From positions 1 through 61,117 of the IMG/VR virus record IMGVR_UViG_3300020469_005555: a stretch of DNA of 61,117 nt, one strand, 5' to 3'. A model generated the notes under the pieces. That model was not told the origin of the DNA. It searched no databases and saw nothing but the letters and a program-made list of their open reading frames with translations. Source of the DNA: a virus. The translations under genes and the position numbers were made by a program. Positions 1 through 61,117 of this stretch are shown here, piece after piece; the first letter of the stretch is position 1; each line of letters opens with the position of its first letter.

Positions 1-297
1 GGCAGGTATTTTAACACCCGCTTCCCTGATTAATCTTTCTAAATTATTGTTTTCAACTGCTGTTTCGATATTATTTTCATTAAATTGATGATCCATGTAA
101 TAAGTTAAAACATCACCAACGTAAGCACCTAAATCTAAGAACATTCCCCCTAAACTTGCATCAGAAAAATCAACAATGTTATCACTGAAGTGTGTCAACA
201 TGTAGCCTCTTAAATCATTTCTTAAGGATCTGAAATCTTTGCTGGTGTAAGAAACCTCTTTTTGTTTTTTAACTTCTTTTTTAATGTTTCTTGCCAT
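1..297 (-). CDS. Baseplate wedge protein, T4 gp6-like (partial, C-terminus off the left edge)
   Basis: Only the first 99 codons are in the window, read leftward from an ATG at 297. The N-terminus is lysine-rich, followed by YTSKDFRSLRNDL and then DASLGGMFLDLGAYVGDV. In T4-type phages this is the conserved start of gp6, which with gp7, gp25 and gp53 forms the baseplate wedge. It starts four bases after the stop of the gp25 homologue, so the two are probably translated together. The call rests on the N-terminal signature and the neighbours. The rest of the protein is not visible. Confidence 0.8.
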   Translation of the reverse strand, partial: MARNIKKEVKKQKEVSYTSKDFRSLRNDLRGYMLTHFSDNIVDFSDASLGGMFLDLGAYVGDVLTYYMDHQFNENNIETAVENNNLERLIREAGVKIPA

Positions 298-301
298 TAA
301 T

Positions 302-790
302 TTATCCTCCTACAACTAAATCTACTTCTAAGCCTAACTTTCTAGATTTAAATCTTGGCACAGTATAACTAATCCTGATCCTTACTTTTGTTAAACCTAC
401 GCGATTTAAGTCATTTTTCTCATTTTCATCAACAAAAACTGCTGATATATCTTCGATGTTTATACTCGGTATAAATCTGCTCGTTGTATCTACTATTGAA
501 TTACTGACTAAATCAACAAAATCTGGAGAATTACTATATTCGTACAATATTGAATTTAGATTTGCTCCAAAGTCAAACATACCTAGTCTCTCACCGTGGT
601 TTGTTAATATGAGATTTCTAAAGTTGTCACTAATTTGTTTAACGGGGTCGGCATGCATTTTAAATATGTCATCACCTTGTTCGAGTGGTGTTTTAAAACC
701 AATCGGTCGAGATACAGTTTTTTTTGCAACAAATCGTCTATCGTCTCTGTTAAAACCACTACTCTTAAATTTGAACTGAGAATGACCCAT
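302..790 (-). CDS. Baseplate wedge protein, gp25/GPW lysozyme-like family
   Basis: 162 aa. The central segment NLILTNHGERLGMFDFG followed by ANLNSILYE is the hallmark of the gp25/GPW family (loop with GER, then DFG and L..L..E). These small proteins clamp the baseplate wedge and the sheath-initiator region of contractile tails. I chose the ATG at 790 because AGAGG sits five bases upstream; an in-frame GTG two codons earlier overlaps that site. It lies between gp6-like and gp5-like genes, the expected context. The lysozyme-like fold in this family is normally inactive as an enzyme. Confidence 0.88.
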   Translation of the reverse strand: MGHSQFKFKSSGFNRDDRRFVAKKTVSRPIGFKTPLEQGDDIFKMHADPVKQISDNFRNLILTNHGERLGMFDFGANLNSILYEYSNSPDFVDLVSNSIVDTTSRFIPSINIEDISAVFVDENEKNDLNRVGLTKVRIRISYTVPRFKSRKLGLEVDLVVGG

Positions 791-814
791 ATCCACCTCT
801 TTTATCTATAAATA

Positions 815-2683
815 TCATTCACCAAAAATTTTGGTCGATTTAATGTTAGTATCAATTAGACCAACAAAGTCTGCAAAGTTTTCGTCGTTTACATTGTTAC
901 CTGCAATTTCTAGTGAAATAGGGATATTCTTGACATTAAAATTGTCAGGAATGGCTTCACCATCTTCATCTAATACTGGTGTTTTATATGTTAGGGTTCC
1001 GGATCCGGCTGGATTTAATTCTCTTGCTTCTCTCAAGGTCTTAACACTTTCCATTAAAGGGGACAATGCTGCAGCAACTGGTGGAACCTTTGACAGTGCT
1101 TCAAGTAATATGTCTATTATCTTATTTAAAAAAGCAGCATCGCCTCCTAACTTTTTCAGTATTGGTGCTAGCTCACTATGCAGAATATAAGGTTCAGTAG
1201 CTAAACTTTCGTCAGTAGGATCTGATCGCACAGCTAAATGTATTCCATCTTGTGATTGGATTCTTGTTTTTCCTTTTGCATGCAAAAGTGACATCCCAGT
1301 TGATCTAAGACTCAAAAATTGTTGACCATCACCTTTTGATGCTTTTGCAACAATGTTACCATGTGGGTCCAAATCAATAAAAGATTGTCCTATACTTGAC
1401 GCCAATCTGACGTCTGAAGAACCAATCACTCTGTTGTGTTGTGAATATGAAACAATACAAGGGCCTATATAAGATGTTAAAACGTCAAAACTCGATCCAA
1501 AAATATTGTCAACTGAACAATCCTTGGACATGTAAAGACGGGCGCCTACATCAGTTGCATCAAAGTCAAAATCATTTAACTCAAATGTATACATGTCTTT
1601 ACGCTTTTCTACATCGTTTGTCATCATGTCTGCGACTTTATTGTTTTCAACGTAATCGTGATACTTTCCCTCTGTGTTGTTTGGGTGCGCTTTAAGTGAC
1701 ATGCTTTCGTCGTTAAAAGACAGGCCTGTTAGACCACTTGACAACGCTGCTAATGCGTCCACAGATGATTTTTTTCTGGTTACAAACAAATCAATTGCAG
1801 ATGAGTTTGGTGTCCTGTTAGGCGGCACTGGATCTCCAATACCAGCATAAAACACGTCCTTTTTGCTCGATACATCAGTAAACTTTTCAGTTGTAATATG
1901 TATTCCCGCGTTGTTTGAACCCTGTATTAAAACATCCCCGCATTTTTTTGACAATCTAGGCACCGGTTCGCCCGTAAACTCTACATCATTTGAATATGAT
2001 CTCGCAAGAAGTTGTGTCATATTTAAAGGAAGATTGCTTCGTTGCCCAATTGCTGTACTATTAACACTTATATTACCTTCATTTGAAAAGGCTTCAATTG
2101 GGTCGACATTATTATTGCCTTTTAAATTATTGGCGTTTGTAATTAGGTTAGTAATGGCTGTCGTTCTTTCCATATTTGTAAAATTTAAGTCATCGAGTTG
2201 TATATGACCTACTTTTCTGCAAACCCAATAATAATATGAAACGTTGCCAATTTTTTCTTCAAGCAACCAAACATACTCACCAGCTTTAAGCGGAAGCGAC
2301 ATATGACCAGGAAAAAATGGATAACAAATTGAAATCTTTGGATTGTCTTTTATTTCGTATCCGTCCACAATGTACGCAAATATTGAATTTATCGGCATCG
2401 TGTCTATTAAGTCTTTGTGTCCGAGACGAAATGTAGTTGACGGGTTGTCTTTTTTATCTGGCAAATCTTGACTTCTAATTCTCCCAGATAAAACATCTTT
2501 TAAAAGAAAGTCTGTATCTTTGTAGTTTCTATTAAGATACTCGTACGGATTTGATATAACATCAGAAACAATTCCTGTCATGTAATTGTATCTAGGTAAT
2601 TTTTCGTATTGAAAATCTTCTTTTTCAATCGAGCTGCCAGCGCGCTCTCCAGTACTACTTTTTCCAAAACGATGGTCTAACAT
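815..2683 (-). CDS. Baseplate hub / tail spike protein, gp5-like with OB-fold
   Basis: 622 aa. Around residues 110-170 the protein has an OB-fold-like stretch (PLKAGEYVWLLEEK, then YYYWVCRKVG) resembling the N-terminal domain of T4-type gp5 hub proteins. The C-terminal half contains short beta repeats (for example TRIQSQDGIHLAVR) compatible with a spike or beta-helix. No lysozyme module (Glu-Asp/Thr of T4 gp5) is visible, as in marine T4-like phages where hub and lysozyme are separate. Context (gp25, gp6, sigma factor) supports a central baseplate role. Assignment as gp5 rather than another hub protein is inference. Confidence 0.6.
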   Translation of the reverse strand: MLDHRFGKSSTGERAGSSIEKEDFQYEKLPRYNYMTGIVSDVISNPYEYLNRNYKDTDFLLKDVLSGRIRSQDLPDKKDNPSTTFRLGHKDLIDTMPINSIFAYIVDGYEIKDNPKISICYPFFPGHMSLPLKAGEYVWLLEEKIGNVSYYYWVCRKVGHIQLDDLNFTNMERTTAITNLITNANNLKGNNNVDPIEAFSNEGNISVNSTAIGQRSNLPLNMTQLLARSYSNDVEFTGEPVPRLSKKCGDVLIQGSNNAGIHITTEKFTDVSSKKDVFYAGIGDPVPPNRTPNSSAIDLFVTRKKSSVDALAALSSGLTGLSFNDESMSLKAHPNNTEGKYHDYVENNKVADMMTNDVEKRKDMYTFELNDFDFDATDVGARLYMSKDCSVDNIFGSSFDVLTSYIGPCIVSYSQHNRVIGSSDVRLASSIGQSFIDLDPHGNIVAKASKGDGQQFLSLRSTGMSLLHAKGKTRIQSQDGIHLAVRSDPTDESLATEPYILHSELAPILKKLGGDAAFLNKIIDILLEALSKVPPVAAALSPLMESVKTLREARELNPAGSGTLTYKTPVLDEDGEAIPDNFNVKNIPISLEIAGNNVNDENFADFVGLIDTNIKSTKIFGE

Positions 2684-2685
2684 TA

Positions 2686-3021
2686 TTAGTCCCCTATAGA
2701 CTTAAATATGTCGTCTGGCGAAACTGTATTTTCTCTTTCCTGTTCTTTTGCAATTAATTCAGCTAGCTTTATTATTTGATCATTGCATTTAGACATTCTT
2801 TCTAAATACTTTGTTGCTAATGTGCCGTGAGTCGAGTGTGATGTAGGGTTTCCTGGGATGGTTACTAGTAAATCATCCAATAGAATTGATGCACTTTCTC
2901 TATCTTCTATTGCATTTTGATATGACTCCCTCCACAATAACTTTTTTTTATCTTCAGTATTTTCTAGGCTTTCTAGTAAATCAGAAAACTCTTTAATTTT
3001 GTCTTCTTTGTTTTTTCCCAT
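2686..3021 (-). CDS. Small helical phage protein, function unknown
   Basis: 111 aa, charged and predominantly helical, with a central LLWRESYQNAIEDRESASIL segment and a second helix KYLERMSKCNDQIIKLAELI. I do not recognise a defined family. It starts at the stop codon of the sigma-factor gene (single-base overlap at 3021) and ends two bases before the hub gene, so it belongs to the late structural operon. A co-factor of late transcription or a DNA-packaging small subunit would fit size and position, but no motif proves either. Confidence 0.6.
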   Translation of the reverse strand: MGKNKEDKIKEFSDLLESLENTEDKKKLLWRESYQNAIEDRESASILLDDLLVTIPGNPTSHSTHGTLATKYLERMSKCNDQIIKLAELIAKEQERENTVSPDDIFKSIGD

Positions 3022-3779
3022 TATATCCCCATTCTAAACATTGACTTGTATTCGTCGTTACTTTTAACTATTTCTCTAAAATGTTTTCTCACACTGGACA
3101 TTGCAACAGACAATTGTTTGGGATTTAGACCTGATATTTCTCTTAAATAAACAAATATAGCTCTTTTATTAAGTAATTCTAAGTCGTCAATATTTTTAAA
3201 AAGTTTAGTTACAGCTTTAACACATACTTTTTCATTTTCATTTTTTATCCGACCTTCAATTATTCCAAGCACTTGGAACATTCGGTCTCTATCTTCTTTC
3301 TGGATCATTATGGATTCAGGAGAAGGTACAATACTATAAACCTCAATACTTCTTTTATCTCTTACACTTAGACTAGCATAATCATCAAAGCTTACACTTC
3401 TTCTATTATTTTTGTTTCGTTTGTTAGTCTGTATTATTAAAAAGTTTTTTGCACACACATTAAAATATGAAAATGCTTTTGAGCCTCTTTCAGGATCAAA
3501 CTTTTCTAGTGTTTCGTATAAAAATGTCACACAATCAAGCTTTAAAGTCTGAAAAGTCACTGGGTCTCTTGCAAAACCGTGAATAAAAATTAAATTTTCA
3601 ACTAATTTTTGAAAAGAATGTCTTATTTTCTTTTCATATATTACATGTCTTTCATTTCTGCACTGTGTAGACTGATATTCAATTATCGCGTCATGTGCTT
3701 CCTTTCCAAAATATAATTTTTTCTTAGTTGTCTTTGAACCTCTTTTAACTGTTTTTTTCTTCAGTCTTGCCACTTTCAA
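3021..3779 (-). CDS. Late-transcription sigma factor, T4 gp55-like
   Basis: 252 aa. Residues about 80-125 contain a sigma-70 region-2-like block (VTFLYETLEKFDPERGSKAF, then NVCAKNFLI.TNKRNK), matching the pattern in gp55-type phage sigma factors that direct host RNA polymerase to late promoters. The C-terminal part (SGLNPKQLSVAMSSVRKHF) resembles a helix-turn-helix region 4, so the protein is longer than T4 gp55 (about 185 aa). The N-terminus is very lysine-rich. It overlaps the 3' end of the upstream membrane-protein gene by 35 bases, implying coupled translation. Late promoters were not identified. Confidence 0.75.
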   Translation of the reverse strand: MKVARLKKKTVKRGSKTTKKKLYFGKEAHDAIIEYQSTQCRNERHVIYEKKIRHSFQKLVENLIFIHGFARDPVTFQTLKLDCVTFLYETLEKFDPERGSKAFSYFNVCAKNFLIIQTNKRNKNNRRSVSFDDYASLSVRDKRSIEVYSIVPSPESIMIQKEDRDRMFQVLGIIEGRIKNENEKVCVKAVTKLFKNIDDLELLNKRAIFVYLREISGLNPKQLSVAMSSVRKHFREIVKSNDEYKSMFRMGI

Positions 3780-4062
3780 TCCCTGTGTTTCTTGTGAGCT
3801 TATTAGCTACTATGAGTATTGCTCTATGACACTCTCTAATATCAGCAATAACTTGACGGATTTCGACAGAATCAAAAAACACCGGTTTTTCCAGCACTTC
3901 ATTCATTTTACCGTATCTCTCGTTTAATATGTCGAGAGATTCTTCTATAGCATCCTCGACATCTATCAAAACAATCGAAAATTGATAAAGCTTCCAAGCA
4001 AGCCAAATTGACAGAGTAAGTAACAGACAACACAATCCAATAAGTATTATTTCAAAGATCAT
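3745..4062 (-). CDS. Small membrane-anchored protein
   Basis: 105 aa. One N-terminal transmembrane segment (about residues 3-25, FEIILIGLCCLLLTLSIWLA) is followed by an acidic/helical cytoplasmic or periplasmic domain predicted to be coiled-coil-like (VEDAIEESLDILNERYGKM). It overlaps the following sigma-factor gene by 35 bases and is itself overlapped by the upstream glycosyltransferase (4-base overlap). Proteins of this shape accompany gp55-type genes in T4-like marine phages; the function is unknown. Confidence 0.65.
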   Translation of the reverse strand: MIFEIILIGLCCLLLTLSIWLAWKLYQFSIVLIDVEDAIEESLDILNERYGKMNEVLEKPVFFDSVEIRQVIADIRECHRAILIVANKLTRNTGIESGKTEEKNS

Positions 4063-5243
4063 TTTTCTGAATACCTTTCAAATAATTGGTCATATTTTCT
4101 TTTAACACTTGCACTGCTAAAATTAACTCTTATATCTTTTGCCATTTTTCTTGCTTTTGATTTTGCCTCGTCATAATTTTCGTAAGCTTTTCTAATCTCT
4201 CTTTTAAAACTATTTTCTAGAGGATCCGCCCACTTAAAACCTTTTTCAAATATCCTGTCATCAACCCTGTTAGGCGACAACTCAACTAAATTGTAGTCAA
4301 CAGCCCCAAAATATTTTCTATCTAAAAACTCTAAATGTCCGGACCAGTTTGTTGCTACAATTGGAAGGCCTGCGGCAGCAGCTTCTATAAGTGGCAAACC
4401 GTACCCTTCACCTCGTGTAGCCGAGACATAGAGTTTAATTTTGTGATGACTGTATAAGGCTGCAACTTCTTTTGAGGTCATATTTCCGTGAAGTAATTTT
4501 ATTTTAGGGTGTTTGTTTGGACCTAACTGTTGTTTAAAATTGTTAAGGTATTCTTTGCATAAGCTTCGATCAGACGTTGTACCTTTACCGAAGTTTGTTT
4601 TTAAAATTATTGCTACATCATCTTGCCCTTTAAATTCTTCAGAAACCCACTGTATAGTGTTTACTAGGTTTTTTCGATCGTCTTGTGGGTTTTGACTGGT
4701 AAGAGTGCCAATCATTAGTATACAAAAATTTTCAGATATTACATCGTATCTTTCATCATTTAAAGTTTTAGAAACTTGACTTTTATTAGTAACGTTTGAG
4801 TTATACCATTCTGGGATCACAGAAACAGGTGTTGTGAGAATCCCAGAACGCTTAAGAACATTTTTTGTAAACGTGGATGGGACAACGATATGTGACATTT
4901 TATTACATTTTTCAACCCAGCTTTTAGAACATCTGTCAGTTTCAACTAATGCAGTTACTCCAATAGCTGTGTTACCTATTGATTCATCCCACTCATCAGG
5001 TAATTGAACCTGTATTGAAATGTCTATTTGGTCTTTATCGTAAGGCTTTGAACAATTCATTATTTGGCCAATCAAACCGTCTTCATAATTATTGTTGAGA
5101 AGCCAAGAAGTTCTTCCCCACTGTAGACATTCAACATGCAAATCTACATCTTCGCGCTTGCTTAACCAATTAAATATTTGTCTGGAATGAACACCATAAC
5201 CACTGTTTGTTAACAAGGGTGCTCTTAATAATACTTTTTTCAT
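4059..5243 (-). CDS. Glycosyltransferase family 4 (GT-B)
   Basis: 394 aa. The N-terminus MKKVLLRAPLLTNSGYGVHS has the glycine-rich donor-side loop of GT-B enzymes. The C-terminal half carries the GT4 nucleotide-sugar signature ATRGEGYGLPLIEAAAAG (E-x7-E type), followed by GLPIVATNWSGHLEF. These enzymes transfer a sugar from a nucleotide-sugar with retention of configuration. I chose ATG 5243 because GAGGAA lies just upstream, directly at the stop of the preceding gene; a longer reading frame would overlap that gene by 56 bases. It pairs with the next GT4 gene as a translationally coupled unit. Confidence 0.85.
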   Translation of the reverse strand: MKKVLLRAPLLTNSGYGVHSRQIFNWLSKREDVDLHVECLQWGRTSWLLNNNYEDGLIGQIMNCSKPYDKDQIDISIQVQLPDEWDESIGNTAIGVTALVETDRCSKSWVEKCNKMSHIVVPSTFTKNVLKRSGILTTPVSVIPEWYNSNVTNKSQVSKTLNDERYDVISENFCILMIGTLTSQNPQDDRKNLVNTIQWVSEEFKGQDDVAIILKTNFGKGTTSDRSLCKEYLNNFKQQLGPNKHPKIKLLHGNMTSKEVAALYSHHKIKLYVSATRGEGYGLPLIEAAAAGLPIVATNWSGHLEFLDRKYFGAVDYNLVELSPNRVDDRIFEKGFKWADPLENSFKREIRKAYENYDEAKSKARKMAKDIRVNFSSASVKRKYDQLFERYSEK

Positions 5244-5244
5244 T

Positions 5245-6495
5245 TTATATTTCCTCAATTTGCCAATTTTTTCTTGATTTAAAATTTTCAATTGTTTCAA
5301 TCATAGTCTTGTGCCACAGATCTATGGTTTTTTGATAACTAAATTCTGTGTTTGCATATTTCTTTACTTTCCTTGACAGCGTTTTTCTTTCTTTGTCATC
5401 TAACTCAAATAGATGCATTATCCCACTTGCAAACTTTTCATTCTGCACATAGTCTTCGTAAATATATGGGACTGCCTGACTTCCAACAAGCGTCTTAAAA
5501 TCAATATCTAATGCCACTCCGTTATGTGTGCCATCATTACAGTTAACGACTTGTCTAGTAAGTCCTCCTGTTTTAGGTGCAATTATTGGTGTACCTGTCA
5601 ACATCGATTCTAAGGTTGATAGACCGAAACCTTCTGCGTATGACGTATTAATACAAAAATCACATATATTATACAATACATTCATTTTTTCAAATTCAAT
5701 TCGTTCTCTAGAGAAAAATACGTTTTCTTTAATATCTAACAGTTCTGTTACCTTAAATAGATTAGGGCCTTCTTTGTCTGTTGGTTCAGTGTGCATAATC
5801 AGTGTTGCTTTCTTGTGTCCGTGATTTTTCTCGAGATTATTTAAGAATATCGACCAAGCTTCTAGTAAGTCAGAAGGTCTTTTTCTCTTTGCATTACGAT
5901 TTACCCAGATACCAACAAAATGATCTTCACGATCTTTTCCAAGTAAATTTTTCTTATGTAATTTAATTTCGTCACTTGGTAACTGATAGAAAAGATTGTC
6001 AGGTAGTGCGTGTGGAATAAAGTTTGTTTTGTTTGGGAATGTTTCTTTCAACATTGTATATGTCATATGACTATGGCAGTTTATCATATCAGTAGCTTCA
6101 TAGTATGCGTTGTTAAAGACGGGATACGGATAATTGTCCCAAACATGCCACCAAACGATAGGACAAACTTGATGCACCTCATCCTCCATGTCGAACAACC
6201 AAGTAAAAAACCTTGGATCTGTAAATATAAACAACAAGTCAGGTTTCTCAGTAGCTAATGTCACACGTATTAAATCAGGACTTCCAAAACCATCAATAGG
6301 CTTTATAATAAAATCATCATTAACAACAATAGTTCTGTAATCGCTATGTTTTAACGCTGCTCCAAATTGCCTAAACGACCAACAATTTTTCTTTAACAAT
6401 CCCTCAATCAAGTGTCTTGTTTGAGTTCCTACGCCACTTGTTGACAAAGCATGATCTGATAGAACCAACACTTTTAATTTACCATTTTCTGCCAT
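5245..6495 (-). CDS. Glycosyltransferase family 4 (GT-B)
   Basis: 416 aa. The N-terminus LKVLVLSDHALSTSGVGTQT and the C-terminal signature SYAEGFGLSTLESMLTGTP mark a GT4 enzyme. The middle (VNRNAKRKRPSDLLEAW) is the usual nucleotide-binding linker. The gene has its own intergenic region with a T4-early-like promoter (6551-6579), so together with the next gene it probably forms a separate two-gene transcription unit. Acceptor and donor cannot be told from the sequence. A role in glycosylating host surface, virion or phage DNA is possible. Confidence 0.85.
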   Translation of the reverse strand: MAENGKLKVLVLSDHALSTSGVGTQTRHLIEGLLKKNCWSFRQFGAALKHSDYRTIVVNDDFIIKPIDGFGSPDLIRVTLATEKPDLLFIFTDPRFFTWLFDMEDEVHQVCPIVWWHVWDNYPYPVFNNAYYEATDMINCHSHMTYTMLKETFPNKTNFIPHALPDNLFYQLPSDEIKLHKKNLLGKDREDHFVGIWVNRNAKRKRPSDLLEAWSIFLNNLEKNHGHKKATLIMHTEPTDKEGPNLFKVTELLDIKENVFFSRERIEFEKMNVLYNICDFCINTSYAEGFGLSTLESMLTGTPIIAPKTGGLTRQVVNCNDGTHNGVALDIDFKTLVGSQAVPYIYEDYVQNEKFASGIMHLFELDDKERKTLSRKVKKYANTEFSYQKTIDLWHKTMIETIENFKSRKNWQIEEI

Positions 6496-6550
6496 TCACT
6501 CACCTTTTAATGTACAATATTATAGACATTATGCCTTAATCTTGTTTCTA

Positions 6551-6579
6551 ATTTTATACATTAAAGATTCAATGTAAAC
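6551..6579 (-). promoter_or_regulatory. Promoter, T4-early type (GTTTAC-N17-TAAAAT)
   Basis: On the minus strand GTTTAC (6574-6579) is separated by exactly 17 bases from TAAAAT (6551-6556), 56 bases upstream of the GT4 start at 6495. A second TATAAT lies nearer the gene at 6519-6524 but lacks a matching -35. The -35 matches the T4 early consensus. Supports a transcription start for the two GT4 genes. Confidence 0.5.
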
Positions 6580-6583
6580 AAAA

Positions 6584-7423
6584 TTATGTACAGTGCTTGG
6601 TCTGGTGGAATTGGCAAAACTTACAACTATTTCTATTTTTTAAAGACATTCCTTTGGTCACAGAACTAATCATATTTCTCATAAGTTTTACACCCTTTGT
6701 ATAAGTTTTCGGCCCTACAGAAACAGTCACCAACTCGCACACCCTACCTGGTTTTCCGCCTCGTTTTAGTAAGACAAACCCACAACGAACATCTTTTAGA
6801 TCAATATTGTGCTTTTTTGCCCAAAAGTGTTTGTATAGAATTAATTGTGCTGTCATTCCTAAGTCTTGTTTTTTATCTCTTCGCCAACCCCAAGCTCCTG
6901 CTGTTTTCCAGTCAATAATCCAGTATACATGTCCTTTTCCTCGCGTCTTAGGTACTTTAAGCACACCATCAATAAATCCCTTAAAACTTAAGGGTACTTT
7001 TATATCATCAATTACTTCGTAAAGTTGTTCCTCAGCCTCAAAACACTCCCAACCAGGAAGCTCTTTATCTAAAAAGCCAAGTACTTCATCCCACATATTG
7101 TTAGCCCAAGTTTCCCATGTACTTACAGGTTCGTGCTTGTACCAGCCAGGTTGCTTAGTGTACCACTCTGGATTCTCATATCCAGCTTCCTGCCACTGTT
7201 GCTTCATTACCCCTAATATTTTATCACGGTCAACACTTCGTGTCTCTAAAAGTGTTTCACAGCCTTCGTGAACAGCTGTTCCGAAATGAAGATATGGAGA
7301 CGGTTCGAAAGTATCAATTTTATCAATGTATACTAATTTGTGTCTATACGGACATTCTTTCCACTGTTTAATTTCAGAAAAAGATATGTGAGGTTTTCCT
7401 GTCGGAAATAAATCATTACTCAT
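6584..7423 (-). CDS. PD-(D/E)XK exonuclease with Fe-S cysteine cluster (Cas4/RecB-like)
   Basis: 279 aa. Motifs in order: ISFSEIKQWKECPYRHKLVY with the first cysteine, FGTAVHEGCE (motif with His/Glu), GFIDGVL (catalytic Asp), IIDWKTA (D-x-K), QLILYKHF (Q-x3-Y), and a C-terminal cysteine group CKFCQFHQTKHC. This is the order of Cas4/AddB-type nucleases in which four cysteines bind a 4Fe-4S cluster. Such nucleases occur in many T4-like and marine phages, in recombination or degradation of host DNA. Upstream intergenic sequence contains promoter-like elements, so it may be transcribed separately from ahcY. Confidence 0.85.
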   Translation of the reverse strand: MSNDLFPTGKPHISFSEIKQWKECPYRHKLVYIDKIDTFEPSPYLHFGTAVHEGCETLLETRSVDRDKILGVMKQQWQEAGYENPEWYTKQPGWYKHEPVSTWETWANNMWDEVLGFLDKELPGWECFEAEEQLYEVIDDIKVPLSFKGFIDGVLKVPKTRGKGHVYWIIDWKTAGAWGWRRDKKQDLGMTAQLILYKHFWAKKHNIDLKDVRCGFVLLKRGGKPGRVCELVTVSVGPKTYTKGVKLMRNMISSVTKGMSLKNRNSCKFCQFHQTKHCT

Positions 7424-7452
7424 TTTTACACCATTTTATTAGAGTTATAACA

Positions 7453-7481
7453 ATATTACACAAAATATAGCGTTTTTACAC
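7453..7481 (-). promoter_or_regulatory. Possible promoter (GTGTAA-N17-TAATAT)
   Basis: GTGTAA (7476-7481) and TAATAT (7453-7458) on the minus strand are 17 bases apart, ahead of the nuclease gene. GTGTAA occurs three times in this 60-base gap. The second copy (7456-7461) is also 17 bases from a TAAAAT (7433-7438). The sequence is very AT-rich, so chance matches are likely; the repeated GTGTAA is what makes it worth noting. Confidence 0.35.
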
Positions 7482-7482
7482 A

Positions 7483-8817
7483 TTAGTAACGATAATCATC
7501 TGTCTTGTAAGGGCCATCTTTGGCTACGCCTATGTAGTCTGCTTGTTTATCAGTAAGGTCAGTCAATCTTGCATCTAAATACCACAGATGTAACCTTGCT
7601 ACTTCTTCGTCTAGCTTTTTAGGAAGGACGTATAACTTATTTTCATATTTTTCTGAATATTGAAAAAGCTCAATCTGTGCTAAGACTTGATTAGTAAACG
7701 AACAAGACATAACAAAACTTGGGTGGCCTGTGGCGCATCCAAGATTTACTAATCTTCCTTGTGCCAAAAGAATTACTTTCTTTTCTCTATTTCCAAAACC
7801 CCGTCTATCTTCGACTGTATATGAATCAACTAGGTATTTGATGTTCTCATGACTTTTTGCATTTTTGTGCAACCAAGCAACATCAATTTCATTGTCAAAA
7901 TGACCAATATTGCAGATAATTGCGTTATCTTTCATCCACCCAAAGTGCTTCCCTACTACAACATCGCAGTTTCCTGTTGCTGTCACGATAATATCACCTA
8001 CAAGTACAGCATCATCAATCGGCATAACTTGGAAACCATCCATGGCAGCTTGGAGTGCACATATCGGATCGATTTCAGTTACGATTACTCGGCAACCTGC
8101 TGCCGCAAGAGATGCAGCTGAACCTTTACCAACATCCCCATATCCCGCAACAACTGCCACTTTTCCAGCCATCATTATGTCAGTTGCTCTGCGGATCGCA
8201 TCGACACAAGATTCTTTGCATCCGTACTTGTTGTCAAACTTAGATTTTGTGACTGCGTCATTTACGTTGATTGCCGGGAATGGAAGTTCAACCATGTCTC
8301 TTTCAAAGTCTTTTAATCTTAACACACCAGTTGTTGTTTCTTCTGTCACACCTATAATGTCGGGACAAACTTCTGGATATTTTTCGATAAGATGTTTAGT
8401 TAAGTCTCCGCCATCATCTAGAATCATGTTAGGGTTAGACCGGTTTCCTTCGTGATTTTTAAATTTAATAACTTCATCTAGACACCATTCGTAATCTTCT
8501 TCGGTCATTCCTTTCCAAGCAAACACAGGTATTCCCTTGCTAGCAACATATGCTGCAGCGTGATCTTGAGTAGAGTAAATGTTGCAAGTCATCCATCGCA
8601 CTTCTGCACCTAGTTCTACTAGTGTGTCTATCAAGACTGCAGTTTGAATCGTCATGTGTAAGCAGCCGGCGATCTTAGCGCCTGTAAGAGGCTTAATCTT
8701 ATCCTTGCTGTACTTCTTTCTCAACTCCATTAATCCTGGCATTTCAGCTTCAGCTAGTGCTACTTCTTTCTCCCCCCATTCTGCTAAACTTATGTCAGCT
8801 ATTTTGCAATCTTTCAT
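7483..8817 (-). CDS. ahcY: S-adenosylhomocysteine hydrolase (adenosylhomocysteinase)
   Basis: 444 aa, full length. It splits S-adenosylhomocysteine, the inhibitory product of SAM methyltransferases, into adenosine and homocysteine using bound NAD. Visible signatures: [14 protein letters not shown] with the active-site His, DDGGDLT, TEETTTG, SKFDN, the Rossmann motif [19 protein letters not shown], and the C-terminal KTDDYRY tail that completes the neighbouring subunit's NAD site. All catalytic residues appear intact. I chose the second Met because AGAGG sits six bases before it; the start at 8823 is possible. It lies beside sugar genes and upstream of a nuclease, and the window also encodes methyltransferases and radical SAM enzymes that could use SAM recycling. 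Confidence 0.95.
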
Positions 8818-8986
8818 ATTCATCCTCTAGATTCGATATTTCATTCATTAAAATAGAATATTGTCTTATGTTTCCGTTTCTTTGAAAGTTAATGGCCTCT
8901 TTGTATTTTTTATCAATCTGCTTTTTAATTTTTGTTTTCTCATCCCCAAAAATTAAATTTAATATCGTTTTTATCATTTTAATCAA
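8795..8986 (-). CDS. Small charged protein, unknown
   Basis: 63 aa. An amphipathic N-terminus ([16 protein letters not shown]) is followed by a lysine/glutamate-rich helix. It is linked to the upstream nucleotidyltransferase by a 4-base ATGA overlap and overlaps the start of ahcY by 23-29 bases. Tight coupling on both sides supports a real gene; no family is recognised. Confidence 0.55.
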
Positions 8987-9438
8987 TCCTTGTTTTGAGC
9001 TAACATCTGCTCCATTATTTTCTTTTTTAAGTCTGTCAAAGAATATTCATGATCCCTTTTATGGTAATAAACACTCTTATTAAGTTTTGTTTCCAAATAT
9101 TTTCCTGTATAACTAATATTTCTGTAGTCTGTACCTATTATTCTGACGTCCCAGTCTATTCTTTTAAGTAAATCTAAAAGCTCTTCCTCAGTATTGTAAT
9201 GAACTACATCGTCAACGTACTTTAAAGATTTTAGAATATATTCTCTTTCTTTAATAGTCTGTACGGGTTTGCACTTGTATGGTCTTTCAATTGTTGGATC
9301 ACCTTGCAGTGCCACTATCAAGACATTACAGGCATTAGCTTTCGCATCTTCAAAAAGCTTGACATAACCCGGGTGGATTACATCAAAATTACCTGCAACT
9401 ATTCCTATTTTTACACCCGGACTTTTATCAGTACTCAT
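8983..9438 (-). CDS. Cytidylyltransferase-like nucleotidyltransferase (TagD/RfaE-C fold)
   Basis: 151 aa. The N-terminal GNFDVIHPGYVKLFEDAKA is the nucleotide-binding motif of the cytidylyltransferase superfamily, with HPGY in place of the usual HxGH. RIIGTDYRN and a C-terminal basic SLTDLKKKI match the later ligands (GxDY, then SST/SLT..I). Enzymes of this fold make CDP- or ADP-activated small alcohols or sugars. The last His of the HxGH box is Tyr here, which should affect catalysis or substrate choice. It overlaps the epimerase gene by 11 bases, suggesting the two act on the same nucleotide-sugar path. Confidence 0.75.
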   Translation of the reverse strand: MSTDKSPGVKIGIVAGNFDVIHPGYVKLFEDAKANACNVLIVALQGDPTIERPYKCKPVQTIKEREYILKSLKYVDDVVHYNTEEELLDLLKRIDWDVRIIGTDYRNISYTGKYLETKLNKSVYYHKRDHEYSLTDLKKKIMEQMLAQNKD

Positions 9439-10321
9439 TAATTTTATCTCTCAAATCATACCTTGGGATCCACCCTAAATCATTAATTGTGTCTTCGATG
9501 TCAGCTAACGTCTCCTTAACCTCAGCTACTCTTTCAGGTATAAAGTTTGTTTTATTTCCTATCATATCAGCAACTTCCCAAATTGAATAATTTTTACCGG
9601 TACCTACGTTGTATACTTTGTGAGGTACTTCTTGTGTTGAAGAATTCATAGCACAAATATTTGCAGAAACAACGTCATCAATATAAGTAAAATCCCTTCG
9701 CTGACTTCCATCACCTACAATTGTCATACTTTCTCCCGAACTATACTGTTTTTTAAATAGACCGATCACGGGAGCATATTCACCTTTAATAGGTTCTCTT
9801 GGACCATAAACATTGAAATAACGCAAAACAATACTAGGAACGCAATACAATTGATTATAAAGTTTACAAACCTGTTCTCCCATCCACTTCGACATTGAAT
9901 ATGGATTGAGACAGTCAGCAGGCATATTTGGTGCAAACGGTATTGAATTCTGTTTACCATACAAGGAAGATGTACCTGAATATATTACTCTTTTAACAGA
10001 GTTCAATCTAGACCATTCTAGAACCCTCTGTGTACCTACAACATTAACTTCAAAGCATTTATTAGGAGAACCAATGGTAGGTTGAATGCGACTGCGTGCA
10101 GCAAGGTGAAAGACATAATCAACGTCACTAAAAATGCTGCTACAATTATCTTTCGATATGTCTTTTTCATAATAAACTGCCTGATCATTGTAATAAAACC
10201 TCGCGTTTTCGTTTGCTGACAAGTCGTCAATGACACGAACTTCATGACCTAATAATACGAGCTTGTCAACAATGTGACTTCCGATGAAGCCACACCCACC
10301 TGTCACTAAACTTATCTTCAT
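9428..10321 (-). CDS. NAD-dependent nucleotide-sugar epimerase/dehydratase (extended SDR)
   Basis: 297 aa. The N-terminus has the Rossmann motif TGGCGFIGSHIVD and VIDDLSA. The catalytic set is SGTSSLYG with PYSMSKWMGE giving the Tyr-x3-Lys pair. RYFNVYGPRE and RRDFTYIDDVV are typical of GalE/RmlB/WbpP-type enzymes that act on UDP-, GDP- or dTDP-sugars. It starts four bases inside the upstream UDP-sugar dehydrogenase gene. It could supply the epimerase step of the heptose pathway (HldD role), but its sequence looks more like a general UDP-sugar epimerase. Confidence 0.85.
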   Translation of the reverse strand: MKISLVTGGCGFIGSHIVDKLVLLGHEVRVIDDLSANENARFYYNDQAVYYEKDISKDNCSSIFSDVDYVFHLAARSRIQPTIGSPNKCFEVNVVGTQRVLEWSRLNSVKRVIYSGTSSLYGKQNSIPFAPNMPADCLNPYSMSKWMGEQVCKLYNQLYCVPSIVLRYFNVYGPREPIKGEYAPVIGLFKKQYSSGESMTIVGDGSQRRDFTYIDDVVSANICAMNSSTQEVPHKVYNVGTGKNYSIWEVADMIGNKTNFIPERVAEVKETLADIEDTINDLGWIPRYDLRDKINEY

Positions 10322-11163
10322 TTTTTACTTGTACTCACTGCGCCTGGTATATCATACCAGTCTAGATCTTTTCTTACTTGTTTGTTTTTCTCCCAAGCAC
10401 CTTTCATTACATCAGGTGAAACGCCAAGTTCTTCAGCACGCTTTATCATTGCATTTAAATCTTTGGGGAAACATTTGCCTCCAAAACCAAAATCACCATC
10501 ATGCCCAGGAACGTCAATATGAGAATTCCCAATCCTTCCATCTGTTATAAACCCCTCTAGTGCTGATTCCCAGTCACCATTAATTGCTTCACAAACTTGA
10601 TACATTTCATTCATAAATGATACTTTGGTTGCAAAGAAACAGTTTGCCATATACTTGATTAATTGTGCAGTACCAAAATCAGTCTTAATTACTTTTGTGT
10701 ATGGAAATCTTAGTTTATATAGTTTTTCAACAATATTGTTTGCCAACAGGTTGTCGCTTCCCAATACAATTCTAGAAGTATTTATAAAGTCTAACCTTGC
10801 TTTTCTTTCTGTCAAAAATTCAGGATTAAACACAAAATTTAGTTCTGGAAAGTTGGCTGCTAAATTTTCAGTAGTTCCAGGCACTACAGTTGATTTAATA
10901 ACAATTACTTTCTGTTTCATACATTCATACTGGGCTAATTCTTCTACAACTGAATTAACAATTGACAGATCACATTCTCCTGACTCAAACATCGGTGTTG
11001 GAACACAAACAAATAATACATCTGAATTGTTCGCTAAATCTTTCATTGAGTGTGTCGACCTTTTTGGATCTTTATCGTAAATCATAATATCATCTACATG
11101 AAGTATGAATCCATGCATAATTGCAGAACCTACAAACCCATTCCCTATAATTCCTATTTTCAT
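10318..11163 (-). CDS. UDP-glucose/GDP-mannose dehydrogenase family, lacking the C-terminal domain
   Basis: 281 aa. Motifs: GIIGNGFVGSAI (NAD binding), FVCVPTP, IKSTVVPGTT, FNPEFLTE, and the catalytic cysteine in GFGGKCFPKD. It would oxidise a UDP- or GDP-sugar to the uronic acid in two NAD-dependent steps. Family members are usually about 390-450 aa; this one ends roughly 40 residues after the catalytic Cys and so lacks the C-terminal nucleotide-sugar-binding domain. The reading frame ends cleanly and overlaps the next start, so this looks like a true short form rather than a frameshift. Activity is uncertain. Confidence 0.85.
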   Translation of the reverse strand: MKIGIIGNGFVGSAIMHGFILHVDDIMIYDKDPKRSTHSMKDLANNSDVLFVCVPTPMFESGECDLSIVNSVVEELAQYECMKQKVIVIKSTVVPGTTENLAANFPELNFVFNPEFLTERKARLDFINTSRIVLGSDNLLANNIVEKLYKLRFPYTKVIKTDFGTAQLIKYMANCFFATKVSFMNEMYQVCEAINGDWESALEGFITDGRIGNSHIDVPGHDGDFGFGGKCFPKDLNAMIKRAEELGVSPDVMKGAWEKNKQVRKDLDWYDIPGAVSTSKK

Positions 11164-11169
11164 TTTTAT

Positions 11170-11763
11170 TTACTCCTCTCCGGGTAAACTTCTCAAATAC
11201 GAGTCACCCATTCTTTCTTTTTCCTTTGATATCGACGGACAGTGACTTCCTGCCTTATGTATTAGATCATAAAGCAGCATAAGACAAAGAACTTCAACTG
11301 TATGGAAATATTCACAATTAAGAATTACTTCATCAATGTCGTCTTTTAATATCGTTGACTTTTGGCCAGAAACCATATGGGTCATAAAACCTTGCTCATC
11401 TGCCCAATGCAAAGATCCGATGATGTTTGATGAATTACCAGAACACGACAAGCCTAAAATTAAGCTTTCCTCTTTTTCGTCAACCATTGCAATGGTATCT
11501 AACCATCTAATAAATACTTTTGCAAAACCGTGATCATTAGAATTAGAAGTGATATACCCTACGCTATCAAACGAATAAAATGCTTTACCCTTTATAAGCC
11601 GAGACATGTCTGTGGCCATATGACTCGAGACAAAATGAAGCCCGCCGTTACCAATGATATATATTCTTTTCGCTTTTGTGATTTTTTGCACTAAGTCGTT
11701 ATAGTTTTTACTTTCAACTGTTGTTTTAAATTTACTTTCAATACTTTCAAAATCAGTTACCAT
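11170..11763 (-). CDS. SIS-domain sugar isomerase, phosphoheptose isomerase (GmhA)-like
   Basis: 197 aa, the length of GmhA. It has the SIS phosphosugar-binding elements GNGGLHFVSSHMATDMS and SCSGNSSNI, and a C-terminal helix with HTVEVLCLMLLYDLIH in the place of the GmhA metal/catalytic His/Glu helix. GmhA converts sedoheptulose-7-phosphate to D-glycero-D-manno-heptose-7-phosphate, the first step to ADP-heptose. The later steps are encoded about 15 kb away (HldE halves, HAD phosphatase, GT9), which supports this reading. Other SIS isomerases remain possible. Confidence 0.75.
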   Translation of the reverse strand: MVTDFESIESKFKTTVESKNYNDLVQKITKAKRIYIIGNGGLHFVSSHMATDMSRLIKGKAFYSFDSVGYITSNSNDHGFAKVFIRWLDTIAMVDEKEESLILGLSCSGNSSNIIGSLHWADEQGFMTHMVSGQKSTILKDDIDEVILNCEYFHTVEVLCLMLLYDLIHKAGSHCPSISKEKERMGDSYLRSLPGEE

Positions 11764-11776
11764 TTTATTTCTCCAA

Positions 11777-12595
11777 TTATAATATTACTGCTGATATTCC
11801 CTTAACACATTTGTTACACGGGTTTATTTTATCTCTATTTCCTTTTGCAAGAAGAATCGTTGCTTCTTGCATCTTTTTTCCGTACCAAATCTCTTCCAAT
11901 GTGTTATCATTTACATTACCTAGTGTGTACTGGACTAAGGAATCCTCACAACATATTGGAACTTCACCATCATATCTAATATTCATTTTTGAGTGTATTT
12001 TTTTACAATTAGACTTTAATGGTACTTTACTGTCTAAATGTGCACCGCCCATAAACTTATTTCTTCTATCAACAGTTCCTGCCCGGTTGCCAAAGTTAAA
12101 GTATTCACCAACTAAATTATACCTTGACTTAGGTATGGATAATGTGCTTAGATAATTTTCCCACCAAGATAACAATTTTCTTCTACCTTCCATATCTTTA
12201 TAATCATACAGCGAAATGTTTGTATAGGAAACTCTAGAAAAGAACTCTTTTGCATACTGGCGATCAGATTTAAGTGTATCACCATTTGTCACAATTTCAG
12301 TATGACATTTTAACTCTACTGCTTTATCTAAAAATTTAAATAGTCTGGGATCAAGTGTTGGTTCATTATAAAAGTCAAAACCGACAGAAGCGTTAAAACC
12401 CTGACTTACATTTTGTTCAAGAATTGAATAAACTAGTTTATCTGTCATTTTAAGATCAATCATTTTTTTCTTGCCAGCGACGTTAATCTTCCATCTCGTT
12501 TCATCTTTTGATCTTGGACAGAACACACAGCGACGATTGCAGTCTGAATTTATCTCAATCCTTATTTGCTTAAATGGTCTAATCAAATTATTCAT
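11777..12595 (-). CDS. Radical SAM enzyme with C-terminal SPASM-type cysteines
   Basis: 272 aa. SDCNRRCVFCPRS gives the CxxxCxxC motif for the 4Fe-4S cluster that cleaves SAM. FDFYNEPTLDPR replaces the usual GGEP. The C-terminal half has CKKIHSKMNIRYDGEVPICC and CNKCVKG, typical of SPASM/auxiliary-cluster enzymes, followed by a EEIWYG motif. Family members include peptide-modifying enzymes and sugar dehydrogenases or epimerases. In this setting a sugar-tailoring radical step is the more likely role. It overlaps the sugar-cyclase gene by four bases. Confidence 0.8.
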   Translation of the reverse strand: MNNLIRPFKQIRIEINSDCNRRCVFCPRSKDETRWKINVAGKKKMIDLKMTDKLVYSILEQNVSQGFNASVGFDFYNEPTLDPRLFKFLDKAVELKCHTEIVTNGDTLKSDRQYAKEFFSRVSYTNISLYDYKDMEGRRKLLSWWENYLSTLSIPKSRYNLVGEYFNFGNRAGTVDRRNKFMGGAHLDSKVPLKSNCKKIHSKMNIRYDGEVPICCEDSLVQYTLGNVNDNTLEEIWYGKKMQEATILLAKGNRDKINPCNKCVKGISAVIL

Positions 12596-13626
12596 AACGT
12601 GTCAATATTTATCTTTTTAAAAATCTTTCTTATACTGTGTTCGTCAAAAGAAACCATATTTAAGTCTCCTTTTTCTTTTGCTAGTATACACCTTATTTCA
12701 TCTTTGTTTTTGTTCTTTTTATCACTTTTTAAAGCTTTGATATATATCTCAACATCAAAATTATCTCTAAACGTCACATAATGATTTAAATTTTTATTTT
12801 TAAAAATTGAAATGACACTATCTTCGTCTAAGTCTTTATTTGTGTACTTAGAAGCTAATGCAACTTTATTTGCTATATCAATACCTAAACCCACTGCGAC
12901 GCCGTGTGGAATTTTAAAATTAGTCATTGACTCAATTGCGTGACCAAACGTGTGACCAAAATTCATGATGTTTCGATGTCCAGTGTCAAACTCATCTATT
13001 TCTATCACTTCTTTTTTAATTTGGAGTGCGTGAAGTATTGTTTCATCATCAACGCTAGTTTTGTTTAGACAATTGATTATCTTTTTAGGTTTAATCCTAT
13101 TTTTACTGTCTACCACACTAATTTTTATAATTTCACCTAACCCGGAGTTTATATCTTGGTACTCAAGAGTGTTTAGGAAGTTTTTGTCAATTATAATTCT
13201 GCCTGGAGGGTTGAAGTTCCCAACTAAATTTTTGTAATCGCCTAAATTAATTGATGTCTTTCCTCCAATACAACTATCACATTGTGCGAGTAAAGTTGTA
13301 GGATAAAAGTTCCAGTGAATACCTCTGTAAATAATACTCGAAACAAACCCAGCAATGTCTTGTACTATTCCACCACCTACTGCGCCAATTACATTTCCTC
13401 GCTTTAATCCAAGACTAATTAATTTAGTAATATATTTTTCACAAGATGCATATGTTTTATTGCTTTCAATAGCGTCAATAAATACTATTTTTTGACTATC
13501 AATATTTTGAAATAATATTGGATACAAATGATATACTTTTCTATCTATCAAAAAGTAGTCTTCTTGGAAATTTATATCGCTTGTAAAATATACACTATAA
13601 TCTTTAATTCTTGATGTTATTAACAT
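12592..13626 (-). CDS. Sugar-phosphate cyclase, 3-dehydroquinate synthase family
   Basis: 344 aa. The motif order is that of dehydroquinate synthase: AVGGGIVQDIAGF (NAD), YPTTLLAQCDSCIGGKTSIN, GLGEIIK (metal Glu), MNFGHTFGHAIES (metal His) and HGVAVGLGI (metal His). The Arg and Asn just before the GHT (HRNIMNFGHT) match the dehydroquinate-synthase pocket. A phage has little use for shikimate synthesis. The gene overlaps a DegT aminotransferase and precedes a radical SAM enzyme, the arrangement seen in aminocyclitol pathways, so a carbocyclic sugar product (dehydroquinate-, valiolone- or inosose-like) is a reasonable inference. Confidence 0.85.
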   Translation of the reverse strand: MLITSRIKDYSVYFTSDINFQEDYFLIDRKVYHLYPILFQNIDSQKIVFIDAIESNKTYASCEKYITKLISLGLKRGNVIGAVGGGIVQDIAGFVSSIIYRGIHWNFYPTTLLAQCDSCIGGKTSINLGDYKNLVGNFNPPGRIIIDKNFLNTLEYQDINSGLGEIIKISVVDSKNRIKPKKIINCLNKTSVDDETILHALQIKKEVIEIDEFDTGHRNIMNFGHTFGHAIESMTNFKIPHGVAVGLGIDIANKVALASKYTNKDLDEDSVISIFKNKNLNHYVTFRDNFDVEIYIKALKSDKKNKNKDEIRCILAKEKGDLNMVSFDEHSIRKIFKKINIDTL

Positions 13627-14758
13627 TGCTTAAACTCTCAATAAATTCATTAGTTTTTTCAATTATATAGGATATTTCTTCTTGCGTCAATCCATTATAC
13701 ATGGGTAGACAAACATTATGATCTTTCATGAAATAAGAGTTTGAAAGATTGTCGCCTTTTACACAGTTCATTTTTTTGCTTATGTCTTGCTTGTCACACG
13801 TGTATTCGTAAGCAGCAGGAGGCAAATCAATATCTTTAGACTTCATGAATTTGTAAAACTTACTTTTAACTTTATTGTCACTAGCTACTACAAAATACTT
13901 GTAATAACCTGACTTTGTTTTATCTGGTATTTTAAATCTATCTAATTTTTTATTATATCTTATTTCTGTATCGTACCTTTTAGCAATATTTCTTCTCTCA
14001 TCTATAATTCTATCAGCTTTTTTAGTGTGCAATATGGCAAGCGTAGCAGTTATTTCTGACATCTTAGAGTTACTTCCAATCTCAAAAGATTCATAGTTGT
14101 TAATGCTTCTATCTAAACCTATTGCCCTTATTCTTTTAATCCTGGTGTTCAACTCAAGAGAGTCTGTTGTTATAATACCACCTTCACCTGACGTGAGAAC
14201 TTTAGAATGATGAAAAGAAAAACACGCAGCATGACCAAAGTTTCCAGATTTTACACCATTAAACTCAGCGCCGTGTGCGCAAGCTGCGTCTTCTATTAAA
14301 AAAAGATTGTTCTCATCACAATATTTTCTAATTTCAGAAATTTCATTTGTTATGACTCCACCTACATGCACTATCATAACAGCTTTAGTGTCTTCCCTTA
14401 CAGACTTTTTAATACTTTTGAGTGACAGCGATAAAGTATCACGTGATATATCAGCATATATTGGTATTCCCATACAATTATAGATTGACATGACAGAAGC
14501 TATAAACGTGTAAGCGGGTACTACAACACTATGTCCTTTGATATCGAGTGCACGAAGTATACACTCCAAACCAGTAGTACAATTACTTACTGCAATTGAA
14601 TATTTTGATTTATTAAAATCACACCAAAGTTTTTCAAAAAGATCAATATTAGGACCACCATCAGTCAAATACCCAACTTTAAGTGATTTTTCAATTTCAT
14701 TCTTTACAAATTCAATATCTTCCTGACTATATTCTAATCTATATTTTTTTATAATCAC
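13604..14758 (-). CDS. DegT/DnrJ/EryC1/StrS-family PLP aminotransferase
   Basis: 384 aa. It transfers an amino group to a keto-sugar or keto-cyclitol. Signatures: AVSNCTTGLECILRAL (PLP phosphate loop), LIEDAACAHGAEF (Asp to PLP nitrogen), and SFHHSKVLTSGEGGIITT with the PLP-bound Lys in HHSK (this family usually reads S.H..K). The C-terminal LPMYNGLTQEEISYI is typical too. It overlaps the cyclase gene by 23 bases and the cytidylyltransferase by four, so the three products are probably made together. The likely substrate is a keto-cyclitol or keto-sugar made by the neighbours. Confidence 0.9.
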   Translation of the reverse strand: MIIKKYRLEYSQEDIEFVKNEIEKSLKVGYLTDGGPNIDLFEKLWCDFNKSKYSIAVSNCTTGLECILRALDIKGHSVVVPAYTFIASVMSIYNCMGIPIYADISRDTLSLSLKSIKKSVREDTKAVMIVHVGGVITNEISEIRKYCDENNLFLIEDAACAHGAEFNGVKSGNFGHAACFSFHHSKVLTSGEGGIITTDSLELNTRIKRIRAIGLDRSINNYESFEIGSNSKMSEITATLAILHTKKADRIIDERRNIAKRYDTEIRYNKKLDRFKIPDKTKSGYYKYFVVASDNKVKSKFYKFMKSKDIDLPPAAYEYTCDKQDISKKMNCVKGDNLSNSYFMKDHNVCLPMYNGLTQEEISYIIEKTNEFIESLSNVNNIKN

Positions 14759-15405
14759 GATTGCCTCGATTTTGCATATGACTCTGCAAACATAAAATCA
14801 ACATACGTATCAATATCAATGCATTCTGTTTCGTCTACATCAAAATTTACAAAACTATCTGTAATTCTTGATTTTTCTTTTAAAAAAGCACCAACTTTAA
14901 ATGTATAAAAACCGGCTTCGCGGAAAAGTGGTTCCATATACTGTGTACCAACAAGCGTTTTAGGATTGTGATTTACTGGTTGTCTTTGGTGCCAGAACCT
15001 ATCATAAACCTTATATAGACCAAAACAGCTTGTCTTATTATGTGATTCAAGCAAACTAAAAGATTTTTTAATTGTATTGGCTTCTAAAAAAGGAGTTGTT
15101 ACGAAAAACTGACCTAACAAACAATCTTCACTTAAGTTTAAACTTTTAATCTGATTCAATATTAAATCATTACCAGAAGTTTCTGGTGAGTTTAATGAAG
15201 GATCACGTTTAATTGTACTAAAATTAAAGTCTTTAGCAATTTGAATGATTTTATCATCGGAACAGTCTATAACAACGTCAATACCGATATTTTTGACTGT
15301 GTCGAAAAGATATTGATATAAAGGCTTACCAGCTAGCAGCATAGTATTCTTGCCGGGTAATCTTTGATTATTGGTTTTAATTGGGATTATAATAACTTTT
15401 TTCAT
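14755..15405 (-). CDS. CMP-sialic-acid synthetase-like cytidylyltransferase
   Basis: 216 aa, the usual length for the family. The N-terminus IIPIKTNNQRLPGKN followed by GKPLYQYL is the CTP-binding signature of NeuA/KdsB-type enzymes, which couple CMP to acidic sugars. IDCSDDKIIQIA, FVTTPFLEANTI and NFDVDETECIDIDT match later conserved positions. In the order of transcription it comes just before the aminotransferase and the cyclase. Together they could make and activate an unusual amino-sugar or cyclitol as a CMP-derivative. The true substrate cannot be read from sequence. Confidence 0.8.
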   Translation of the reverse strand: MKKVIIIPIKTNNQRLPGKNTMLLAGKPLYQYLFDTVKNIGIDVVIDCSDDKIIQIAKDFNFSTIKRDPSLNSPETSGNDLILNQIKSLNLSEDCLLGQFFVTTPFLEANTIKKSFSLLESHNKTSCFGLYKVYDRFWHQRQPVNHNPKTLVGTQYMEPLFREAGFYTFKVGAFLKEKSRITDSFVNFDVDETECIDIDTYVDFMFAESYAKSRQS

Positions 15406-16457
15406 AACGATTTAACATACTCAATTATTTTATTAGAAACATTATCTTGTTGTTTAGAATTATACTCAAATTTATTTTGTTTTTCAATTTCGATTTGGAG
15501 TTTTTCCCAACCATCTTCGTTTTTCATGTCAATAATGTTTTCTGAGAAGTCTTCTCTAAAAAAATCGTCTATTTTGTGTTTTCTTCCACCTTCCGTTGTT
15601 AAAATAATACAGTTTGTATTCATATGCATAATATCAAAAAAAGCAAAACTATCATTTATTACAATACAACAGTCTGAAATGTAAGCATGTTCACATAGGC
15701 TTGACGGGAATCTTAAGTCTCTATCGATAATAACGTCTGGTTTGTGTTTCATTAAGTCAAGTGGACTACACCATTTTTCTCTCGGGTAGCCTTTTTCTCG
15801 TTTCTTCCATATGATTTCAAAACTATTTTTGTGTAAAAATTCTATTAGATTATCACAAAATTTAGCAATTTTAAGAGAGTCATTTTTATCTTTTTGACCC
15901 ATTCGCAAGTAAGTTTCCGGTATAAAACATCTTTTGACATTATCCTTTTTTCGAACTGCGTACTTTAAATGATCCATTCTTAAATTGCCCAAATACGTGT
16001 GTGGATACTTATCATAACCGTATTTTACATCGTCTTTTTGTTTTAATATTGACACCCTTGGTTTTACTTGGGGATCTTTTAAATGCTTTACTTCATCCCA
16101 CCAGGCAAAATGTATTATTTTAGCATCATTTAAAATCTTAGGATACCAAACTGGATATTTTGGATTAATCTCCTGTACATACACAACAGTCGGTCTGTAT
16201 TCTTTGTAATCTTTCAAATACTGATCGCGATCATCGTGTCGATAAAATGTAATTATAGGTTTTTTAAAATTGTATTGTTGACACTTTTCACTAAAAAATT
16301 TTTGTATTTCATTAATGTCATAACCGTGTAACTGACGTTTCTTACTGAAACAATCAAAAAAGCTTACCCAGCAGTCATCATCCTGACTTAAATGTTCAAA
16401 TAAAACAGGCAACATATCCTGGAAGTTTGAAGTTCCAAACATAAAAAAACTATACAT
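15402..16457 (-). CDS. Putative GT-B-like sugar/polyol-phosphate transferase
   Basis: 351 aa, no certain family. The C-terminal half has CEHAYISDCCIVINDSFAFF, the pattern of the acceptor-side loop in GT-B and CDP-glycerol-phosphotransferase-like proteins (S/T-D at a conserved turn, then a following D-S-F/S), and NTNCIILTTEGG. The N-terminal half reads like an alternating beta/alpha domain. It sits inside the glycan island with an overlap to the CMP-synthetase gene. A transferase using an activated sugar is the best guess; confidence in the function is low, but the gene itself is well supported. Confidence 0.5.
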   Translation of the reverse strand: MYSFFMFGTSNFQDMLPVLFEHLSQDDDCWVSFFDCFSKKRQLHGYDINEIQKFFSEKCQQYNFKKPIITFYRHDDRDQYLKDYKEYRPTVVYVQEINPKYPVWYPKILNDAKIIHFAWWDEVKHLKDPQVKPRVSILKQKDDVKYGYDKYPHTYLGNLRMDHLKYAVRKKDNVKRCFIPETYLRMGQKDKNDSLKIAKFCDNLIEFLHKNSFEIIWKKREKGYPREKWCSPLDLMKHKPDVIIDRDLRFPSSLCEHAYISDCCIVINDSFAFFDIMHMNTNCIILTTEGGRKHKIDDFFREDFSENIIDMKNEDGWEKLQIEIEKQNKFEYNSKQQDNVSNKIIEYVKSL

Positions 16458-17253
16458 TTTTAAAATATCGCTGTTTTAAATTATCATACTGTCTTTTATA
16501 ATGGTCATACACATGTTCTAAATTATTGATTGGCCCTAACTCTTCATCTTTTTCTAGAAGTATTTTAAGATCATCTTTTGTATAAGAAAGTGATAATCCT
16601 TCCTTTGAATTGTTGCTAAAACTATCTATTGCCAACTTCATTGCTTGTCCGTAAAAATTATCAGAAGTTATTTCGTTCAAATTGTAATATCCTAAATGGC
16701 CTCTATGAATTCTGTTTAAAAAAGCGTTATACATTTTCGAAGGGTATTGTTCGAACTCGTGTAAATTTGTCAATAAGTCGAAAAAATAAAAACAGTTTAT
16801 CTTCTCTTTGCAATAAGTGCCTATATAACTCTCAGGTTTCTGTATATCTTTTACCAAAGTATCTTGATTTTCAATGATGTGTTTAATTAAGTTTTTTGAA
16901 TAAACGTGAGGTGTTGCGCCTCTGAGTTTTTTCATAAAGCACTCGTAGCCTGACCCTTCACTTAACACGAAGCCATTATCACTTGCTAATAAAGCTTCGT
17001 GCGATTTTTCTACCATTTCCTTAATTCCATCAAAAACTAGTCTATCTGCATCACTCCTTATGAAGAGGTTTTGTTCTTTAAACTCATCTGACAATGCAAT
17101 ATTAAAAAATCTGCTCATCTTGTCAGCAAATGATTCTTCTTGATCTAGTACAATAATGTTTTTAAAACCTAGACTTTTAAAACACAAAACTGAAAGTTCT
17201 TTCGTTCTTTCTTCCATTTCAAATATTACTACCGGTACTTCTTCAACAATCAT
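16450..17253 (-). CDS. Putative GT-A-like glycosyltransferase
   Basis: 267 aa. The N-terminus VVIFEMEERTKELSVLCFKS and a metal-binding-like LFIRSDADRLVF (D-x-D) fit a GT-A nucleotide-sugar transferase. The rest has no motif I recognise. The gene overlaps neighbours on both sides by a few bases (8 and 11), so it is part of one polycistronic unit with the kinase-fold gene and the GT-B-like gene. Confidence 0.45.
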   Translation of the reverse strand: MIVEEVPVVIFEMEERTKELSVLCFKSLGFKNIIVLDQEESFADKMSRFFNIALSDEFKEQNLFIRSDADRLVFDGIKEMVEKSHEALLASDNGFVLSEGSGYECFMKKLRGATPHVYSKNLIKHIIENQDTLVKDIQKPESYIGTYCKEKINCFYFFDLLTNLHEFEQYPSKMYNAFLNRIHRGHLGYYNLNEITSDNFYGQAMKLAIDSFSNNSKEGLSLSYTKDDLKILLEKDEELGPINNLEHVYDHYKRQYDNLKQRYFKNV

Positions 17254-17920
17254 ACACCAACTCTGCTGTTTTCTTAAAATTTTCTTTTGAATCTATATCA
17301 AATTGAAGATCTAACCCGAGACATTCTGAGAGATAAGACTTTAAATACTTGTTAACATCTCTTTTTGCAGTTTCGTGCGGCTTCCACCACGCGTCTAGAT
17401 CAAACTTTTCATAATCTTTTCTTTTGTTTTCGTATATGAGATCAAAACTTCTAAACGATTCTAAATCAATAAAGTTAATGGTATCATTATAAAATATTAA
17501 ATTGCACGGTGCTAAGTCTGTATATGTCCCACCTATCTCTATAGATTTTCTAAAAACATTTTGTATAAAAGTTTTTCTTTTATCTAGCGAGGTCATGCGA
17601 TTAAACATCGACCAGTCTTTATCACTTTTACCAGGCTCAGCTGCTGAAACACCTGCAATTTGTACATACCCACGTGGTCCAGACTCGTCTTCGATCAATT
17701 CAATTACTGATTGTGCATTATTAGCATTATAAAACTCTTGTTCAATACAAAAACTTGTAATCAAGCCTTGCGTCCAGTTAGGTACCCACAATTTAAAAAA
17801 CTTGTTACTTTCAGGTAGAAAATAAACAGCGCGTTCTCTTTTCTTTTTCACAGTAATTACTTTCTGTTTACTTATGCTGTTTAAAAAATCTTCATATTTA
17901 ACTTTAGATAAATGTTTCAA
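17243..17920 (-). CDS. Protein-kinase-fold sugar/LPS kinase-like protein
   Basis: 225 aa. GGTYTDLAPCNLIFYNDT provides the catalytic loop of aminoglycoside/LPS-core kinases (D-x4-N), and INFIDLESFRSFD gives the DFG-like metal Asp. The N-terminal lobe has a plausible Lys (FFKLWV) and Glu (EQEFYN). Such kinases phosphorylate sugars or lipid-linked glycans (KdkA/WaaP-like). Its position between glycosyltransferases suggests phosphorylation of the glycan being built. The TDL in place of HxD means the catalytic base context is altered. Confidence 0.65.
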   Translation of the reverse strand: MKHLSKVKYEDFLNSISKQKVITVKKKRERAVYFLPESNKFFKLWVPNWTQGLITSFCIEQEFYNANNAQSVIELIEDESGPRGYVQIAGVSAAEPGKSDKDWSMFNRMTSLDKRKTFIQNVFRKSIEIGGTYTDLAPCNLIFYNDTINFIDLESFRSFDLIYENKRKDYEKFDLDAWWKPHETAKRDVNKYLKSYLSECLGLDLQFDIDSKENFKKTAELVYDC

Positions 17921-19404
17921 CTTGTTTTCCGTAAAATAAAGTCAGGAATTTTTATATTACCCATTCCCATTGAATGTTCATATTTTATACCGGGACGAGC
18001 AGGATTAAACTTTATTTTAAGCTTTTCTCTAACTTCTTCTTCTAATTCGTTTCTAGCTTGAACAATTTCTTGGGGTTTTAAGTGGTCTGTCCACACATAA
18101 GAAATGTAACCACCGTTCGGATCACCTTTATAGTAGTCTAGTTCTGTAAGATAATCAATGTTTGATTGGTAAAGTTTATCCCCCGTAAGGTCTGATGTGT
18201 ATACATAATAGTCATCCTTTTTAATTGCATCGTCAAAATACGGTGATCCCGGGTATGTTGTTATAATTGTGCAATCAAATTCTTCAGGTTCAACTTCCAA
18301 CAACCACTTTTTTGTATTCTCTATTGATTCAATGCTTTCTCCAGCGTGTCCGATTGACATTAACGCTTTGACCTTAAGGTTGTGCCTTTTTGCAATTTCC
18401 ACTGCGCGAGTGTTATCTTCACGCTTAGCCATTTTTTTAATATTTCTGAGTATTCTTTCATCGCCAGATTCAAAACCGGTTAATAACCATCTAAATCCTG
18501 CCCTATACATTGCAGCCGCCTGGTCGTCTTTAAACAACTCTGCCTTCACAAAACCACGAAGTCTAAATTCCTCACCAAGTTCCATTTGTAGATCTGTTAT
18601 TTTATTCAACAGCTCTATTAAATTTTTGTTCACATTAAGTTCATCATCATAAAACATAAACCCTGTATATCCGTAAGAATGATAAAGATGTCTCATTTCT
18701 TCTACAATTGAGTCTGAACTTCTTTGTCTAATTTTCCTGAGAAACGGTGAGTTTCTTCCTGAACAAAATGAACACTTAAATGGGCAACCAAGTTGTGCGA
18801 TTAAGCTTGTTGCTTTTTTACCTGCAATGTTGTATTTGTATGAGTCAACATCAACCAAGTGACGTGCCGGCAATGGCAATTCTGAAAACTGTTGATTTGT
18901 TAAAAAGAAAGGAGACTTACGATCATCTGCATCAATCACACCCTTGTCTATTTTTAATGCTTCAAATATTGTATACTCACCGTCACCACACACTAGGACG
19001 TCAAATATATTAGATAAATTAGTGATATCAATCGTCGCCCTGTCACTTTTATCTAAGCCTTTTTTAATTTCTCTTTTGCTTGCTGTATTCATTAGTGTTA
19101 CATGAGGCCCACCTAATATTATTTTACAATCGACAGTGTTTTCTCTTATCACTTTTGCAATACTTACAGAAAAAGGAACTTGGGGTGTTGAAGCTGTTAG
19201 CCCAAAGTCCTTAATGTGTGTATTTTCCTTACAATAGTCTTCAACGACTTTTAAATAATTGTCAACGCCACTTAGGTCTAAAAAATCAATCTTAAAACCT
19301 CTACTTTCTAAAGAAGAGGCGACCCTAAGTATGCCAATGTGCATAAATACTCTTTCATCAAGTAAAAACGGAGATGGAGGTGTTATTAAACATATAGTGT
19401 TCAT
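17917..19404 (-). CDS. B12-binding-domain radical SAM enzyme (class B type)
   Basis: 495 aa. The N-terminal half has a cobalamin-binding-like fold (HIGILRVASSLESRGFKIDF, GGPHVTL, CGDGEYTIFEAL). The radical SAM core follows with QLGCPFKCSFCSG (CxxxCxxC), then LTGFESGDERIL. The C-terminal part contains a TYPGSPYFD motif. Members of this group methylate unreactive carbons, rearrange rings or act on lipids and antibiotics. In a sugar island it may methylate or epimerise a sugar, or modify a lipid carrier. It starts four bases inside the preceding gene, so it is part of the long operon. Confidence 0.85.
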   Translation of the reverse strand: MNTICLITPPSPFLLDERVFMHIGILRVASSLESRGFKIDFLDLSGVDNYLKVVEDYCKENTHIKDFGLTASTPQVPFSVSIAKVIRENTVDCKIILGGPHVTLMNTASKREIKKGLDKSDRATIDITNLSNIFDVLVCGDGEYTIFEALKIDKGVIDADDRKSPFFLTNQQFSELPLPARHLVDVDSYKYNIAGKKATSLIAQLGCPFKCSFCSGRNSPFLRKIRQRSSDSIVEEMRHLYHSYGYTGFMFYDDELNVNKNLIELLNKITDLQMELGEEFRLRGFVKAELFKDDQAAAMYRAGFRWLLTGFESGDERILRNIKKMAKREDNTRAVEIAKRHNLKVKALMSIGHAGESIESIENTKKWLLEVEPEEFDCTIITTYPGSPYFDDAIKKDDYYVYTSDLTGDKLYQSNIDYLTELDYYKGDPNGGYISYVWTDHLKPQEIVQARNELEEEVREKLKIKFNPARPGIKYEHSMGMGNIKIPDFILRKTS

Positions 19405-20312
19405 TTTTTTATACCCGAAAATTCTAGTAACTCTTTATAAATATTACAAGTGTTACTTATATGAAAGTTTTTAGAAAGTTCAAATGACAAATTCGAAAGA
19501 TGAGAATACAAACTTTTATCATTTTTTAGTATCTTTATCTTATCTAACATTGCATATTTTGACCCGCAGACGCACCACAGCAATTCTGTATAGTTGTGTG
19601 CTGTTATTGCGTCAATATAAGATTCATAAGGAGAGAAAAGTGCTGGAATTCCGTACGAAAACATATTTAAAAGTTTTGCGCTTGGCTTTGTAATTGTATA
19701 CGTGCCACCAATTCTTTCTTTTTCATGCGTGAAGCTAATGCAACCTAAATCTATTTTTAAAGTTGATTCTTCGTTAGAATTAATAGTTGGTTGCCGGTGG
19801 TACCATTGTAAATTATTTTGGTGACAAAAATCAATAAATGAATTATCATCAGTAAAAGTATCAGCCACTCCTAAATAACCGATCGTCTCAGGTGATACTG
19901 GTAGATCTTTTCTTTTTTGCCCTACAAAGTCTTTATCAAAATTTGTTAAAATATGTGGTATTTTAAACATAGGTTTATTGAAATTATGAATGTTTTTAAT
20001 AATGTGACGAGATGAGTCAGTGTTTACAATTAAAGCGTCTAAGTTATCACGATGTTGCATCCAATGTTTTTTTGAATCAACAACATCTAGTATTACTTTG
20101 GCACCGTTTTGTTTAACTGCTTTTGATTGGCCTAATCGGTCGTATTTAACAAAAACAACTGTATCACCGGCACTTACACTGTTTGGGTTAAAATTGTTTG
20201 CAACACAATACTTTGCATTTATTTTTTCATTTTGCATGCCCATTGCAGGGAGAATACCCCTTATGTAAGCATTTCCTGCTGTTAAATTGTCAATAACAAA
20301 AACTATACTCAT
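19401..20312 (-). CDS. GT-B-like glycosyltransferase
   Basis: 303 aa. No complete GT4 signature, but the C-terminal KPSAKLLNMFSYGIPALFSP matches the donor-binding helix and following loop of GT-B enzymes. The N-terminal FVIDNLTAGNAYIRG and VILDVVDSKKHW read like a Rossmann domain. Gene boundaries are secure because it overlaps the B12 radical SAM gene. Donor and acceptor unknown. Confidence 0.6.
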   Translation of the reverse strand: MSIVFVIDNLTAGNAYIRGILPAMGMQNEKINAKYCVANNFNPNSVSAGDTVVFVKYDRLGQSKAVKQNGAKVILDVVDSKKHWMQHRDNLDALIVNTDSSRHIIKNIHNFNKPMFKIPHILTNFDKDFVGQKRKDLPVSPETIGYLGVADTFTDDNSFIDFCHQNNLQWYHRQPTINSNEESTLKIDLGCISFTHEKERIGGTYTITKPSAKLLNMFSYGIPALFSPYESYIDAITAHNYTELLWCVCGSKYAMLDKIKILKNDKSLYSHLSNLSFELSKNFHISNTCNIYKELLEFSGIKK

Positions 20313-20319
20313 TTCTTTC

Positions 20320-21411
20320 CTACAATAATTTCTTTGACTTACTAAGCGCCGATCCTATTACTTGATGCATGTCATAGTACTTATACTCTGCTAATCTACC
20401 GCCAAAAAGCACATTTTTACATTTATTCTTTGCAATTGATCTGTAATCCTTGTATAAGCTATTATTTTTATCATTGTTCACTGGATAAAGAGGTATCTTC
20501 GATCTATCCCAAACATCTGGGTACTCAAATGTCACCACTGTGTCTTCGCATTTTTTAAACTCAAAATGTTTGTGCTCGATTGTCCTAGTATATTTAACAC
20601 TCGCTTCAGTGTGATTGATTGCAGCGTTACCTTGATAGTCTCCTTTCATTATTCTGTGATCAAAATTAATTGTGCGGTATTCAAGTATTCCCAAATCATA
20701 ACCAAAGTATTCATCGATCTTGCCTGTAAAAACTATTTTATCAGCTAGCTTTTCTAGTGAATTTTTGTTTTCAAAAAAGTCAACATTTAATTGTATCTCG
20801 ATTCCGTCTAAAATTCTTTCAAACATCTTCGTATAACCACCCACAGGGATCCCCTGATAACGATCGTTGAAATAGTTGTCATCATATGTTAATCTAATAG
20901 GTAGTCGCTTAATGATGAATGCAGGTAAATCCTTGGGATCCCTGTTCCACTGTTTTATTGTGTATCCTTTTATAAAAGTTTCATATACTTCATGACCAAC
21001 CTGTGTCAATATCCATTCTTCTAAATTTTGTGGATTTTCAATTTTTACTCTGACTTCTTCAAGCTTTTTCTCTGCTTCTTGGGGAGTAATAACACCCCAA
21101 AGTTGGTGAAAAGTCATCATGTTGATTGGGAAGGAATAAATACTATTTTTATTCTTTACTTTTGCACGGTATGTGAAGTGATTAAAATCTGTGAATCTAT
21201 TTGCATATTCCCAAATTTGTTTATTGTTTGTATGAAACACATGAGGACCATACTTGTGTACTTCAATATCTTTAATTTTTTCTGTGTAGCAATTTCCTGC
21301 TATGTGATTTCTTTTATCAATTACTAGCACCTTTTTGCCTGCATCTTTTGCTTGTCTAGCAAAAACTGAACCAAACATTCCCGCGCCGATAACTAAGTAA
21401 TCATATTTCAT
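20320..21411 (-). CDS. glf: UDP-galactopyranose mutase
   Basis: 363 aa, normal length. It interconverts UDP-galactopyranose and UDP-galactofuranose using FADH2. Signatures: YLVIGAGMFGSVFA (FAD binding), IDKRNHIAGNCYTE, KYGPHVFHTNN, FIKGYTIKQWNRDP, and the C-terminal LFGGRLAEYKYYDMHQVIGSAL. All the active-site segments are present. Galactofuranose is a typical component of bacterial O-antigens and some mycobacterial walls, so the phage probably builds or remodels a surface polysaccharide. It starts right before an unknown gene (21412) with no spacing. Confidence 0.95.
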   Translation of the reverse strand: MKYDYLVIGAGMFGSVFARQAKDAGKKVLVIDKRNHIAGNCYTEKIKDIEVHKYGPHVFHTNNKQIWEYANRFTDFNHFTYRAKVKNKNSIYSFPINMMTFHQLWGVITPQEAEKKLEEVRVKIENPQNLEEWILTQVGHEVYETFIKGYTIKQWNRDPKDLPAFIIKRLPIRLTYDDNYFNDRYQGIPVGGYTKMFERILDGIEIQLNVDFFENKNSLEKLADKIVFTGKIDEYFGYDLGILEYRTINFDHRIMKGDYQGNAAINHTEASVKYTRTIEHKHFEFKKCEDTVVTFEYPDVWDRSKIPLYPVNNDKNNSLYKDYRSIAKNKCKNVLFGGRLAEYKYYDMHQVIGSALSKSKKLL

Positions 21412-21924
21412 TTAAACCTCTATAGAATTTATTTTGCATTTTTTTTTAATAAAGTCGTTTGCTTGCATTGAGACTGTGCCTTTTTCAAACGAGTGAATTA
21501 TTATCCAGCTAGATACAATCGTGATTTCACCCGGAACATTTTTAATTCCCAACATTTCCGCTAGTGGGTTTTTTTCTACTATTTTAACACCGTTTAATAA
21601 AACCTTATATTTTTCTCTTGTCGATTTTTTAAATTTTATAATTTCTTCCCTATTGCTATAAAGAATAGATATTACAAGCATCTCCGTACCAAACTTTTCA
21701 ATTATTTTTCCTTTTTTAATAATTCTTGCATCTTTCTTGCTTGATCGATCTTGAATACTATAGAAATCAGAAAAATAATTGTGCCAATTTTTATCATTAA
21801 GTACAGCTGTGTACGCTTCTTTAATAACAAATTTTTGTTTAATTTCATTCAATAAATTTTCCCACAATGATTTTGCAGGTGAAAACAAGGTCATTATTAC
21901 AAAATCTTCACCCATGTTAATCAC
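21412..21924 (-). CDS. Unknown protein within glycan island
   Basis: 170 aa, no motif recognised. It has a long helical N-terminus (SLWENLLNEIKQKFVIK), a basic middle and a beta-rich C-terminal half. The frame begins with GTG overlapping the upstream radical SAM stop by four bases; an ATG three codons on is possible. Its neighbours, glf and a radical SAM/SPASM protein, suggest a role in the same sugar process, perhaps as a small substrate or carrier protein, but nothing in the sequence shows it. Confidence 0.5.
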   Translation of the reverse strand: MINMGEDFVIMTLFSPAKSLWENLLNEIKQKFVIKEAYTAVLNDKNWHNYFSDFYSIQDRSSKKDARIIKKGKIIEKFGTEMLVISILYSNREEIIKFKKSTREKYKVLLNGVKIVEKNPLAEMLGIKNVPGEITIVSSWIIIHSFEKGTVSMQANDFIKKKCKINSIEV

Positions 21925-22976
21925 AAAAAATTAGGGTGAGTTTTGCTCTTTATCTTATCAAGAAACTCATTTAAATTATCACCTACACATAAGTGAGGAC
22001 ATTTTTGCACATCTAGATTAGCTAAAATTTTCTTACGAGTTTTACCATTCCATATCTCGTCAAATTTTTTAAACTTAATATTTCCAATCCAACCCTCCTT
22101 GTTACCCGTTAATGAACAACAAATGTACACGTCTCCGGTTGCGGTTATCGTGGTAGATTTAAAAGACTGTGCGTGACAGACATTGTAAGATCTACAAGTC
22201 CCTTTACCACTCAGAATTTTTTCATATTTTCCTTCATCAATTATTACTTTAAATTTATCTGTTTCATAAGACTTCGCTTTTTTAAATAATTCATTAAGTT
22301 CTTTAGCGTCTACTGACTTGTAATCGTAAAGAAAACCGAAACTTGGTCGGAGCTGAGCGTAATCTATTTTAGAGTTTTTGCAGACTTCAATGAACTTATG
22401 AATATTTCGATCCATTTCGGGATATTGGTTTGTTATATAACCGGCACCTAAGGTTGTCTTTAGTTTAAACATCCTCTTGATCCCAGACAACATTTTTAAA
22501 TTTTTAATAGTTCTATCAAAATTAGCTGTTTTTCCATGAGACTTCTTGTGCGTTTCTTTATCATATGCATCCAAGGATATTCTAATCCAGGTGAACATAG
22601 GTAACAACTTTGTCATATTCCACTTGTGAAACATCGAACCGTTGCAAATCAACCCAATCTCAAAACCTTTGGCGTGAGTTAGTTCTATGATTTTATCAAA
22701 TTGTTTGTGTGTAGTTGGTTCACCACCACCGGTATAGTTTATACCTTTAACGCCGCACCTTTTGAGTCCGTCGAGTAAGTCTTCAAATAAATCAAAATTT
22801 AGACTATTATTATCATTATGGATTAATTCATAATCAATACAACCAGGACAATCATGATTGCAGACGTTTGTTAGATCTATTTTTACAGTTACTGGACCAG
22901 ATGTATCAGCATTATTATACCACTCTGTATATTTTTTAGGATGATTTAAAACCTTGTTTGAATTTAAAAAGCTCAT
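21921..22976 (-). CDS. Radical SAM enzyme with SPASM-type C-terminus
   Basis: 351 aa. VCNHDCPGCIDYE gives CxxxCxxC, YTGGGEPTTHKQ the SAM-amino-group motif, and LICNGSMFHKW and IRISLDAYDKE the later strands. The C-terminal section has CRSYNVCHAQSFKSTTI, VYICCSLTG and CPHLCVGD for auxiliary clusters, plus the FDEIWNG signature of SPASM proteins. A second such enzyme occurs at 11777-12595. Likely a sugar or peptide modification in the glycan pathway. Confidence 0.85.
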   Translation of the reverse strand: MSFLNSNKVLNHPKKYTEWYNNADTSGPVTVKIDLTNVCNHDCPGCIDYELIHNDNNSLNFDLFEDLLDGLKRCGVKGINYTGGGEPTTHKQFDKIIELTHAKGFEIGLICNGSMFHKWNMTKLLPMFTWIRISLDAYDKETHKKSHGKTANFDRTIKNLKMLSGIKRMFKLKTTLGAGYITNQYPEMDRNIHKFIEVCKNSKIDYAQLRPSFGFLYDYKSVDAKELNELFKKAKSYETDKFKVIIDEGKYEKILSGKGTCRSYNVCHAQSFKSTTITATGDVYICCSLTGNKEGWIGNIKFKKFDEIWNGKTRKKILANLDVQKCPHLCVGDNLNEFLDKIKSKTHPNFL

Positions 22977-23038
22977 ATTTACCTGTCTATGCTAATAATA
23001 CAAAAGAAAAACTTGATGTTTAGGTTGAGAACTGTAGA

Positions 23039-23983
23039 CTAATCTAAGTATCTATTTAAATATTTACAGATCGCTTCTGGTGTCCAATAAAGCTTATAAT
23101 ATTCTTCGCACTGCTGTTGATATTTAGGATAATTTTGTACAATTTCAGATAAATCGTTTTCCCAGTTGACACTATTAAAGTCTATTTCAGGAATATGCTT
23201 TTTCCAGCTGTGTGCATTGTCATATGAATTTTTTCTCATTACGATGCAGTTACCTAGATAACTTTGATCAACCATTCTTGATGTGTATTCACCAATTCCT
23301 GGTGGATTAATGATTACTTTGCACTCAAAACTATGTTTTATATAATCTTCATATGAGCATGAAGTGTGTAAAACTTTTAAATTAGATTTTCTTAATTTGC
23401 TAATTAAATTTTGTCTCGAGTTGTTATCATAATAACCAGTATTTTTACTTCTTCCAGGTATGTTAAATGTATCATGGTCTGTATGTGAAATGTCAGGCAA
23501 AACTGAACTGGCTTTAGGGTAATGGTATTTTTTATCGCTAAAGAAAACACCTACATCATATTTTTTCTCAATGGAATCATACTTCTCTTTAATTTGCTTC
23601 TTTTTTTCGTATACGTAATTGTAGAAGTTACTATTAAAAGACCATTTAAAAAAGGGGACAACAAACCCATTGTTTCTTTGAGCATAATCTACAATATTTT
23701 TCGACCATTTATTAGAATATGCTGATTTTAAATAAACAAATGGTTTTCCTTGTGAATGTTCGACAACGTTTCTAACCCTTCCACAGTATTCAAAAATCTC
23801 AAGGTCATCATTTACTCCGTCAGAAGTATCAATGTAAACATTTTTTTCATTACCAACAAATGTTGCTGTTTTTAAAATTATTTCTGAACCTGTATATTTG
23901 ATCCGATCGTCATTTAGTAAATTTTTATGATAAAATTTGAACCTTTCAGGGTTGTAATAGCTTAAATATGTTTTTGATTTCAT
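23039..23983 (-). CDS. Putative glycosyltransferase (exostosin/GT-B-like)
   Basis: 314 aa. The C-terminal stretch VIINPPGIGEYTSRMVDQS, then LGNCIVMRKNSYDNAHSW resembles the acceptor/donor loop region of exostosin-like and GT1-like enzymes. The N-terminal YLSYYNPERFKFYHKNL is unusual. The 62-base gap to the next gene is free of other features. A transferase role is inferred mainly from the motif and the surroundings. Confidence 0.5.
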   Translation of the reverse strand: MKSKTYLSYYNPERFKFYHKNLLNDDRIKYTGSEIILKTATFVGNEKNVYIDTSDGVNDDLEIFEYCGRVRNVVEHSQGKPFVYLKSAYSNKWSKNIVDYAQRNNGFVVPFFKWSFNSNFYNYVYEKKKQIKEKYDSIEKKYDVGVFFSDKKYHYPKASSVLPDISHTDHDTFNIPGRSKNTGYYDNNSRQNLISKLRKSNLKVLHTSCSYEDYIKHSFECKVIINPPGIGEYTSRMVDQSYLGNCIVMRKNSYDNAHSWKKHIPEIDFNSVNWENDLSEIVQNYPKYQQQCEEYYKLYWTPEAICKYLNRYLD

Positions 23984-23988
23984 AACTC

Positions 23989-24927
23989 TTACTCTATTTT
24001 TCCCACATGCTTTATTACGTCAAGATACTGTAGTATTTGTTGTTCAAGACTACCATTAAAATTCATTACCTTACTTTTAAGCAAATCAAAGTTATTAATG
24101 CAACTGTTTAGGGCGTTTTCAATATCTTCAGCTCCAGAATATTCGACACCATAATCAAAACAGTACTCATCAATACTTCCACCTCCTGACTTATAGATGA
24201 CAGGAAGACCTGCTGCAAGACCCTCAAGAACGTGATTTGCACCTGCTTCTAACTCAGAAGCAGTTAAATATATGTCAAATTCTGGTAAAGTTTTCGATAG
24301 TTGTTGTACATCAATAGGTTTATTAATGATGATTCCTTCTGAACTAAAACTAGAGTTATACCTCCCTATATAAGTAAACTCAATATCTTTTCTTCCCTTA
24401 ATCATTTTTCCAAATTTTTGATATATGTCAAAACCTTTCTTAGGATTGTCTGACCAATGGTGAGTAACAATTCGTATCTTATTACTGTCAATTATATTGT
24501 TTGTGTTTCTATTTTCATAGAATATTGACATTGGTTTGTTTTGTATTATGACATAATTTTTCTTGGAAAATCCAATTGCTTTTCTTGCCCAATTGCTTGG
24601 AAAAATTAGAAAATCAGAAAAATTAATTGTCTGTGATACGAGTTGTGTTATTTCAACACCACGATGTGTCCCTAAGTCACCAACACGTTGTATTATTTTT
24701 ACTTTTTTGTTTGAATTATTTTTATAGTTTATAAAATCTTGATACCAAACCCCTCTATCATCTGGTTTTGGATCAATACAAAAAATTACATCAATATCAC
24801 TTTCTTTTAAATCATAAGTTAACTGTATATTGTCATCATTAGTAAGATATTTGTCTAACAAGGTTAAAGATTTATTTCCGCCACCCCACGGACCTGATAC
24901 TGGTTTTCTATTTAAGTATACTTTCAT
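23989..24927 (-). CDS. Glycosyltransferase family 4 (GT-B)
   Basis: 312 aa, shorter than usual. VYLNRKPVSGPWGGGNKS is the glycine-rich N-terminal loop and YLTASELEAGANHVLEGLAA with GLPVIYKSGGGSIDE is the GT4 donor signature. The internal HHWSDNPKKGFD is the linker seen before the C-terminal Rossmann domain. It begins after a few bases from the 2OG-Fe oxygenase gene and ends five bases before the next, so all are co-transcribed. Confidence 0.8.
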   Translation of the reverse strand: MKVYLNRKPVSGPWGGGNKSLTLLDKYLTNDDNIQLTYDLKESDIDVIFCIDPKPDDRGVWYQDFINYKNNSNKKVKIIQRVGDLGTHRGVEITQLVSQTINFSDFLIFPSNWARKAIGFSKKNYVIIQNKPMSIFYENRNTNNIIDSNKIRIVTHHWSDNPKKGFDIYQKFGKMIKGRKDIEFTYIGRYNSSFSSEGIIINKPIDVQQLSKTLPEFDIYLTASELEAGANHVLEGLAAGLPVIYKSGGGSIDEYCFDYGVEYSGAEDIENALNSCINNFDLLKSKVMNFNGSLEQQILQYLDVIKHVGKIE

Positions 24928-24930
24928 TGT

Positions 24931-25629
24931 TTACTGTGCTTTAAAAAGATTTTCATACGCTGCCATCGTTCTTAGATGAATATTATTTTTTTCTTTTGAA
25001 ATATTTTTAATTTGTTCTGTTTCTAAAAAATTATAAATTAGTCTTATTGATCGTTTCCCAGGTGCTTCAGGGACAACAGCATGCAAACCATTTGTGTCAA
25101 AAAGTATTGCTTTGCTTTTTTTTGATTTGATTTTTTGAACCTTAAGAATGTTAAACAACTGATTGTCAAAAGCACTTGTGGGGAAAAGTACACGGTTTGA
25201 TCCAAGTAAGTACAAAAGCCTGTCTTCAGCTTCCTCATTAAAAGAAGGATAATATATTATTTTTACTCCGTGAGGTGCTTGACCAATTAAAGTTCCATCA
25301 TTTTTGTAGTATGTATCACGGTGCCAATTCATATAACTTTTGTCGTCCTCTACGATTCTAATCTGGACGTGTGACAGTGCCATATTTCGAAGCGTGTAAG
25401 CTCTTATGACTTCACTAGACTTGTTTTTGATAAGTGCATTAAGAAATACCTCGTCGTAACTTATTACATCTGGTCGTAAATCGTATGTCTTTGCGTATTT
25501 TGTTCTCAACTCAAAGCCGGTTTTTACTTTTCCATTAAATATTTCTAATAAAAGATTATCGAGGTTTTCATCTACAAAATCAATTTCAACAATACCGTTT
25601 TTGTAAAATAATTCATTTTGATTAATCAA
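24931..25629 (-). CDS. 2-oxoglutarate/Fe(II)-dependent oxygenase-like
   Basis: 232 aa. WHRDTYY gives the H-x-D metal pair, and LHAVVPEAPGKRSIRLIYN gives the distal His and the Arg that binds 2-oxoglutarate (spacing of ten residues). The intervening residues are beta-rich, as in a double-stranded beta-helix. Family members hydroxylate sugars, lipids or proteins. Placed next to a methyltransferase and a cupin, it is probably a tailoring enzyme for the glycan. Not related to AlkB by motif. Confidence 0.6.
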   Translation of the reverse strand: MINQNELFYKNGIVEIDFVDENLDNLLLEIFNGKVKTGFELRTKYAKTYDLRPDVISYDEVFLNALIKNKSSEVIRAYTLRNMALSHVQIRIVEDDKSYMNWHRDTYYKNDGTLIGQAPHGVKIIYYPSFNEEAEDRLLYLLGSNRVLFPTSAFDNQLFNILKVQKIKSKKSKAILFDTNGLHAVVPEAPGKRSIRLIYNFLETEQIKNISKEKNNIHLRTMAAYENLFKAQ

Positions 25630-25630
25630 T

Positions 25631-26347
25631 TTATTCCTCTTCTATTTTACTGATAAGTACTTGGCCATAATCTATATCTTCGTCTGTTTTCCCTCTGTCA
25701 TCGAAAAACATTCTTCTATCCATAATAATGACTTCTTTATCGTAACCTTCGATTTCATTTATTGCACGAGAGCATTCGATATCTTTTTGTTGTCTATCAC
25801 CAAAAATATAATCATCAAATAGAACTTTCTTATTAAAGTTACTCTTTGCATATTCCCAGTCACTTTTAACGGCATCATAACGGTGATCACCATCAATATA
25901 GACAAAATCAAACTTTTTATCTGGGTTATCAGTATAGAATTTTTCAGAAGTTGATTTTATAAATTCTATTTTTTGAAACCATTCCTGGGGGAATATTTGT
26001 GCTAATTGTTTTAGAAAATCTTCATTTAAGTTTGGATCAACCGTTGTTATTTTACCGTCAATTCCATGATCACACATTGCTTTTGCCATGCACATTGTTG
26101 CGTATCCACGACCAAAACCAATTTCCAAAACAGAATTAAATTCATTTTTTCTTGTCAAATAGTACATCAGTATGCCTCTTTCGTAGTTAGGTCTAAAAAA
26201 ACAACCGGCTGACTTGTATGACTCCTTATCTGGTGTTCTATTTTTCTTTGCTGTATACTCACCAATTACATCAAAGTCACCCATAACAATGTCTTCAATA
26301 TAAACACCCATTTCTTTTAATTTTTCTTGAATTATAATTTTTCTCAT
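25631..26347 (-). CDS. SAM-dependent methyltransferase (class I)
   Basis: 238 aa. FNSVLEIGFGRGYATM is the SAM-binding glycine-rich motif I, TTVDPNLNEDF motif II-like, and FDFVYIDGDHRYDAVKSDW a motif seen in phage and capsule-locus methyltransferases. The C-terminal LFDDYIFGDR is usual. Its product S-adenosylhomocysteine is what the ahcY gene in this window would remove. Probably methylates a sugar or phosphosugar; the acceptor is unknown. Confidence 0.75.
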   Translation of the reverse strand: MRKIIIQEKLKEMGVYIEDIVMGDFDVIGEYTAKKNRTPDKESYKSAGCFFRPNYERGILMYYLTRKNEFNSVLEIGFGRGYATMCMAKAMCDHGIDGKITTVDPNLNEDFLKQLAQIFPQEWFQKIEFIKSTSEKFYTDNPDKKFDFVYIDGDHRYDAVKSDWEYAKSNFNKKVLFDDYIFGDRQQKDIECSRAINEIEGYDKEVIIMDRRMFFDDRGKTDEDIDYGQVLISKIEEE

Positions 26348-26713
26348 TTAATCTCCTTTCTCTATTCTAATGCTATCACTATCAAAGTGTTGTGTTGAGA
26401 ATTCAAACAACTCAGTGTCTTCTAATGCTTCCATACGATGTCTCAAGCCTCGATAAACATGAAAATTATCGCCAGGACCTAATATAGTTACATTTGCTGA
26501 GTTGATATCATCATCGTCAGAATAATAAACTTTTATTTTTCCCGACTGAATGTAAAAAACTTCGTCTTTTTTAATGTGATAGTGCCAAGAGCATTTTCTA
26601 TCTTTCACAAAGTACAAAAGTTTACCACAATATTCTTTATTGTTCACAATCCATTTTTCAAAGCCCCACCCTTTTGGGACAAACTTAATTTTTTGAGTTG
26701 AAGAAGTCTTCAT
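26348..26713 (-). CDS. Cupin-domain protein
   Basis: 121 aa. SWHYHIKKDEVFYIQSGKI is cupin motif 1 (H-x-H...E) and PGDNFHVYRGLRHRMEAL is motif 2. Small metal-binding cupins act as sugar-phosphate isomerases, dTDP-sugar epimerases or oxygenases, or as binding proteins. I placed the start at the second Met because GGGG precedes it by six bases; a longer frame (26731) overlaps the HAD gene further. It lies between the HAD phosphatase and the methyltransferase. Confidence 0.7.
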   Translation of the reverse strand: MKTSSTQKIKFVPKGWGFEKWIVNNKEYCGKLLYFVKDRKCSWHYHIKKDEVFYIQSGKIKVYYSDDDDINSANVTILGPGDNFHVYRGLRHRMEALEDTELFEFSTQHFDSDSIRIEKGD

Positions 26714-27014
26714 CCTTAACCCCTTTGTCATCTACATAAATGTCACCTGCTGGCTTTCCTAAATGTAATTCATTATATTTTACGCCCCAACTGTCTAATT
26801 GTTTAACTGTGAAATCATAGAACATACTTGTTGCTTTTTCTTTGTCATTTTTAAATCTACCCATACCTCTTGCTGTTTGAAAAATTATATAATGTCCCGC
26901 TAAGTATAGATTATTAATTTTTTTAATTCTTTCAATGATTGGTTTCGCTTCTGAGTAGTCGCCTTCTATCAATGTGCAAATAGTTCCGTCAATGTCAAAC
27001 ACGTAAGTTTTCAT
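26685..27014 (-). CDS. HAD-superfamily phosphatase, small
   Basis: 109 aa. YVFDIDGTICTL is HAD motif I (nucleophile Asp and acid Asp), FQTARGMGRFK contains a Thr of motif II, and LGKPAGDIYVDDKG supplies motif III Lys and motif IV Asp. Its position directly after the heptose kinase gene (overlap 20 bases) suggests the heptose-1,7-bisphosphate phosphatase step (GmhB role), although real GmhB is longer (about 190 aa). Could also act on another capsule precursor. Confidence 0.7.
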   Translation of the reverse strand: MKTYVFDIDGTICTLIEGDYSEAKPIIERIKKINNLYLAGHYIIFQTARGMGRFKNDKEKATSMFYDFTVKQLDSWGVKYNELHLGKPAGDIYVDDKGVKDEDFFNSKN

Positions 27015-27780
27015 ATTCTGTCCTTGTGATTGTATAACAACCTAATTTTGTTACGCTCAAAGAAGCACATTTGTTAGCTGTTTTTATCGACTTAATAATA
27101 TCTTTAGTTTCTAGCCATCTTACTGCTAATGCTGCTAAAAATACATCTCCAGCTCCGCAAACATCATGTACTTCGACTTTATCTACAGGATAGCTTTTAC
27201 CTAGATAAGTACAACCTCTTGCGCCTAATGTTGTTATTAACTCAGCCGTTTTACTTTTATGTTTCATCGAGATTGATTCGATTTCGTTAATTTTTATTAC
27301 ACAGTTTTGAAAACTGGATAACATTTGTCTTTTTGTATCTACAAAAATTTTGCAATCTTTAAATTTTTCACACAAAGAAGTTATTGTTTTTTCGCTTAAA
27401 TAACCTTTATTGTAGTCTGAAATTACAATTAAATCGTAGTCTTGATCTGTTATTTCAGAAACATCTAGAGGAAGCAACTCTTTTTCAATATCATATCTCA
27501 TAATTTGATATTTTGATTTTTCATCAATATACCTAATCTTTTTAATTTTTTTAATTGAATTACAATAAAAGTGAACTTCCGTATTACTTGACATCTCCTG
27601 TATGTTTTTATGCACATTTCCAGACATTCCCAACCTGTATTCTTTTCTTGACTTTTTCAATACTGGTACTGGAGCTTCTGGACTAAGTCTATTGACTTCT
27701 CCAAAAACATAAACATCTTGGCATATTTCACCCACCAGTAATATTTTGTATGGCTTTTGTTGTTGAATAACCTGGGACAT
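26995..27780 (-). CDS. Heptose-7-phosphate kinase (HldE N-terminal domain type, PfkB family)
   Basis: 261 aa. GEICQDVYVFGEVNRLSPEAPVP is the RfaE/HldE signature (D-x-Y-x-G...R-x-S-P-E-A-P-V-P), and VHDVCGAGDVFLAAL is the PfkB ATP motif with catalytic Asp. It phosphorylates D-glycero-beta-D-manno-heptose-7-phosphate at C1. In E. coli this domain is fused to the adenylyltransferase; here they are separate genes overlapping by 53 bases. Together with GmhA, HAD and GT9 genes it points to a phage-encoded ADP-heptose route. Confidence 0.88.
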   Translation of the reverse strand: MSQVIQQQKPYKILLVGEICQDVYVFGEVNRLSPEAPVPVLKKSRKEYRLGMSGNVHKNIQEMSSNTEVHFYCNSIKKIKKIRYIDEKSKYQIMRYDIEKELLPLDVSEITDQDYDLIVISDYNKGYLSEKTITSLCEKFKDCKIFVDTKRQMLSSFQNCVIKINEIESISMKHKSKTAELITTLGARGCTYLGKSYPVDKVEVHDVCGAGDVFLAALAVRWLETKDIIKSIKTANKCASLSVTKLGCYTITRTEYENLRV

Positions 27781-28126
27781 TATTAAATATCTTTACCTCA
27801 CAAATATCTTTTCCTACGACATCTTGGGGTTTATAATCACCACCTTTAACTATGACATCAGGATTAACTTCTCTAATTAGATTATAAGGTGTATCTTCTT
27901 TAAATACAATTACTTTGTCAACGTATTTTATACTTTCTAACATTAGTTTTCTATCTTGCTGGTTGTTTATCGGTCTTTTATCACCCTTTAACCGTTTTAC
28001 GCTAGCATCGCTGTTTAATCCAACAATTACAACTTTACCCAAACTATGACAGTATTTTAATAATTCAATATGTCCTCTGTGAAGAACATCAAAACAGCCG
28101 TTAGTAAAAATTATTTTTCCAGACAT
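27728..28126 (-). CDS. Heptose-1-phosphate adenylyltransferase (HldE C-terminal domain type)
   Basis: 132 aa. FTNGCFDVLHRGHIELL is the cytidylyltransferase-superfamily HxGH motif, VGLNSDASVKRLKGDKRP and DVIVKGGDYKP are typical of RfaE-C, and PGYSTTKAI is the SSTT motif. It adds AMP to heptose-1-phosphate to give ADP-heptose. It overlaps the GT9 gene (16 bases) and kinase gene, so all three are tightly coupled. Confidence 0.88.
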   Translation of the reverse strand: MSGKIIFTNGCFDVLHRGHIELLKYCHSLGKVVIVGLNSDASVKRLKGDKRPINNQQDRKLMLESIKYVDKVIVFKEDTPYNLIREVNPDVIVKGGDYKPQDVVGKDICEVKIFNNVPGYSTTKAIQNITGG

Positions 28127-28968
28127 AATTCTTCCTGAATTAAGCGCACGATATTAGTTAGATCATAATTTTCAGCATCTTTTTTACAATCAGGACACTC
28201 TGTCTTTAAACCACACGGACCGTGTGAAGATATGTTAACATTGATATTTTGCGGGTAAGCCACCATTTTTTCTGACTGATAACCGGTTATTATAACTATT
28301 GACTTTGTATTTACAGCTGTTGTTGCATGCACTAAACCACTTTCTGTTGCCAAAAACAATTCTGATCTCTCAATTACTGATATTGCCTGCCTAAATGATG
28401 TTTGTCCTGTTAAGTCTACTACGTTGTTCAAGACAGGGGTACCTGCGTTACCGACCTGGACGATTTTTATTTTATTGTGGACTGCATTTACAATTTCTTG
28501 CCATTTTTCAAACGGATAATTTCTATTTGGCGTGTAATTATCTTTTGAAAAGGGTTCTATTGTGATGTATTTTTCACCTTTTAAAATAGAATTGTGGTAA
28601 TCTCTTGCCCATTCTTTTTCTAAGTCACTTAATTTTACAACACATTTTAGTTCTGGTTCTTTTATACCATAACACTCACAAATTTGTTCAATTATATGCT
28701 TATCATACCTATGAAGAGCTTTTGTTGGTGTGTCACTTTTGCAGTAATTTGCGTGAGGATTATTCAAAATAAGAGGAAACAAAAAAACGTTTTCATCATC
28801 GCTATCACCTTGGAAAAAATCAGAATTATTATAAAAGGAAGGACTTTTAATTAATTTTAAAAAATTACCGTGTTGTTCTACTGGTAACATTTTTACATTG
28901 TTATTGGCAACAACTTTTTTAATTTCTCTAGCTGCTGCTGTCCAAGTCAAATAACCACCAAGACCCAT
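28111..28968 (-). CDS. Heptosyltransferase-like, glycosyltransferase family 9
   Basis: 285 aa. The C-terminal half has TIEPFSKDNYTPNRNYPF, QVGNAGTPVLNNVVDLTGQT and LATESGLVHATTAVNTKSIV, which are the GT9 signature (N.W....W, D-L-T-G-T, S-D-S-G-H-A/A-A-A type). GT9 enzymes such as WaaC/WaaF add L,D-heptose from ADP-heptose to the lipopolysaccharide core. The N-terminus MGLGGYLTWTAAAREI is the family's glycine-rich GDxL region. Four cysteines near the end (CGLKTECPDCKK) may bind a metal. It sits beside the ADP-heptose genes. Confidence 0.85.
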   Translation of the reverse strand: MGLGGYLTWTAAAREIKKVVANNNVKMLPVEQHGNFLKLIKSPSFYNNSDFFQGDSDDENVFLFPLILNNPHANYCKSDTPTKALHRYDKHIIEQICECYGIKEPELKCVVKLSDLEKEWARDYHNSILKGEKYITIEPFSKDNYTPNRNYPFEKWQEIVNAVHNKIKIVQVGNAGTPVLNNVVDLTGQTSFRQAISVIERSELFLATESGLVHATTAVNTKSIVIITGYQSEKMVAYPQNINVNISSHGPCGLKTECPDCKKDAENYDLTNIVRLIQEELCLEK

Positions 28969-29879
28969 TACTTTAATTCCTTCATTATGTTGAAATATTT
29001 ACTTACACATTTTTGAAAATTATTTCTATTATTAGTTTTAATCTTAACTGATTTTGAAAAATCCATAGGTGGAGGACGATATAATGCGATGGGCTTAAAA
29101 TCCCACTCATCTTCAATTATTAATATCCCATCATTGACAACCTCTTTTGTTCCACCAGTACTAGAGCATACAATTTGACAGCCGGAAGACTGTGCATCCA
29201 CAACTACGTTAGGGCAGTGATCTAGGTACGCCAAGTGAACAAATGTAGAAGAACGTCTATACAGTGATAGTAAACTCATATAGTCTAGTTCACCCATTAA
29301 AATTATCCGTTTATCATTTGGGATTATTGCTTTGGCGTCGTCCATTCCTATTGCGCCCGCAATTGCAAAAATAGCATCTTTAGGTGCGAATTCTAAAAAG
29401 TATCTAATATTCTCATTCAATCTTTTGTGTGGTCTCCAGCTAGAAGCACAACTCCAAACTTCTGTATTTTTACCGAACCTTTTATCCCAAAACCTTTTAT
29501 TCGCAGAATTTATTAACCTACTGTCACTTGCATTATTAATTACGTGACTATTTTTGTGAATACCGAACCAAGCTTCAACTAGCTTCTTATTGAACTGGGA
29601 TTGAAAAACTACTGCGTCTGCGTTATTGTAGGAATAGTGAATAATTGCGTTTTGCTTATTATATTCCTGTTCAGAATTAAACCATATTCCATCCAAGCGT
29701 AGCAGCATAGGTTTAACCTTAGGTAGCTGCTGTTGAATTAAACAGAATTCAACGTCGGCTTCTTCTTGATTACTAAACGTTACATTATCTTTCTCAACTA
29801 AAGATTTGAAAAGCGTTCTGGTGAATTTATTTGGTCCACTATTTGATTCAGGGTTGAAATTGTGAGTGAAAACTTTCAA
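28968..29879 (-). CDS. Glycosyltransferase family 4 (GT-B)
   Basis: 303 aa. The N-terminal NPESNSGPNKFTRTLFK and C-terminal YLDHCPNVVVDAQSSGCQIV with CSSTGGTKEV are GT4-type. CASSWRPHKRLNENI is the usual linker. The final DE pair of the EX7E motif is reduced (D..A-Q-S-S-G), so some residues of the family signature are replaced. It overlaps its neighbours by one and four bases. Confidence 0.75.
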   Translation of the reverse strand: MKVFTHNFNPESNSGPNKFTRTLFKSLVEKDNVTFSNQEEADVEFCLIQQQLPKVKPMLLRLDGIWFNSEQEYNKQNAIIHYSYNNADAVVFQSQFNKKLVEAWFGIHKNSHVINNASDSRLINSANKRFWDKRFGKNTEVWSCASSWRPHKRLNENIRYFLEFAPKDAIFAIAGAIGMDDAKAIIPNDKRIILMGELDYMSLLSLYRRSSTFVHLAYLDHCPNVVVDAQSSGCQIVCSSTGGTKEVVNDGILIIEDEWDFKPIALYRPPPMDFSKSVKIKTNNRNNFQKCVSKYFNIMKELK

Positions 29880-30598
29880 GTGATATATCCTCTAGCTCTT
29901 ACCAAGCGTATTGCATCCATTTGATTCTTTTCTTTCCAATCTCTTACTTTTAGAGAGTTAGAGTTAATTCTATACAAGTAACATATTTCATCTAAAAACA
30001 TTCTTTTTCTTGCCAAGTAAAGAATAGGAAGAAAGAGTGCTTGGTCATAGCCTCTTTCGAACCAGTTACCTTCCATGTCTTGAAAATTGCGTGGATTAAT
30101 TTTTTTAAAAACATTTACATTGAATGTTTTTAAATGCGAACTTACCCATGGGTATTGGTATGGGTTTAAATTATCAGGGAGTTCTTTCGATATATTCATA
30201 CCGTTAATATCCCACGTGTGAGATGTCCACAATGCGTCTAAATTTTTATCTTCTTCATATGACTTTAATATTAATTCAACAGTGTTTTCATTACACAATG
30301 AATCGTCTCCGTCAAGAATTGCAATTATCTGTTGGGATGATTTGTTGTAATTTTTCAAGTAATCATAAATACCTTTTAGCGCAAATTTTTTGTGATCGTG
30401 ATTAATAACTGTTACTCTTTCTCTCTCATCAGCAAGTACAATTTTATTAGCAATTTCAAATGTATCATCAGTCGACATGTCGTTTAAAATAACCCAATCC
30501 CAATTAGGGTTAGATTGTTCTTTTAAAGACTCATAACATTCTTCGAGGTGAAAAGATGCATTATAAGTTGGTGTTACAAAACACACTGTTTTTCTCAT
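29876..30598 (-). CDS. Glycosyltransferase family 2 (GT-A)
   Basis: 240 aa. FVTPTYNASFHLEECYESL and VILNDMSTDDTFEIA are the GT2 N-terminal elements; IAILDGDDSL supplies the D-x-D metal site; the later EGNWFERGYDQALFLP carries the catalytic ED-type loop. It begins close after the small helical gene and ends four bases inside the GT4 gene. Confidence 0.85.
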   Translation of the reverse strand: MRKTVCFVTPTYNASFHLEECYESLKEQSNPNWDWVILNDMSTDDTFEIANKIVLADERERVTVINHDHKKFALKGIYDYLKNYNKSSQQIIAILDGDDSLCNENTVELILKSYEEDKNLDALWTSHTWDINGMNISKELPDNLNPYQYPWVSSHLKTFNVNVFKKINPRNFQDMEGNWFERGYDQALFLPILYLARKRMFLDEICYLYRINSNSLKVRDWKEKNQMDAIRLVRARGYIT

Positions 30599-30904
30599 TT
30601 AGTTTCTCCTTCCGATTTTAATTTGTGTAGAATCTTGGAGTGACCTTACTGATTCTTTAATGTGTTCTCTTCTACTTTCTAATTCAGAAGTACTTCTTAA
30701 TATATGAAGAGTATCTTCTTCAAGTGTAGATATTAAATTCAAGTCTGCTAAAAAAGGATCCTTTTCTAACTCGTCTACCACTTTGTTAAGTTTCTCTGCT
30801 AATGTTCTACATTTAGTTCTTAATTCAACGTCACATTTGTTAAAAGATTGCTGACTTTGTATAAAAACTTGTGAAAAAACTTGAAATAAATTTTCTGATT
30901 GCAT
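30599..30904 (-). CDS. Small helical protein, unknown
   Basis: 101 aa, predicted as long helices with heptad-like spacing (LAEKLNKVVDELEKD, then LEEDTLHILRSTSEL). No family recognised. Its stop sits directly before the GT2 start and its start at the end of the GT fusion gene (1-base overlap). A scaffold or chaperone for a transferase, or a small virion protein, would fit. Confidence 0.5.
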   Translation of the reverse strand: MQSENLFQVFSQVFIQSQQSFNKCDVELRTKCRTLAEKLNKVVDELEKDPFLADLNLISTLEEDTLHILRSTSELESRREHIKESVRSLQDSTQIKIGRRN

Positions 30905-32814
30905 TACTTTCTCTCCTCAAGCCAATTTTTAATCAAATCAGGATGTCCTGATTCTATTTTATACCAAGGTGTGGGCCTGCTAAAGTCTATTCTGTTGTGA
31001 AATATCCAACCACCTAATTCATTATTCATTTTTTCTGCTAAATTTACAATTTCTTCATCTGAGACTTCAGACCAACACTTGTCAAAAAACATGTTATTTT
31101 CCGGAATATCATCAGTTACTTTGTTATAAATACTTGCCCAATGTTTACTCCAATAATTTTTGTATGTGTATATTTTTCTTTTAATGTCAAACCAAGAATA
31201 GTGGTGAACAGTTGGCAATTCTCTAGCAGCAGAATTAATAAAGTTACTATAATTTTCTAAATTCTTATCTCTAAAGTTTCTATCATTTAATATTTGTTGT
31301 CTTATCTGTTCGTGCTGGGGTGTATAAAAATTCATATGCGGAATTGGTTGGTAATTATCTGTATGTACATAATCACATCCGTCTGAACCTAGAGAAAATA
31401 CGTTTCCATTTTCATCATATCTTCTATGTTGTGCAGGAATGTCGTGAGTGATATGTGTATCATTTCTTGATAATCTCCATTTCCATGGATTTACATCAAC
31501 TCTAACCTTATCCTCCTTACCCCAGTAATCAATTACAGGTAGGCATACAAGTTTAACAGACTTTGGTATCTGTCTAGCAAGCTTTTTAACTTTGTCATAA
31601 TCATTTTCGTGCACAACCTCATCAATATCCATTTGCCAACACCAATCTCCTTTGCATAATGAACGTGCAACGGCTTTTTGCTGACCGTCAAAAACTGCAA
31701 ACCTGTAGTGATCCCAGTCTCTTTTAAACTGATATATTCTTAACTTTTCTTCTACCATCGCCAAAGACTCGAGTGCTTCCCAAGTGCCATCAGTACTGCC
31801 ACCGTCGACAACTACTACCTCATCACAAAAAGCTAACAAAGATTGAATTGATGCTTCCCAAGGATAATCACTTGATATCACATTCTTCGTAGTAGTATAT
31901 CCACTTAACATTATGTCTCTATCAATAAAGTTAGATATCTTATCCCAGAAAACTTGGGGTCGACTAAGTAAATACGATTCGATTTCGTCAATGTCACTTG
32001 TGAACCAATCTTCATTCATGTGTTGTACATTATCATTAAGTAACAATTCCAAACCTAAAAGTGAAGCTTCAATTACAGTCCTGGGGCACGTATCACCGCC
32101 AAGTGGTTGAAATGACAATCCGTGAAACTCTGATAAGGACTTTAATAAATCATAATAGGATAAGCTTCCAAGAACTTCTACTGTACTTTCTGGAAACGTT
32201 TCAGTAACAGCAATTGAACTCTCTTCAACTCCTTTAATCCAACTATTTCCATCTATAACTGCCCAATGATTTTTACTCCAACCATTCGTTTCTCTTGAAT
32301 TTCTAAGCCTTTCAATATATTCTAAGTCATCAACAGAAAAAATAGAACTTAGCACTGTCTGTTTATTGTCTTTTAAAAAAGAAAACCTCTCATGATAAAT
32401 TTCAGACTGTCTTTGTGACATCCAAAAGATATGTTCAGATCCGTGTAAAAAAGCAGAAATAATTTTTCCTAGTTGTGTATCATTACAGTCACAATTTTTA
32501 CTAGTTTCTCTTTTATGTAAGTCAATTGATCTATACTGACAGAATTTATAATCATATTCTACGATTGCATAATGACAGTTTGCGACAATTAAAGGTATAA
32601 GGCTGTGATCCATACCCCTGTAGTTAAAAAATACCCAGAATTTACTTGCACCTTGTTGAATTACTTCTTGTGTTACTTCATTTGACTTTATTTTGCATGT
32701 TTTATACGGTGAAACTTCGAATAACGCTTCAGTTGTTCTCTCAGCACCGCCACCATAATCTTCAAGAAACATATCAGCAACAAATACAACATCAGCACTA
32801 CTAAAATTTTCCAT
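30904..32814 (-). CDS. Fused glycosyltransferase: GT-B-like N-terminal and GT2 C-terminal domain
   Basis: 636 aa. Residues about 1-300 resemble a GT-B enzyme (FVADMFLEDYGGGAERTT at the N-terminus; LSFQPLGGDTCPRTVIEASL with LLGLELLLNDNV as the donor loop). After a linker, residues about 305-630 form a GT2 domain (VVVDGGSTDGTWEAL, then CWQMDIDEVV, D-x-D). Two catalytic domains in one chain suggest sequential addition of two sugars. It begins 76 bases after the tail-fibre gene with its own promoter, so it may open the whole glycan operon. Confidence 0.75.
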   Translation of the reverse strand: MENFSSADVVFVADMFLEDYGGGAERTTEALFEVSPYKTCKIKSNEVTQEVIQQGASKFWVFFNYRGMDHSLIPLIVANCHYAIVEYDYKFCQYRSIDLHKRETSKNCDCNDTQLGKIISAFLHGSEHIFWMSQRQSEIYHERFSFLKDNKQTVLSSIFSVDDLEYIERLRNSRETNGWSKNHWAVIDGNSWIKGVEESSIAVTETFPESTVEVLGSLSYYDLLKSLSEFHGLSFQPLGGDTCPRTVIEASLLGLELLLNDNVQHMNEDWFTSDIDEIESYLLSRPQVFWDKISNFIDRDIMLSGYTTTKNVISSDYPWEASIQSLLAFCDEVVVVDGGSTDGTWEALESLAMVEEKLRIYQFKRDWDHYRFAVFDGQQKAVARSLCKGDWCWQMDIDEVVHENDYDKVKKLARQIPKSVKLVCLPVIDYWGKEDKVRVDVNPWKWRLSRNDTHITHDIPAQHRRYDENGNVFSLGSDGCDYVHTDNYQPIPHMNFYTPQHEQIRQQILNDRNFRDKNLENYSNFINSAARELPTVHHYSWFDIKRKIYTYKNYWSKHWASIYNKVTDDIPENNMFFDKCWSEVSDEEIVNLAEKMNNELGGWIFHNRIDFSRPTPWYKIESGHPDLIKNWLEERK

Positions 32815-32836
32815 ACAATCTCCTACTTTGTAAGAA

Positions 32837-32865
32837 ATTATAATCTATTTGTTGATAAATTAAAC
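32837..32865 (-). promoter_or_regulatory. Promoter (GTTTAA-N17-TATAAT) for the glycan operon
   Basis: Minus strand: GTTTAA (32860-32865) and TATAAT (32837-32842) with 17 bases between, in the 76-base gap after the tail-fibre stop. GTAGGAGATTGT precedes the start codon at 32814. This is the only clear promoter before the long run of overlapping genes down to ahcY, although internal promoters are possible. Confidence 0.55.
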
Positions 32866-32890
32866 TTTAATGAGCAAATTTCTTAGTGTC

Positions 32891-35479
32891 TTACGTTTCA
32901 TACAAGAAGGAATTAACAGACACCCAATTAAACTGACAAGTTCCTCCGGCATTCCAGTTTCCTTGAGGTGTTAAGCTTATGATAAAAGCATCAGTTGGAT
33001 TATAGTTGGAGCCTGAGAAGTTAAAATTAATATTTTTATTTGCATTGACATTGGCATCAGAAACAAGAACGTGCTCAACTGAGTATGCACTTGCTGGTGT
33101 CGAGGCGTCAGCTTCGTCAGCAAAGATGTAAAGTTTTGCAAGTAAATTGCCAACACTAGAGAGTGCTGTGTTAAAGGAGCCTCTTACAGTTAGTTTGTCA
33201 AAACTACCGCTAAAAGGACAAACAAAAATAAAGTTATCCCCTGATGATATTGAACCCTCTGTTCCACTGGTTGTACTTAAAAATTGCTCTGTAGTATTTG
33301 ACAAATTTAGTCGCGCGCCACCCCTGTTAACGTCTTTAAAAACGGACTTATTAGTTTTATCATATATATTTCCACTTACGACTAAGTCACCTGATACTAA
33401 AGTTACAGATTTTGATGCTGTTACACCTTTTGATCCAGCTGATCCGCTAATTAAAACACCTACATCGGTTCCATATGTGTTTGCAGGAGTTTCATATCTA
33501 ATGTCAGCGTCAAAGACAGAATTCAAAACAACTGGCGGTGAGTCGGTACTATTTCCTACAGTGACACCTACTGTAGATGTTTTAGCATATTGAACTTGCA
33601 ATCCATTAGAAGCAGTAATGAAAGCATTGGCCTGAAGTATATTTCCTGTAAAAAGTAAATTAGCTTCTCCGTTAATATTATTTGTCGCACCTTTTGCTGT
33701 CAATATTCTGTTGTTTACATCATTATCAATAGTAATACCACCAACAGAATTCCCTGCACCGTCAAAAATGTTACCACTTACAACTAAATCACCACCAAAT
33801 ACTGATGTACCTCTTTCTGATGTCCCTTTACTGCCTGAAGATCCGGAAACGTAAAAGCTGATATCTGCCCCCGAAGTCTCTGAAGAGGTAGAATCTCCGC
33901 CAGGTATGACAAGAACCTGAGTGCTTGATATATCAACATTTGTTGCATTATTAGCGATTAAACGAATTCTATCATTATTAAACGTAATATTGGTATTGGT
34001 ATCGCTCTTGTGCGCGATGCCGCTAGGAGTAATCAGAGAAGCACCTTCCTCGAGGGTCACATCTCCGGAGAAGTACGAAGCTCCGGAAACAACTAAATCA
34101 CCTGCATTTAATATTGTACCTCTTGTACTAGTACCACGACTACCAACTGTACCACTTAGTAATACCTTGACATCATTACCAACCCCTGGTTCACTTCCAA
34201 AATCTGTACTTAAAAATCTTCCTAAAGCAACTGCATCCTTACTTGCATCTACAAATACCAATGAGTGGTCTGTGTCACCCTTTACAAAAAAGTCATTTGT
34301 TGCTAACAGACTATTGTTAATTACAACGTCACCCTGTTCATATGCAACAATACTGTATGTTCCGGAGCCATCTCTTACTCCAAAAAACCTTGATCCAGAG
34401 GAATCACTATCGCCGTCGATGGTTAATATTATACTACCTTGTGCGTTTATATCGAAGTTATTTTCTGCCTCAATTTTAATTCCATCGAGATTATCGCTTT
34501 GCATTCTTATATTACCAGTGACAAATAAGTTACCGTTAACTCTTGCTTCACCTGTTACATCAACACCACTTAACAATACACTAGAACCACTTGTAACGAG
34601 ATCACCGGCGGCTAAGGTTACTCCTCGAGTTGATCCACCTCTTGAACCTCCTGATCCGCTTAACAATATCTTGACATCAGTACCAACACCTGATTGTGTT
34701 CCAAAATCTGTACTTAAAAATCTTCCTAAAGCAACTGCCTCTTCACTTGCATCTACAAATATCAATGAGTGGTTTGTGTCTCCTTTTACAACAAAGTCAG
34801 TTGTGGGTGACATGTCGAAGTTTACAGTGGTTGCAGCGTTTTCGTACACAATTAACTTGTAATTGCCTCCGCCATCTCGGATCCCAAAATAAGATCCGTT
34901 TCCACTATTATCACTATCTGAATCTAACTTCATAACAATATTGTTTTGTGCTTTTAACTCAAAAGTATTTTCTGTTTCAATATTAACGCCGTCAAAATTA
35001 TCAGATAACATGTGAATATTACCTGTCAAAATCAAATCTCCGTTAATGTTTACGTTTGGTGAGTTAGTATTTACCTTAAGTACATCAGTACCATCTGCTT
35101 TTCTAAAAACTGCGGATTCATCTGAATTAGTATCTGGTTCTACATACATATTACCTGTTACAAAAAAGTCACCGTCAGCAACAGAATCTACCTCTATTAC
35201 TTGTCTTTCAGCATATAATGTACCAGAAACTACTACATCCCCACCAAAAAGTGTTGCGTTAGTTCTTGAATTGTTATTGTTACTAATGTTTCCCGATACA
35301 AATAGGAAGACATCAGAACCTACATTGTTAAACATTGCTGAATCTGAAGTTCCGCCTTCACGATTTGACGCAATGGAACCACTGTACATTGCAATACCTG
35401 CTGATGTGCCGGCTAGACTTCCTGTACCGATTATTTTACTAGTTTCTAATTGACTTGCTCTAAAATCTTTTGTTGCCAT
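32891..35479 (-). CDS. Large repetitive virion/tail-fibre protein
   Basis: 862 aa. The protein is built from Gly/Ser/Thr-rich beta repeats, with GDLVVSGN-type units recurring about every 60-80 residues. Two tandem units of about 168 residues (roughly 153-320 and 321-488) contain the nearly identical core ALGRFLSTDFG. Each includes a DVKVLLSG...GSRG element. The C-terminal 130 residues are different (SISSGDNFIFVCPFSGSFDK), suggesting a globular receptor- or sugar-binding tip. This organisation fits a trimeric fibre or long decoration protein. No enzyme motif is visible. Confidence 0.75.
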   Translation of the reverse strand: MATKDFRASQLETSKIIGTGSLAGTSAGIAMYSGSIASNREGGTSDSAMFNNVGSDVFLFVSGNISNNNNSRTNATLFGGDVVVSGTLYAERQVIEVDSVADGDFFVTGNMYVEPDTNSDESAVFRKADGTDVLKVNTNSPNVNINGDLILTGNIHMLSDNFDGVNIETENTFELKAQNNIVMKLDSDSDNSGNGSYFGIRDGGGNYKLIVYENAATTVNFDMSPTTDFVVKGDTNHSLIFVDASEEAVALGRFLSTDFGTQSGVGTDVKILLSGSGGSRGGSTRGVTLAAGDLVTSGSSVLLSGVDVTGEARVNGNLFVTGNIRMQSDNLDGIKIEAENNFDINAQGSIILTIDGDSDSSGSRFFGVRDGSGTYSIVAYEQGDVVINNSLLATNDFFVKGDTDHSLVFVDASKDAVALGRFLSTDFGSEPGVGNDVKVLLSGTVGSRGTSTRGTILNAGDLVVSGASYFSGDVTLEEGASLITPSGIAHKSDTNTNITFNNDRIRLIANNATNVDISSTQVLVIPGGDSTSSETSGADISFYVSGSSGSKGTSERGTSVFGGDLVVSGNIFDGAGNSVGGITIDNDVNNRILTAKGATNNINGEANLLFTGNILQANAFITASNGLQVQYAKTSTVGVTVGNSTDSPPVVLNSVFDADIRYETPANTYGTDVGVLISGSAGSKGVTASKSVTLVSGDLVVSGNIYDKTNKSVFKDVNRGGARLNLSNTTEQFLSTTSGTEGSISSGDNFIFVCPFSGSFDKLTVRGSFNTALSSVGNLLAKLYIFADEADASTPASAYSVEHVLVSDANVNANKNINFNFSGSNYNPTDAFIISLTPQGNWNAGGTCQFNWVSVNSFLYET
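34016..35022 (-). repeat. Tandem ~504-bp internal duplication in the tail-fibre gene
   Basis: A stretch around 34203-34280 is almost identical to one around 34707-34784 (same reading frame, offset 504 bases), including a run encoding ALGRFLSTDFG. The flanking parts of the two units are diverged but alignable at the protein level. This indicates a relatively recent duplication or gene conversion inside the gene. Unit boundaries are approximate. Confidence 0.7.
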
Positions 35480-35488
35480 TTTTTATCC

Positions 35489-35719
35489 TTAGTTGAATCC
35501 AATAACAGTGTAATACAATGTGCCGATAAATTTTTGAGAAAAATTAATTCTAGCTGTTGTCTTTGTTTTATTAGAAATAAAAACATTTACATCAACAGAA
35601 GCTGATGCAGTTATTGCGGGTATATTAATTAAACCTAACGTACCATAATTTATATCAACGTAATCAACATTGTTGATTGCATCGCTACATGTAAATATCC
35701 TAGGTAATGATGTTGACAT
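35489..35719 (-). CDS. Small virion-associated beta-sandwich protein
   Basis: 76 aa. The C-terminal part (VDVNVFISNKTKTTARINFS, then GTLYYTVIGF) matches the same region of the next protein, 35722-36081 (VNVFITSITTSSVSFETSA, then GKVNFQVV). The pair probably share a small beta-sandwich domain such as a Hoc-like or lectin-like decoration. It lies between the fibre and PhoH genes. The function is not known. Confidence 0.55.
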   Translation of the reverse strand: MSTSLPRIFTCSDAINNVDYVDINYGTLGLINIPAITASASVDVNVFISNKTKTTARINFSQKFIGTLYYTVIGFN

Positions 35720-35721
35720 GA

Positions 35722-36081
35722 TTACGGGTCCTGTGAAACTACTTGAAAATTAACTTTACCAGTAAATGGTGCGCTTGTTTCAAAAGAAACAGACGACGTA
35801 GTTATCGATGTTATGAAAACATTTACATTTGCTGTGCTGTTGGAAAGGTTATCAACTGCTACTGCAGTGATGACAGGTGCATTTGAAAAAGTAATCGTTG
35901 GATCGGCTGTTGTGTATGTGAAGGTCACAGGACCACTAGAATTTGTGAATGTTACTTCACCAACAACCATTTTAAAGTTTGTGCTTGATACGAATTGGTC
36001 TATTGGTTTTCTTCTTATGAAACTGTATACCTTTCTAAACCTATTTGCATCACGCTTTTTAAAAATATGTGCTTTTGCCAT
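35722..36081 (-). CDS. Small virion-associated beta-sandwich protein, paralogue of the preceding one
   Basis: 119 aa. A lysine/arginine-rich N-terminus (MAKAHIFKKRDANRFRKV) is followed by a Thr/Ser/Val-rich beta domain that is similar to the C-terminal half of 35489-35719. The basic N-terminus may attach it to a fibre or baseplate. It directly precedes PhoH with eight bases between. No enzymatic motif. Confidence 0.55.
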   Translation of the reverse strand: MAKAHIFKKRDANRFRKVYSFIRRKPIDQFVSSTNFKMVVGEVTFTNSSGPVTFTYTTADPTITFSNAPVITAVAVDNLSNSTANVNVFITSITTSSVSFETSAPFTGKVNFQVVSQDP

Positions 36082-36089
36082 TATTTACC

Positions 36090-37436
36090 TCAAATAATTC
36101 TTGCTGCTACAGCAGATAAGTATGATCTTTCGCCTCTTTTCAACGCGATATGTGAGGCGCAATCTTCATTTTTAAATTTTTCAGAAACAATTGTTAAACC
36201 GTTAGACAATGCGTCAATGTATGGTGTGTCAATCTGGTCAACGTCACCCAATAAAATAATTTTAGAGTTTTCACCCATCCTAGTAATTACTGTTTTTAAT
36301 TCATGGATTGTTGCATTTTGTGCTTCATCCATAATTAAAATGCTGTTATTAAAGGTCCTTCCTCTAATATAAGATAAAGGTGCAACCTCAATAATCCCTT
36401 GTTCTTTTAGGGAGTTAAATAAAGATAAGTTATTATCCTTGAGTCCCACTCTAAAATTGTCCATTATTGGCGCTAACCAGGGGCTCATCTTATCATCTGC
36501 AGTACCTGGCAAAAATCCGATATCCCTTCCTACAGGTGTAATGTTACGTGTTATTACAATTCTATCATAGTATCCGGAAGTGACCAGTGCGTATGCTGAC
36601 ATTAAAGTGATAAATGTTTTTCCACTGCCGGCGAGTCCTGAAATTGTTACTAACGGTAAAGAAACATCAAGAAGAGAATTTAGAGCATACAGTTGTTCTC
36701 TATTTTTGGGTGATATTCCTAATTTTTGGAAATCTTCAGAAAATTCTTTAGGCTGATTAATTTTTTCAATCTTATCTTGATCCCACCTTCCTAAAAATGA
36801 AGAACTGCCACTTTTTATGCAAAAATACTCATTTGCGTGTGGTTTTCTACCTATTTTTTCTTCGCATAGATCTACGAACTCTTCTAGAACATCACCTTCT
36901 TCACCCATACAATAGCTATATAATCTATTTATTATGCTTGCATCATCAGTGTTTATGTCAAAAAAGCCTTTAAAGACTTCAGAATTTTCTAAAACAATTT
37001 TGTCTTTATAGTAGTCTTCTGATTTAATTCCTAGCGAATCACACTTCACTCTAAAATTAATATCTTTTGTAATTAAGATTACTTTTGATGAATTTTTTTC
37101 TTGCAAATTTAGCGCTAATGATATCATTTTATTGTCTGCGTATTCTGGATCTAAGCCAACGGGTACTTGATTGAAACCTGTTAAGGCAACTCTTATAGTT
37201 TGCCCATTATCGATTTCAATGCCTTTGTGTAAGCTACCTTGTTTTCGCAAGTCATCTAAATATCGATTAATATACCTTGCGTTTTCTCCGACCAGACCTT
37301 TTTTATCTTTAAAACGATCTAGTTCATCTAATACAACTAAGGGTATTAAAACATCATTTTCTGGAAAAGAATGAATTGAATTGCAGTCGTACAATAAAAC
37401 ACTAGTATCAATAATAAAAATTTTTCTTTCGTTCAT
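36090..37436 (-). CDS. phoH: PIN-PhoH ATPase
   Basis: 448 aa, two domains. Residues 1-140 are a PIN-type RNase fold (FIIDTSVLLYD, VVLDELDRFK, with later Asp residues). Residues about 230-440 form the PhoH ATPase (TISGLAGSGKTF Walker A, ILIMDEAQNAT Walker B, ILLGDVDQID). PhoH is common in marine T4-like phages and is proposed to be an RNA helicase/nuclease in phosphate stress or RNA metabolism. It ends before the fibre-proteins and begins 70 bases from a divergent regulator gene. Confidence 0.9.
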   Translation of the reverse strand: MNERKIFIIDTSVLLYDCNSIHSFPENDVLIPLVVLDELDRFKDKKGLVGENARYINRYLDDLRKQGSLHKGIEIDNGQTIRVALTGFNQVPVGLDPEYADNKMISLALNLQEKNSSKVILITKDINFRVKCDSLGIKSEDYYKDKIVLENSEVFKGFFDINTDDASIINRLYSYCMGEEGDVLEEFVDLCEEKIGRKPHANEYFCIKSGSSSFLGRWDQDKIEKINQPKEFSEDFQKLGISPKNREQLYALNSLLDVSLPLVTISGLAGSGKTFITLMSAYALVTSGYYDRIVITRNITPVGRDIGFLPGTADDKMSPWLAPIMDNFRVGLKDNNLSLFNSLKEQGIIEVAPLSYIRGRTFNNSILIMDEAQNATIHELKTVITRMGENSKIILLGDVDQIDTPYIDALSNGLTIVSEKFKNEDCASHIALKRGERSYLSAVAARII

Positions 37437-37446
37437 CTATCACCTT

Positions 37447-37475
37447 TTGTTAATTTGGACATATCGATATATAAT
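37447..37475 (+). promoter_or_regulatory. Promoter (TTGTTA-N17-TATAAT)
   Basis: Plus strand TTGTTA (37447-37452), 17 bases, TATAAT (37470-37475), then GGAG ahead of the ATG at 37505. Excellent match to a sigma-70 promoter. Drives the small sigma-region-4-like protein, divergently from phoH. Confidence 0.7.
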
Positions 37476-37504
37476 ATTAATTATTAAGATGGAGCTGTAT
37501 AATA

Positions 37505-37759
37505 ATGAAATGTTTTCAATACAACAATCAAAACAATAAAAATTGTAGTAAAAATAACTGTAGATACTGGATTAATAGCAAAATTAATAAAAATTGTTGC
37601 TTAATCGCTTCCAGTGGTAGTAATAATATTAATTCACAAATAGAAAAATTTACGCTGCAAGATATAGGTGACATATTTAAGGTTACTCGAATGAGGATAT
37701 GTCAAATAGAAAAAATTGCAATTAAAAAACTTAAAGATAAATTTTCTAACTTTGAATAA
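37505..37759 (+). CDS. Small sigma-70-region-4-like protein with N-terminal cysteine cluster
   Basis: 84 aa. The C-terminal half, LQDIGDIFKVTRMRICQIEK, then AIKKLK, is an almost perfect sigma region 4.2 / helix-turn-helix. The N-terminal half has five cysteines (CFQYNN..NCSKNNCRYW.....NCC) suitable for zinc or an Fe-S cluster. It carries only region 4, with no regions 2 or 3, so it may bind the -35 element or the RNA polymerase flap and act as an anti-sigma-like or activator protein rather than as a sigma factor. It stands alone on the plus strand with its own promoter and a terminator. Confidence 0.85.
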   Translation: MKCFQYNNQNNKNCSKNNCRYWINSKINKNCCLIASSGSNNINSQIEKFTLQDIGDIFKVTRMRICQIEKIAIKKLKDKFSNFE

Positions 37760-37762
37760 TAA

Positions 37763-37787
37763 AAAAGTCACACTAAGTGTGACTTTT
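37763..37787 (+). terminator. Bidirectional rho-independent terminator
   Basis: Stem AAAAGTCACAC/GTGTGACTTTT, 11 bp, with a three-base loop (TAA). It has an A-run on one side and a T-run on the other, so it works on both strands. It lies between the plus-strand regulator (stop at 37759) and the convergent minus-strand H1-like gene. Confidence 0.85.
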
Positions 37788-37815
37788 AAAATATTGAATG
37801 TATAAAAAACTTAAT

Positions 37816-38007
37816 TTACTCTTTACTTGTGTCAAGAGAAGTCTTTACGATATCAGAAGCTAGTTTTTTTGCTTGACGCAAACCCTTTCTTGCTCTGACG
37901 CCGGCTGACTTGTTTCCTTGAGCATTCTTTACAACGTCTGTTTGTAAAGTTTCAATTAAAACTTTTAATTCTTCATACTGCGAAATTAGCGCTTCATTCA
38001 TTGACAT
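37816..38007 (-). CDS. Histone H1-like (Hc1-type) small protein
   Basis: 63 aa. The pattern SAGVRARKGLRQAKKLASDIV is that of bacterial and phage histone-H1-like Hc1 domains: short helix with Arg/Lys, G-x-R-A-R-K motif. N-terminal residues form a helical segment. These proteins bind DNA non-specifically and may compact or control the phage DNA. It is followed by a small hypothetical (38017-38274) and ends in the terminator region. Confidence 0.6.
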   Translation of the reverse strand: MSMNEALISQYEELKVLIETLQTDVVKNAQGNKSAGVRARKGLRQAKKLASDIVKTSLDTSKE

Positions 38008-38016
38008 ACCTTCCTC

Positions 38017-38274
38017 CTACTCTAGAATAATCTTTGGTTTGTTGTCCTTTACATTATTATCTGCTTGTTCGTCTTTGTTAATTGTTTCTCTATATTTTTT
38101 TAATGTTTCAACTATATTTTTTAGTGCTTCGTTATTTTCTAAGCTTAAACAAATCCCGTGAATGATATCATATTTTTGTTGTTCAGTGACACCAAAATTA
38201 ATTATTTCTTGTACTATTTCTCTAGATTTTTGTTTTTCTCTTGCTAATTTTTCTAACTTAACAGAATAACTCAT
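38017..38274 (-). CDS. Small helical protein, unknown
   Basis: 85 aa, charged and helical (KLEKLAREKQKSREIVQEII). It overlaps the upstream gene by four bases and ends ten bases before the H1-like gene. No family recognised. Confidence 0.55.
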   Translation of the reverse strand: MSYSVKLEKLAREKQKSREIVQEIINFGVTEQQKYDIIHGICLSLENNEALKNIVETLKKYRETINKDEQADNNVKDNKPKIILE

Positions 38275-38750
38275 ATTTCTTCTCCAACTATTGTGTTATT
38301 TAAAACCTCTGATGCTATTTTAAATTTGTCCTCACTGTTTAAAGTCAAAACTTTTAAATGATGGACGTCATCAATAATTTCTCTTTTTATAATGATACTT
38401 TTAGGAAATAAATGATTATCAATAACTTCCTCAGATTCTTCATATATGTCAATTGTTGAATTGTATTCTTTCAGCAAGTTTGTCAATTTTTCAGGCAAAC
38501 TTAAAGAAACTTCACTTATAGATCTGACACTTTTAACGTCTTCTTTACCTAGCTTTATTTTAGACTTGCAAAACTCTTCAACATAATGAGTTACGCCGCA
38601 ATTGTTACAATTAACATACTTTGGTGTCACTTTTGATGTTTTTTCATCAAATAAACTATAAACTGCAAATTTATGGTACACTACAGGTTTTGTATTTTTG
38701 TACAATGGTAACACACAGTGACACTCGATTAAATGACGTTGTCCGGGCAT
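38271..38750 (-). CDS. Conserved phage protein with zinc-ribbon-like cysteines
   Basis: 159 aa. The N-terminal half has paired cysteines (IECHC near the start, then NCNNCGVTHYVEEFC), looking like a small zinc ribbon. The rest is mixed alpha/beta. It overlaps the next gene by four bases. No function recognised; a role in transcription or recombination would suit the motif. Confidence 0.55.
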   Translation of the reverse strand: MPGQRHLIECHCVLPLYKNTKPVVYHKFAVYSLFDEKTSKVTPKYVNCNNCGVTHYVEEFCKSKIKLGKEDVKSVRSISEVSLSLPEKLTNLLKEYNSTIDIYEESEEVIDNHLFPKSIIIKREIIDDVHHLKVLTLNSEDKFKIASEVLNNTIVGEEI

Positions 38751-38752
38751 TG

Positions 38753-38995
38753 TTAATTTAGTGCATTCTCAATCTGACCTGATGCTTTTACAAAAGAATT
38801 TGTTAAACTAGTTTCTATATAGTAACATATCTTTTTTAAATCATCTTGTGATATATCAACAGCACCTTTATTTTTTGCTTCAATTAGATCTGTAACTACT
38901 TGTTCTTTCATGAAAGAAACAACGGTAGCTACTGAAGTCATAACATTTGATCGATCAATAACTTTTGTATTGTTCTTATTTTTCTTTGCTGGCAT
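38753..38995 (-). CDS. Small helical phage protein, unknown
   Basis: 80 aa, a lysine-rich N-terminus followed by a helical domain (MTSVATVVSFMKEQVVTDLI). I placed the start at the internal ATG (38995) because AGGAGAG is just upstream. A longer frame starting at 39022 overlaps the chaperonin-like gene and has no ribosome site. Confidence 0.55.
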   Translation of the reverse strand: MPAKKNKNNTKVIDRSNVMTSVATVVSFMKEQVVTDLIEAKNKGAVDISQDDLKKICYYIETSLTNSFVKASGQIENALN

Positions 38996-39005
38996 TTTTT
39001 CTCTC

Positions 39006-40253
39006 CTAGACAATAGCTGCATGAATATTAGTAAATTTACTTATCAAACTTTTTCTTTTGCTCTCTACAATATTAATAAAATGGTCGGGTATGTAAAATT
39101 TTTGGTCGTTAAGATTGACGATTCTCATTTTTAATTTTAAACAGGCAATAAACCTAAAAAAGTAATCAATTCTTCTAGAATAATTTGTGTCACTCAATAA
39201 CTGCTCCGGAACATAAAAATTTATGCGATTCCCTGTGAACATTTTAAGCCTATTCTGTAACACATCAATTCTTACATCAGGCCTTGTTTCAGCTTCTTCA
39301 ATTCTTTTTTTCAGAAACTTTCTATGACTTTCTATCTTTGCTTTACTCGCGACAGGGTTAATTGCGATGTGATTTTTAAAAAAAGATATTTTCTTTCCAA
39401 AATCTAAGTCCTTGCTTACTTCTTGTGATATCGTTTGACCTAGGTCACTTGTTACTACACTTGAATCGTGTATTGCAGCAATGTCATTGAGTATATTTAA
39501 GGATGATTCATCATTAACGTTTAAACACACTGGTAAAACTCTAAATCTCCCCATATTATTATTCTTCAATATTGTCTGTTTTACTTCCTCAGACATTCCA
39601 AAACAAAACAACACATACGGTTCTTTTGTGTTGTTAGCTTTATATAATAAATGATGAATCTCACCAATCGATTCAATAATACCGTTTATAATAATGAATC
39701 TGTAGTTTTTAATATCTTGACCTTTGATTTTACTAAAAAAAGAAAAGTCATAATCAATATTAAAAATAAAGTCAGATAAACATTCTACTAGAAACGTGTC
39801 ACCGCGGTATTTTTCAATGTTAATACTTCTATTTAAATTTGTATTTGAAAAAAACCAATTTGCTATATTTTCAATCACATTTGAATTTAAAGAACTGATA
39901 AATTTATTCTCATCTTTTTTTGAAAAAATAAAACTCCCACCACTGATCTTTGTGTGTTTTATCTGAAATAATTTGTGAAGCATATAGTCCCCTAAGTAAG
40001 GATACATTTTTTCGCAATTATAGTATTCTTTAAGTATTATATTTTTTAAACACTCTTCCAGGCTGTTTTCTGGTATAATATTTAAGTAATTAAGTGCAGT
40101 ATCATTAATAACAACATCTTTATTATATAAAACACTTGATTTGTCAATTAAATTTAAGAAGTCGTCTTTCTGTTTTTTAAAAATACATGCAATGTCGTCA
40201 TTACCAATAAATACTTCTTTTTTATGAATCTCGCCAGAGGTTGTTACTTGCAT
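39006..40253 (-). CDS. Divergent GroEL-like chaperonin, lacking canonical ATPase motif
   Basis: 415 aa against about 545 for GroEL. From residue about 190 onward the sequence follows the apical and lower-intermediate domains of GroEL: a strand and helix equivalent to PVLEAVAKAGKPLLIIAED (here IHHLLYKANNTKEPYVLFCF), then LNDIAAIHDSSVVTSDLG, LDFGKKISFFKNHIAI, FLKKRIEEAETRPDVRIDVL and RLKMFTGNRINFYV. These align in order and spacing with GroEL's LQDIATLTGGTVISEEIG, LGQAKRVVINKD, QIRQQIEEATSDYDREKL and RVAKLAGGVAVI. The equatorial GDGTTTAT ATP motif is not recognisable (YLGDYMLHKL is in that region). It overlaps prkA by 32 bases, so it is translated with the kinase. Confidence 0.7.
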   Translation of the reverse strand: MQVTTSGEIHKKEVFIGNDDIACIFKKQKDDFLNLIDKSSVLYNKDVVINDTALNYLNIIPENSLEECLKNIILKEYYNCEKMYPYLGDYMLHKLFQIKHTKISGGSFIFSKKDENKFISSLNSNVIENIANWFFSNTNLNRSINIEKYRGDTFLVECLSDFIFNIDYDFSFFSKIKGQDIKNYRFIIINGIIESIGEIHHLLYKANNTKEPYVLFCFGMSEEVKQTILKNNNMGRFRVLPVCLNVNDESSLNILNDIAAIHDSSVVTSDLGQTISQEVSKDLDFGKKISFFKNHIAINPVASKAKIESHRKFLKKRIEEAETRPDVRIDVLQNRLKMFTGNRINFYVPEQLLSDTNYSRRIDYFFRFIACLKLKMRIVNLNDQKFYIPDHFINIVESKRKSLISKFTNIHAAIV

Positions 40254-42156
40254 AAGTTAATATCTCCTCAGCAGAACTTTCGTTATAACCATATTCTTCA
40301 ATTAAAGTACCAATCATATCTGTGTATTTCTTTTTCTGATCATCATCTCTTGACTTTGAACGTGTCACAATACGCGCTATATCTTTAACAGATGTAATTA
40401 GATACTGTTCAATTGCTTCTTTAAGTGGCCCATAAGACTTATAGTCTACTGTTTCACCTTTTCTCATTTTAGAAAACATATAAGCAGTTACATCGTTTCT
40501 AAATCCGTCTCTAGCAGATCCTGTAACACTGATCATTTCTTCTATTGTTCTCATAAATTTTTCGTCTGGATCGCGTTCTTCCCTAGTGATTTTATCCTTA
40601 ACTCTAGTCTTTGTTGTATAACACTCAGCATTATCTAAATAAGAATCAAATAACGATTGTGCTTGTTCTTCATAAGCAGTAATAAATGCTTTTGCTATTT
40701 CTGTTTCTAGAATTCTCAAATATTCTTCGCGAATAACTTTTTGTAGAATTTCAAGATATCTTGTCTTCGCGTCTTCGTCAATTATCTGTTCTTTGACTTG
40801 TTTAATTAGAGAGTCTACTACATTAATAGGCGTGATCATTTCGTTGTCAGAATCTGAAAGTGCTGAATCTAAAGCTTTCATAATAAATCTTGTGGATATG
40901 CCCTCCATCCCTTCATGCTTTGCTTCATCTTTAAGGTCTCTAATGTCAACCTTTTTAACTCTTCCCTTTTCAATAATTGCTTCACCATTGTATATCTTCA
41001 TTTTTGTCAACATGTCACACTTATTAGAAGGTTGGAGCCGGCTCATAACTGAAAACATTGAAGCTACTTTTAAAGTATGCGGGGCGATGTGTGCATTTCT
41101 AAAGTCTGACCTTTTTATCATTTTTTGATATATTTTCATTTCTTGATCTAACTCTAGCACATAAGGAACATTTATCTTAACAACCCTATCTAAAATTGCT
41201 TCATTAGTATGTTCAGATTTAAATCTATTCCATTCACTTTCGTTACAATGAGCGAGAATTACTCCGTCGAAAAAAACCATATCATGCTTTCCAGGCGTTG
41301 GAACACGTTTTTCTTGTGTTGCTGTTAGCATAGTGTGTAAAAATTCAATTTCGTTTTTAAACACTTCAACAAACTCAACAATACCCCTGTTACCTACGTT
41401 AAACGCACCGTTTAAGGAGAGTACGCGTGGGTCATCTTCAGGATAAAGATCTAGTTTACTAATGTCCTCAGTTCCAATTAATACAGAAGTATCCTGTGAA
41501 TTGGCATCCATAGGAGGAACTACAGCAATTCCTCTCCTACCCCTCTGAGAAAAAGTAGATTCAACAACTTTAAAATTCTCGTATTTACCTTCGTATTCAT
41601 TTAATAACTTCCATCTAGCAACTGGACTTAAGTCACCCTCTATTGTTACCCCTAAAATATCTTCCATGTCATTTCGTAAAGATCTAGGAATTAACTGCAG
41701 GGGTTCACCTCTCTGAGGATCTCCTTCTAGATGAAAGTATCTTTGGCCATCAAGCGCGCTTTTAATATGTTCTGTGAGTGCTGATTTTCCGGCGCCTACT
41801 GGGCCCATTAAAAGAAGAACTTGTCTACTTTCTTCACCTTTGTGTGCAGCTGACTTAAGAAATCTCATTAACTTATTAATTACCGATTCCATTCCAAAGA
41901 ATTCTTTCTTGAAGTAATCGTATGTCCTTATTTTATCACCATTAAAAATATCTCTATACACATCTGAGTCGACATCTACAGTATCGATACCATGACTACA
42001 AATTGTTTCATACAATCTTTTGTGCGCTAATTTTATTTTATCTGGATTATCTCTAATTAATTCTAAATACTCTATAAATGTACCTTCAAATTTTTCCTTC
42101 TTTTTTTTGTTTCTTTGATTCTGTATGAGTTTTAACAATTCATTTTTGCGTGCCAT
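40222..42156 (-). CDS. prkA: PrkA/YeaG-type AAA+ serine protein kinase
   Basis: 644 aa, full length. Signatures: the N-terminal FEGTFIEYLELIRDNP and FFKEFFGMES-type motif, the Walker A GPVGAGKS at about 118-125, then the C-terminal kinase-like region with YDNAECY-type and TTKTRVKDKITREERDPDE, GSARDGFRNDV. In E. coli and Bacillus this protein is a stress-, stationary-phase or sporulation-related kinase acting with YeaH and SpoVR/YcgB. All three are together here. PrkA runs directly into the chaperonin-like gene. Confidence 0.95.
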   Translation of the reverse strand: MARKNELLKLIQNQRNKKKKEKFEGTFIEYLELIRDNPDKIKLAHKRLYETICSHGIDTVDVDSDVYRDIFNGDKIRTYDYFKKEFFGMESVINKLMRFLKSAAHKGEESRQVLLLMGPVGAGKSALTEHIKSALDGQRYFHLEGDPQRGEPLQLIPRSLRNDMEDILGVTIEGDLSPVARWKLLNEYEGKYENFKVVESTFSQRGRRGIAVVPPMDANSQDTSVLIGTEDISKLDLYPEDDPRVLSLNGAFNVGNRGIVEFVEVFKNEIEFLHTMLTATQEKRVPTPGKHDMVFFDGVILAHCNESEWNRFKSEHTNEAILDRVVKINVPYVLELDQEMKIYQKMIKRSDFRNAHIAPHTLKVASMFSVMSRLQPSNKCDMLTKMKIYNGEAIIEKGRVKKVDIRDLKDEAKHEGMEGISTRFIMKALDSALSDSDNEMITPINVVDSLIKQVKEQIIDEDAKTRYLEILQKVIREEYLRILETEIAKAFITAYEEQAQSLFDSYLDNAECYTTKTRVKDKITREERDPDEKFMRTIEEMISVTGSARDGFRNDVTAYMFSKMRKGETVDYKSYGPLKEAIEQYLITSVKDIARIVTRSKSRDDDQKKKYTDMIGTLIEEYGYNESSAEEILTYASNNLWRDS

Positions 42157-42211
42157 AAGATATACCTCTCCTGTTTCATATATTAATTAATACGTTCTGG
42201 GTGTAAAATAC

Positions 42212-43540
42212 TTAAATTTCCCAAACTTCTTCTTCAATAATTGTAAAAAGTTTAACTTCTTTGTCCCAAACTTCTCTAATATGGTCCATTACTTTATCTG
42301 CATAGTCTAAGTCTAAGTCTCTTCCATCGTGTTCGTGTTTAAGAACTAATGCACCGTCACTATCTACTCTGTCGACGTATATGTGAGGTATCATATTAAT
42401 ACCGGTGTTTCTAATCATTTCATTCCTAACTGTCTTCCAATCGTCATGGTCTGTTACTTCAGAAACAACCGCACTGCCATCTTTTTTATTTTCATATGCG
42501 AAGAAATTTAATTCTCTAAAATCTTCTTCGTCTAATAACATTCGTAAAGCAGCTACGTCGTCGTGATTATCTCTTACTTCAAAACACTTTTCTAAACCGT
42601 GTTCTCTTTCCATTTTCTGAAAAATATAAAAACCTACATGATATGGGTTAACACCACCTAGATGTGGCCTGACGACTGCATTGTGCATTTTTAAAAACGG
42701 TAAGTGCATTGAATCTGGTAATTTTAAATCATGAAGTATTTTGTAATGCCAGAAAGATGCCCAACCTTCATTTAATATTTTTGTCTGTATTTGTGGCATA
42801 AAATACCAACTGTCTTGTTTTACAATTTCTAATAAGTCTAACTGCCAGTTTCTAAATTTGTCCGGATAATACTCTGTAAAAAAAGAAAGCATATCATGAT
42901 CAGGTTTTAGTAATCTTCTATTTTCTAATCCTTCATAGTCCAATAAAATACCCTTTTCTTTATATACATTGTATCTTCTAATCTCTCTGTCTTTTATTTC
43001 TTTACGTGTTTGTCTTGGTACACCGTATCGATTTGTCTGGTATTTTATCGCGTGGAGATTATCCAAAAAGGATTCTACTTTTTCTTGTCCTATTAGAGGA
43101 TCCTCAATATAACCTTGTATTCTCTTTTTTGCATTTCTCATTCGAGAAACGATATGTTCAGGATCAGTATCTTTAAAGCATCTATTGTTTTTAAAGAAAT
43201 CGCTATGTCCTACGCAATGTGCCATAATTAATATCTGCAAGTAAAGTGGATTTTGAAGCATTAAATACGCAATCGACGGGTTTGAATTTATGATCATCTC
43301 ATAAGGTAAACCACTTTGTCCCATATTGTAGTTTAAATGTGTTCTTTCAAAAGTTTTTCCGTAAGACCAATGATTGTAGTGGCTAGGCATTCCGTGATAT
43401 GACATATGTCCAATCATCTCATAATAGTCACAGATTTCATATGTAATTTCATGCCAGTCTAAACCATAGCCCTCTGCAATATTACATATTTTATCATCCC
43501 ACTCTTTTAAATCTTTTGTTGTATACTCAGATAAGCTCAT
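42212..43540 (-). CDS. spoVR: SpoVR/YcgB-family protein
   Basis: 442 aa. It has the SpoVR signature SLSEYTTKDLKEWD, then YEMIGHMSYHGMPSHYNHWS, YGKTFERTHL, and the repeated histidine-containing EGWASFWHYKIL. The exact function is unknown; SpoVR is needed for spore cortex formation in Bacillus, and YcgB/PrkA/YeaH form a stress module in enterics. I chose ATG 43540 because GGAGGT lies upstream; the longer frame from 43579 lies inside the yeaH coding sequence. The 3' end is 55 bases from prkA. Confidence 0.95.
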   Translation of the reverse strand: MSLSEYTTKDLKEWDDKICNIAEGYGLDWHEITYEICDYYEMIGHMSYHGMPSHYNHWSYGKTFERTHLNYNMGQSGLPYEMIINSNPSIAYLMLQNPLYLQILIMAHCVGHSDFFKNNRCFKDTDPEHIVSRMRNAKKRIQGYIEDPLIGQEKVESFLDNLHAIKYQTNRYGVPRQTRKEIKDREIRRYNVYKEKGILLDYEGLENRRLLKPDHDMLSFFTEYYPDKFRNWQLDLLEIVKQDSWYFMPQIQTKILNEGWASFWHYKILHDLKLPDSMHLPFLKMHNAVVRPHLGGVNPYHVGFYIFQKMEREHGLEKCFEVRDNHDDVAALRMLLDEEDFRELNFFAYENKKDGSAVVSEVTDHDDWKTVRNEMIRNTGINMIPHIYVDRVDSDGALVLKHEHDGRDLDLDYADKVMDHIREVWDKEVKLFTIIEEEVWEI

Positions 43541-44705
43541 ATTTACCTCCAAATAGTTTAGAAAACTGGGGCCATACATCTTTTTTATTTCTCAATCTTA
43601 CTATTTTAAATTTATCGCAAGTTAAAGGTTCAAAAACTTTAGCCATCTCTTCTCCCCACATTGATTCTTGTGAACCTTTAATCTGAATATAGCCAGCAAG
43701 TTGACTTATATTGATTAAATTTCTCATTTTATCTAGAGCTTTCTTGTTATCTTCGACCCAATTTTCTCCATCTGAACAGTGAAAAGTATAAATATTCCAA
43801 CTTGATGGGTTAAATCTCTCTTGTATTACTTGTTCAGCTTTTTCTAAACCTGATGAGATATGTGTTCCTCCCGATGAAGCTTTTTTAAAAAAGTCATCTT
43901 CATTTGTTTCTTTAGCTTCTGTTGTATGAGATATAAATACTAACTCTATGTTCTGGTACCTGTATCTAATAAACTGGTAAAGCAAAAAGAAAAAAGATCG
44001 TGCCAAGAATTTTTTGCGCTTTGTCATTGATCCAGAAACATCCATAATCATAAATATTACTGCATTAGTTATTGGTTTTTTAGTTACCTCAATGTGTTTA
44101 TACTTTAAGTCATCTTCATGAAAAGGAAATCTAGCTTCTTCATCATCTGGATTAAATGTTCCATTTTTAATTGATTGACTTTTTCTTCGTATCTTGTTTT
44201 TAAGCGTCTCTTTCTTTGATAATCTGGCATTAATACCTTTTGAACGATACCCTTTTCTTTTTATCCTCTCAGATGTCACAGTGTTATTCTGTTTCTTACT
44301 AAGTTCAGGTAGGTTTAAATCATCAAACAAGTACTTTGCTAACTCATCTAATGAAACCTCGACATCGTAGTATTCTTCTCCTGCTTCATTACCGGGTTTA
44401 TCTGGCTTACCTTTACCTTTACCTTTCTGATTAGGTTTTCTTACTACTTGACCTTTTTGTATATCTTGACCTTGTGCTGATCCAACTCCTTTAGTACCAT
44501 TACCCGTTCCATATATGAACTGGTATTCTTTGATACCTCTAACAGGTATTTTAATTTTCTTTTTACCATCTTGACCAATAATACTTTCTTCAGCGACAAT
44601 ATCATGTATGCCTTCTTTAATTGCTCTCTCAATCTTTTCTTTGTGCCTTCTTCTATCTGAAGCTGATCGATCAGCAACTGTTTTATGATTCTTAAATACT
44701 GACAT
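43527..44705 (-). CDS. yeaH: YeaH-family protein (DUF444), VWA-like metal-binding domain
   Basis: 392 aa. The C-terminal half has a VWA/MIDAS fold (MIMDVSGSMTKRKKF at about 220, FISHTTEAKETNEDDFF, ASSGGTHISSGLEKA, FHCSDGENW), and the N-terminal half is basic (DRSASDRRRHKEKIERAI). The first gene of the yeaH-spoVR-prkA operon. In E. coli it works with YeaG (PrkA). There is no intergenic gap; the frame overlaps spoVR's start by 14 bases. Confidence 0.95.
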   Translation of the reverse strand: MSVFKNHKTVADRSASDRRRHKEKIERAIKEGIHDIVAEESIIGQDGKKKIKIPVRGIKEYQFIYGTGNGTKGVGSAQGQDIQKGQVVRKPNQKGKGKGKPDKPGNEAGEEYYDVEVSLDELAKYLFDDLNLPELSKKQNNTVTSERIKRKGYRSKGINARLSKKETLKNKIRRKSQSIKNGTFNPDDEEARFPFHEDDLKYKHIEVTKKPITNAVIFMIMDVSGSMTKRKKFLARSFFFLLYQFIRYRYQNIELVFISHTTEAKETNEDDFFKKASSGGTHISSGLEKAEQVIQERFNPSSWNIYTFHCSDGENWVEDNKKALDKMRNLINISQLAGYIQIKGSQESMWGEEMAKVFEPLTCDKFKIVRLRNKKDVWPQFSKLFGGKYELI

Positions 44706-44777
44706 AATTTTTCCTATACTTAGTTTTATCTTATATAATTATAATTAATAAAGAGAATAAAGAAAGGTATATTTGTT

Positions 44778-45671
44778 ATGAACGACAATAAAATATTTAA
44801 GATAATTTTAGAAGATTTACAAAAATTAAATGAAAAAAAGAAATCTGATGGAATGAGAAGTGTCAAAAAAGGCGCAGATAATAATCCTAAAGTTACTAAA
44901 ATGGACTTTCTTCCTGACAAAGTTTTAAGAAAAATAGCTAAAGATAAAGACTTAGATGAAAAAAAGGGAGAAGAGTGTCCAGCATGTGGCCATGTTTCAA
45001 AAGGTGATGACACAAACTGTGAAATGTGTAATGAACCTTTAGATAATGTAAATTTAGATGAAAAGAAAAAAAGAAAGAAGTCAAAAAAGAGAAAGAAAAA
45101 ACAAGTAAAACACGACCCAAATTATGGAGCTCCAGAAGGTTCGAAAAGAGACTCACAGCTTGATAGAGCACGAAGAGCATATCAACGAGGAGACGTTGCA
45201 ACAGCAGCTAGGATTAGAAGAAATATGGAAAAGAAAGAGAGAAGTAAAAAGGGATATAAGAATATAAAGCGTGCTGATACTGCTATAACAGAATCAAAAC
45301 AAATTAACGAACTTAATGAACTAATCAATGATATGATTGAAGAAAGACTTTTAGACGAAATGCTCAACGATCTAGAAAAACATCTAGACGAAAAGCGTAA
45401 ACGTAAAAAGAAAAAGAAGAAGAAAAAAGGTGGTGGATTATCCGCTGCAGTTAAAAAGTCTCTTGATAAAAAAGCTGATCGAAGATGTCTAACAAGAGGA
45501 TCTGTATATTCAGAATTTAGAAAAGGACTAGCTGCTTACTTATCGTCAGGTTCTAGAAAAGGTATGTCAGCACATCAATGGGCTCATGCACGTGTTAATT
45601 CAGCAAACCCAAGTAAATCATGGGCAACAGTAAAGAAACGTAAAACTTGCCCAAAGAAAAAGAAGAAGTAA
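44778..45671 (+). CDS. Lysine-rich DNA-binding-like phage protein with zinc ribbon
   Basis: 297 aa. Residues about 65-85 form a CPACGH...CEMC zinc ribbon. The middle contains several poly-lysine blocks, and the C-terminus contains a conserved block (KKSLDKKADRRCLTRGSVYS, then AAYLSSGSRKGMSAHQWAHA, NSANPSKSWATV) known in many T4-like marine phages. The N-terminus (FKIILEDLQKLNE) is helical and resembles the leader motif in nearby proteins. It is a plus-strand gene between yeaH and a minus-strand nucleotidyltransferase. Probably binds nucleic acid; possible virion core component. Confidence 0.7.
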   Translation: MNDNKIFKIILEDLQKLNEKKKSDGMRSVKKGADNNPKVTKMDFLPDKVLRKIAKDKDLDEKKGEECPACGHVSKGDDTNCEMCNEPLDNVNLDEKKKRKKSKKRKKKQVKHDPNYGAPEGSKRDSQLDRARRAYQRGDVATAARIRRNMEKKERSKKGYKNIKRADTAITESKQINELNELINDMIEERLLDEMLNDLEKHLDEKRKRKKKKKKKKGGGLSAAVKKSLDKKADRRCLTRGSVYSEFRKGLAAYLSSGSRKGMSAHQWAHARVNSANPSKSWATVKKRKTCPKKKKK

Positions 45672-46376
45672 TTACAAACTTAAGTCAACATCAAAAACAT
45701 TGTCGCGCATGTCATAAAGTTTTTGTATATCTCCCTCGCTACGCAGTATCTTATAAATAATATTCTCGTCAGACATTTCGCCTCCTTTATCGAGTCCAGC
45801 CTGGCGCATATTATTAATCTTTTTTATAAGTTTATCGAGGTCAGCAGTGTTTCTAGTATTTTTAGCTTCATCAATTTCCATATTAATTTGTCTTCTAAGA
45901 TATTTTACTTTCTTTAAAACGTTTTGCTTGTCAAAACTTTTTCGAAACTTATTAGGTTTTGTTAACCATTTGTCATCTTTGATTGAATATACACCACTCT
46001 CAACTGACTTCATATTTACATCTTGTGCAAATAACTCCACTTCAATGTTCAATACACGAATGTCGTGTCGAAAATTAAATAGTTTTTTCTTTGCCTTTAA
46101 GAATTCCTCAACTAAATCCACATCACGATTAATAGACTTTGGATCGACAATAATATGCAGGTCAATGTCTGAATAAGGTGTGTAGTTGTAGTTTGCGTAT
46201 GACCCTGTAAACGTCACGTCAATGACGTCTATGGAAATACCTAGGTAGTCTACGAAAGCATCGGATATTTCAAGCAGTTGTTCTCTAATATCAGGTTTTA
46301 GCTTATCTTCTTTCCACAACTTAACACTCAATTCATTATGTGGTAGGTGTTGTTTTATTTTGCTGCTAATTGACAA
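45672..46376 (-). CDS. Nucleotidyltransferase-fold protein (KNTase-like)
   Basis: 234 aa. The segment DVTFTGSYANYNYTPYSDID has the G-S-x6-S-D-x-D core of nucleotidyltransferases, followed by LNIEVELFAQD with a third acidic residue. The C-terminal half is helical (KVKYLRRQINMEIDEAKN). Related proteins are common in large T4-like phages, probably modifying host RNA, toxin or small molecules. It is overlapped by uvsE on the same strand, so they form an operon. Confidence 0.75.
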   Translation of the reverse strand: MSISSKIKQHLPHNELSVKLWKEDKLKPDIREQLLEISDAFVDYLGISIDVIDVTFTGSYANYNYTPYSDIDLHIIVDPKSINRDVDLVEEFLKAKKKLFNFRHDIRVLNIEVELFAQDVNMKSVESGVYSIKDDKWLTKPNKFRKSFDKQNVLKKVKYLRRQINMEIDEAKNTRNTADLDKLIKKINNMRQAGLDKGGEMSDENIIYKILRSEGDIQKLYDMRDNVFDVDLSL

Positions 46377-47287
46377 TTTTCATCTCCGTACATTTCACGG
46401 TACTTAAGTATCGCTTGCTCTTTAGCTTTTGCCTCAAATACAACATCTAAGTCTAGTCCATAGTCACTGACTTTATTTAAAATATAATCACTATGTGCTT
46501 GAGGTTTAACATTTAAATTTTCATTTAATGCTTTTGACTCAGAAAAATGGCATGTAGGCGTCACATTGCCCCATGTCGAAGCTGCTAACTTAACTGCTTC
46601 TTCTTCTGTTTGCCCACCTGTACAAAACTTGTGATGATGATAGTCAAATACAATAGGAACACCTAGTCGCTGATATACCTCATACAAGTCTTTTGTGCTA
46701 TACATTGATGCTTTGTCGTCATTTTCTAGTGTGATGCGACACTTAACATTATCCGGTAATAAATCATAATTTTTACACCACCTGTCGATTGCTGATCTTT
46801 TATCACCGTAAGTGGCACCAATATGAATGTTTATTTTTGCCCATCTATTTTTTGGCATGCCCATTAAGTCCATTAGTTTTCCGTGCATTCTTAAGTCAGT
46901 AACAGAGCTAGCAACAACCCGAGGTTTAGGACTAGTAAGAATATTAAAAGGTCCAGGATGAAAAGATAAACGTATATTATTTTGTTTTGCATACTCACCA
47001 GCTTGATGTAGATTTTGTTTAATTTTTTGATAATCAGGTAAGTCTTCTATTTCATATTCTGAACCCCAAGGTAACAAACAGGATGATATACGAAATACCT
47101 CAATGTTGTTTTGACGATTCCATTTTAATATTGGTAATAAGTTTCTAGTATTATGCTCTGCCAATTCAGAAGCATATCTAATACCTTTGGCTTTGAATGT
47201 TCTTTTAATCATACCTCGATTTGTAGTAACTTTGTAGTTTTTTTGTAAGTGCATATTGATACATGCGTAACCTAAGCGAATAGTCAT
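46355..47287 (-). CDS. uvsE: UV-damage endonuclease (UvsE/UVDE-type)
   Basis: 310 aa. Signatures: RLGYACINMHL at the N-terminus, LLPILKWNRQNNIEVFRISS, LSFHPGPF, VIDYHHHKFC-like region (IVFDYHHHKFCTGG), CHFSESK. This single enzyme nicks DNA at UV-damaged sites and allows repair without photolyase. It lies at the start of a unit with its own promoter, and overlaps the nucleotidyltransferase gene by 22 bases. Confidence 0.9.
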   Translation of the reverse strand: MTIRLGYACINMHLQKNYKVTTNRGMIKRTFKAKGIRYASELAEHNTRNLLPILKWNRQNNIEVFRISSCLLPWGSEYEIEDLPDYQKIKQNLHQAGEYAKQNNIRLSFHPGPFNILTSPKPRVVASSVTDLRMHGKLMDLMGMPKNRWAKINIHIGATYGDKRSAIDRWCKNYDLLPDNVKCRITLENDDKASMYSTKDLYEVYQRLGVPIVFDYHHHKFCTGGQTEEEAVKLAASTWGNVTPTCHFSESKALNENLNVKPQAHSDYILNKVSDYGLDLDVVFEAKAKEQAILKYREMYGDENCQLAAK

Positions 47288-47311
47288 TGTTTTCCTCCCT
47301 GGATATAAATT

Positions 47312-47340
47312 ATTATATCATGTAAAATATTTTGTTGCAC
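47312..47340 (-). promoter_or_regulatory. Promoter (GTGCAA-N17-TATAAT) for uvsE
   Basis: Minus strand GTGCAA (47335-47340), 17 bases, TATAAT (47312-47317), then GGGAGGAAAAC before the ATG at 47287. Confidence 0.6.
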
Positions 47341-47373
47341 TTTTCGTATACTTAAAATATGAGGGTCTATTTT

Positions 47374-48162
47374 ATGGAAAAAATAAAGTCTTATATTATT
47401 TGGGGGTTATGTATGTTGTCTATAACAGGGTTTTGTTTTTTAATTTTAACACATTTTTTAAGTTGTTACGGAAAACAAAAAGAAGTAGAAGTAGCTAAAC
47501 CAGTTTTTGTTGAAGAACACACAGACAAATTATCAAACTTTGTTTTTCTCATAAAAGAATCCCATTCATTATGTATTGCTGATGAAGAATCAAGTTGCGA
47601 TGAAGAACCTGAAATGATTCCTGTTGCGTCAGCATCTGGTCTTATTTTATCGTCGTCTACTTCACATATATTTATTTTAACAGCAAACCACTTTTGCGAA
47701 ACATCAAACATTGAAAAAGTAATGGGTGAAATTAAAATTAGAGCATTTATAGGTGAATCTAAAAGATTAGTTGATGTTGTAACATACACTTCCGAAGCTG
47801 ATTTATGTCTACTACAAGGACTAAAATACAATGGAGAGGAATTTAAAACAACAATTCTAGCAAAAGAAATGCCTTTAATAGGTGAAAGAGTAATCAATGT
47901 TGCTGCACCTGATGGCATGGCGTCCCCTCACACACGTTTAATGTTTGATGGTATTTTTGCCGGTTGCGAGAATTTTCAATGCATTTACACAGTACCTGCG
48001 ACTTTTGGAAGCTCCGGCTCAGCAGTTTATAACGAAAAAGGTGAGCTAATATCAGTTTTAGTTGCAGCTGCCACTAATTTTGAAAATGTTTCAATGGGTC
48101 CTCACGTAATATTAATACAAACTTTAGTAGATACAGTTCAAAAAGAAATAGATATATATTAA
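47374..48162 (+). CDS. Membrane-anchored trypsin-like serine protease
   Basis: 262 aa. An N-terminal hydrophobic segment (WGLCMLSITGFCFLILTHFL) anchors or exports it. The catalytic triad is visible: His in LTANHFC, Asp in SEADLCLLQG, Ser in TFGSSGSAVY, with GERVINVAAPDG between. Cys pairs suggest disulfides outside the cytoplasm. I chose the second Met (47374), as GAGGG precedes it; an upstream ATG (47359) gives a 267-aa version. It could act on the cell envelope, as a lysis or superinfection factor, or on extracellular protein. Rare in phages. Confidence 0.75.
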   Translation: MEKIKSYIIWGLCMLSITGFCFLILTHFLSCYGKQKEVEVAKPVFVEEHTDKLSNFVFLIKESHSLCIADEESSCDEEPEMIPVASASGLILSSSTSHIFILTANHFCETSNIEKVMGEIKIRAFIGESKRLVDVVTYTSEADLCLLQGLKYNGEEFKTTILAKEMPLIGERVINVAAPDGMASPHTRLMFDGIFAGCENFQCIYTVPATFGSSGSAVYNEKGELISVLVAAATNFENVSMGPHVILIQTLVDTVQKEIDIY

Positions 48163-48175
48163 TAAAAGGTGTGGA

Positions 48176-48592
48176 ATGAAACTATATTTGGATGAGGGCT
48201 TAAAATATAGCCCAGAACAAATGAAATTAACCGGAGAGTTTATTCTCTTTTGCGCTGATAGTTTACCAATAGAAGGAGAATTTGAAGTACACCTTGTTAA
48301 TTCTCGGGAACCTCACGGAATATCAACTACAGCGCTTTATGAAGTTGGAAATAATTGTTGTAAAGTTTATTGTAAAAATAGAGCACTAGCTGACGTGTTG
48401 AGATCAGTTGCACATGAAATGACACATATGATGCAGGACCAGTTAGGTATTTTAACAGGTAATATTAGGGATGCAGGTGGATTTCATGAAGATCAAGCAA
48501 ATGCAAAAGCAGGTGAACTAATTAAATTGTTTGCTAAAAGTTCTCCTGAAAGAAAAATGATATACGAATCGCTCAAGAGATCGTTGGCGTAG
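48176..48592 (+). CDS. Putative zinc metallopeptidase-like protein (HEMTH)
   Basis: 138 aa. VAHEMTHMMQDQLG carries an HExxH zinc-binding pattern, and the downstream GFHEDQANAKAGELI has candidate third ligands (Glu/His). It has no obvious signal peptide. The family resembles small phage and bacterial peptidases of unknown substrate. It starts 14 bases after the serine protease gene on the same strand, with GGTG ribosome site. Its 3' end overlaps the C-terminus of the minus-strand modular protein (48573). Confidence 0.6.
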   Translation: MKLYLDEGLKYSPEQMKLTGEFILFCADSLPIEGEFEVHLVNSREPHGISTTALYEVGNNCCKVYCKNRALADVLRSVAHEMTHMMQDQLGILTGNIRDAGGFHEDQANAKAGELIKLFAKSSPERKMIYESLKRSLA

Positions 48593-50714
48593 AACCGCCC
48601 AAATATTTACTTAAAAATTTACCGTAACCAGTTGGTACGTGTATTCCATCACCTGATCTAGGTTTATAATTCTCAACAGACAAATCACTACAAGGATTTA
48701 TAAAATAAGTAGGTTGTTTAGTGTGTGCTTTAACGACAGGTTTAATAACCTCTTCGTTTCTTTTACAACGACTTTCTCTTTTCTTCAACCAGTATTTTTC
48801 ACTACTTTCTTCTTTAGAAACCATTGAATTATTTGAGCTTGGTTCGAACGCAGGTGGCCCACCAATCCAAACAATTGAGGCATTAGGCGCTAATTCATAA
48901 ATTTTATCTAATATCGATTTGCAATTTGATGCTTTGTTAGATGGATGACCACCTAGAGTTAGCAATACTAACTCTGCATCTTTAATGGAATTACTAAAAT
49001 TAGATTGATTTACAACAGTTCCTGCATGACCACCGCTGAGCATGCACACCCTTTCATTACCAATACTGAATCTATTTTTAATCCACTTACCTAAGCCACG
49101 GCCAACTTGACTGTCACCAATTAAAGCAACAGCTCCACTTGGAACGTTTAAAACACTTCTATTTACTTTTTCGCTACTAAATTTAGTTGATTTTTTATTT
49201 GATATACTTGTAGTGTCGTTACCAATTCCTACACCACCGAAAGAACCAAAACTAAAATCACGACCAGATTGTTCAGTTAATCCTCCGCCACCAGGTCCAA
49301 ATTCAAGAAAGTCTCTAGCACTCTTGTAACCATCTGCAGATTTGTGACCACCGTATTTTTTTGTGTCTGCTTTAGCTCTCGCAAAATCCCAACCAAGTTC
49401 TTCCATGTAATATCTACCGACATAAGCTCCGGTTCTATCAGCTCCGTGTGTGCAATGAATTAAAGTGTTACCTTTTTTTAGCATTTCTTTAGCTTTGTTA
49501 AATTTAGATCGATTACCCATATTGTCTTCACCGATAAAATTTTTAAAAACATTTAATCCTGCTTTTACAGCATTATTTGCAGCAGCTCTACCACCTTGAT
49601 CAGCATTCAATGAAATTACATTTTTAATTTCATATTCTTCACTTAATTCTTTCCAGAAGTCAACTGTTGGGTTTGTATGTTTTTTCTTGATTCCTGCGCG
49701 ATAATTGTTTTTGTTATCTAATATTTTATGAAAGTTAATTCCGCCCTTTATTCTTTCGCCCAACCTTCCTTTCCAAGAGTCCTTTCCACTCTTTGTGTTG
49801 CTTGAAAGTTCTGATTTTTTATTAATGCTATCAACACTTTCTCTAAAATATTTTGCGTACTCTTTTACGTGGTTTATATAATCAGTACTTCCTTGACCGT
49901 AATACATTGCAACAGCATCTGACCAGTTATTCTCGCCACTGTTAACTAATTTTTTAAACCTAGAATTAGATTTATGATTAACCCACTTAATAAACGCACG
50001 TTGAGAATAATCAATAGGGTTAGACTGAAAATCATTATATAATCTCACACCATCATTATTGTACTCACCTAACATGAAGTACCCTAATACTTGGTATAAA
50101 CCTATTGCTGCCCCTGTTATTGTTCCTGTTGGGCTAATTTTATACATTTTTTCAAATACAGGTTTATTCTTAGTGTGAGCATTGAAGTAAGAACCAGAAT
50201 ACTTTTTCCCCGACACAGACGGCTTTCTAGTCTCAACGCCCTCTTTTTTCCATGCATTAATAATTCGCTTTCTTTCTTCTTCGGTTATACCCACGTTAGT
50301 TGCGTATCTAGATTTAGGCACACTAAGTAAGTGTGGGTTTAAAGCCATCGCTTTTGCCTTACCGCCAGATTCTCTAGTTTGTATACCATATACAAAGTCA
50401 ATTCTTAAACCTGTTGCAGCAGCCATCTTTCTCACAGACTTAATATTAGCAGATCGCTTAGCACCTGAAGCTTTAAGTTTGTCGTTTAATGCAGTACCGT
50501 CAATATTTGCAAGATCGTCATTACTAATATCAATGTTTTTATCACTGGTTTTTTTGTCGTCTTTTTCATCATCGCTGTCACCGAAACCACTAGAACCAAT
50601 ACCTACCCCACCAAAAGATCCAAACTCTGCACTTCCACCTGCACGCTCTGATTGTTCTTTAATCAACGCGGTTCTAATTAATTCTCTTAATTCTTTCTCG
50701 TTGTGAATCATCAT
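48573..50714 (-). CDS. Modular virion protein: lytic transglycosylase-like, tyrosine-phosphatase-like and SGNH-hydrolase-like domains
   Basis: 713 aa with a shared N-terminal leader (MIHNEKELRELIRTALIKEQ). Residues about 100-285 resemble a lytic transglycosylase: catalytic Glu115 in TRESGGKAKAMALN, AAIGLYQVLG, DAVAMYYGQG. Residues about 325-470 contain the tyrosine/dual-specificity phosphatase loop IHCTHGADRTGAYVGRY (C421, R427). Residues about 525-713 look like an SGNH hydrolase: LIGDSQVGRG (Ser535), LLTLGGHPSN, and DGIHVPTGY (Asp689, His692). The segment FGSFGGVGIG is present twice, at 31-40 and 488-497, suggesting fusion of two leader-carrying proteins. Probably injected or attached to the virion. 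Confidence 0.75.
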   Translation of the reverse strand: MMIHNEKELRELIRTALIKEQSERAGGSAEFGSFGGVGIGSSGFGDSDDEKDDKKTSDKNIDISNDDLANIDGTALNDKLKASGAKRSANIKSVRKMAAATGLRIDFVYGIQTRESGGKAKAMALNPHLLSVPKSRYATNVGITEEERKRIINAWKKEGVETRKPSVSGKKYSGSYFNAHTKNKPVFEKMYKISPTGTITGAAIGLYQVLGYFMLGEYNNDGVRLYNDFQSNPIDYSQRAFIKWVNHKSNSRFKKLVNSGENNWSDAVAMYYGQGSTDYINHVKEYAKYFRESVDSINKKSELSSNTKSGKDSWKGRLGERIKGGINFHKILDNKNNYRAGIKKKHTNPTVDFWKELSEEYEIKNVISLNADQGGRAAANNAVKAGLNVFKNFIGEDNMGNRSKFNKAKEMLKKGNTLIHCTHGADRTGAYVGRYYMEELGWDFARAKADTKKYGGHKSADGYKSARDFLEFGPGGGGLTEQSGRDFSFGSFGGVGIGNDTTSISNKKSTKFSSEKVNRSVLNVPSGAVALIGDSQVGRGLGKWIKNRFSIGNERVCMLSGGHAGTVVNQSNFSNSIKDAELVLLTLGGHPSNKASNCKSILDKIYELAPNASIVWIGGPPAFEPSSNNSMVSKEESSEKYWLKKRESRCKRNEEVIKPVVKAHTKQPTYFINPCSDLSVENYKPRSGDGIHVPTGYGKFLSKYLGGSTPTIS

Positions 50715-50724
50715 ATCAATCCCC

Positions 50725-53142
50725 TTAAACGTTTTTAACGCCCCCTGGAACAGTAACTGTCATGAAAAACTTTCCGCCGCCTAGTCTTCCTTTATAGTTA
50801 ACTTCATCTTTGTCAATAGTATCACCTTGCGCTGCTAGTAAATCTTTAATACTTTTTAAAGTACCAAATTTGAAAGCAAGGAGCTCTGATAGTTTTTGTA
50901 CTTTACCTAAAAGAATCTGGCCGTTTACTTTTCCGTTCCTGTTAAAAGAAACTTTAAGAATAATGCCTTCATTGTCTGTACCTGAGAAGTTTGGCTTTTT
51001 AATACCTTCAATTATTTTAAGTGATACTGCTCTTGTTGTACCAGGATCAAAACCCATGTCTTCTAAAGTATTAACCCCAGTTTTTCCAGTCTCAACTCTA
51101 ATCTGGACACCTCTTTCACCAATTCCTGTATTTGTTGATTTAGGTGTACCACTTCCTAAAGTAGGATCTACTTCTTTTTGTGCACTCGTTTCTGTTTCAC
51201 CTTCACCACTCGGCGCTTTTTCACTATCAGCCAGTAATGTGCCAGGACCAACTGAACCAGGTAGCTGCTTACCATTACCAAACTCAACGTTACCATTATA
51301 CATATCTAAAATCATTGCTAGCGCACCAGAAGGTCTAGCAACATAACCAACATAATTAGGTCCGTTATCATCTTGAAGTGCTGATGCCATTTCACCCCAC
51401 ATGTGATGCCCGTCATTGTATCGGTCTTGATCCGGATCTTGACTAAAAACAGGATGATTATCAAAGGAGTGATTTACAACAACATCCCATAGTCTGTCTG
51501 TGTCTGCACCCCATCTACCGTCTTCTTCAGTTGGGCTTGCTGTTAAATTGTATTTTTGCAAATATCTATTCATAACTTTTTGCATAGATTCAACATCATT
51601 ATACCTTTTACCAGGTGTAACATCCCCGCCCCTTGTTGCTGGAATGTCATCTTCACCCTCAGTTGTCCCATCATCAATGTCACTACCGTCAATGTCACCA
51701 CCATCACTACCGGTCAACCAGTCGAAAAATTCACTAAGTTTTTTTCCTATGTAACTGAATAATCCTGATAATCCTCCTGTAAGGGCTGCGATTCCACCAA
51801 CAAACACTCCAGACCACCAAGAAAAAGCTTTATCTATTTTTTCTGCAGCCCAGTTATAAGAAGTTGTTAAACCGTATTTGATTGCTTCCCACGTTTTACT
51901 AGCAAATGCTTTAATCTTTGCAATAATCACGTCAAATAATGGAGGTTCTAATTCGTCAAAAAATTCATTACCAATTGCAGTAAAATCGCTCCCAAAAGTA
52001 CCATAACCAGATAAAATTGAAATATCTCGCCCCATCAAGTATGGGCCTAGTTTGTCATGAATATTTTGTTTAAAAGGTAATAGTTTTTTAAGAAAAGCAT
52101 CCTCAATTGCAAACTTATTCTTAACTAAATCGTTTATACCCTCTGTATTAAAGTTAGAAAATGAAACATCATATTTTTCACAGAGATAATATATGTTGCT
52201 TTGGTCGGTTTTGTTGTAACTTTCTGCCCTAAAATCATCAATTGTAACAACAAAATGATCAGACATCACAGCACCGTCCCATTTAAATTCATACGTTCCA
52301 GCATCAATAATCATCCCCACACGAATGTCTATTTGATGCAAGTCATAAACAGTCAAATTTGGATTGGTAAAAATTGAAGTTAAGGCCTTTTCTGGTGCAT
52401 TGTCATTAACATTACCAGATCCTGCACCATCCCTTGTGCCACTGTTGTGTAAAGTTCTAACAAATTCATCAGCAATTGCCTGTGGATCCACTTTTGGATT
52501 TTTAAAGGCAGCGGGAAATGTACCAGAGAAGTCAGCTTTTGGTATTCCTAAAAAATTCTCAGCTGAACCTTGTGCCTTTAAATCATCAATTGCTGCTGCT
52601 ATTTCCGTTTGATACTTATTAAGATCAGTTTCACCAGGTGGTATACCATAATCAGCTGTGAAAGTCGCTGGTAATTCTGGCATATTTATTTCACCACTTG
52701 ATATACCTCTTGCTAACTCATTTGCAAAATTAACAACTGGGTTGTTTACTGCATCTTTCAAGAATAGTTTTTCAGGTTCGGAAAAAATATTGGCCTCTGC
52801 AAGTTTATCTTGTAAGTAATTTCTAGCAGCATACACACCACCTGATAATAAAGCAATAGCACCGACGTAAACAGCAAAATGACCAAGTGGTAGCGTGAGT
52901 ATTGTATATGCACCATACCCACCAATTATGAGTGTAGCAATATCCACAACATATGGTAATATTTCATTAATTGCAGAGGGCGACTGAACACCTGCGATAG
53001 ACCTAGCTAGTGTTGCAAGCGTTCCGCCAATACCACTCTGCTCCATTAGAACTAGTTCTTGAACTTTTGTATGACGCGTCGCTTCATATACAATTAAGCG
53101 TCTTCTTATAACTTCTCTAACTTCGTTTTCATTTAAAAACAT
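50725..53142 (-). CDS. Large membrane-associated modular protein with the shared leader
   Basis: 805 aa. It starts with the leader (FLNENEVREVIRRRLIVYEA). Two hydrophobic stretches follow: about 60-110 (ILPYVVDIATLIIGGYGAYT, and further) and about 430-470 (WWSGVFVGGIAALTGGLSGL). Acidic Gly/Asp-rich linker DGGDIDGSDIDD precedes a C-terminal domain that may be peptidoglycan-binding-like (SMQKVMNRYLQKYNLTASPT, then GRWGADTDRLWD). No catalytic motif is recognised. It sits between two other leader proteins, suggesting a multi-protein injected complex. The start is the ATG at 53142; an upstream TTG is also in frame. Confidence 0.55.
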   Translation of the reverse strand: MFLNENEVREVIRRRLIVYEATRHTKVQELVLMEQSGIGGTLATLARSIAGVQSPSAINEILPYVVDIATLIIGGYGAYTILTLPLGHFAVYVGAIALLSGGVYAARNYLQDKLAEANIFSEPEKLFLKDAVNNPVVNFANELARGISSGEINMPELPATFTADYGIPPGETDLNKYQTEIAAAIDDLKAQGSAENFLGIPKADFSGTFPAAFKNPKVDPQAIADEFVRTLHNSGTRDGAGSGNVNDNAPEKALTSIFTNPNLTVYDLHQIDIRVGMIIDAGTYEFKWDGAVMSDHFVVTIDDFRAESYNKTDQSNIYYLCEKYDVSFSNFNTEGINDLVKNKFAIEDAFLKKLLPFKQNIHDKLGPYLMGRDISILSGYGTFGSDFTAIGNEFFDELEPPLFDVIIAKIKAFASKTWEAIKYGLTTSYNWAAEKIDKAFSWWSGVFVGGIAALTGGLSGLFSYIGKKLSEFFDWLTGSDGGDIDGSDIDDGTTEGEDDIPATRGGDVTPGKRYNDVESMQKVMNRYLQKYNLTASPTEEDGRWGADTDRLWDVVVNHSFDNHPVFSQDPDQDRYNDGHHMWGEMASALQDDNGPNYVGYVARPSGALAMILDMYNGNVEFGNGKQLPGSVGPGTLLADSEKAPSGEGETETSAQKEVDPTLGSGTPKSTNTGIGERGVQIRVETGKTGVNTLEDMGFDPGTTRAVSLKIIEGIKKPNFSGTDNEGIILKVSFNRNGKVNGQILLGKVQKLSELLAFKFGTLKSIKDLLAAQGDTIDKDEVNYKGRLGGGKFFMTVTVPGGVKNV

Positions 53143-53154
53143 GTACAACCCACT

Positions 53155-53925
53155 TTATTCTGATTTGGCGCCCATCATACTAGACAGTCCAGACATTGCC
53201 ATTTTACCTAAGCCACCAGCAGCGGCATCTTTTCCTAGCCCAAGAAGACTTCCAAATATTCCACCACCAGACTCACCAGATTCACCGCCACCAGAGAAAA
53301 GTCCTTTTATTGCATCCATAAGTTTGCCTTCACAAACAAATTCTCTCATCGGTTCTTGCAAGTAACCTTTTACTAAACCCACAACAACTTCGTTTATTGC
53401 TTCAGCAGGGACTGCTGAAAGTGAACTTTCTAAAGCACCTTGAACTTTATCAGCATTACCTGCATCTAAAAACTTGCCTGCAAGATAAGAAATTACTTTT
53501 GCACCACCAAGTTCAACAACGGTTTCTGTGATTGCTTCGGTTAACATTCCCATAATCTCATCACATTTGTTACTTCCAAAATACTTAGCTAGTTCTGTGT
53601 AATCAACAGCTTCTAAAACGTTTTGAAAAAACTTATGAAGAATAGGATCAGAAGTTTCGTTAACACCTAGAAAATTTAAAACTGCACTAGACAAATATCT
53701 TTTAATTAAATCAAAACCTGCGTCCATTAATCCTTCTTGAATTAATAGTTGCGCTAATCCTTCATTAATTTGAAACTGTGTCAAGCCTTTTTTGATTGCT
53801 TTAGATTCGAACAAAATCATTTTATTTTCAACAGAAGCAATATGTTCATGAAGCAATTCCTGTCTTTTGAATTCTTCCCTAATTAACTTTCTAATTTGTC
53901 GTCTTTGCGCATTACTTACTTGCAT
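53155..53925 (-). CDS. Helical protein with shared leader and Gly-rich C-terminus
   Basis: 256 aa. Leader MQVSNAQRRQIRKLIREEFK. The middle is helical with aliphatic repeats (QINEGLAQLLIQEGLMDAGF). The C-terminus is glycine/serine-rich (GGGESGESGGGIFGSLLGLG) with a hydrophobic tail. It could insert into membranes or assemble with the two larger leader proteins, which follow on the same strand. GGAGGC precedes the start by five bases. No family recognised. Confidence 0.6.
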   Translation of the reverse strand: MQVSNAQRRQIRKLIREEFKRQELLHEHIASVENKMILFESKAIKKGLTQFQINEGLAQLLIQEGLMDAGFDLIKRYLSSAVLNFLGVNETSDPILHKFFQNVLEAVDYTELAKYFGSNKCDEIMGMLTEAITETVVELGGAKVISYLAGKFLDAGNADKVQGALESSLSAVPAEAINEVVVGLVKGYLQEPMREFVCEGKLMDAIKGLFSGGGESGESGGGIFGSLLGLGKDAAAGGLGKMAMSGLSSMMGAKSE

Positions 53926-53981
53926 TTAATAGCCTCCTATTTTTTAATAAACCATTGTTAATATATATTAAGTAAAATTTT

Positions 53982-54311
53982 CTATATCTCAATCACATAT
54001 CTATATTTTTTAGACGGAACAATACTTCTTTTTTGGTGAGGTTTACACTTAAAAGCTTCTATTATGTTAAAGTCTTTATCTAAAAAAATAATGGTTAAGG
54101 GAATAAATGTATTTTTCATAGTAAAACTATGCTGCACATCATCGTTGTATATAAATATCATCCCATGCTTTCTAGGTAATAAAGAAATATTAGATAAACC
54201 ATTTGACTTTTTAGCAGAAGTATCAGCAACCCACAAGGTATAACGACCTCGGCCGTTAATATTTGTTTTTATTTTTCTATAATTTTTAAATTTTTTAAAA
54301 GCATCATTCAT
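53982..54311 (-). CDS. DUF192-family small protein
   Basis: 109 aa. The sequence RYTLWVADTSAKKSNGLSNI, then KHGMIFIY...SFTMKNTFIPLTIIFLD matches the DUF192 pattern (R-G-L-M...G-M-L-F-x-F...W-M-K-N-T-x-I-P-L-D). This small beta-rich fold is widespread in bacteria and phages; its function is not settled. The start used is the inner ATG; a 15-codon upstream extension would lie in the promoter of the divergent gene. Confidence 0.7.
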   Translation of the reverse strand: MNDAFKKFKNYRKIKTNINGRGRYTLWVADTSAKKSNGLSNISLLPRKHGMIFIYNDDVQHSFTMKNTFIPLTIIFLDKDFNIIEAFKCKPHQKRSIVPSKKYRYVIEI

Positions 54312-54323
54312 AGTGCAACACGC

Positions 54324-54352
54324 GTGTAATTTTATTATAATATAAATATAAT
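54324..54352 (+). promoter_or_regulatory. Promoter (GTGTAA-N17-TATAAT)
   Basis: Plus strand GTGTAA (54324-54329), 17 bases, TATAAT (54347-54352), followed by AAGGAG and the ATG at 54369. The cleanest example of this promoter type in the AT-rich part. Confidence 0.75.
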
Positions 54353-54368
54353 ACAAGGAGAAATAATA

Positions 54369-54824
54369 ATGTTATCAATCATACTAACATTTCTAATTAG
54401 TAACGCCAACGCTGATGAATTACATTATAACTGGGTTTGGGAAACCTCACCATTAATTGAAATATGCCCAGATTCTAGCATGACAGTCAATGAAGTTGCA
54501 AAAAGCATTGCTTACTGGGAACATCAAGGTGTTGAAGTTGATATTACAAGTATTAATTACGTGGAAAATTGTGACATTACAAAAAGAAATGTGATACAAA
54601 TAATGGGCGACAGAAACATTGATCACGCCAAAGAACACGCAAAAACAAAAGTTAAATGGTATTACTACGGTGAAAAAAATGAAAACACAATACTTTACAT
54701 TAAAGCAGCACAAGTTCAGATACCACAAAACAACAAAGCAATGGAAGACATTGTACTTCATGAAATTGGTCACGCACTAGGATTAGGACATTCACATCAT
54801 GATATAATGAAAGCAGTACACTAA
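54369..54824 (+). CDS. Secreted matrixin/metzincin-type zinc metalloprotease
   Basis: 151 aa. An N-terminal signal peptide (MLSIILTFLISNANA) is followed by a small domain ending in HEIGHALGLGH (three zinc His and catalytic Glu) and then SHHDIM, which provides the Met-turn. This is the compact catalytic core of metzincins, without a propeptide. It stands alone on the plus strand with its own promoter. A secreted protease from a phage could alter the host envelope or degrade neighbouring proteins. Short length (about 150) is unusual. Confidence 0.8.
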   Translation: MLSIILTFLISNANADELHYNWVWETSPLIEICPDSSMTVNEVAKSIAYWEHQGVEVDITSINYVENCDITKRNVIQIMGDRNIDHAKEHAKTKVKWYYYGEKNENTILYIKAAQVQIPQNNKAMEDIVLHEIGHALGLGHSHHDIMKAVH

Positions 54825-55273
54825 ATCCGCCACAATTTAACTAACTTATCAAAGATCGGCAAACGAACACCCCAGTTCTGATGTTGATCTTTTTCCATAT
54901 GATGTGCGTAATGCCAAGGCAACCATTTCTTACCCCACTCAACATCTATGTGTGACTTACGGTGAACATAATAATAAGCCAAAGCAGCGTATAACAGAGT
55001 TAACCAAAAATAAGGTATGATAAACAATAAGGGCGAATGAGAAAGAAGCAATAGAGATAACCCTAGAACCTCAAAAGCACTACTTTCTTTAGATAGCGTA
55101 AGATAGTTTTCATCATACATTTTATTTTTTCTTGCTATTTTATGATGCGTCCCAAAGTGTCTTTTAAAAACTTTCTTAAATTTTTTATTATTATGTAGAA
55201 CGTGTTTATGTATAAGATACTCTGCAGCATGTCCATATATCCAACCTGAAATAATCTGCAAAGCAATCCACAT
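54821..55273 (-). CDS. Fatty-acid-hydroxylase-superfamily integral membrane enzyme
   Basis: 150 aa. It has the di-iron histidine clusters: EYLIHKHVLH, RHFGTHHK, YYVHRKSHID, WHYAHHMEKDQH, with transmembrane segments between (LLLLSHSPLLFIIPYFWL). This superfamily contains sterol desaturases, carotenoid and sphingolipid hydroxylases. A phage copy would modify host lipids. I place the start at the second Met, 55273, since a G-run precedes it by seven bases inside a hairpin (55281-55306). The 3' end overlaps the convergent metzincin gene by four bases. Confidence 0.75.
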   Translation of the reverse strand: MWIALQIISGWIYGHAAEYLIHKHVLHNNKKFKKVFKRHFGTHHKIARKNKMYDENYLTLSKESSAFEVLGLSLLLLSHSPLLFIIPYFWLTLLYAALAYYYVHRKSHIDVEWGKKWLPWHYAHHMEKDQHQNWGVRLPIFDKLVKLWRI

Positions 55274-55280
55274 AAAACAA

Positions 55281-55306
55281 CCCCCCATATTTTTATGTAT
55301 GGGAGG
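55281..55306 (-). promoter_or_regulatory. Hairpin covering the ribosome site of the fatty-acid-hydroxylase gene
   Basis: CCTCCCATA and TATGGGGGG form a 9-bp stem (one G-T pair) with an eight-base loop, ending eight bases before the start codon at 55273. The G-run that would act as ribosome-binding site is in the 3' arm. It may control translation, or terminate the upstream gene (TTGTTTT follows). Confidence 0.45.
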
Positions 55307-55339
55307 TTTATATTACTTGACTTAAAATTTAATTAATTT

Positions 55340-55552
55340 TTAGCTGTTGCCATCAATATAAGAATTTAAAAAGTTCTGGAACGCTTTTGCTTCTTTAACA
55401 GTCATAGTAATCTGTGAACGTGAAGTAAAATAAGAATCATCTGATGGACTAGTAGTAATTGTTACTGTGTTTGATCCTGCTTTGTGAGACTTAGAGTCAC
55501 GACTGATGTTAAAATTGAAACGTTTTGTGTTTTTTGACTTAGTAAATTGCAT
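55340..55552 (-). CDS. Small basic protein, unknown
   Basis: 70 aa. Lys/Ser/Thr-rich beta-type sequence (KRFNFNISRDSKSHKAGSNT, then SQITMTVKEAKAFQNFLN). No family recognised. It is preceded by a strong promoter (55603-55631) and a 10-codon leader ORF. AGGAG is well placed before its ATG. Confidence 0.65.
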   Translation of the reverse strand: MQFTKSKNTKRFNFNISRDSKSHKAGSNTVTITTSPSDDSYFTSRSQITMTVKEAKAFQNFLNSYIDGNS

Positions 55553-55562
55553 GTATTTTCTC

Positions 55563-55595
55563 CTATACTCTGCGTGCTTCTGGATTTAAATCCAT
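55563..55595 (-). CDS. 10-codon leader ORF (MDLNPEARRV)
   Basis: Starts about seven bases after the TATAAT of the promoter, so at or near the 5' end of the transcript, and stops (TAG) inside the AGGAG of the following gene. Such a layout could couple translation of the next gene to the leader. It may be coincidental. Confidence 0.3.
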   Translation of the reverse strand: MDLNPEARRV

Positions 55596-55602
55596 TACTA
55601 AC

Positions 55603-55631
55603 ATTATACCAAACACATAGACGCTTTACAA
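55603..55631 (-). promoter_or_regulatory. Promoter (TTGTAA-N17-TATAAT, extended -10)
   Basis: Minus strand TTGTAA (55626-55631), 17 bases, TATAAT (55603-55608), preceded by TGG giving an extended -10. It belongs to the same promoter family as those at 54324 and 59177. Confidence 0.65.
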
Positions 55632-55647
55632 AATAAATCTTAATTAA

Positions 55648-55725
55648 TTATACACTACGATATTCTGTGTACAACCAAATTAACCCAATCAAAACACCTA
55701 TGATAAACGCAGGTTCAGATACCAT
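55648..55725 (-). CDS. 25-aa single-pass membrane microprotein
   Basis: MVSEPAFIIGVLIGLIWLY, then TEYRSV. A hydrophobic segment long enough for one membrane helix, with a charged tail. It starts six bases after the stop of the leader-motif gene 55732-56013. No strong ribosome site is visible. Small membrane proteins of this size are common in phages (holin-like or regulators), but too short for homology. Confidence 0.5.
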   Translation of the reverse strand: MVSEPAFIIGVLIGLIWLYTEYRSV

Positions 55726-55731
55726 TACATT

Positions 55732-56013
55732 CTATTTGTTCATAATACAAACAATGTAAGTCGCACCATCGTGCTTCATCTGCTCAATCTTTTTACCAGA
55801 TTTTCCACCTTTCATCTTACATTTTTGCTCTGCTAGTCGTCGTGCCATATTAACATCATTCATTAATTTACCTACACCGACTGCTTTTTTACCGTCTTCA
55901 CCAAACTGCTCTTCAGCTTCTTTTTGCGCCGCTGCAGATTCGCCCTTCTTCTCAGATAAAATTCTTACTTCACGCAAAAGTAAACTTCTTAATTGTCTTC
56001 TATTTAATTTCAT
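55732..56013 (-). CDS. Small protein with shared N-terminal leader (MKLNRRQLR type)
   Basis: 93 aa. Leader MKLNRRQLRSLLLREVRILS, then an acidic linker and a helical C-terminal part with two Cys (QKCKMKGGKSGKK...YIVCIMNK). ATG 56013 has GGAG just upstream. It shares an upstream block with 58195-58482 and 58570-58872 (TATAACTATCT). No family recognised. Confidence 0.65.
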   Translation of the reverse strand: MKLNRRQLRSLLLREVRILSEKKGESAAAQKEAEEQFGEDGKKAVGVGKLMNDVNMARRLAEQKCKMKGGKSGKKIEQMKHDGATYIVCIMNK

Positions 56014-56031
56014 ATTAACTCCAGTATCCAT

Positions 56032-56085
56032 TATAACTATCTAGAAAACAATCATTAATCCTAGCGAAATTTTTCGGAGAAAATT
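56032..56085 (-). promoter_or_regulatory. Repeated upstream block R1 of leader-motif genes
   Basis: TATAACTATCT (56032-56042; minus strand AGATAGTTATA, a TTATAAT-like -10 overlaps) with GAAATTTTTCGGAGAAAATT about 25 bases further up. The same box lies at 58501-58511 and 58892-58902, also ahead of leader-motif genes. Confidence 0.5.
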
Positions 56086-56110
56086 AAAAAGCGCCAGTGT
56101 CAACTGGCGC
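56086..56110 (-). terminator. Rho-independent terminator of the viperin operon
   Basis: On the minus strand GCGCCAGT - TGAC - ACTGGCGC is an 8-bp perfect stem with a four-base loop followed by TTTTTAATTTT. It ends the three-gene operon beginning at 58148. Confidence 0.9.
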
Positions 56111-56166
56111 GAGCTAGGGCTACCCTATGAACGCCGAGTAGGACCCCTGCGGGCCCTCCTCAGCTC
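56111..56166 (-). ncRNA. Putative structured 3' RNA element of the viperin operon
   Basis: On the minus-strand transcript the segment folds as: closing GAGC/GCTC; hairpin GAG-GA-GGGCCC-GCAG-GGGUCC-UA-CUC (with one G-U pair and a small internal loop); hairpin UAGGG-UAG-CCCUA. The G-U pair favours the minus strand as the functional RNA. It lies between the stop of the last operon gene and the terminator. Whether it is a regulatory 3' UTR or a separate RNA is unknown. Confidence 0.4.
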
Positions 56167-56174
56167 ACTACTCT

Positions 56175-56525
56175 CTACTCATCCCTCACTACATGCGTCA
56201 AATGCCAAACATCATAATACTCAGGACACTCATAAACTTTTACTACTTCACACCTAGCTTTATCATTTATCTTCTCACACACAACTTCAATCTCATCACG
56301 ATCTAAATAAGCACGCTTCAATCGACCTCGATGATCCCGACACTTACACACCCGATAATGTGCATCATTTAAACGAGTCCTCAAATGCCACTTATCACAA
56401 CGCGCACAGCGATAAGGCACTAACTTACGATGCTTCCGCTTACATGTCTTAGCATATCGTCGCGCATCAGCCTTACTATAAAATACCATCATCGGCCGAC
56501 CAGATCCTAAATGAACACAACTCAC
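56175..56525 (-). CDS. Small zinc-finger-like protein in the viperin operon
   Basis: 116 aa. SKADARRYAKTCKRKHRKLV, then PYRCARCDKWHLRTRL is a zinc-knuckle of the form C-x2-C-x2-W-H-L; a second, degenerate copy is YECPEYYDVWHLTH. I chose GTG 56525: GGAGGT stands six bases before it, and its GTGA overlaps the stop of the viperin gene by four bases, giving tight coupling. An ATG-start form (56546) overlaps viperin by 25 bases. Function unknown; could bind nucleic acid or act with the upstream enzyme. Base use (CGA, CGC) is unlike the flanking AT-rich genes. Confidence 0.7.
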   Translation of the reverse strand: MSCVHLGSGRPMMVFYSKADARRYAKTCKRKHRKLVPYRCARCDKWHLRTRLNDAHYRVCKCRDHRGRLKRAYLDRDEIEVVCEKINDKARCEVVKVYECPEYYDVWHLTHVVRDE

Positions 56526-57403
56526 TTCGTCACCTCCCAAGACCAAATACCACCACGACCCGAGAAAACATCGTCACTAAACATCGACTCAATCTCCGCC
56601 CAAGCGCGATCCATACCCACTTCAGGAATCGGAGTACTATGCTTAAACTCACCTCCCACATTATTATAAAACCTCAACTTACCATCAAGCATGCAATAAC
56701 TCCCAGTCATCAAATCATTAGACTCAACAACAGGCAATAAATGTCGATGCCGGCTGACCCAAGCAGAAAACTCCTCACTCGAAATCTCTAACTCATCCCA
56801 TACATGATCATTCTCACCCTTAATAGGCAATGCCTGGAAAACCTTCCAGCGATCAGGCGCGAGCCGCGCAACTAACTCAGACATGTTATCATAACGATTA
56901 TGCCGACAAACGACAGTATTCAGCTTAAGATTATAACCCAATACCTTAGCAGCATTCCAACTAACAAGAGAACGCTCAAGATGCTTACTATAACCTTTTT
57001 TAATCTCGCCAGCTCGACCACGACCAATCAAAGCATGCAAATGATCATTCGACGCGTCAATAGAAAAACCAATCCAATGAAGGTGCACACGCATTTTATC
57101 TAGCCAACGAGGTGTGACTTTGGTGCCATTAGTCACTAAACATGTGGTAAAACCCATCTCTGCTGCCAAAGTGATTCTGTGATCAATACGGCGATCTAAC
57201 ATGGGTTCTCCACCAACAAAGGTAATCTTGCGAACACCTCGTGTATAGAGATCTGCGTAAAGTTTAGGGATAGGATAATCGGATTTTTCTTCTATATCCG
57301 CGAAGTGTGCAAAACAGAATTTACACCGGTAGTTACAACGAGGCTCGAAATGCCAGTTAAGTGCGACAGGAAGGGACACTCGTCCCTGCGTAGGTATATT
57401 CAT
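56522..57403 (-). CDS. Viperin-like radical SAM enzyme (prokaryotic viperin / ddhNTP synthase type)
   Basis: 293 aa. ALNWHFEPRCNYRCKFCFAH carries Cys22/26/29 in the CNYxCxFCF arrangement of viperins (human: HFTRQCNYKCGFCF). KITFVGGEPML (63-66 GGEP), TCLVTNGT, WIGFSIDAS, LKLNTVVCRHNRYDNM and RWKVFQALPIKGEN (human RWKVFQCLLIEGEN) follow in order. The C-terminus LDGKLRFYN, then VGMDRAW and FSGRGGIWSW match the substrate-binding tail (human LDVGVEEA...RGGKYIWSK). Viperin makes 3'-deoxy-3',4'-didehydro-nucleotides from NTPs, which stop RNA synthesis by some polymerases. The gene starts after GGGGTG and is followed by the zinc-finger protein. Confidence 0.85.
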   Translation of the reverse strand: MNIPTQGRVSLPVALNWHFEPRCNYRCKFCFAHFADIEEKSDYPIPKLYADLYTRGVRKITFVGGEPMLDRRIDHRITLAAEMGFTTCLVTNGTKVTPRWLDKMRVHLHWIGFSIDASNDHLHALIGRGRAGEIKKGYSKHLERSLVSWNAAKVLGYNLKLNTVVCRHNRYDNMSELVARLAPDRWKVFQALPIKGENDHVWDELEISSEEFSAWVSRHRHLLPVVESNDLMTGSYCMLDGKLRFYNNVGGEFKHSTPIPEVGMDRAWAEIESMFSDDVFSGRGGIWSWEVTK

Positions 57404-57415
57404 ATGTCACCCCTA

Positions 57416-58012
57416 TTATTGTCTAGAAGTGAACTGAAAACGTGAGACGTCAGTTATAGGCGATATCTCGACCTGATAACTTTTGTCCTGAACACTATTC
57501 AATCGCAAATAACGAGAAACCTGAGAGGCACACTTCGTGTAGAAGTGATCGCTTTGTAGTAACTCGAGAATCTCAGGTTCAGAAAACTTGCCCGGAAATA
57601 TTTTACTTGTCGCTGTGTGGATCTTCCAACTTGCAATATATTCTTCATCACGCACGTGATTCTTGAAATCAGGCAATAAACTGAGGTTAGCGATGGCTCC
57701 CCGGATATTCGCCGGATTCTTTTTTACGTAAAACTTAAAGCGATTTTTCTTCGGGAAATACGCGACAACAACTGACAAAGGCTCCACTAGTGGATTATGG
57801 TCGACCTTGCTATGTTGTGTAAGGTCATCGATACGATCAGCACGAATTCCTTTTTCTTTTGTACTATCGACTGAAACGATAACACGATGTGGATCGATTA
57901 CTCGCCCCATTGCACCGACTCGGCACGTGTAAAAGTTCTGCACTGGCATTCCGTCCAGTGTGTTGAATATGTCTAACAATTGTATGAGGTCATTTGGAAT
58001 ACTATTTTTCAT
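57416..58012 (-). CDS. Unknown protein, first gene of the viperin operon
   Basis: 198 aa. No family recognised. It begins with a helical segment (IPNDLIQLLDIFNTLDGMP), and contains VIVSVDSTKEKGIRADRIDD and VVVAYFPKKNRFKFYVKK. It has a strong AGGAG ribosome site and lies 12 bases upstream of the viperin gene, in the same transcript. A nucleotide-processing or sensor role is possible (prokaryotic viperins sometimes neighbour nucleotide kinases), but no P-loop or kinase motif is seen. Confidence 0.7.
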   Translation of the reverse strand: MKNSIPNDLIQLLDIFNTLDGMPVQNFYTCRVGAMGRVIDPHRVIVSVDSTKEKGIRADRIDDLTQHSKVDHNPLVEPLSVVVAYFPKKNRFKFYVKKNPANIRGAIANLSLLPDFKNHVRDEEYIASWKIHTATSKIFPGKFSEPEILELLQSDHFYTKCASQVSRYLRLNSVQDKSYQVEISPITDVSRFQFTSRQ

Positions 58013-58119
58013 TGCAATCTCCTATGCTTAAATTTTTGTTTATAGTATTGTTTGCCATATGACCCTGACAAGGCACCGCACGCCCAACGGTCGCTGAAAG
58101 TGTTAGCGTTAACATTAAT

Positions 58120-58148
58120 ATCATACACCGTTTCTATCACGGTTACAA
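58120..58148 (-). promoter_or_regulatory. Promoter of the viperin operon (TTGTAA-N17-TATGAT) with inverted-repeat spacer
   Basis: Minus strand TTGTAA (58143-58148), 17 bases, TATGAT (58120-58125). The spacer contains ACCGT-N7-ACGGT, an inverted repeat between -35 and -10, suitable as an operator for a dimeric repressor. About 100 bases of 5' leader follow, with TGTTA-ACGC-TAACA and ACCG/CGGT inverted repeats, before the ATG at 58012. Confidence 0.65.
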
Positions 58149-58157
58149 TAGTTTTTT

Positions 58158-58199
58158 AAAATTTTCCGGAGAAATTTTTGTGAGAATTTAAAGCTTAAG
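58158..58199 (+). repeat. Repeat block R4 (CCGGAGAAATTTTTGTGAG)
   Basis: Shares CCGGAGAAATTTTTGTGAGAA with blocks at 58915-58947 and, in shorter form, at 58531-58555. It lies at the 3' end of the leader gene 58195-58482, upstream of the viperin promoter. Confidence 0.5.
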
Positions 58200-58482
58200 C
58201 TGTTCCACCGGTTCCGTCGTCAGCAAGACCCTCATACCATGCTCTCCAAGCTGGGTCTTTCTTTAAGAATTCACCCAACGACTTTAAAGCATCCTCACTT
58301 ACATCACTCAACACACCCGGACGATCTGGAGGTCCATTCCACCAGTCACCATCCAACTCACCAAATACACGACGCATCTCTTCTTCTCGATACATGTCGT
58401 AAGGTGGACCATCAGCTTCGCTTATAAGTGCACTTACCTCTTCTAATAACATGTTTTGTAATTGTCTTCTTGTTAATCTCAT
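58195..58482 (-). CDS. Small protein with shared N-terminal leader (MRLTRRQLQ type)
   Basis: 95 aa. Leader MRLTRRQLQNMLLEEVSALI, then an acidic domain with Trp residues (FGELDGDWWNGPPDRPG, EFLKKDPAWRAWYEGL). Ribosome site TTGGAG and start are clear. It differs from 58570-58872 beyond the leader. Unknown function. Confidence 0.7.
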   Translation of the reverse strand: MRLTRRQLQNMLLEEVSALISEADGPPYDMYREEEMRRVFGELDGDWWNGPPDRPGVLSDVSEDALKSLGEFLKKDPAWRAWYEGLADDGTGGTA

Positions 58483-58500
58483 TATATCTCCAATGTTGTA

Positions 58501-58555
58501 TATAACTATCTAAAGGTTCACCAAAAGTTCAAAAGAAATTTTTGTGAGAAATTAG
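58501..58555 (-). promoter_or_regulatory. Repeated upstream block R2 of leader-motif genes
   Basis: Box TATAACTATCT (58501-58511), and GAAATTTTTGTGAGAAATTA about 25 bases above. It lies between the stop of 58570-58872 and the start of 58195-58482. Confidence 0.5.
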
Positions 58556-58569
58556 GCAATGCTTAAGGC

Positions 58570-58872
58570 TTATATGAGATTATATTTTTGTCGTAAAGCA
58601 ATCGATATGTAACTCTCAACATCGTATAACGCGTCCCTGAGTTCATCTGGGTTTAATGCATCTTGAAGTGTATATATCGCGCTTCTTGCATCTTGAGTCT
58701 CAGGACTGTCATCATTACCCACAACCATTAAGAGACCCTCGATAACTGCATCCGACGCTGGGAAGCTAGTTTGACTAGCGAGTGTATCTTGCTGTTTCAT
58801 ACCGCGGCCGTACGCAGCCGCTGACATTTCTTGCAAGATCATTTTTCTAATGTGTTTTCTGTTGAGTTTCAT
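58570..58872 (-). CDS. Small protein with shared N-terminal leader (MKLNRKHIR type)
   Basis: 100 aa. Leader MKLNRKHIRKMILQEMSAAA, then a helical acidic domain (SDAVIEGLLMVVGNDDSPET, DELRDALYDVESYISI). AGGAG precedes the ATG. It belongs to the same leader family as 55732-56013 and 58195-58482. Unknown function. Confidence 0.7.
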   Translation of the reverse strand: MKLNRKHIRKMILQEMSAAAYGRGMKQQDTLASQTSFPASDAVIEGLLMVVGNDDSPETQDARSAIYTLQDALNPDELRDALYDVESYISIALRQKYNLI

Positions 58873-58891
58873 CGTGTCTCCTGCTATACAC

Positions 58892-58947
58892 TATAACTAT
58901 CTCAAAGGCACCCAAAATTTCCGGAGAAATTTTTGTGAGAAATTAGT
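58892..58947 (-). promoter_or_regulatory. Repeated upstream block R3 of leader-motif genes
   Basis: Box TATAACTATCT (58892-58902), then AAATTTC-CGGA-GAAATTT (58915-58932), a 7-bp inverted repeat, then TGTGAGAAATTA. The inverted repeat sits about where an activator or repressor would bind upstream of the AGATAGTTATA box. Confidence 0.5.
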
Positions 58948-58949
58948 CA

Positions 58950-59027
58950 ATGTCCACTGTCTGGCGTGCAGAAAAAGGCCCTAAAACTTTTATTGCTGCT
59001 GTGTGTTCGTATATTCCGGTAAGTTAA
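58950..59027 (+). CDS. Possible 25-aa peptide
   Basis: MSTVWRAEKGPKTFIAAVCS, then YIPVS. Protein-like composition but no clear ribosome site. It lies in the gene-free gap 58873-59351 between the leader gene and the tandem promoters. Low confidence. Confidence 0.25.
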   Translation: MSTVWRAEKGPKTFIAAVCSYIPVS

Positions 59028-59040
59028 TCAAAAAATGCCC

Positions 59041-59176
59041 GTGTAGTAAAATTGTACTTAGGCCCAGCTGGGCTATGGCCCCCTGCCGGTGGGCATTATA
59101 GGGGCCCGCGCGCCTAGGGCCCGCCCTCCGGGGGTCAGAGAGGGGCTCAAATAGGGGCCCAAAATAGGCCCTCGAT
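59041..59176. other. GC-rich segment with recurring GGGGCCC/GGCCC motifs
   Basis: Marks an abrupt change from AT-rich to GC-rich sequence. TAGGGGCCC or TAGGGCCC-type words recur four times in about 75 bases (59098-59175), and GCCCAGCTGGGC is a perfect 12-bp palindrome near 59061-59074. No reading frame of interest is visible. It may contain binding sites or be a junction. Confidence 0.5.
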
Positions 59177-59220
59177 AGTGTAACCGGGATCGCCCTGTGG
59201 TATAATAATAATGTCCACCC
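59177..59220 (+). promoter_or_regulatory. Tandem promoter copy 1 (GTGTAA-N17-TATAAT)
   Basis: AGTGTAAC...TGTGGTATAATAATAATGTCCACCC. GTGTAA 59178-59183, TATAAT 59201-59206, TG-G before the -10 (extended -10). Shares sequence with copy 2 at the -35, the -10 and the downstream GTCCACCC, but not in the spacer. Confidence 0.75.
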
Positions 59221-59270
59221 CACTCGAACTGGGGCACATAGGACAGGCACCGGAGGGGATCGGCTCCAAA

Positions 59271-59314
59271 AGTGTAACAGTATTCCAACTGTGGTATACT
59301 AAATAAGTCCACCC
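59271..59314 (+). promoter_or_regulatory. Tandem promoter copy 2 (GTGTAA-N17-TATACT)
   Basis: GTGTAA 59272-59277, TATACT 59295-59300, with the same TGTGG before the -10 and GTCCACCC after. 94 bases downstream of copy 1, before the gene at 59352. Confidence 0.75.
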
Positions 59315-59351
59315 GGACAAATAACCAATAACCATAACCAACGGAGTCATT

Positions 59352-59765
59352 ATGACTAATATGAAAGCCCTTACAAACCTTCTTGTTGAAGGTGTTCTTA
59401 CCCAATCTGAGTTTGATCGTTTCGAAAAGCGAGTCCAACGCGCCGAAGCCAAGGCAGCCGAACACCTCCTGGTGGTTGGTCTGAGCCAAGAGGTGGTAGC
59501 CTTTGTGATCCCAGGTACCCAGTACAAAATCAGTGACCTGGTTCTCGGTGTGATGTCGATCAAAGCACCTTGTCACGGTTACAAAGAGACCGCTGAAGAA
59601 CGTAAGTTCCGTGACGGTGTGGCCAAGCCTCGTATGATCGCTGCCTTGGAATTGTTGGGCGCTGATAAACACGGAACTGGAGCCCAAACCCGTTACAGTA
59701 TTGGACAAGCCGAAGCTGCTGAGCTCGCCCCGGTAACTGAGGTTGAGGCAACTGAAGAGAGCTAA
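59352..59765 (+). CDS. Unknown GC-rich orphan gene
   Basis: 137 aa. Helical N-terminus (ALTNLLVEGVLTQSEFDRF, RVQRAEAKAAEHLLVV), a basic/mixed middle and an acidic tail (EAAELAPVTEVEATEES). GGAG six bases before the ATG; tandem promoters upstream; a strong terminator downstream. Codon use is unlike the AT-rich genes to the left. No family recognised. It could be a separate expression cassette. Confidence 0.8.
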   Translation: MTNMKALTNLLVEGVLTQSEFDRFEKRVQRAEAKAAEHLLVVGLSQEVVAFVIPGTQYKISDLVLGVMSIKAPCHGYKETAEERKFRDGVAKPRMIAALELLGADKHGTGAQTRYSIGQAEAAELAPVTEVEATEES

Positions 59766-59792
59766 GGCCTCTCGGATCTGAGATGATCCACA

Positions 59793-59818
59793 CCCCACCG
59801 AAAGGTGGGGTTTTTTTT
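59793..59818 (+). terminator. Rho-independent terminator with GAAA loop
   Basis: CCCCACC - GAAA - GGTGGGG then TTTTTTTT. A 7-bp GC-rich stem with a GNRA tetraloop and a run of eight T. It ends the gene at 59352-59765. Confidence 0.95.
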
Positions 59819-59858
59819 GGCTTCCGTACGAGACTAGTCGCTCTCCGCTCCTCCCTGA

Positions 59859-60497
59859 GCGCGAGACAGCGAAAGGACGGTGTTGTGTTCATTGTCCGGG
59901 CGCGAGATACTTAGGGATATGCAACCTCCTCACGTGCCTCCGCCGCGTCTCACTCCCCATCTCCGACCGGGATTCTTGATTGAATGGTCTGATGATCGAT
60001 CGGGTGTGAGATACATTGGGATCATCTTGGCTGTTCACTTCCACGGGATAGCCGAACCGTTAGAGCACTATGTGACCGTATTATCTCCTTGGGGTGATAC
60101 GGTTTTCGTGCGTCAGATAACTGATGTGCTAGCTATTATGCATAACTCTCTATTCCTCTTCCGCGCGAGATGACGCTACCATAGCTCCCAGATCCGGAAG
60201 TCTGTGATGTAGATATATGCCGAGAGCGCGATCACTCCTGTCCAAGCGAGAGCGCGAGCTAGTGTGCTAGCACATCCCGGATCTTCGTGCGCGAGATGAT
60301 TTGTGTCCTGCAATGTTGCCTCCTCTGCGAGATGACTCGCGTGTAAAAAGTGCCGTGCGCGAGATGATCATCCGCGAGATACATTTTCCTCGGGGCGCGA
60401 GATCAGACGTGCGCGAGCTGTCTAGTCCTCCTGTCGGTGTATACCCACCACTGTCCTTCCAGAGTTACCAACTCTGTCACCGCTCCCTTGCGCGAGA
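59859..60497 (+). repeat. Dispersed GCGCGAGA motif, seven exact copies
   Basis: Exact copies at 59859, 59900, 60163, 60289, 60357, 60395 and 60490, all on the plus strand in 640 bases. Near copies include GCGCGAGC at 60252 and 60411, and CGCGAGAT at 60373. They are often followed by T or C. The span is otherwise mostly non-coding apart from the gene 59919-60173. Function unknown. Confidence 0.75.
59919..60173 (+). CDS. Small GC-rich phage-type protein, unknown
   Basis: 84 aa. Contains RPGFLIEWSDDRSGVRYIGI, ILAVHFHG, and VTVLSPWGDTVFVRQITDVL, a small beta-barrel-like pattern (W/R-x-G-I-I/V-L...V-L-W/S-x-W-G) seen in small phage proteins of unknown function. An in-frame GTG at 59880 would add 13 codons through a GCGCGAGA copy; I prefer the ATG. 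Moderate confidence. Confidence 0.5.
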   Translation: MQPPHVPPPRLTPHLRPGFLIEWSDDRSGVRYIGIILAVHFHGIAEPLEHYVTVLSPWGDTVFVRQITDVLAIMHNSLFLFRAR

Positions 60498-60557
60498 CAT
60501 CTAGTCCTCCAGCGCGCGGAAGCTTAACACCAACCACGGAGTTTATTCGAATGTAAG
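60174..60557. other. Gene-free GC-rich gap with repeats and a hairpin
   Basis: 384 bases with five of the seven GCGCGAGA copies and near copies, CTAGTCCTCC twice (60422-60431 and near 60502), and an inverted repeat CAGAGTT-ACC-AACTCTG (60460-60476). Short open frames exist on both strands but none has a ribosome site or protein-like composition that I would call. Confidence 0.6.
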
Positions 60558-60641
60558 TGCCTCGGGCCGGACTTGAACCGGCACAGCTGTACAGCCGTCA
60601 GATTTTAAGTCTGATGTGTCTACCTATTCCACCACCGAGGC
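60558..60641 (-). tRNA. tRNA-Leu (anticodon UAA)
   Basis: 84 bases. Acceptor GCCTCGG/CCGAGGC, D-arm GGTGGAATAGGTAGACAC, anticodon stem TCAGA with loop CTTAAAA (anticodon TAA), a long class-II variable arm, T-arm CCGGTTCAAGTCCGG. Discriminator A; CCA is not encoded. An AT-biased phage may use it to decode UUA/UUG. Confidence 0.95.
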
Positions 60642-60986
60642 ATATGAGTTCTAAGGGTCCATCTCCATCTCCTATATCTAGTATACCACGCCTCCCCCGA
60701 GCTTTACACTATCCCGAATCACTTTTTGCGGCAACCCGCCCCGGCGAAGACTCATAAAAGTACTGTCCGTCGTGTAATGATTTAGGCAAAGTGACTCGCC
60801 GAGTTCCTCTGATCTTGCGCGCTTAGTCCGAACTGACGACTGAGCAGATCTCAAAGATACACAGTGAGACAGGATGTCAAAAGTAGATACCCTTATTCAT
60901 AGTGATCCAAGACTCCAGGTACCGCCTTATTACGAGCCTGACTGTGGTTCTTTGACCACTGCGGTTCTGATGTTGTGTACAAGTTT
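60642..60986. other. Gap between tRNA promoter and the partial gene; no firm gene
   Basis: Contains the tRNA promoter (60680-60709). A plus-strand 56-codon frame (60874-61044) and a minus-strand 37-codon frame (60877-60990, whose ATG overlaps the stop of the partial gene) are possible but lack convincing ribosome sites. No other feature seen. Confidence 0.4.
60680..60709 (-). promoter_or_regulatory. Promoter of tRNA-Leu (GTGTAA-N18-TATACT)
   Basis: Minus strand GTGTAA (60704-60709), 18 bases, TATACT (60680-60685), with TGG before the -10, as in the tandem promoter copy 2. It lies 39 bases before the tRNA start. Confidence 0.6.
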
Positions 60987-61117
60987 TCATTGTGCGAGTC
61001 CTGAGATGAGAGAGATGATTTGTTCGGGTGTTTCGAGTACGTGAATGTGGCCGCCGAGTCGTCCCGCTCCCCACGTGATTTCAGTGATATCGGGACAGTC
61101 TGCTGGTCCTAGTTCTA
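60987..61117 (-). CDS. C-terminal part of an unknown protein (runs off the right edge)
   Basis: About 42 codons visible, ending in TGA at 60987-60989: ELGPADCPDITEITWGAGR, then LGGHIHVLETPEQIISLISG. Protein-like composition and GC-rich codons. The start lies beyond the window. No family recognised from this fragment. Confidence 0.5.
   Translation of the reverse strand, partial: ELGPADCPDITEITWGAGRLGGHIHVLETPEQIISLISGLAQ

Follow-up and report, generated by a model that had tools for sequence, protein, structure and literature searches.

Introduction

The internal head proteins of the T-even phages have a capsid targeting sequence as their sole shared feature, and one of them, IPI of T4, has a restriction enzyme of the host as its target (PMC3012670). 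Alt of T4 is cut by the prohead protease gp21 at ITE-6 and LTE-619 (PMC5694885). Phage polyvalent proteins, some with lysozyme and DD-peptidase domains, carry several enzyme domains per polypeptide and have been proposed to be delivered with the DNA (Iyer et al. 2017, PMC5512222). Enzymes of the Muramidase (DUF3380) family are known endolysins (PMC5674055), and the dual-specificity phosphatase TpbA is periplasmic (PMC4409338).

Here we analyse a 713-residue protein encoded by a stretch of 61,117 nt (the window) from the incomplete virus record IMGVR_UViG_3300020469_005555. Like the T4 internal head proteins and Alt, it has a short N-terminal leader of a kind found on otherwise unrelated proteins, together with [LI]xE sites, and relatives of the window phage encode an S77 prohead protease. 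It differs from them in that its cargo would be envelope-directed, with two cargo proteins per ORF, and in a leader sequence that is, by eye, distinct from that of T4. Polyvalent proteins resemble it in joining multiple enzyme domains, including wall hydrolases, in one chain, but the text of PMC5512222 does not contain the words phosphatase or SGNH, and processing here would be by a prohead protease. In the reading we prefer, to which we give a probability of about 0.5, the source virus is a large T4-related marine phage that packages the precursor in its head, cuts it into a lysozyme-phosphatase and an SGNH protein and ejects both into the host envelope, the locus being a slot for swappable wall enzymes.

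Architecture of the 713-residue protein

An earlier note on this DNA had placed catalytic-looking residues of three enzymes in one reading frame. Re-reading of the ORF at 48573-50714 (minus strand, ATG start, intact) confirmed that Glu115, H420-C421-x5-R427, Ser535, Asp689 and His692 are all present at the expected positions. Predicted folds, profiles and a leader HMM support the presence of three enzyme modules and a leader in the one protein. The main features are as follows.

48573..50714, minus strand: 713-residue precursor, with leader, putative lysozyme/lytic transglycosylase (LT), phosphatase, proposed internal LTE site and predicted SGNH module
50655..50714, minus strand: putative leader helix, residues 1-20 (MMIHNEKELRELIRTALIKE); leader HMM 19.7 bits, family also on neighbours and slot proteins
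50652..50663, minus strand: proposed prohead-protease site IKE20/Q (the slash marks the cut), from the motif
50595..50624, minus strand: first FGSFGGVGIG block, residues 31-40
49815..50459, minus strand: putative lysozyme/LT module, about residues 86-300
50370-50372, minus strand: Glu115 codon
50091-50102, minus strand: GLYQ (G205-L-Y-Q208)
49299..49781, minus strand: dual-specificity-type phosphatase module, residues 312-472, by Pfam DSPc and Foldseek (TpbA)
49434-49457, minus strand: HCTHGADR
49269..49280, minus strand: proposed internal site LTE481/Q in a glycine-rich linker, from the motif; the orthologue ends just before it
49221..49250, minus strand: second FGSFGGVGIG block, residues 489-498
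48600..49142, minus strand: predicted SGNH hydrolase module, residues 525-705, with Ser535, Asp689 and His692

The combination of modules, which the earlier note had called unusual, is both real and unusual: it would be a new architecture within a known kind, the virion-delivered multi-enzyme proteins. In tblastn searches of the phage collection neither the full-length protein nor any single module retrieved a useful homologue; the locus is present in a near-identical contig. Using the neighbouring DUF444 gene as bait, we recovered 33 loci on other contigs. One of these (G014) carries a syntenic orthologue of 426 aa, 39% identical, consisting of leader, LT and phosphatase and ending just ahead of the position where the window protein begins GPGGGGLTEQ. 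Mutated catalytic positions in homologues had been named as a possible objection; in this single full orthologue neither Glu115 nor GLYQ nor HCTHGADRTG is altered.

The three enzyme modules

Structure prediction by domain, which the earlier note had proposed, supported the phosphatase and SGNH folds. Over the LT module the AlphaFold2 (AF2) model was of low confidence, so that this assignment, which is moderately supported, rests on motifs and weak profiles. The Pfam Muramidase profile (PF11860) matched with an E value of 0.0012 and 19.7 bits, under its cut-off of 22.3. A two-sequence profile of the module matched endolysin 7q4s (0.011) and EmtA 6gi3 (0.66) in the PDB, and in the EmtA alignment Glu115 falls on the Glu of the ESGG motif. 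The orthologue retains E115-S116 as well as G205-L-Y-Q208. Because the score lies below the Pfam cut-off, we describe the module as probably working like a muramidase or LT and do not place it in PF11860. The weak profile match and the single Glu with a GLxQ motif are shared with Muramidase (PF11860/DUF3380) endolysins such as AP3gp15, from which the 713-residue protein differs in falling below the cut-off, bearing a leader and combining several enzymes.

The phosphatase assignment, an HCx5R loop in a predicted PTP fold, is firm. Pfam DSPc matched the domain alone at 1.9e-6, under its cut-off, and the window protein falls below all Pfam cut-offs; the orthologue exceeds that of the polymorphic-toxin family Tc-R-P (36.5 against 27 bits). 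In an AF2 model built from eight sequences, ten-residue blocks over residues 331-470 had pLDDT values of 58-92 and were mostly confident. The best Foldseek match of the model was TpbA (2.4e-4), and Siw14-type enzymes were also matched. HCTHGADRTG is invariant in all eight relatives, the orthologue and seven more distant phosphatases. Asp396 (GEDN) is a candidate general acid, in a loop that aligns with gaps and in which the Asp of the orthologue is shifted. Loop and fold are those of TpbA-type periplasmic dual-specificity phosphatases; here, by contrast, the enzyme follows a phage leader and a putative wall hydrolase in one chain, with no Sec-type signal segment apparent. A scan of genome contigs for the phosphatase returned only two bacterial phosphatases. 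Four loci (L068, L072, L075, L076) encode stand-alone phosphatases whose N-termini look, by eye, lipoprotein- or signal-like. A cytoplasmic phosphoprotein is not favoured as the host target of the module, since the cellular cousins found look exported or periplasmic.

The SGNH hydrolase assignment is likewise firm, by predicted fold rather than by sequence: no family was significant in sequence searches, with DUF459 at 0.056. A single-sequence AF2 model (mean pLDDT 63, pTM 0.63) gave EstL5 as its best Foldseek match (1.0e-5), and BT3161, sialate O-acetylesterase and PAF-acetylhydrolase were also matched, all four with probability 1.00; the peptidoglycan O-acetylesterase Ape1 (8gkd) had an E value of 0.026. 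Blocks I (GDSQ, Ser535), II (Gly in GGHAG) and V (DGIH, Asp689/His692) are present, and the block III GxN region reads GGHPSN, with the Asn off the canonical spacing. The module thus resembles EstL5, sialate O-acetylesterase and Ape1 in predicted fold and in the placement of Ser and Asp-His, and differs from them in its very low sequence identity. A degenerate SGNH motif search found the near-identical contig and two chance matches, a terminase-like ORF (L007) and a short ORF (L008). PF13472, run on 23 records, found no stand-alone SGNH gene, and this profile also misses the SGNH module of the window. Only one virus is known to carry the SGNH half, which is an added unit, since the orthologue stops just before the proposed internal LTE/Q site. 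O-acetyl groups on peptidoglycan hinder muramidases, and O-acetylated peptidoglycan is therefore a plausible substrate.

The leader and the repeated segment

The leader HMM matched about 30 proteins in a 236-kb relative (G011), in addition to neighbours in the window, and by analogy the leader may be a targeting sequence. Three more small leader-bearing proteins are encoded at 55732-56031, 58195-58482 and 58570-58872. No hydrophobic or Sec-type signal segment is apparent in the 713-residue protein.

The two copies of FGSFGGVGIG had been read as the trace of two fused leader proteins. Repeats as long as six residues arose in only 1.4% of 1000 shuffles of the protein. At the DNA level the copies match at 26 of 30 nt, and the four differences are without exception synonymous, which marks the repeat as an old duplication in which the peptide has been kept. 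As a DNA pattern it was found elsewhere only in the near-identical contig. The duplicated segment is longer than first reported, reading [I/L]-x-E-Q-S-x-R ... FGSFGGVGIG at both places, and [LI]xEQS occurs twice in the ORF against 0.007 expected from composition. There is no leader helix ahead of LTE481, so a full second leader was rejected, and the reading as two fused leader proteins has to be revised. What was duplicated is the proposed cleavage-site segment LTE/QSxR..FGSFGGVGIG, and the orthologue is without the SGNH half.

Proposed packaging and prohead-protease sites

Three points strengthen, although indirectly, the case for the 713-residue protein as a virion protein: the leader is found on about 30 proteins of one relative, the relatives encode a prohead protease, and the protein shows no hydrophobic signal segment. 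The T4 gp21-type protease profile (PF03420, S77) scored above its cut-off in all seven relative contigs longer than 110 kb. It was not found in the window or in seven contigs carrying the independent architecture described below or the phosphatase cousins, all of which are incomplete. Two neighbours upstream also bear the leader.

50725..53148, minus strand: n807, leader-bearing protein of 807 aa, with LME/Q at about 53038-53049
53155..53925, minus strand: n256, leader-bearing protein of 256 aa, with the [ILV]xE site INE55/G at about 53758-53769

In a comparison of nine n256 orthologues just three residues are invariant, and the Glu of [ILV]xE/(G or N) at the leader boundary is among them. From the leader HMM, PF03420, this Glu and the precedents of Alt and the T4 internal proteins, we infer packaging and cuts at IKE20/Q and LTE481/Q; the likely mature products are two proteins rather than one three-headed enzyme. 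The [LI]xE motif is short, with nine occurrences in the ORF, some of them inside domains. The idea that LxE directly follows the leader in every slot protein was rejected on comparison, as at least L010, L014 and L019 have no [LI]xE motif after the leader helix. In an n807-like protein (L040:3660-6020) an internal leader-like stretch is followed by a cleavage-like site (LTESRQVRLLLKRILMEQ) by eye, and L023:1563-4598 is similar, which hints that internal processing sites may recur.

A slot for exchanged wall enzymes

Gene order is kept in many relatives: n256, n807, the slot, a 138-aa peptidase-like protein, a trypsin-like protein, UvdE, a nucleotidyltransferase, a 297-aa protein, DUF444, SpoVR and PrkA. 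The slot holds VanY/M15 in L014, weakly in L021, and by eye in L019 and a second ORF of L010; DUF2272 in L010 and L025, and by eye in L020; and DUF2272 with glucosaminidase in L016. The slot protein of L040 (L040:6037-8106) again joins three modules behind a leader: M15, DUF2272 and a C-terminal part that looks like an alpha/beta-hydrolase and contains GWSRG. Four relatives, L012, L017, L018 and L023, have nothing in the slot. Nearly all wall enzymes in the slot of relatives bear the leader.

Of two plus-strand genes at 47359-48592, convergent with the 713-residue ORF and beside the slot in most relatives, one codes for a trypsin-like peptidase whose N-terminus is hydrophobic and the other for a small HEMTH protein. 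By eye, the small protein encoded at 54369-54824 shows a signal-like N-terminus and a HEIGHALGLGHS zinc-protease motif. The PrkA-like kinase, SpoVR-like and DUF444 genes at 40222-44705 form an operon-like block conserved here and in most of the 33 related contigs; Thermus phages have similar PrkA-type genes. A long run of glycan-type genes at 4059-31000, with glycosyltransferases (PHROGs) and, by eye, nucleotide-sugar and radical-SAM-looking proteins, suggests that the phage may build or remodel a surface glycan.

A second pairing of a lysozyme-like segment with a phosphatase

In another phage group (L069, L070, L071, L073) an N-terminal leader is followed by a lysozyme-like segment, recognised by eye, by PG_binding_1 (2.4e-9 to 1.8e-8) and by the same phosphatase as in the window. 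The leader, which in L071 and L073 reads INRVREIMGLPVIKEQ, ends in IKE/Q ahead of the lysozyme-like segment. A tail-sheath-like gene was seen by eye nearby in L069 and L071. Leader, lysozyme-like, PG-binding and phosphatase units thus appear to have been joined independently in unrelated marine phages. In a limited literature search we found no paper on a lysozyme-phosphatase virion protein.

Discussion

In the preferred reading the leader helix would target the precursor to the prohead core, where a gp21-type protease would remove it by cutting after IKE20 and would separate the LT-phosphatase from the SGNH esterase by cutting after LTE481, in the glycine-rich linker. Both mature proteins would then start with QSxR..FGSFGGVGIG. 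On infection they would enter the host envelope along with the DNA, where the LT module would open the peptidoglycan locally, the attached phosphatase would strip phosphate from an envelope substrate, and the released SGNH enzyme would de-acylate an envelope polymer, for example by removing O-acetyl groups that block a muramidase. Somewhat more tentatively, we suggest a head polyprotein, cut at its internal LTE into two separately ejected enzymes and encoded in a swappable slot, with the recurrence of the muramidase-phosphatase pair in unrelated phages pointing to a phosphorylated envelope target at the entry stage.

The protein might instead be delivered uncut, as a single polyvalent protein with three enzymes acting in the envelope at entry. 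Lysozyme and DD-peptidase domains occur in described polyvalent proteins (PMC5512222), LxE motifs are frequent, and lysozyme and phosphatase stay joined in the relatives; the precise repetition of the post-leader segment behind LTE, at the point where the orthologue ends, makes this the less probable course, though it is the strongest of the alternatives. A modular endolysin for late lysis, its leader having another role, is improbable. Muramidase, VanY, DUF2272 and glucosaminidase are indeed common wall-hydrolase domains, and Muramidase (DUF3380) endolysins are known (PMC5674055), but the leader is common to many non-lytic proteins, several relatives have an empty slot, and phosphatase and SGNH modules would be unexpected in an endolysin. 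Other candidates for lysis also lie elsewhere, in contigs that are mostly fragmentary: leaderless PG-binding/Amidase_2 proteins in G011 and G027, and an M15-like protein without this leader in G007.

We consider it less probable still that the phosphatase is a cytoplasmic effector of host takeover, acting on phosphoproteins or nucleotides, while the wall enzyme merely aids entry. Such a role would have a parallel in IPI (PMC3012670), and the phosphatase matches Tc-R-P and, by profile, RNA 5'-phosphatases. Against it, the phosphatase is fused to wall enzymes in two lineages, its stand-alone cousins look exported by eye, and its nearest structure, TpbA, is periplasmic (PMC4409338).

If head packaging and double cutting are correct, prohead proteases would release several effectors per chain besides trimming leaders, in the manner of eukaryotic-virus polyproteins. 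The recurrent pairing of a wall hydrolase with a phosphatase would point to an envelope phosphate of importance in phage entry, and the slot would be a natural series of exchanged wall enzymes in which to ask what wall chemistry limits entry.
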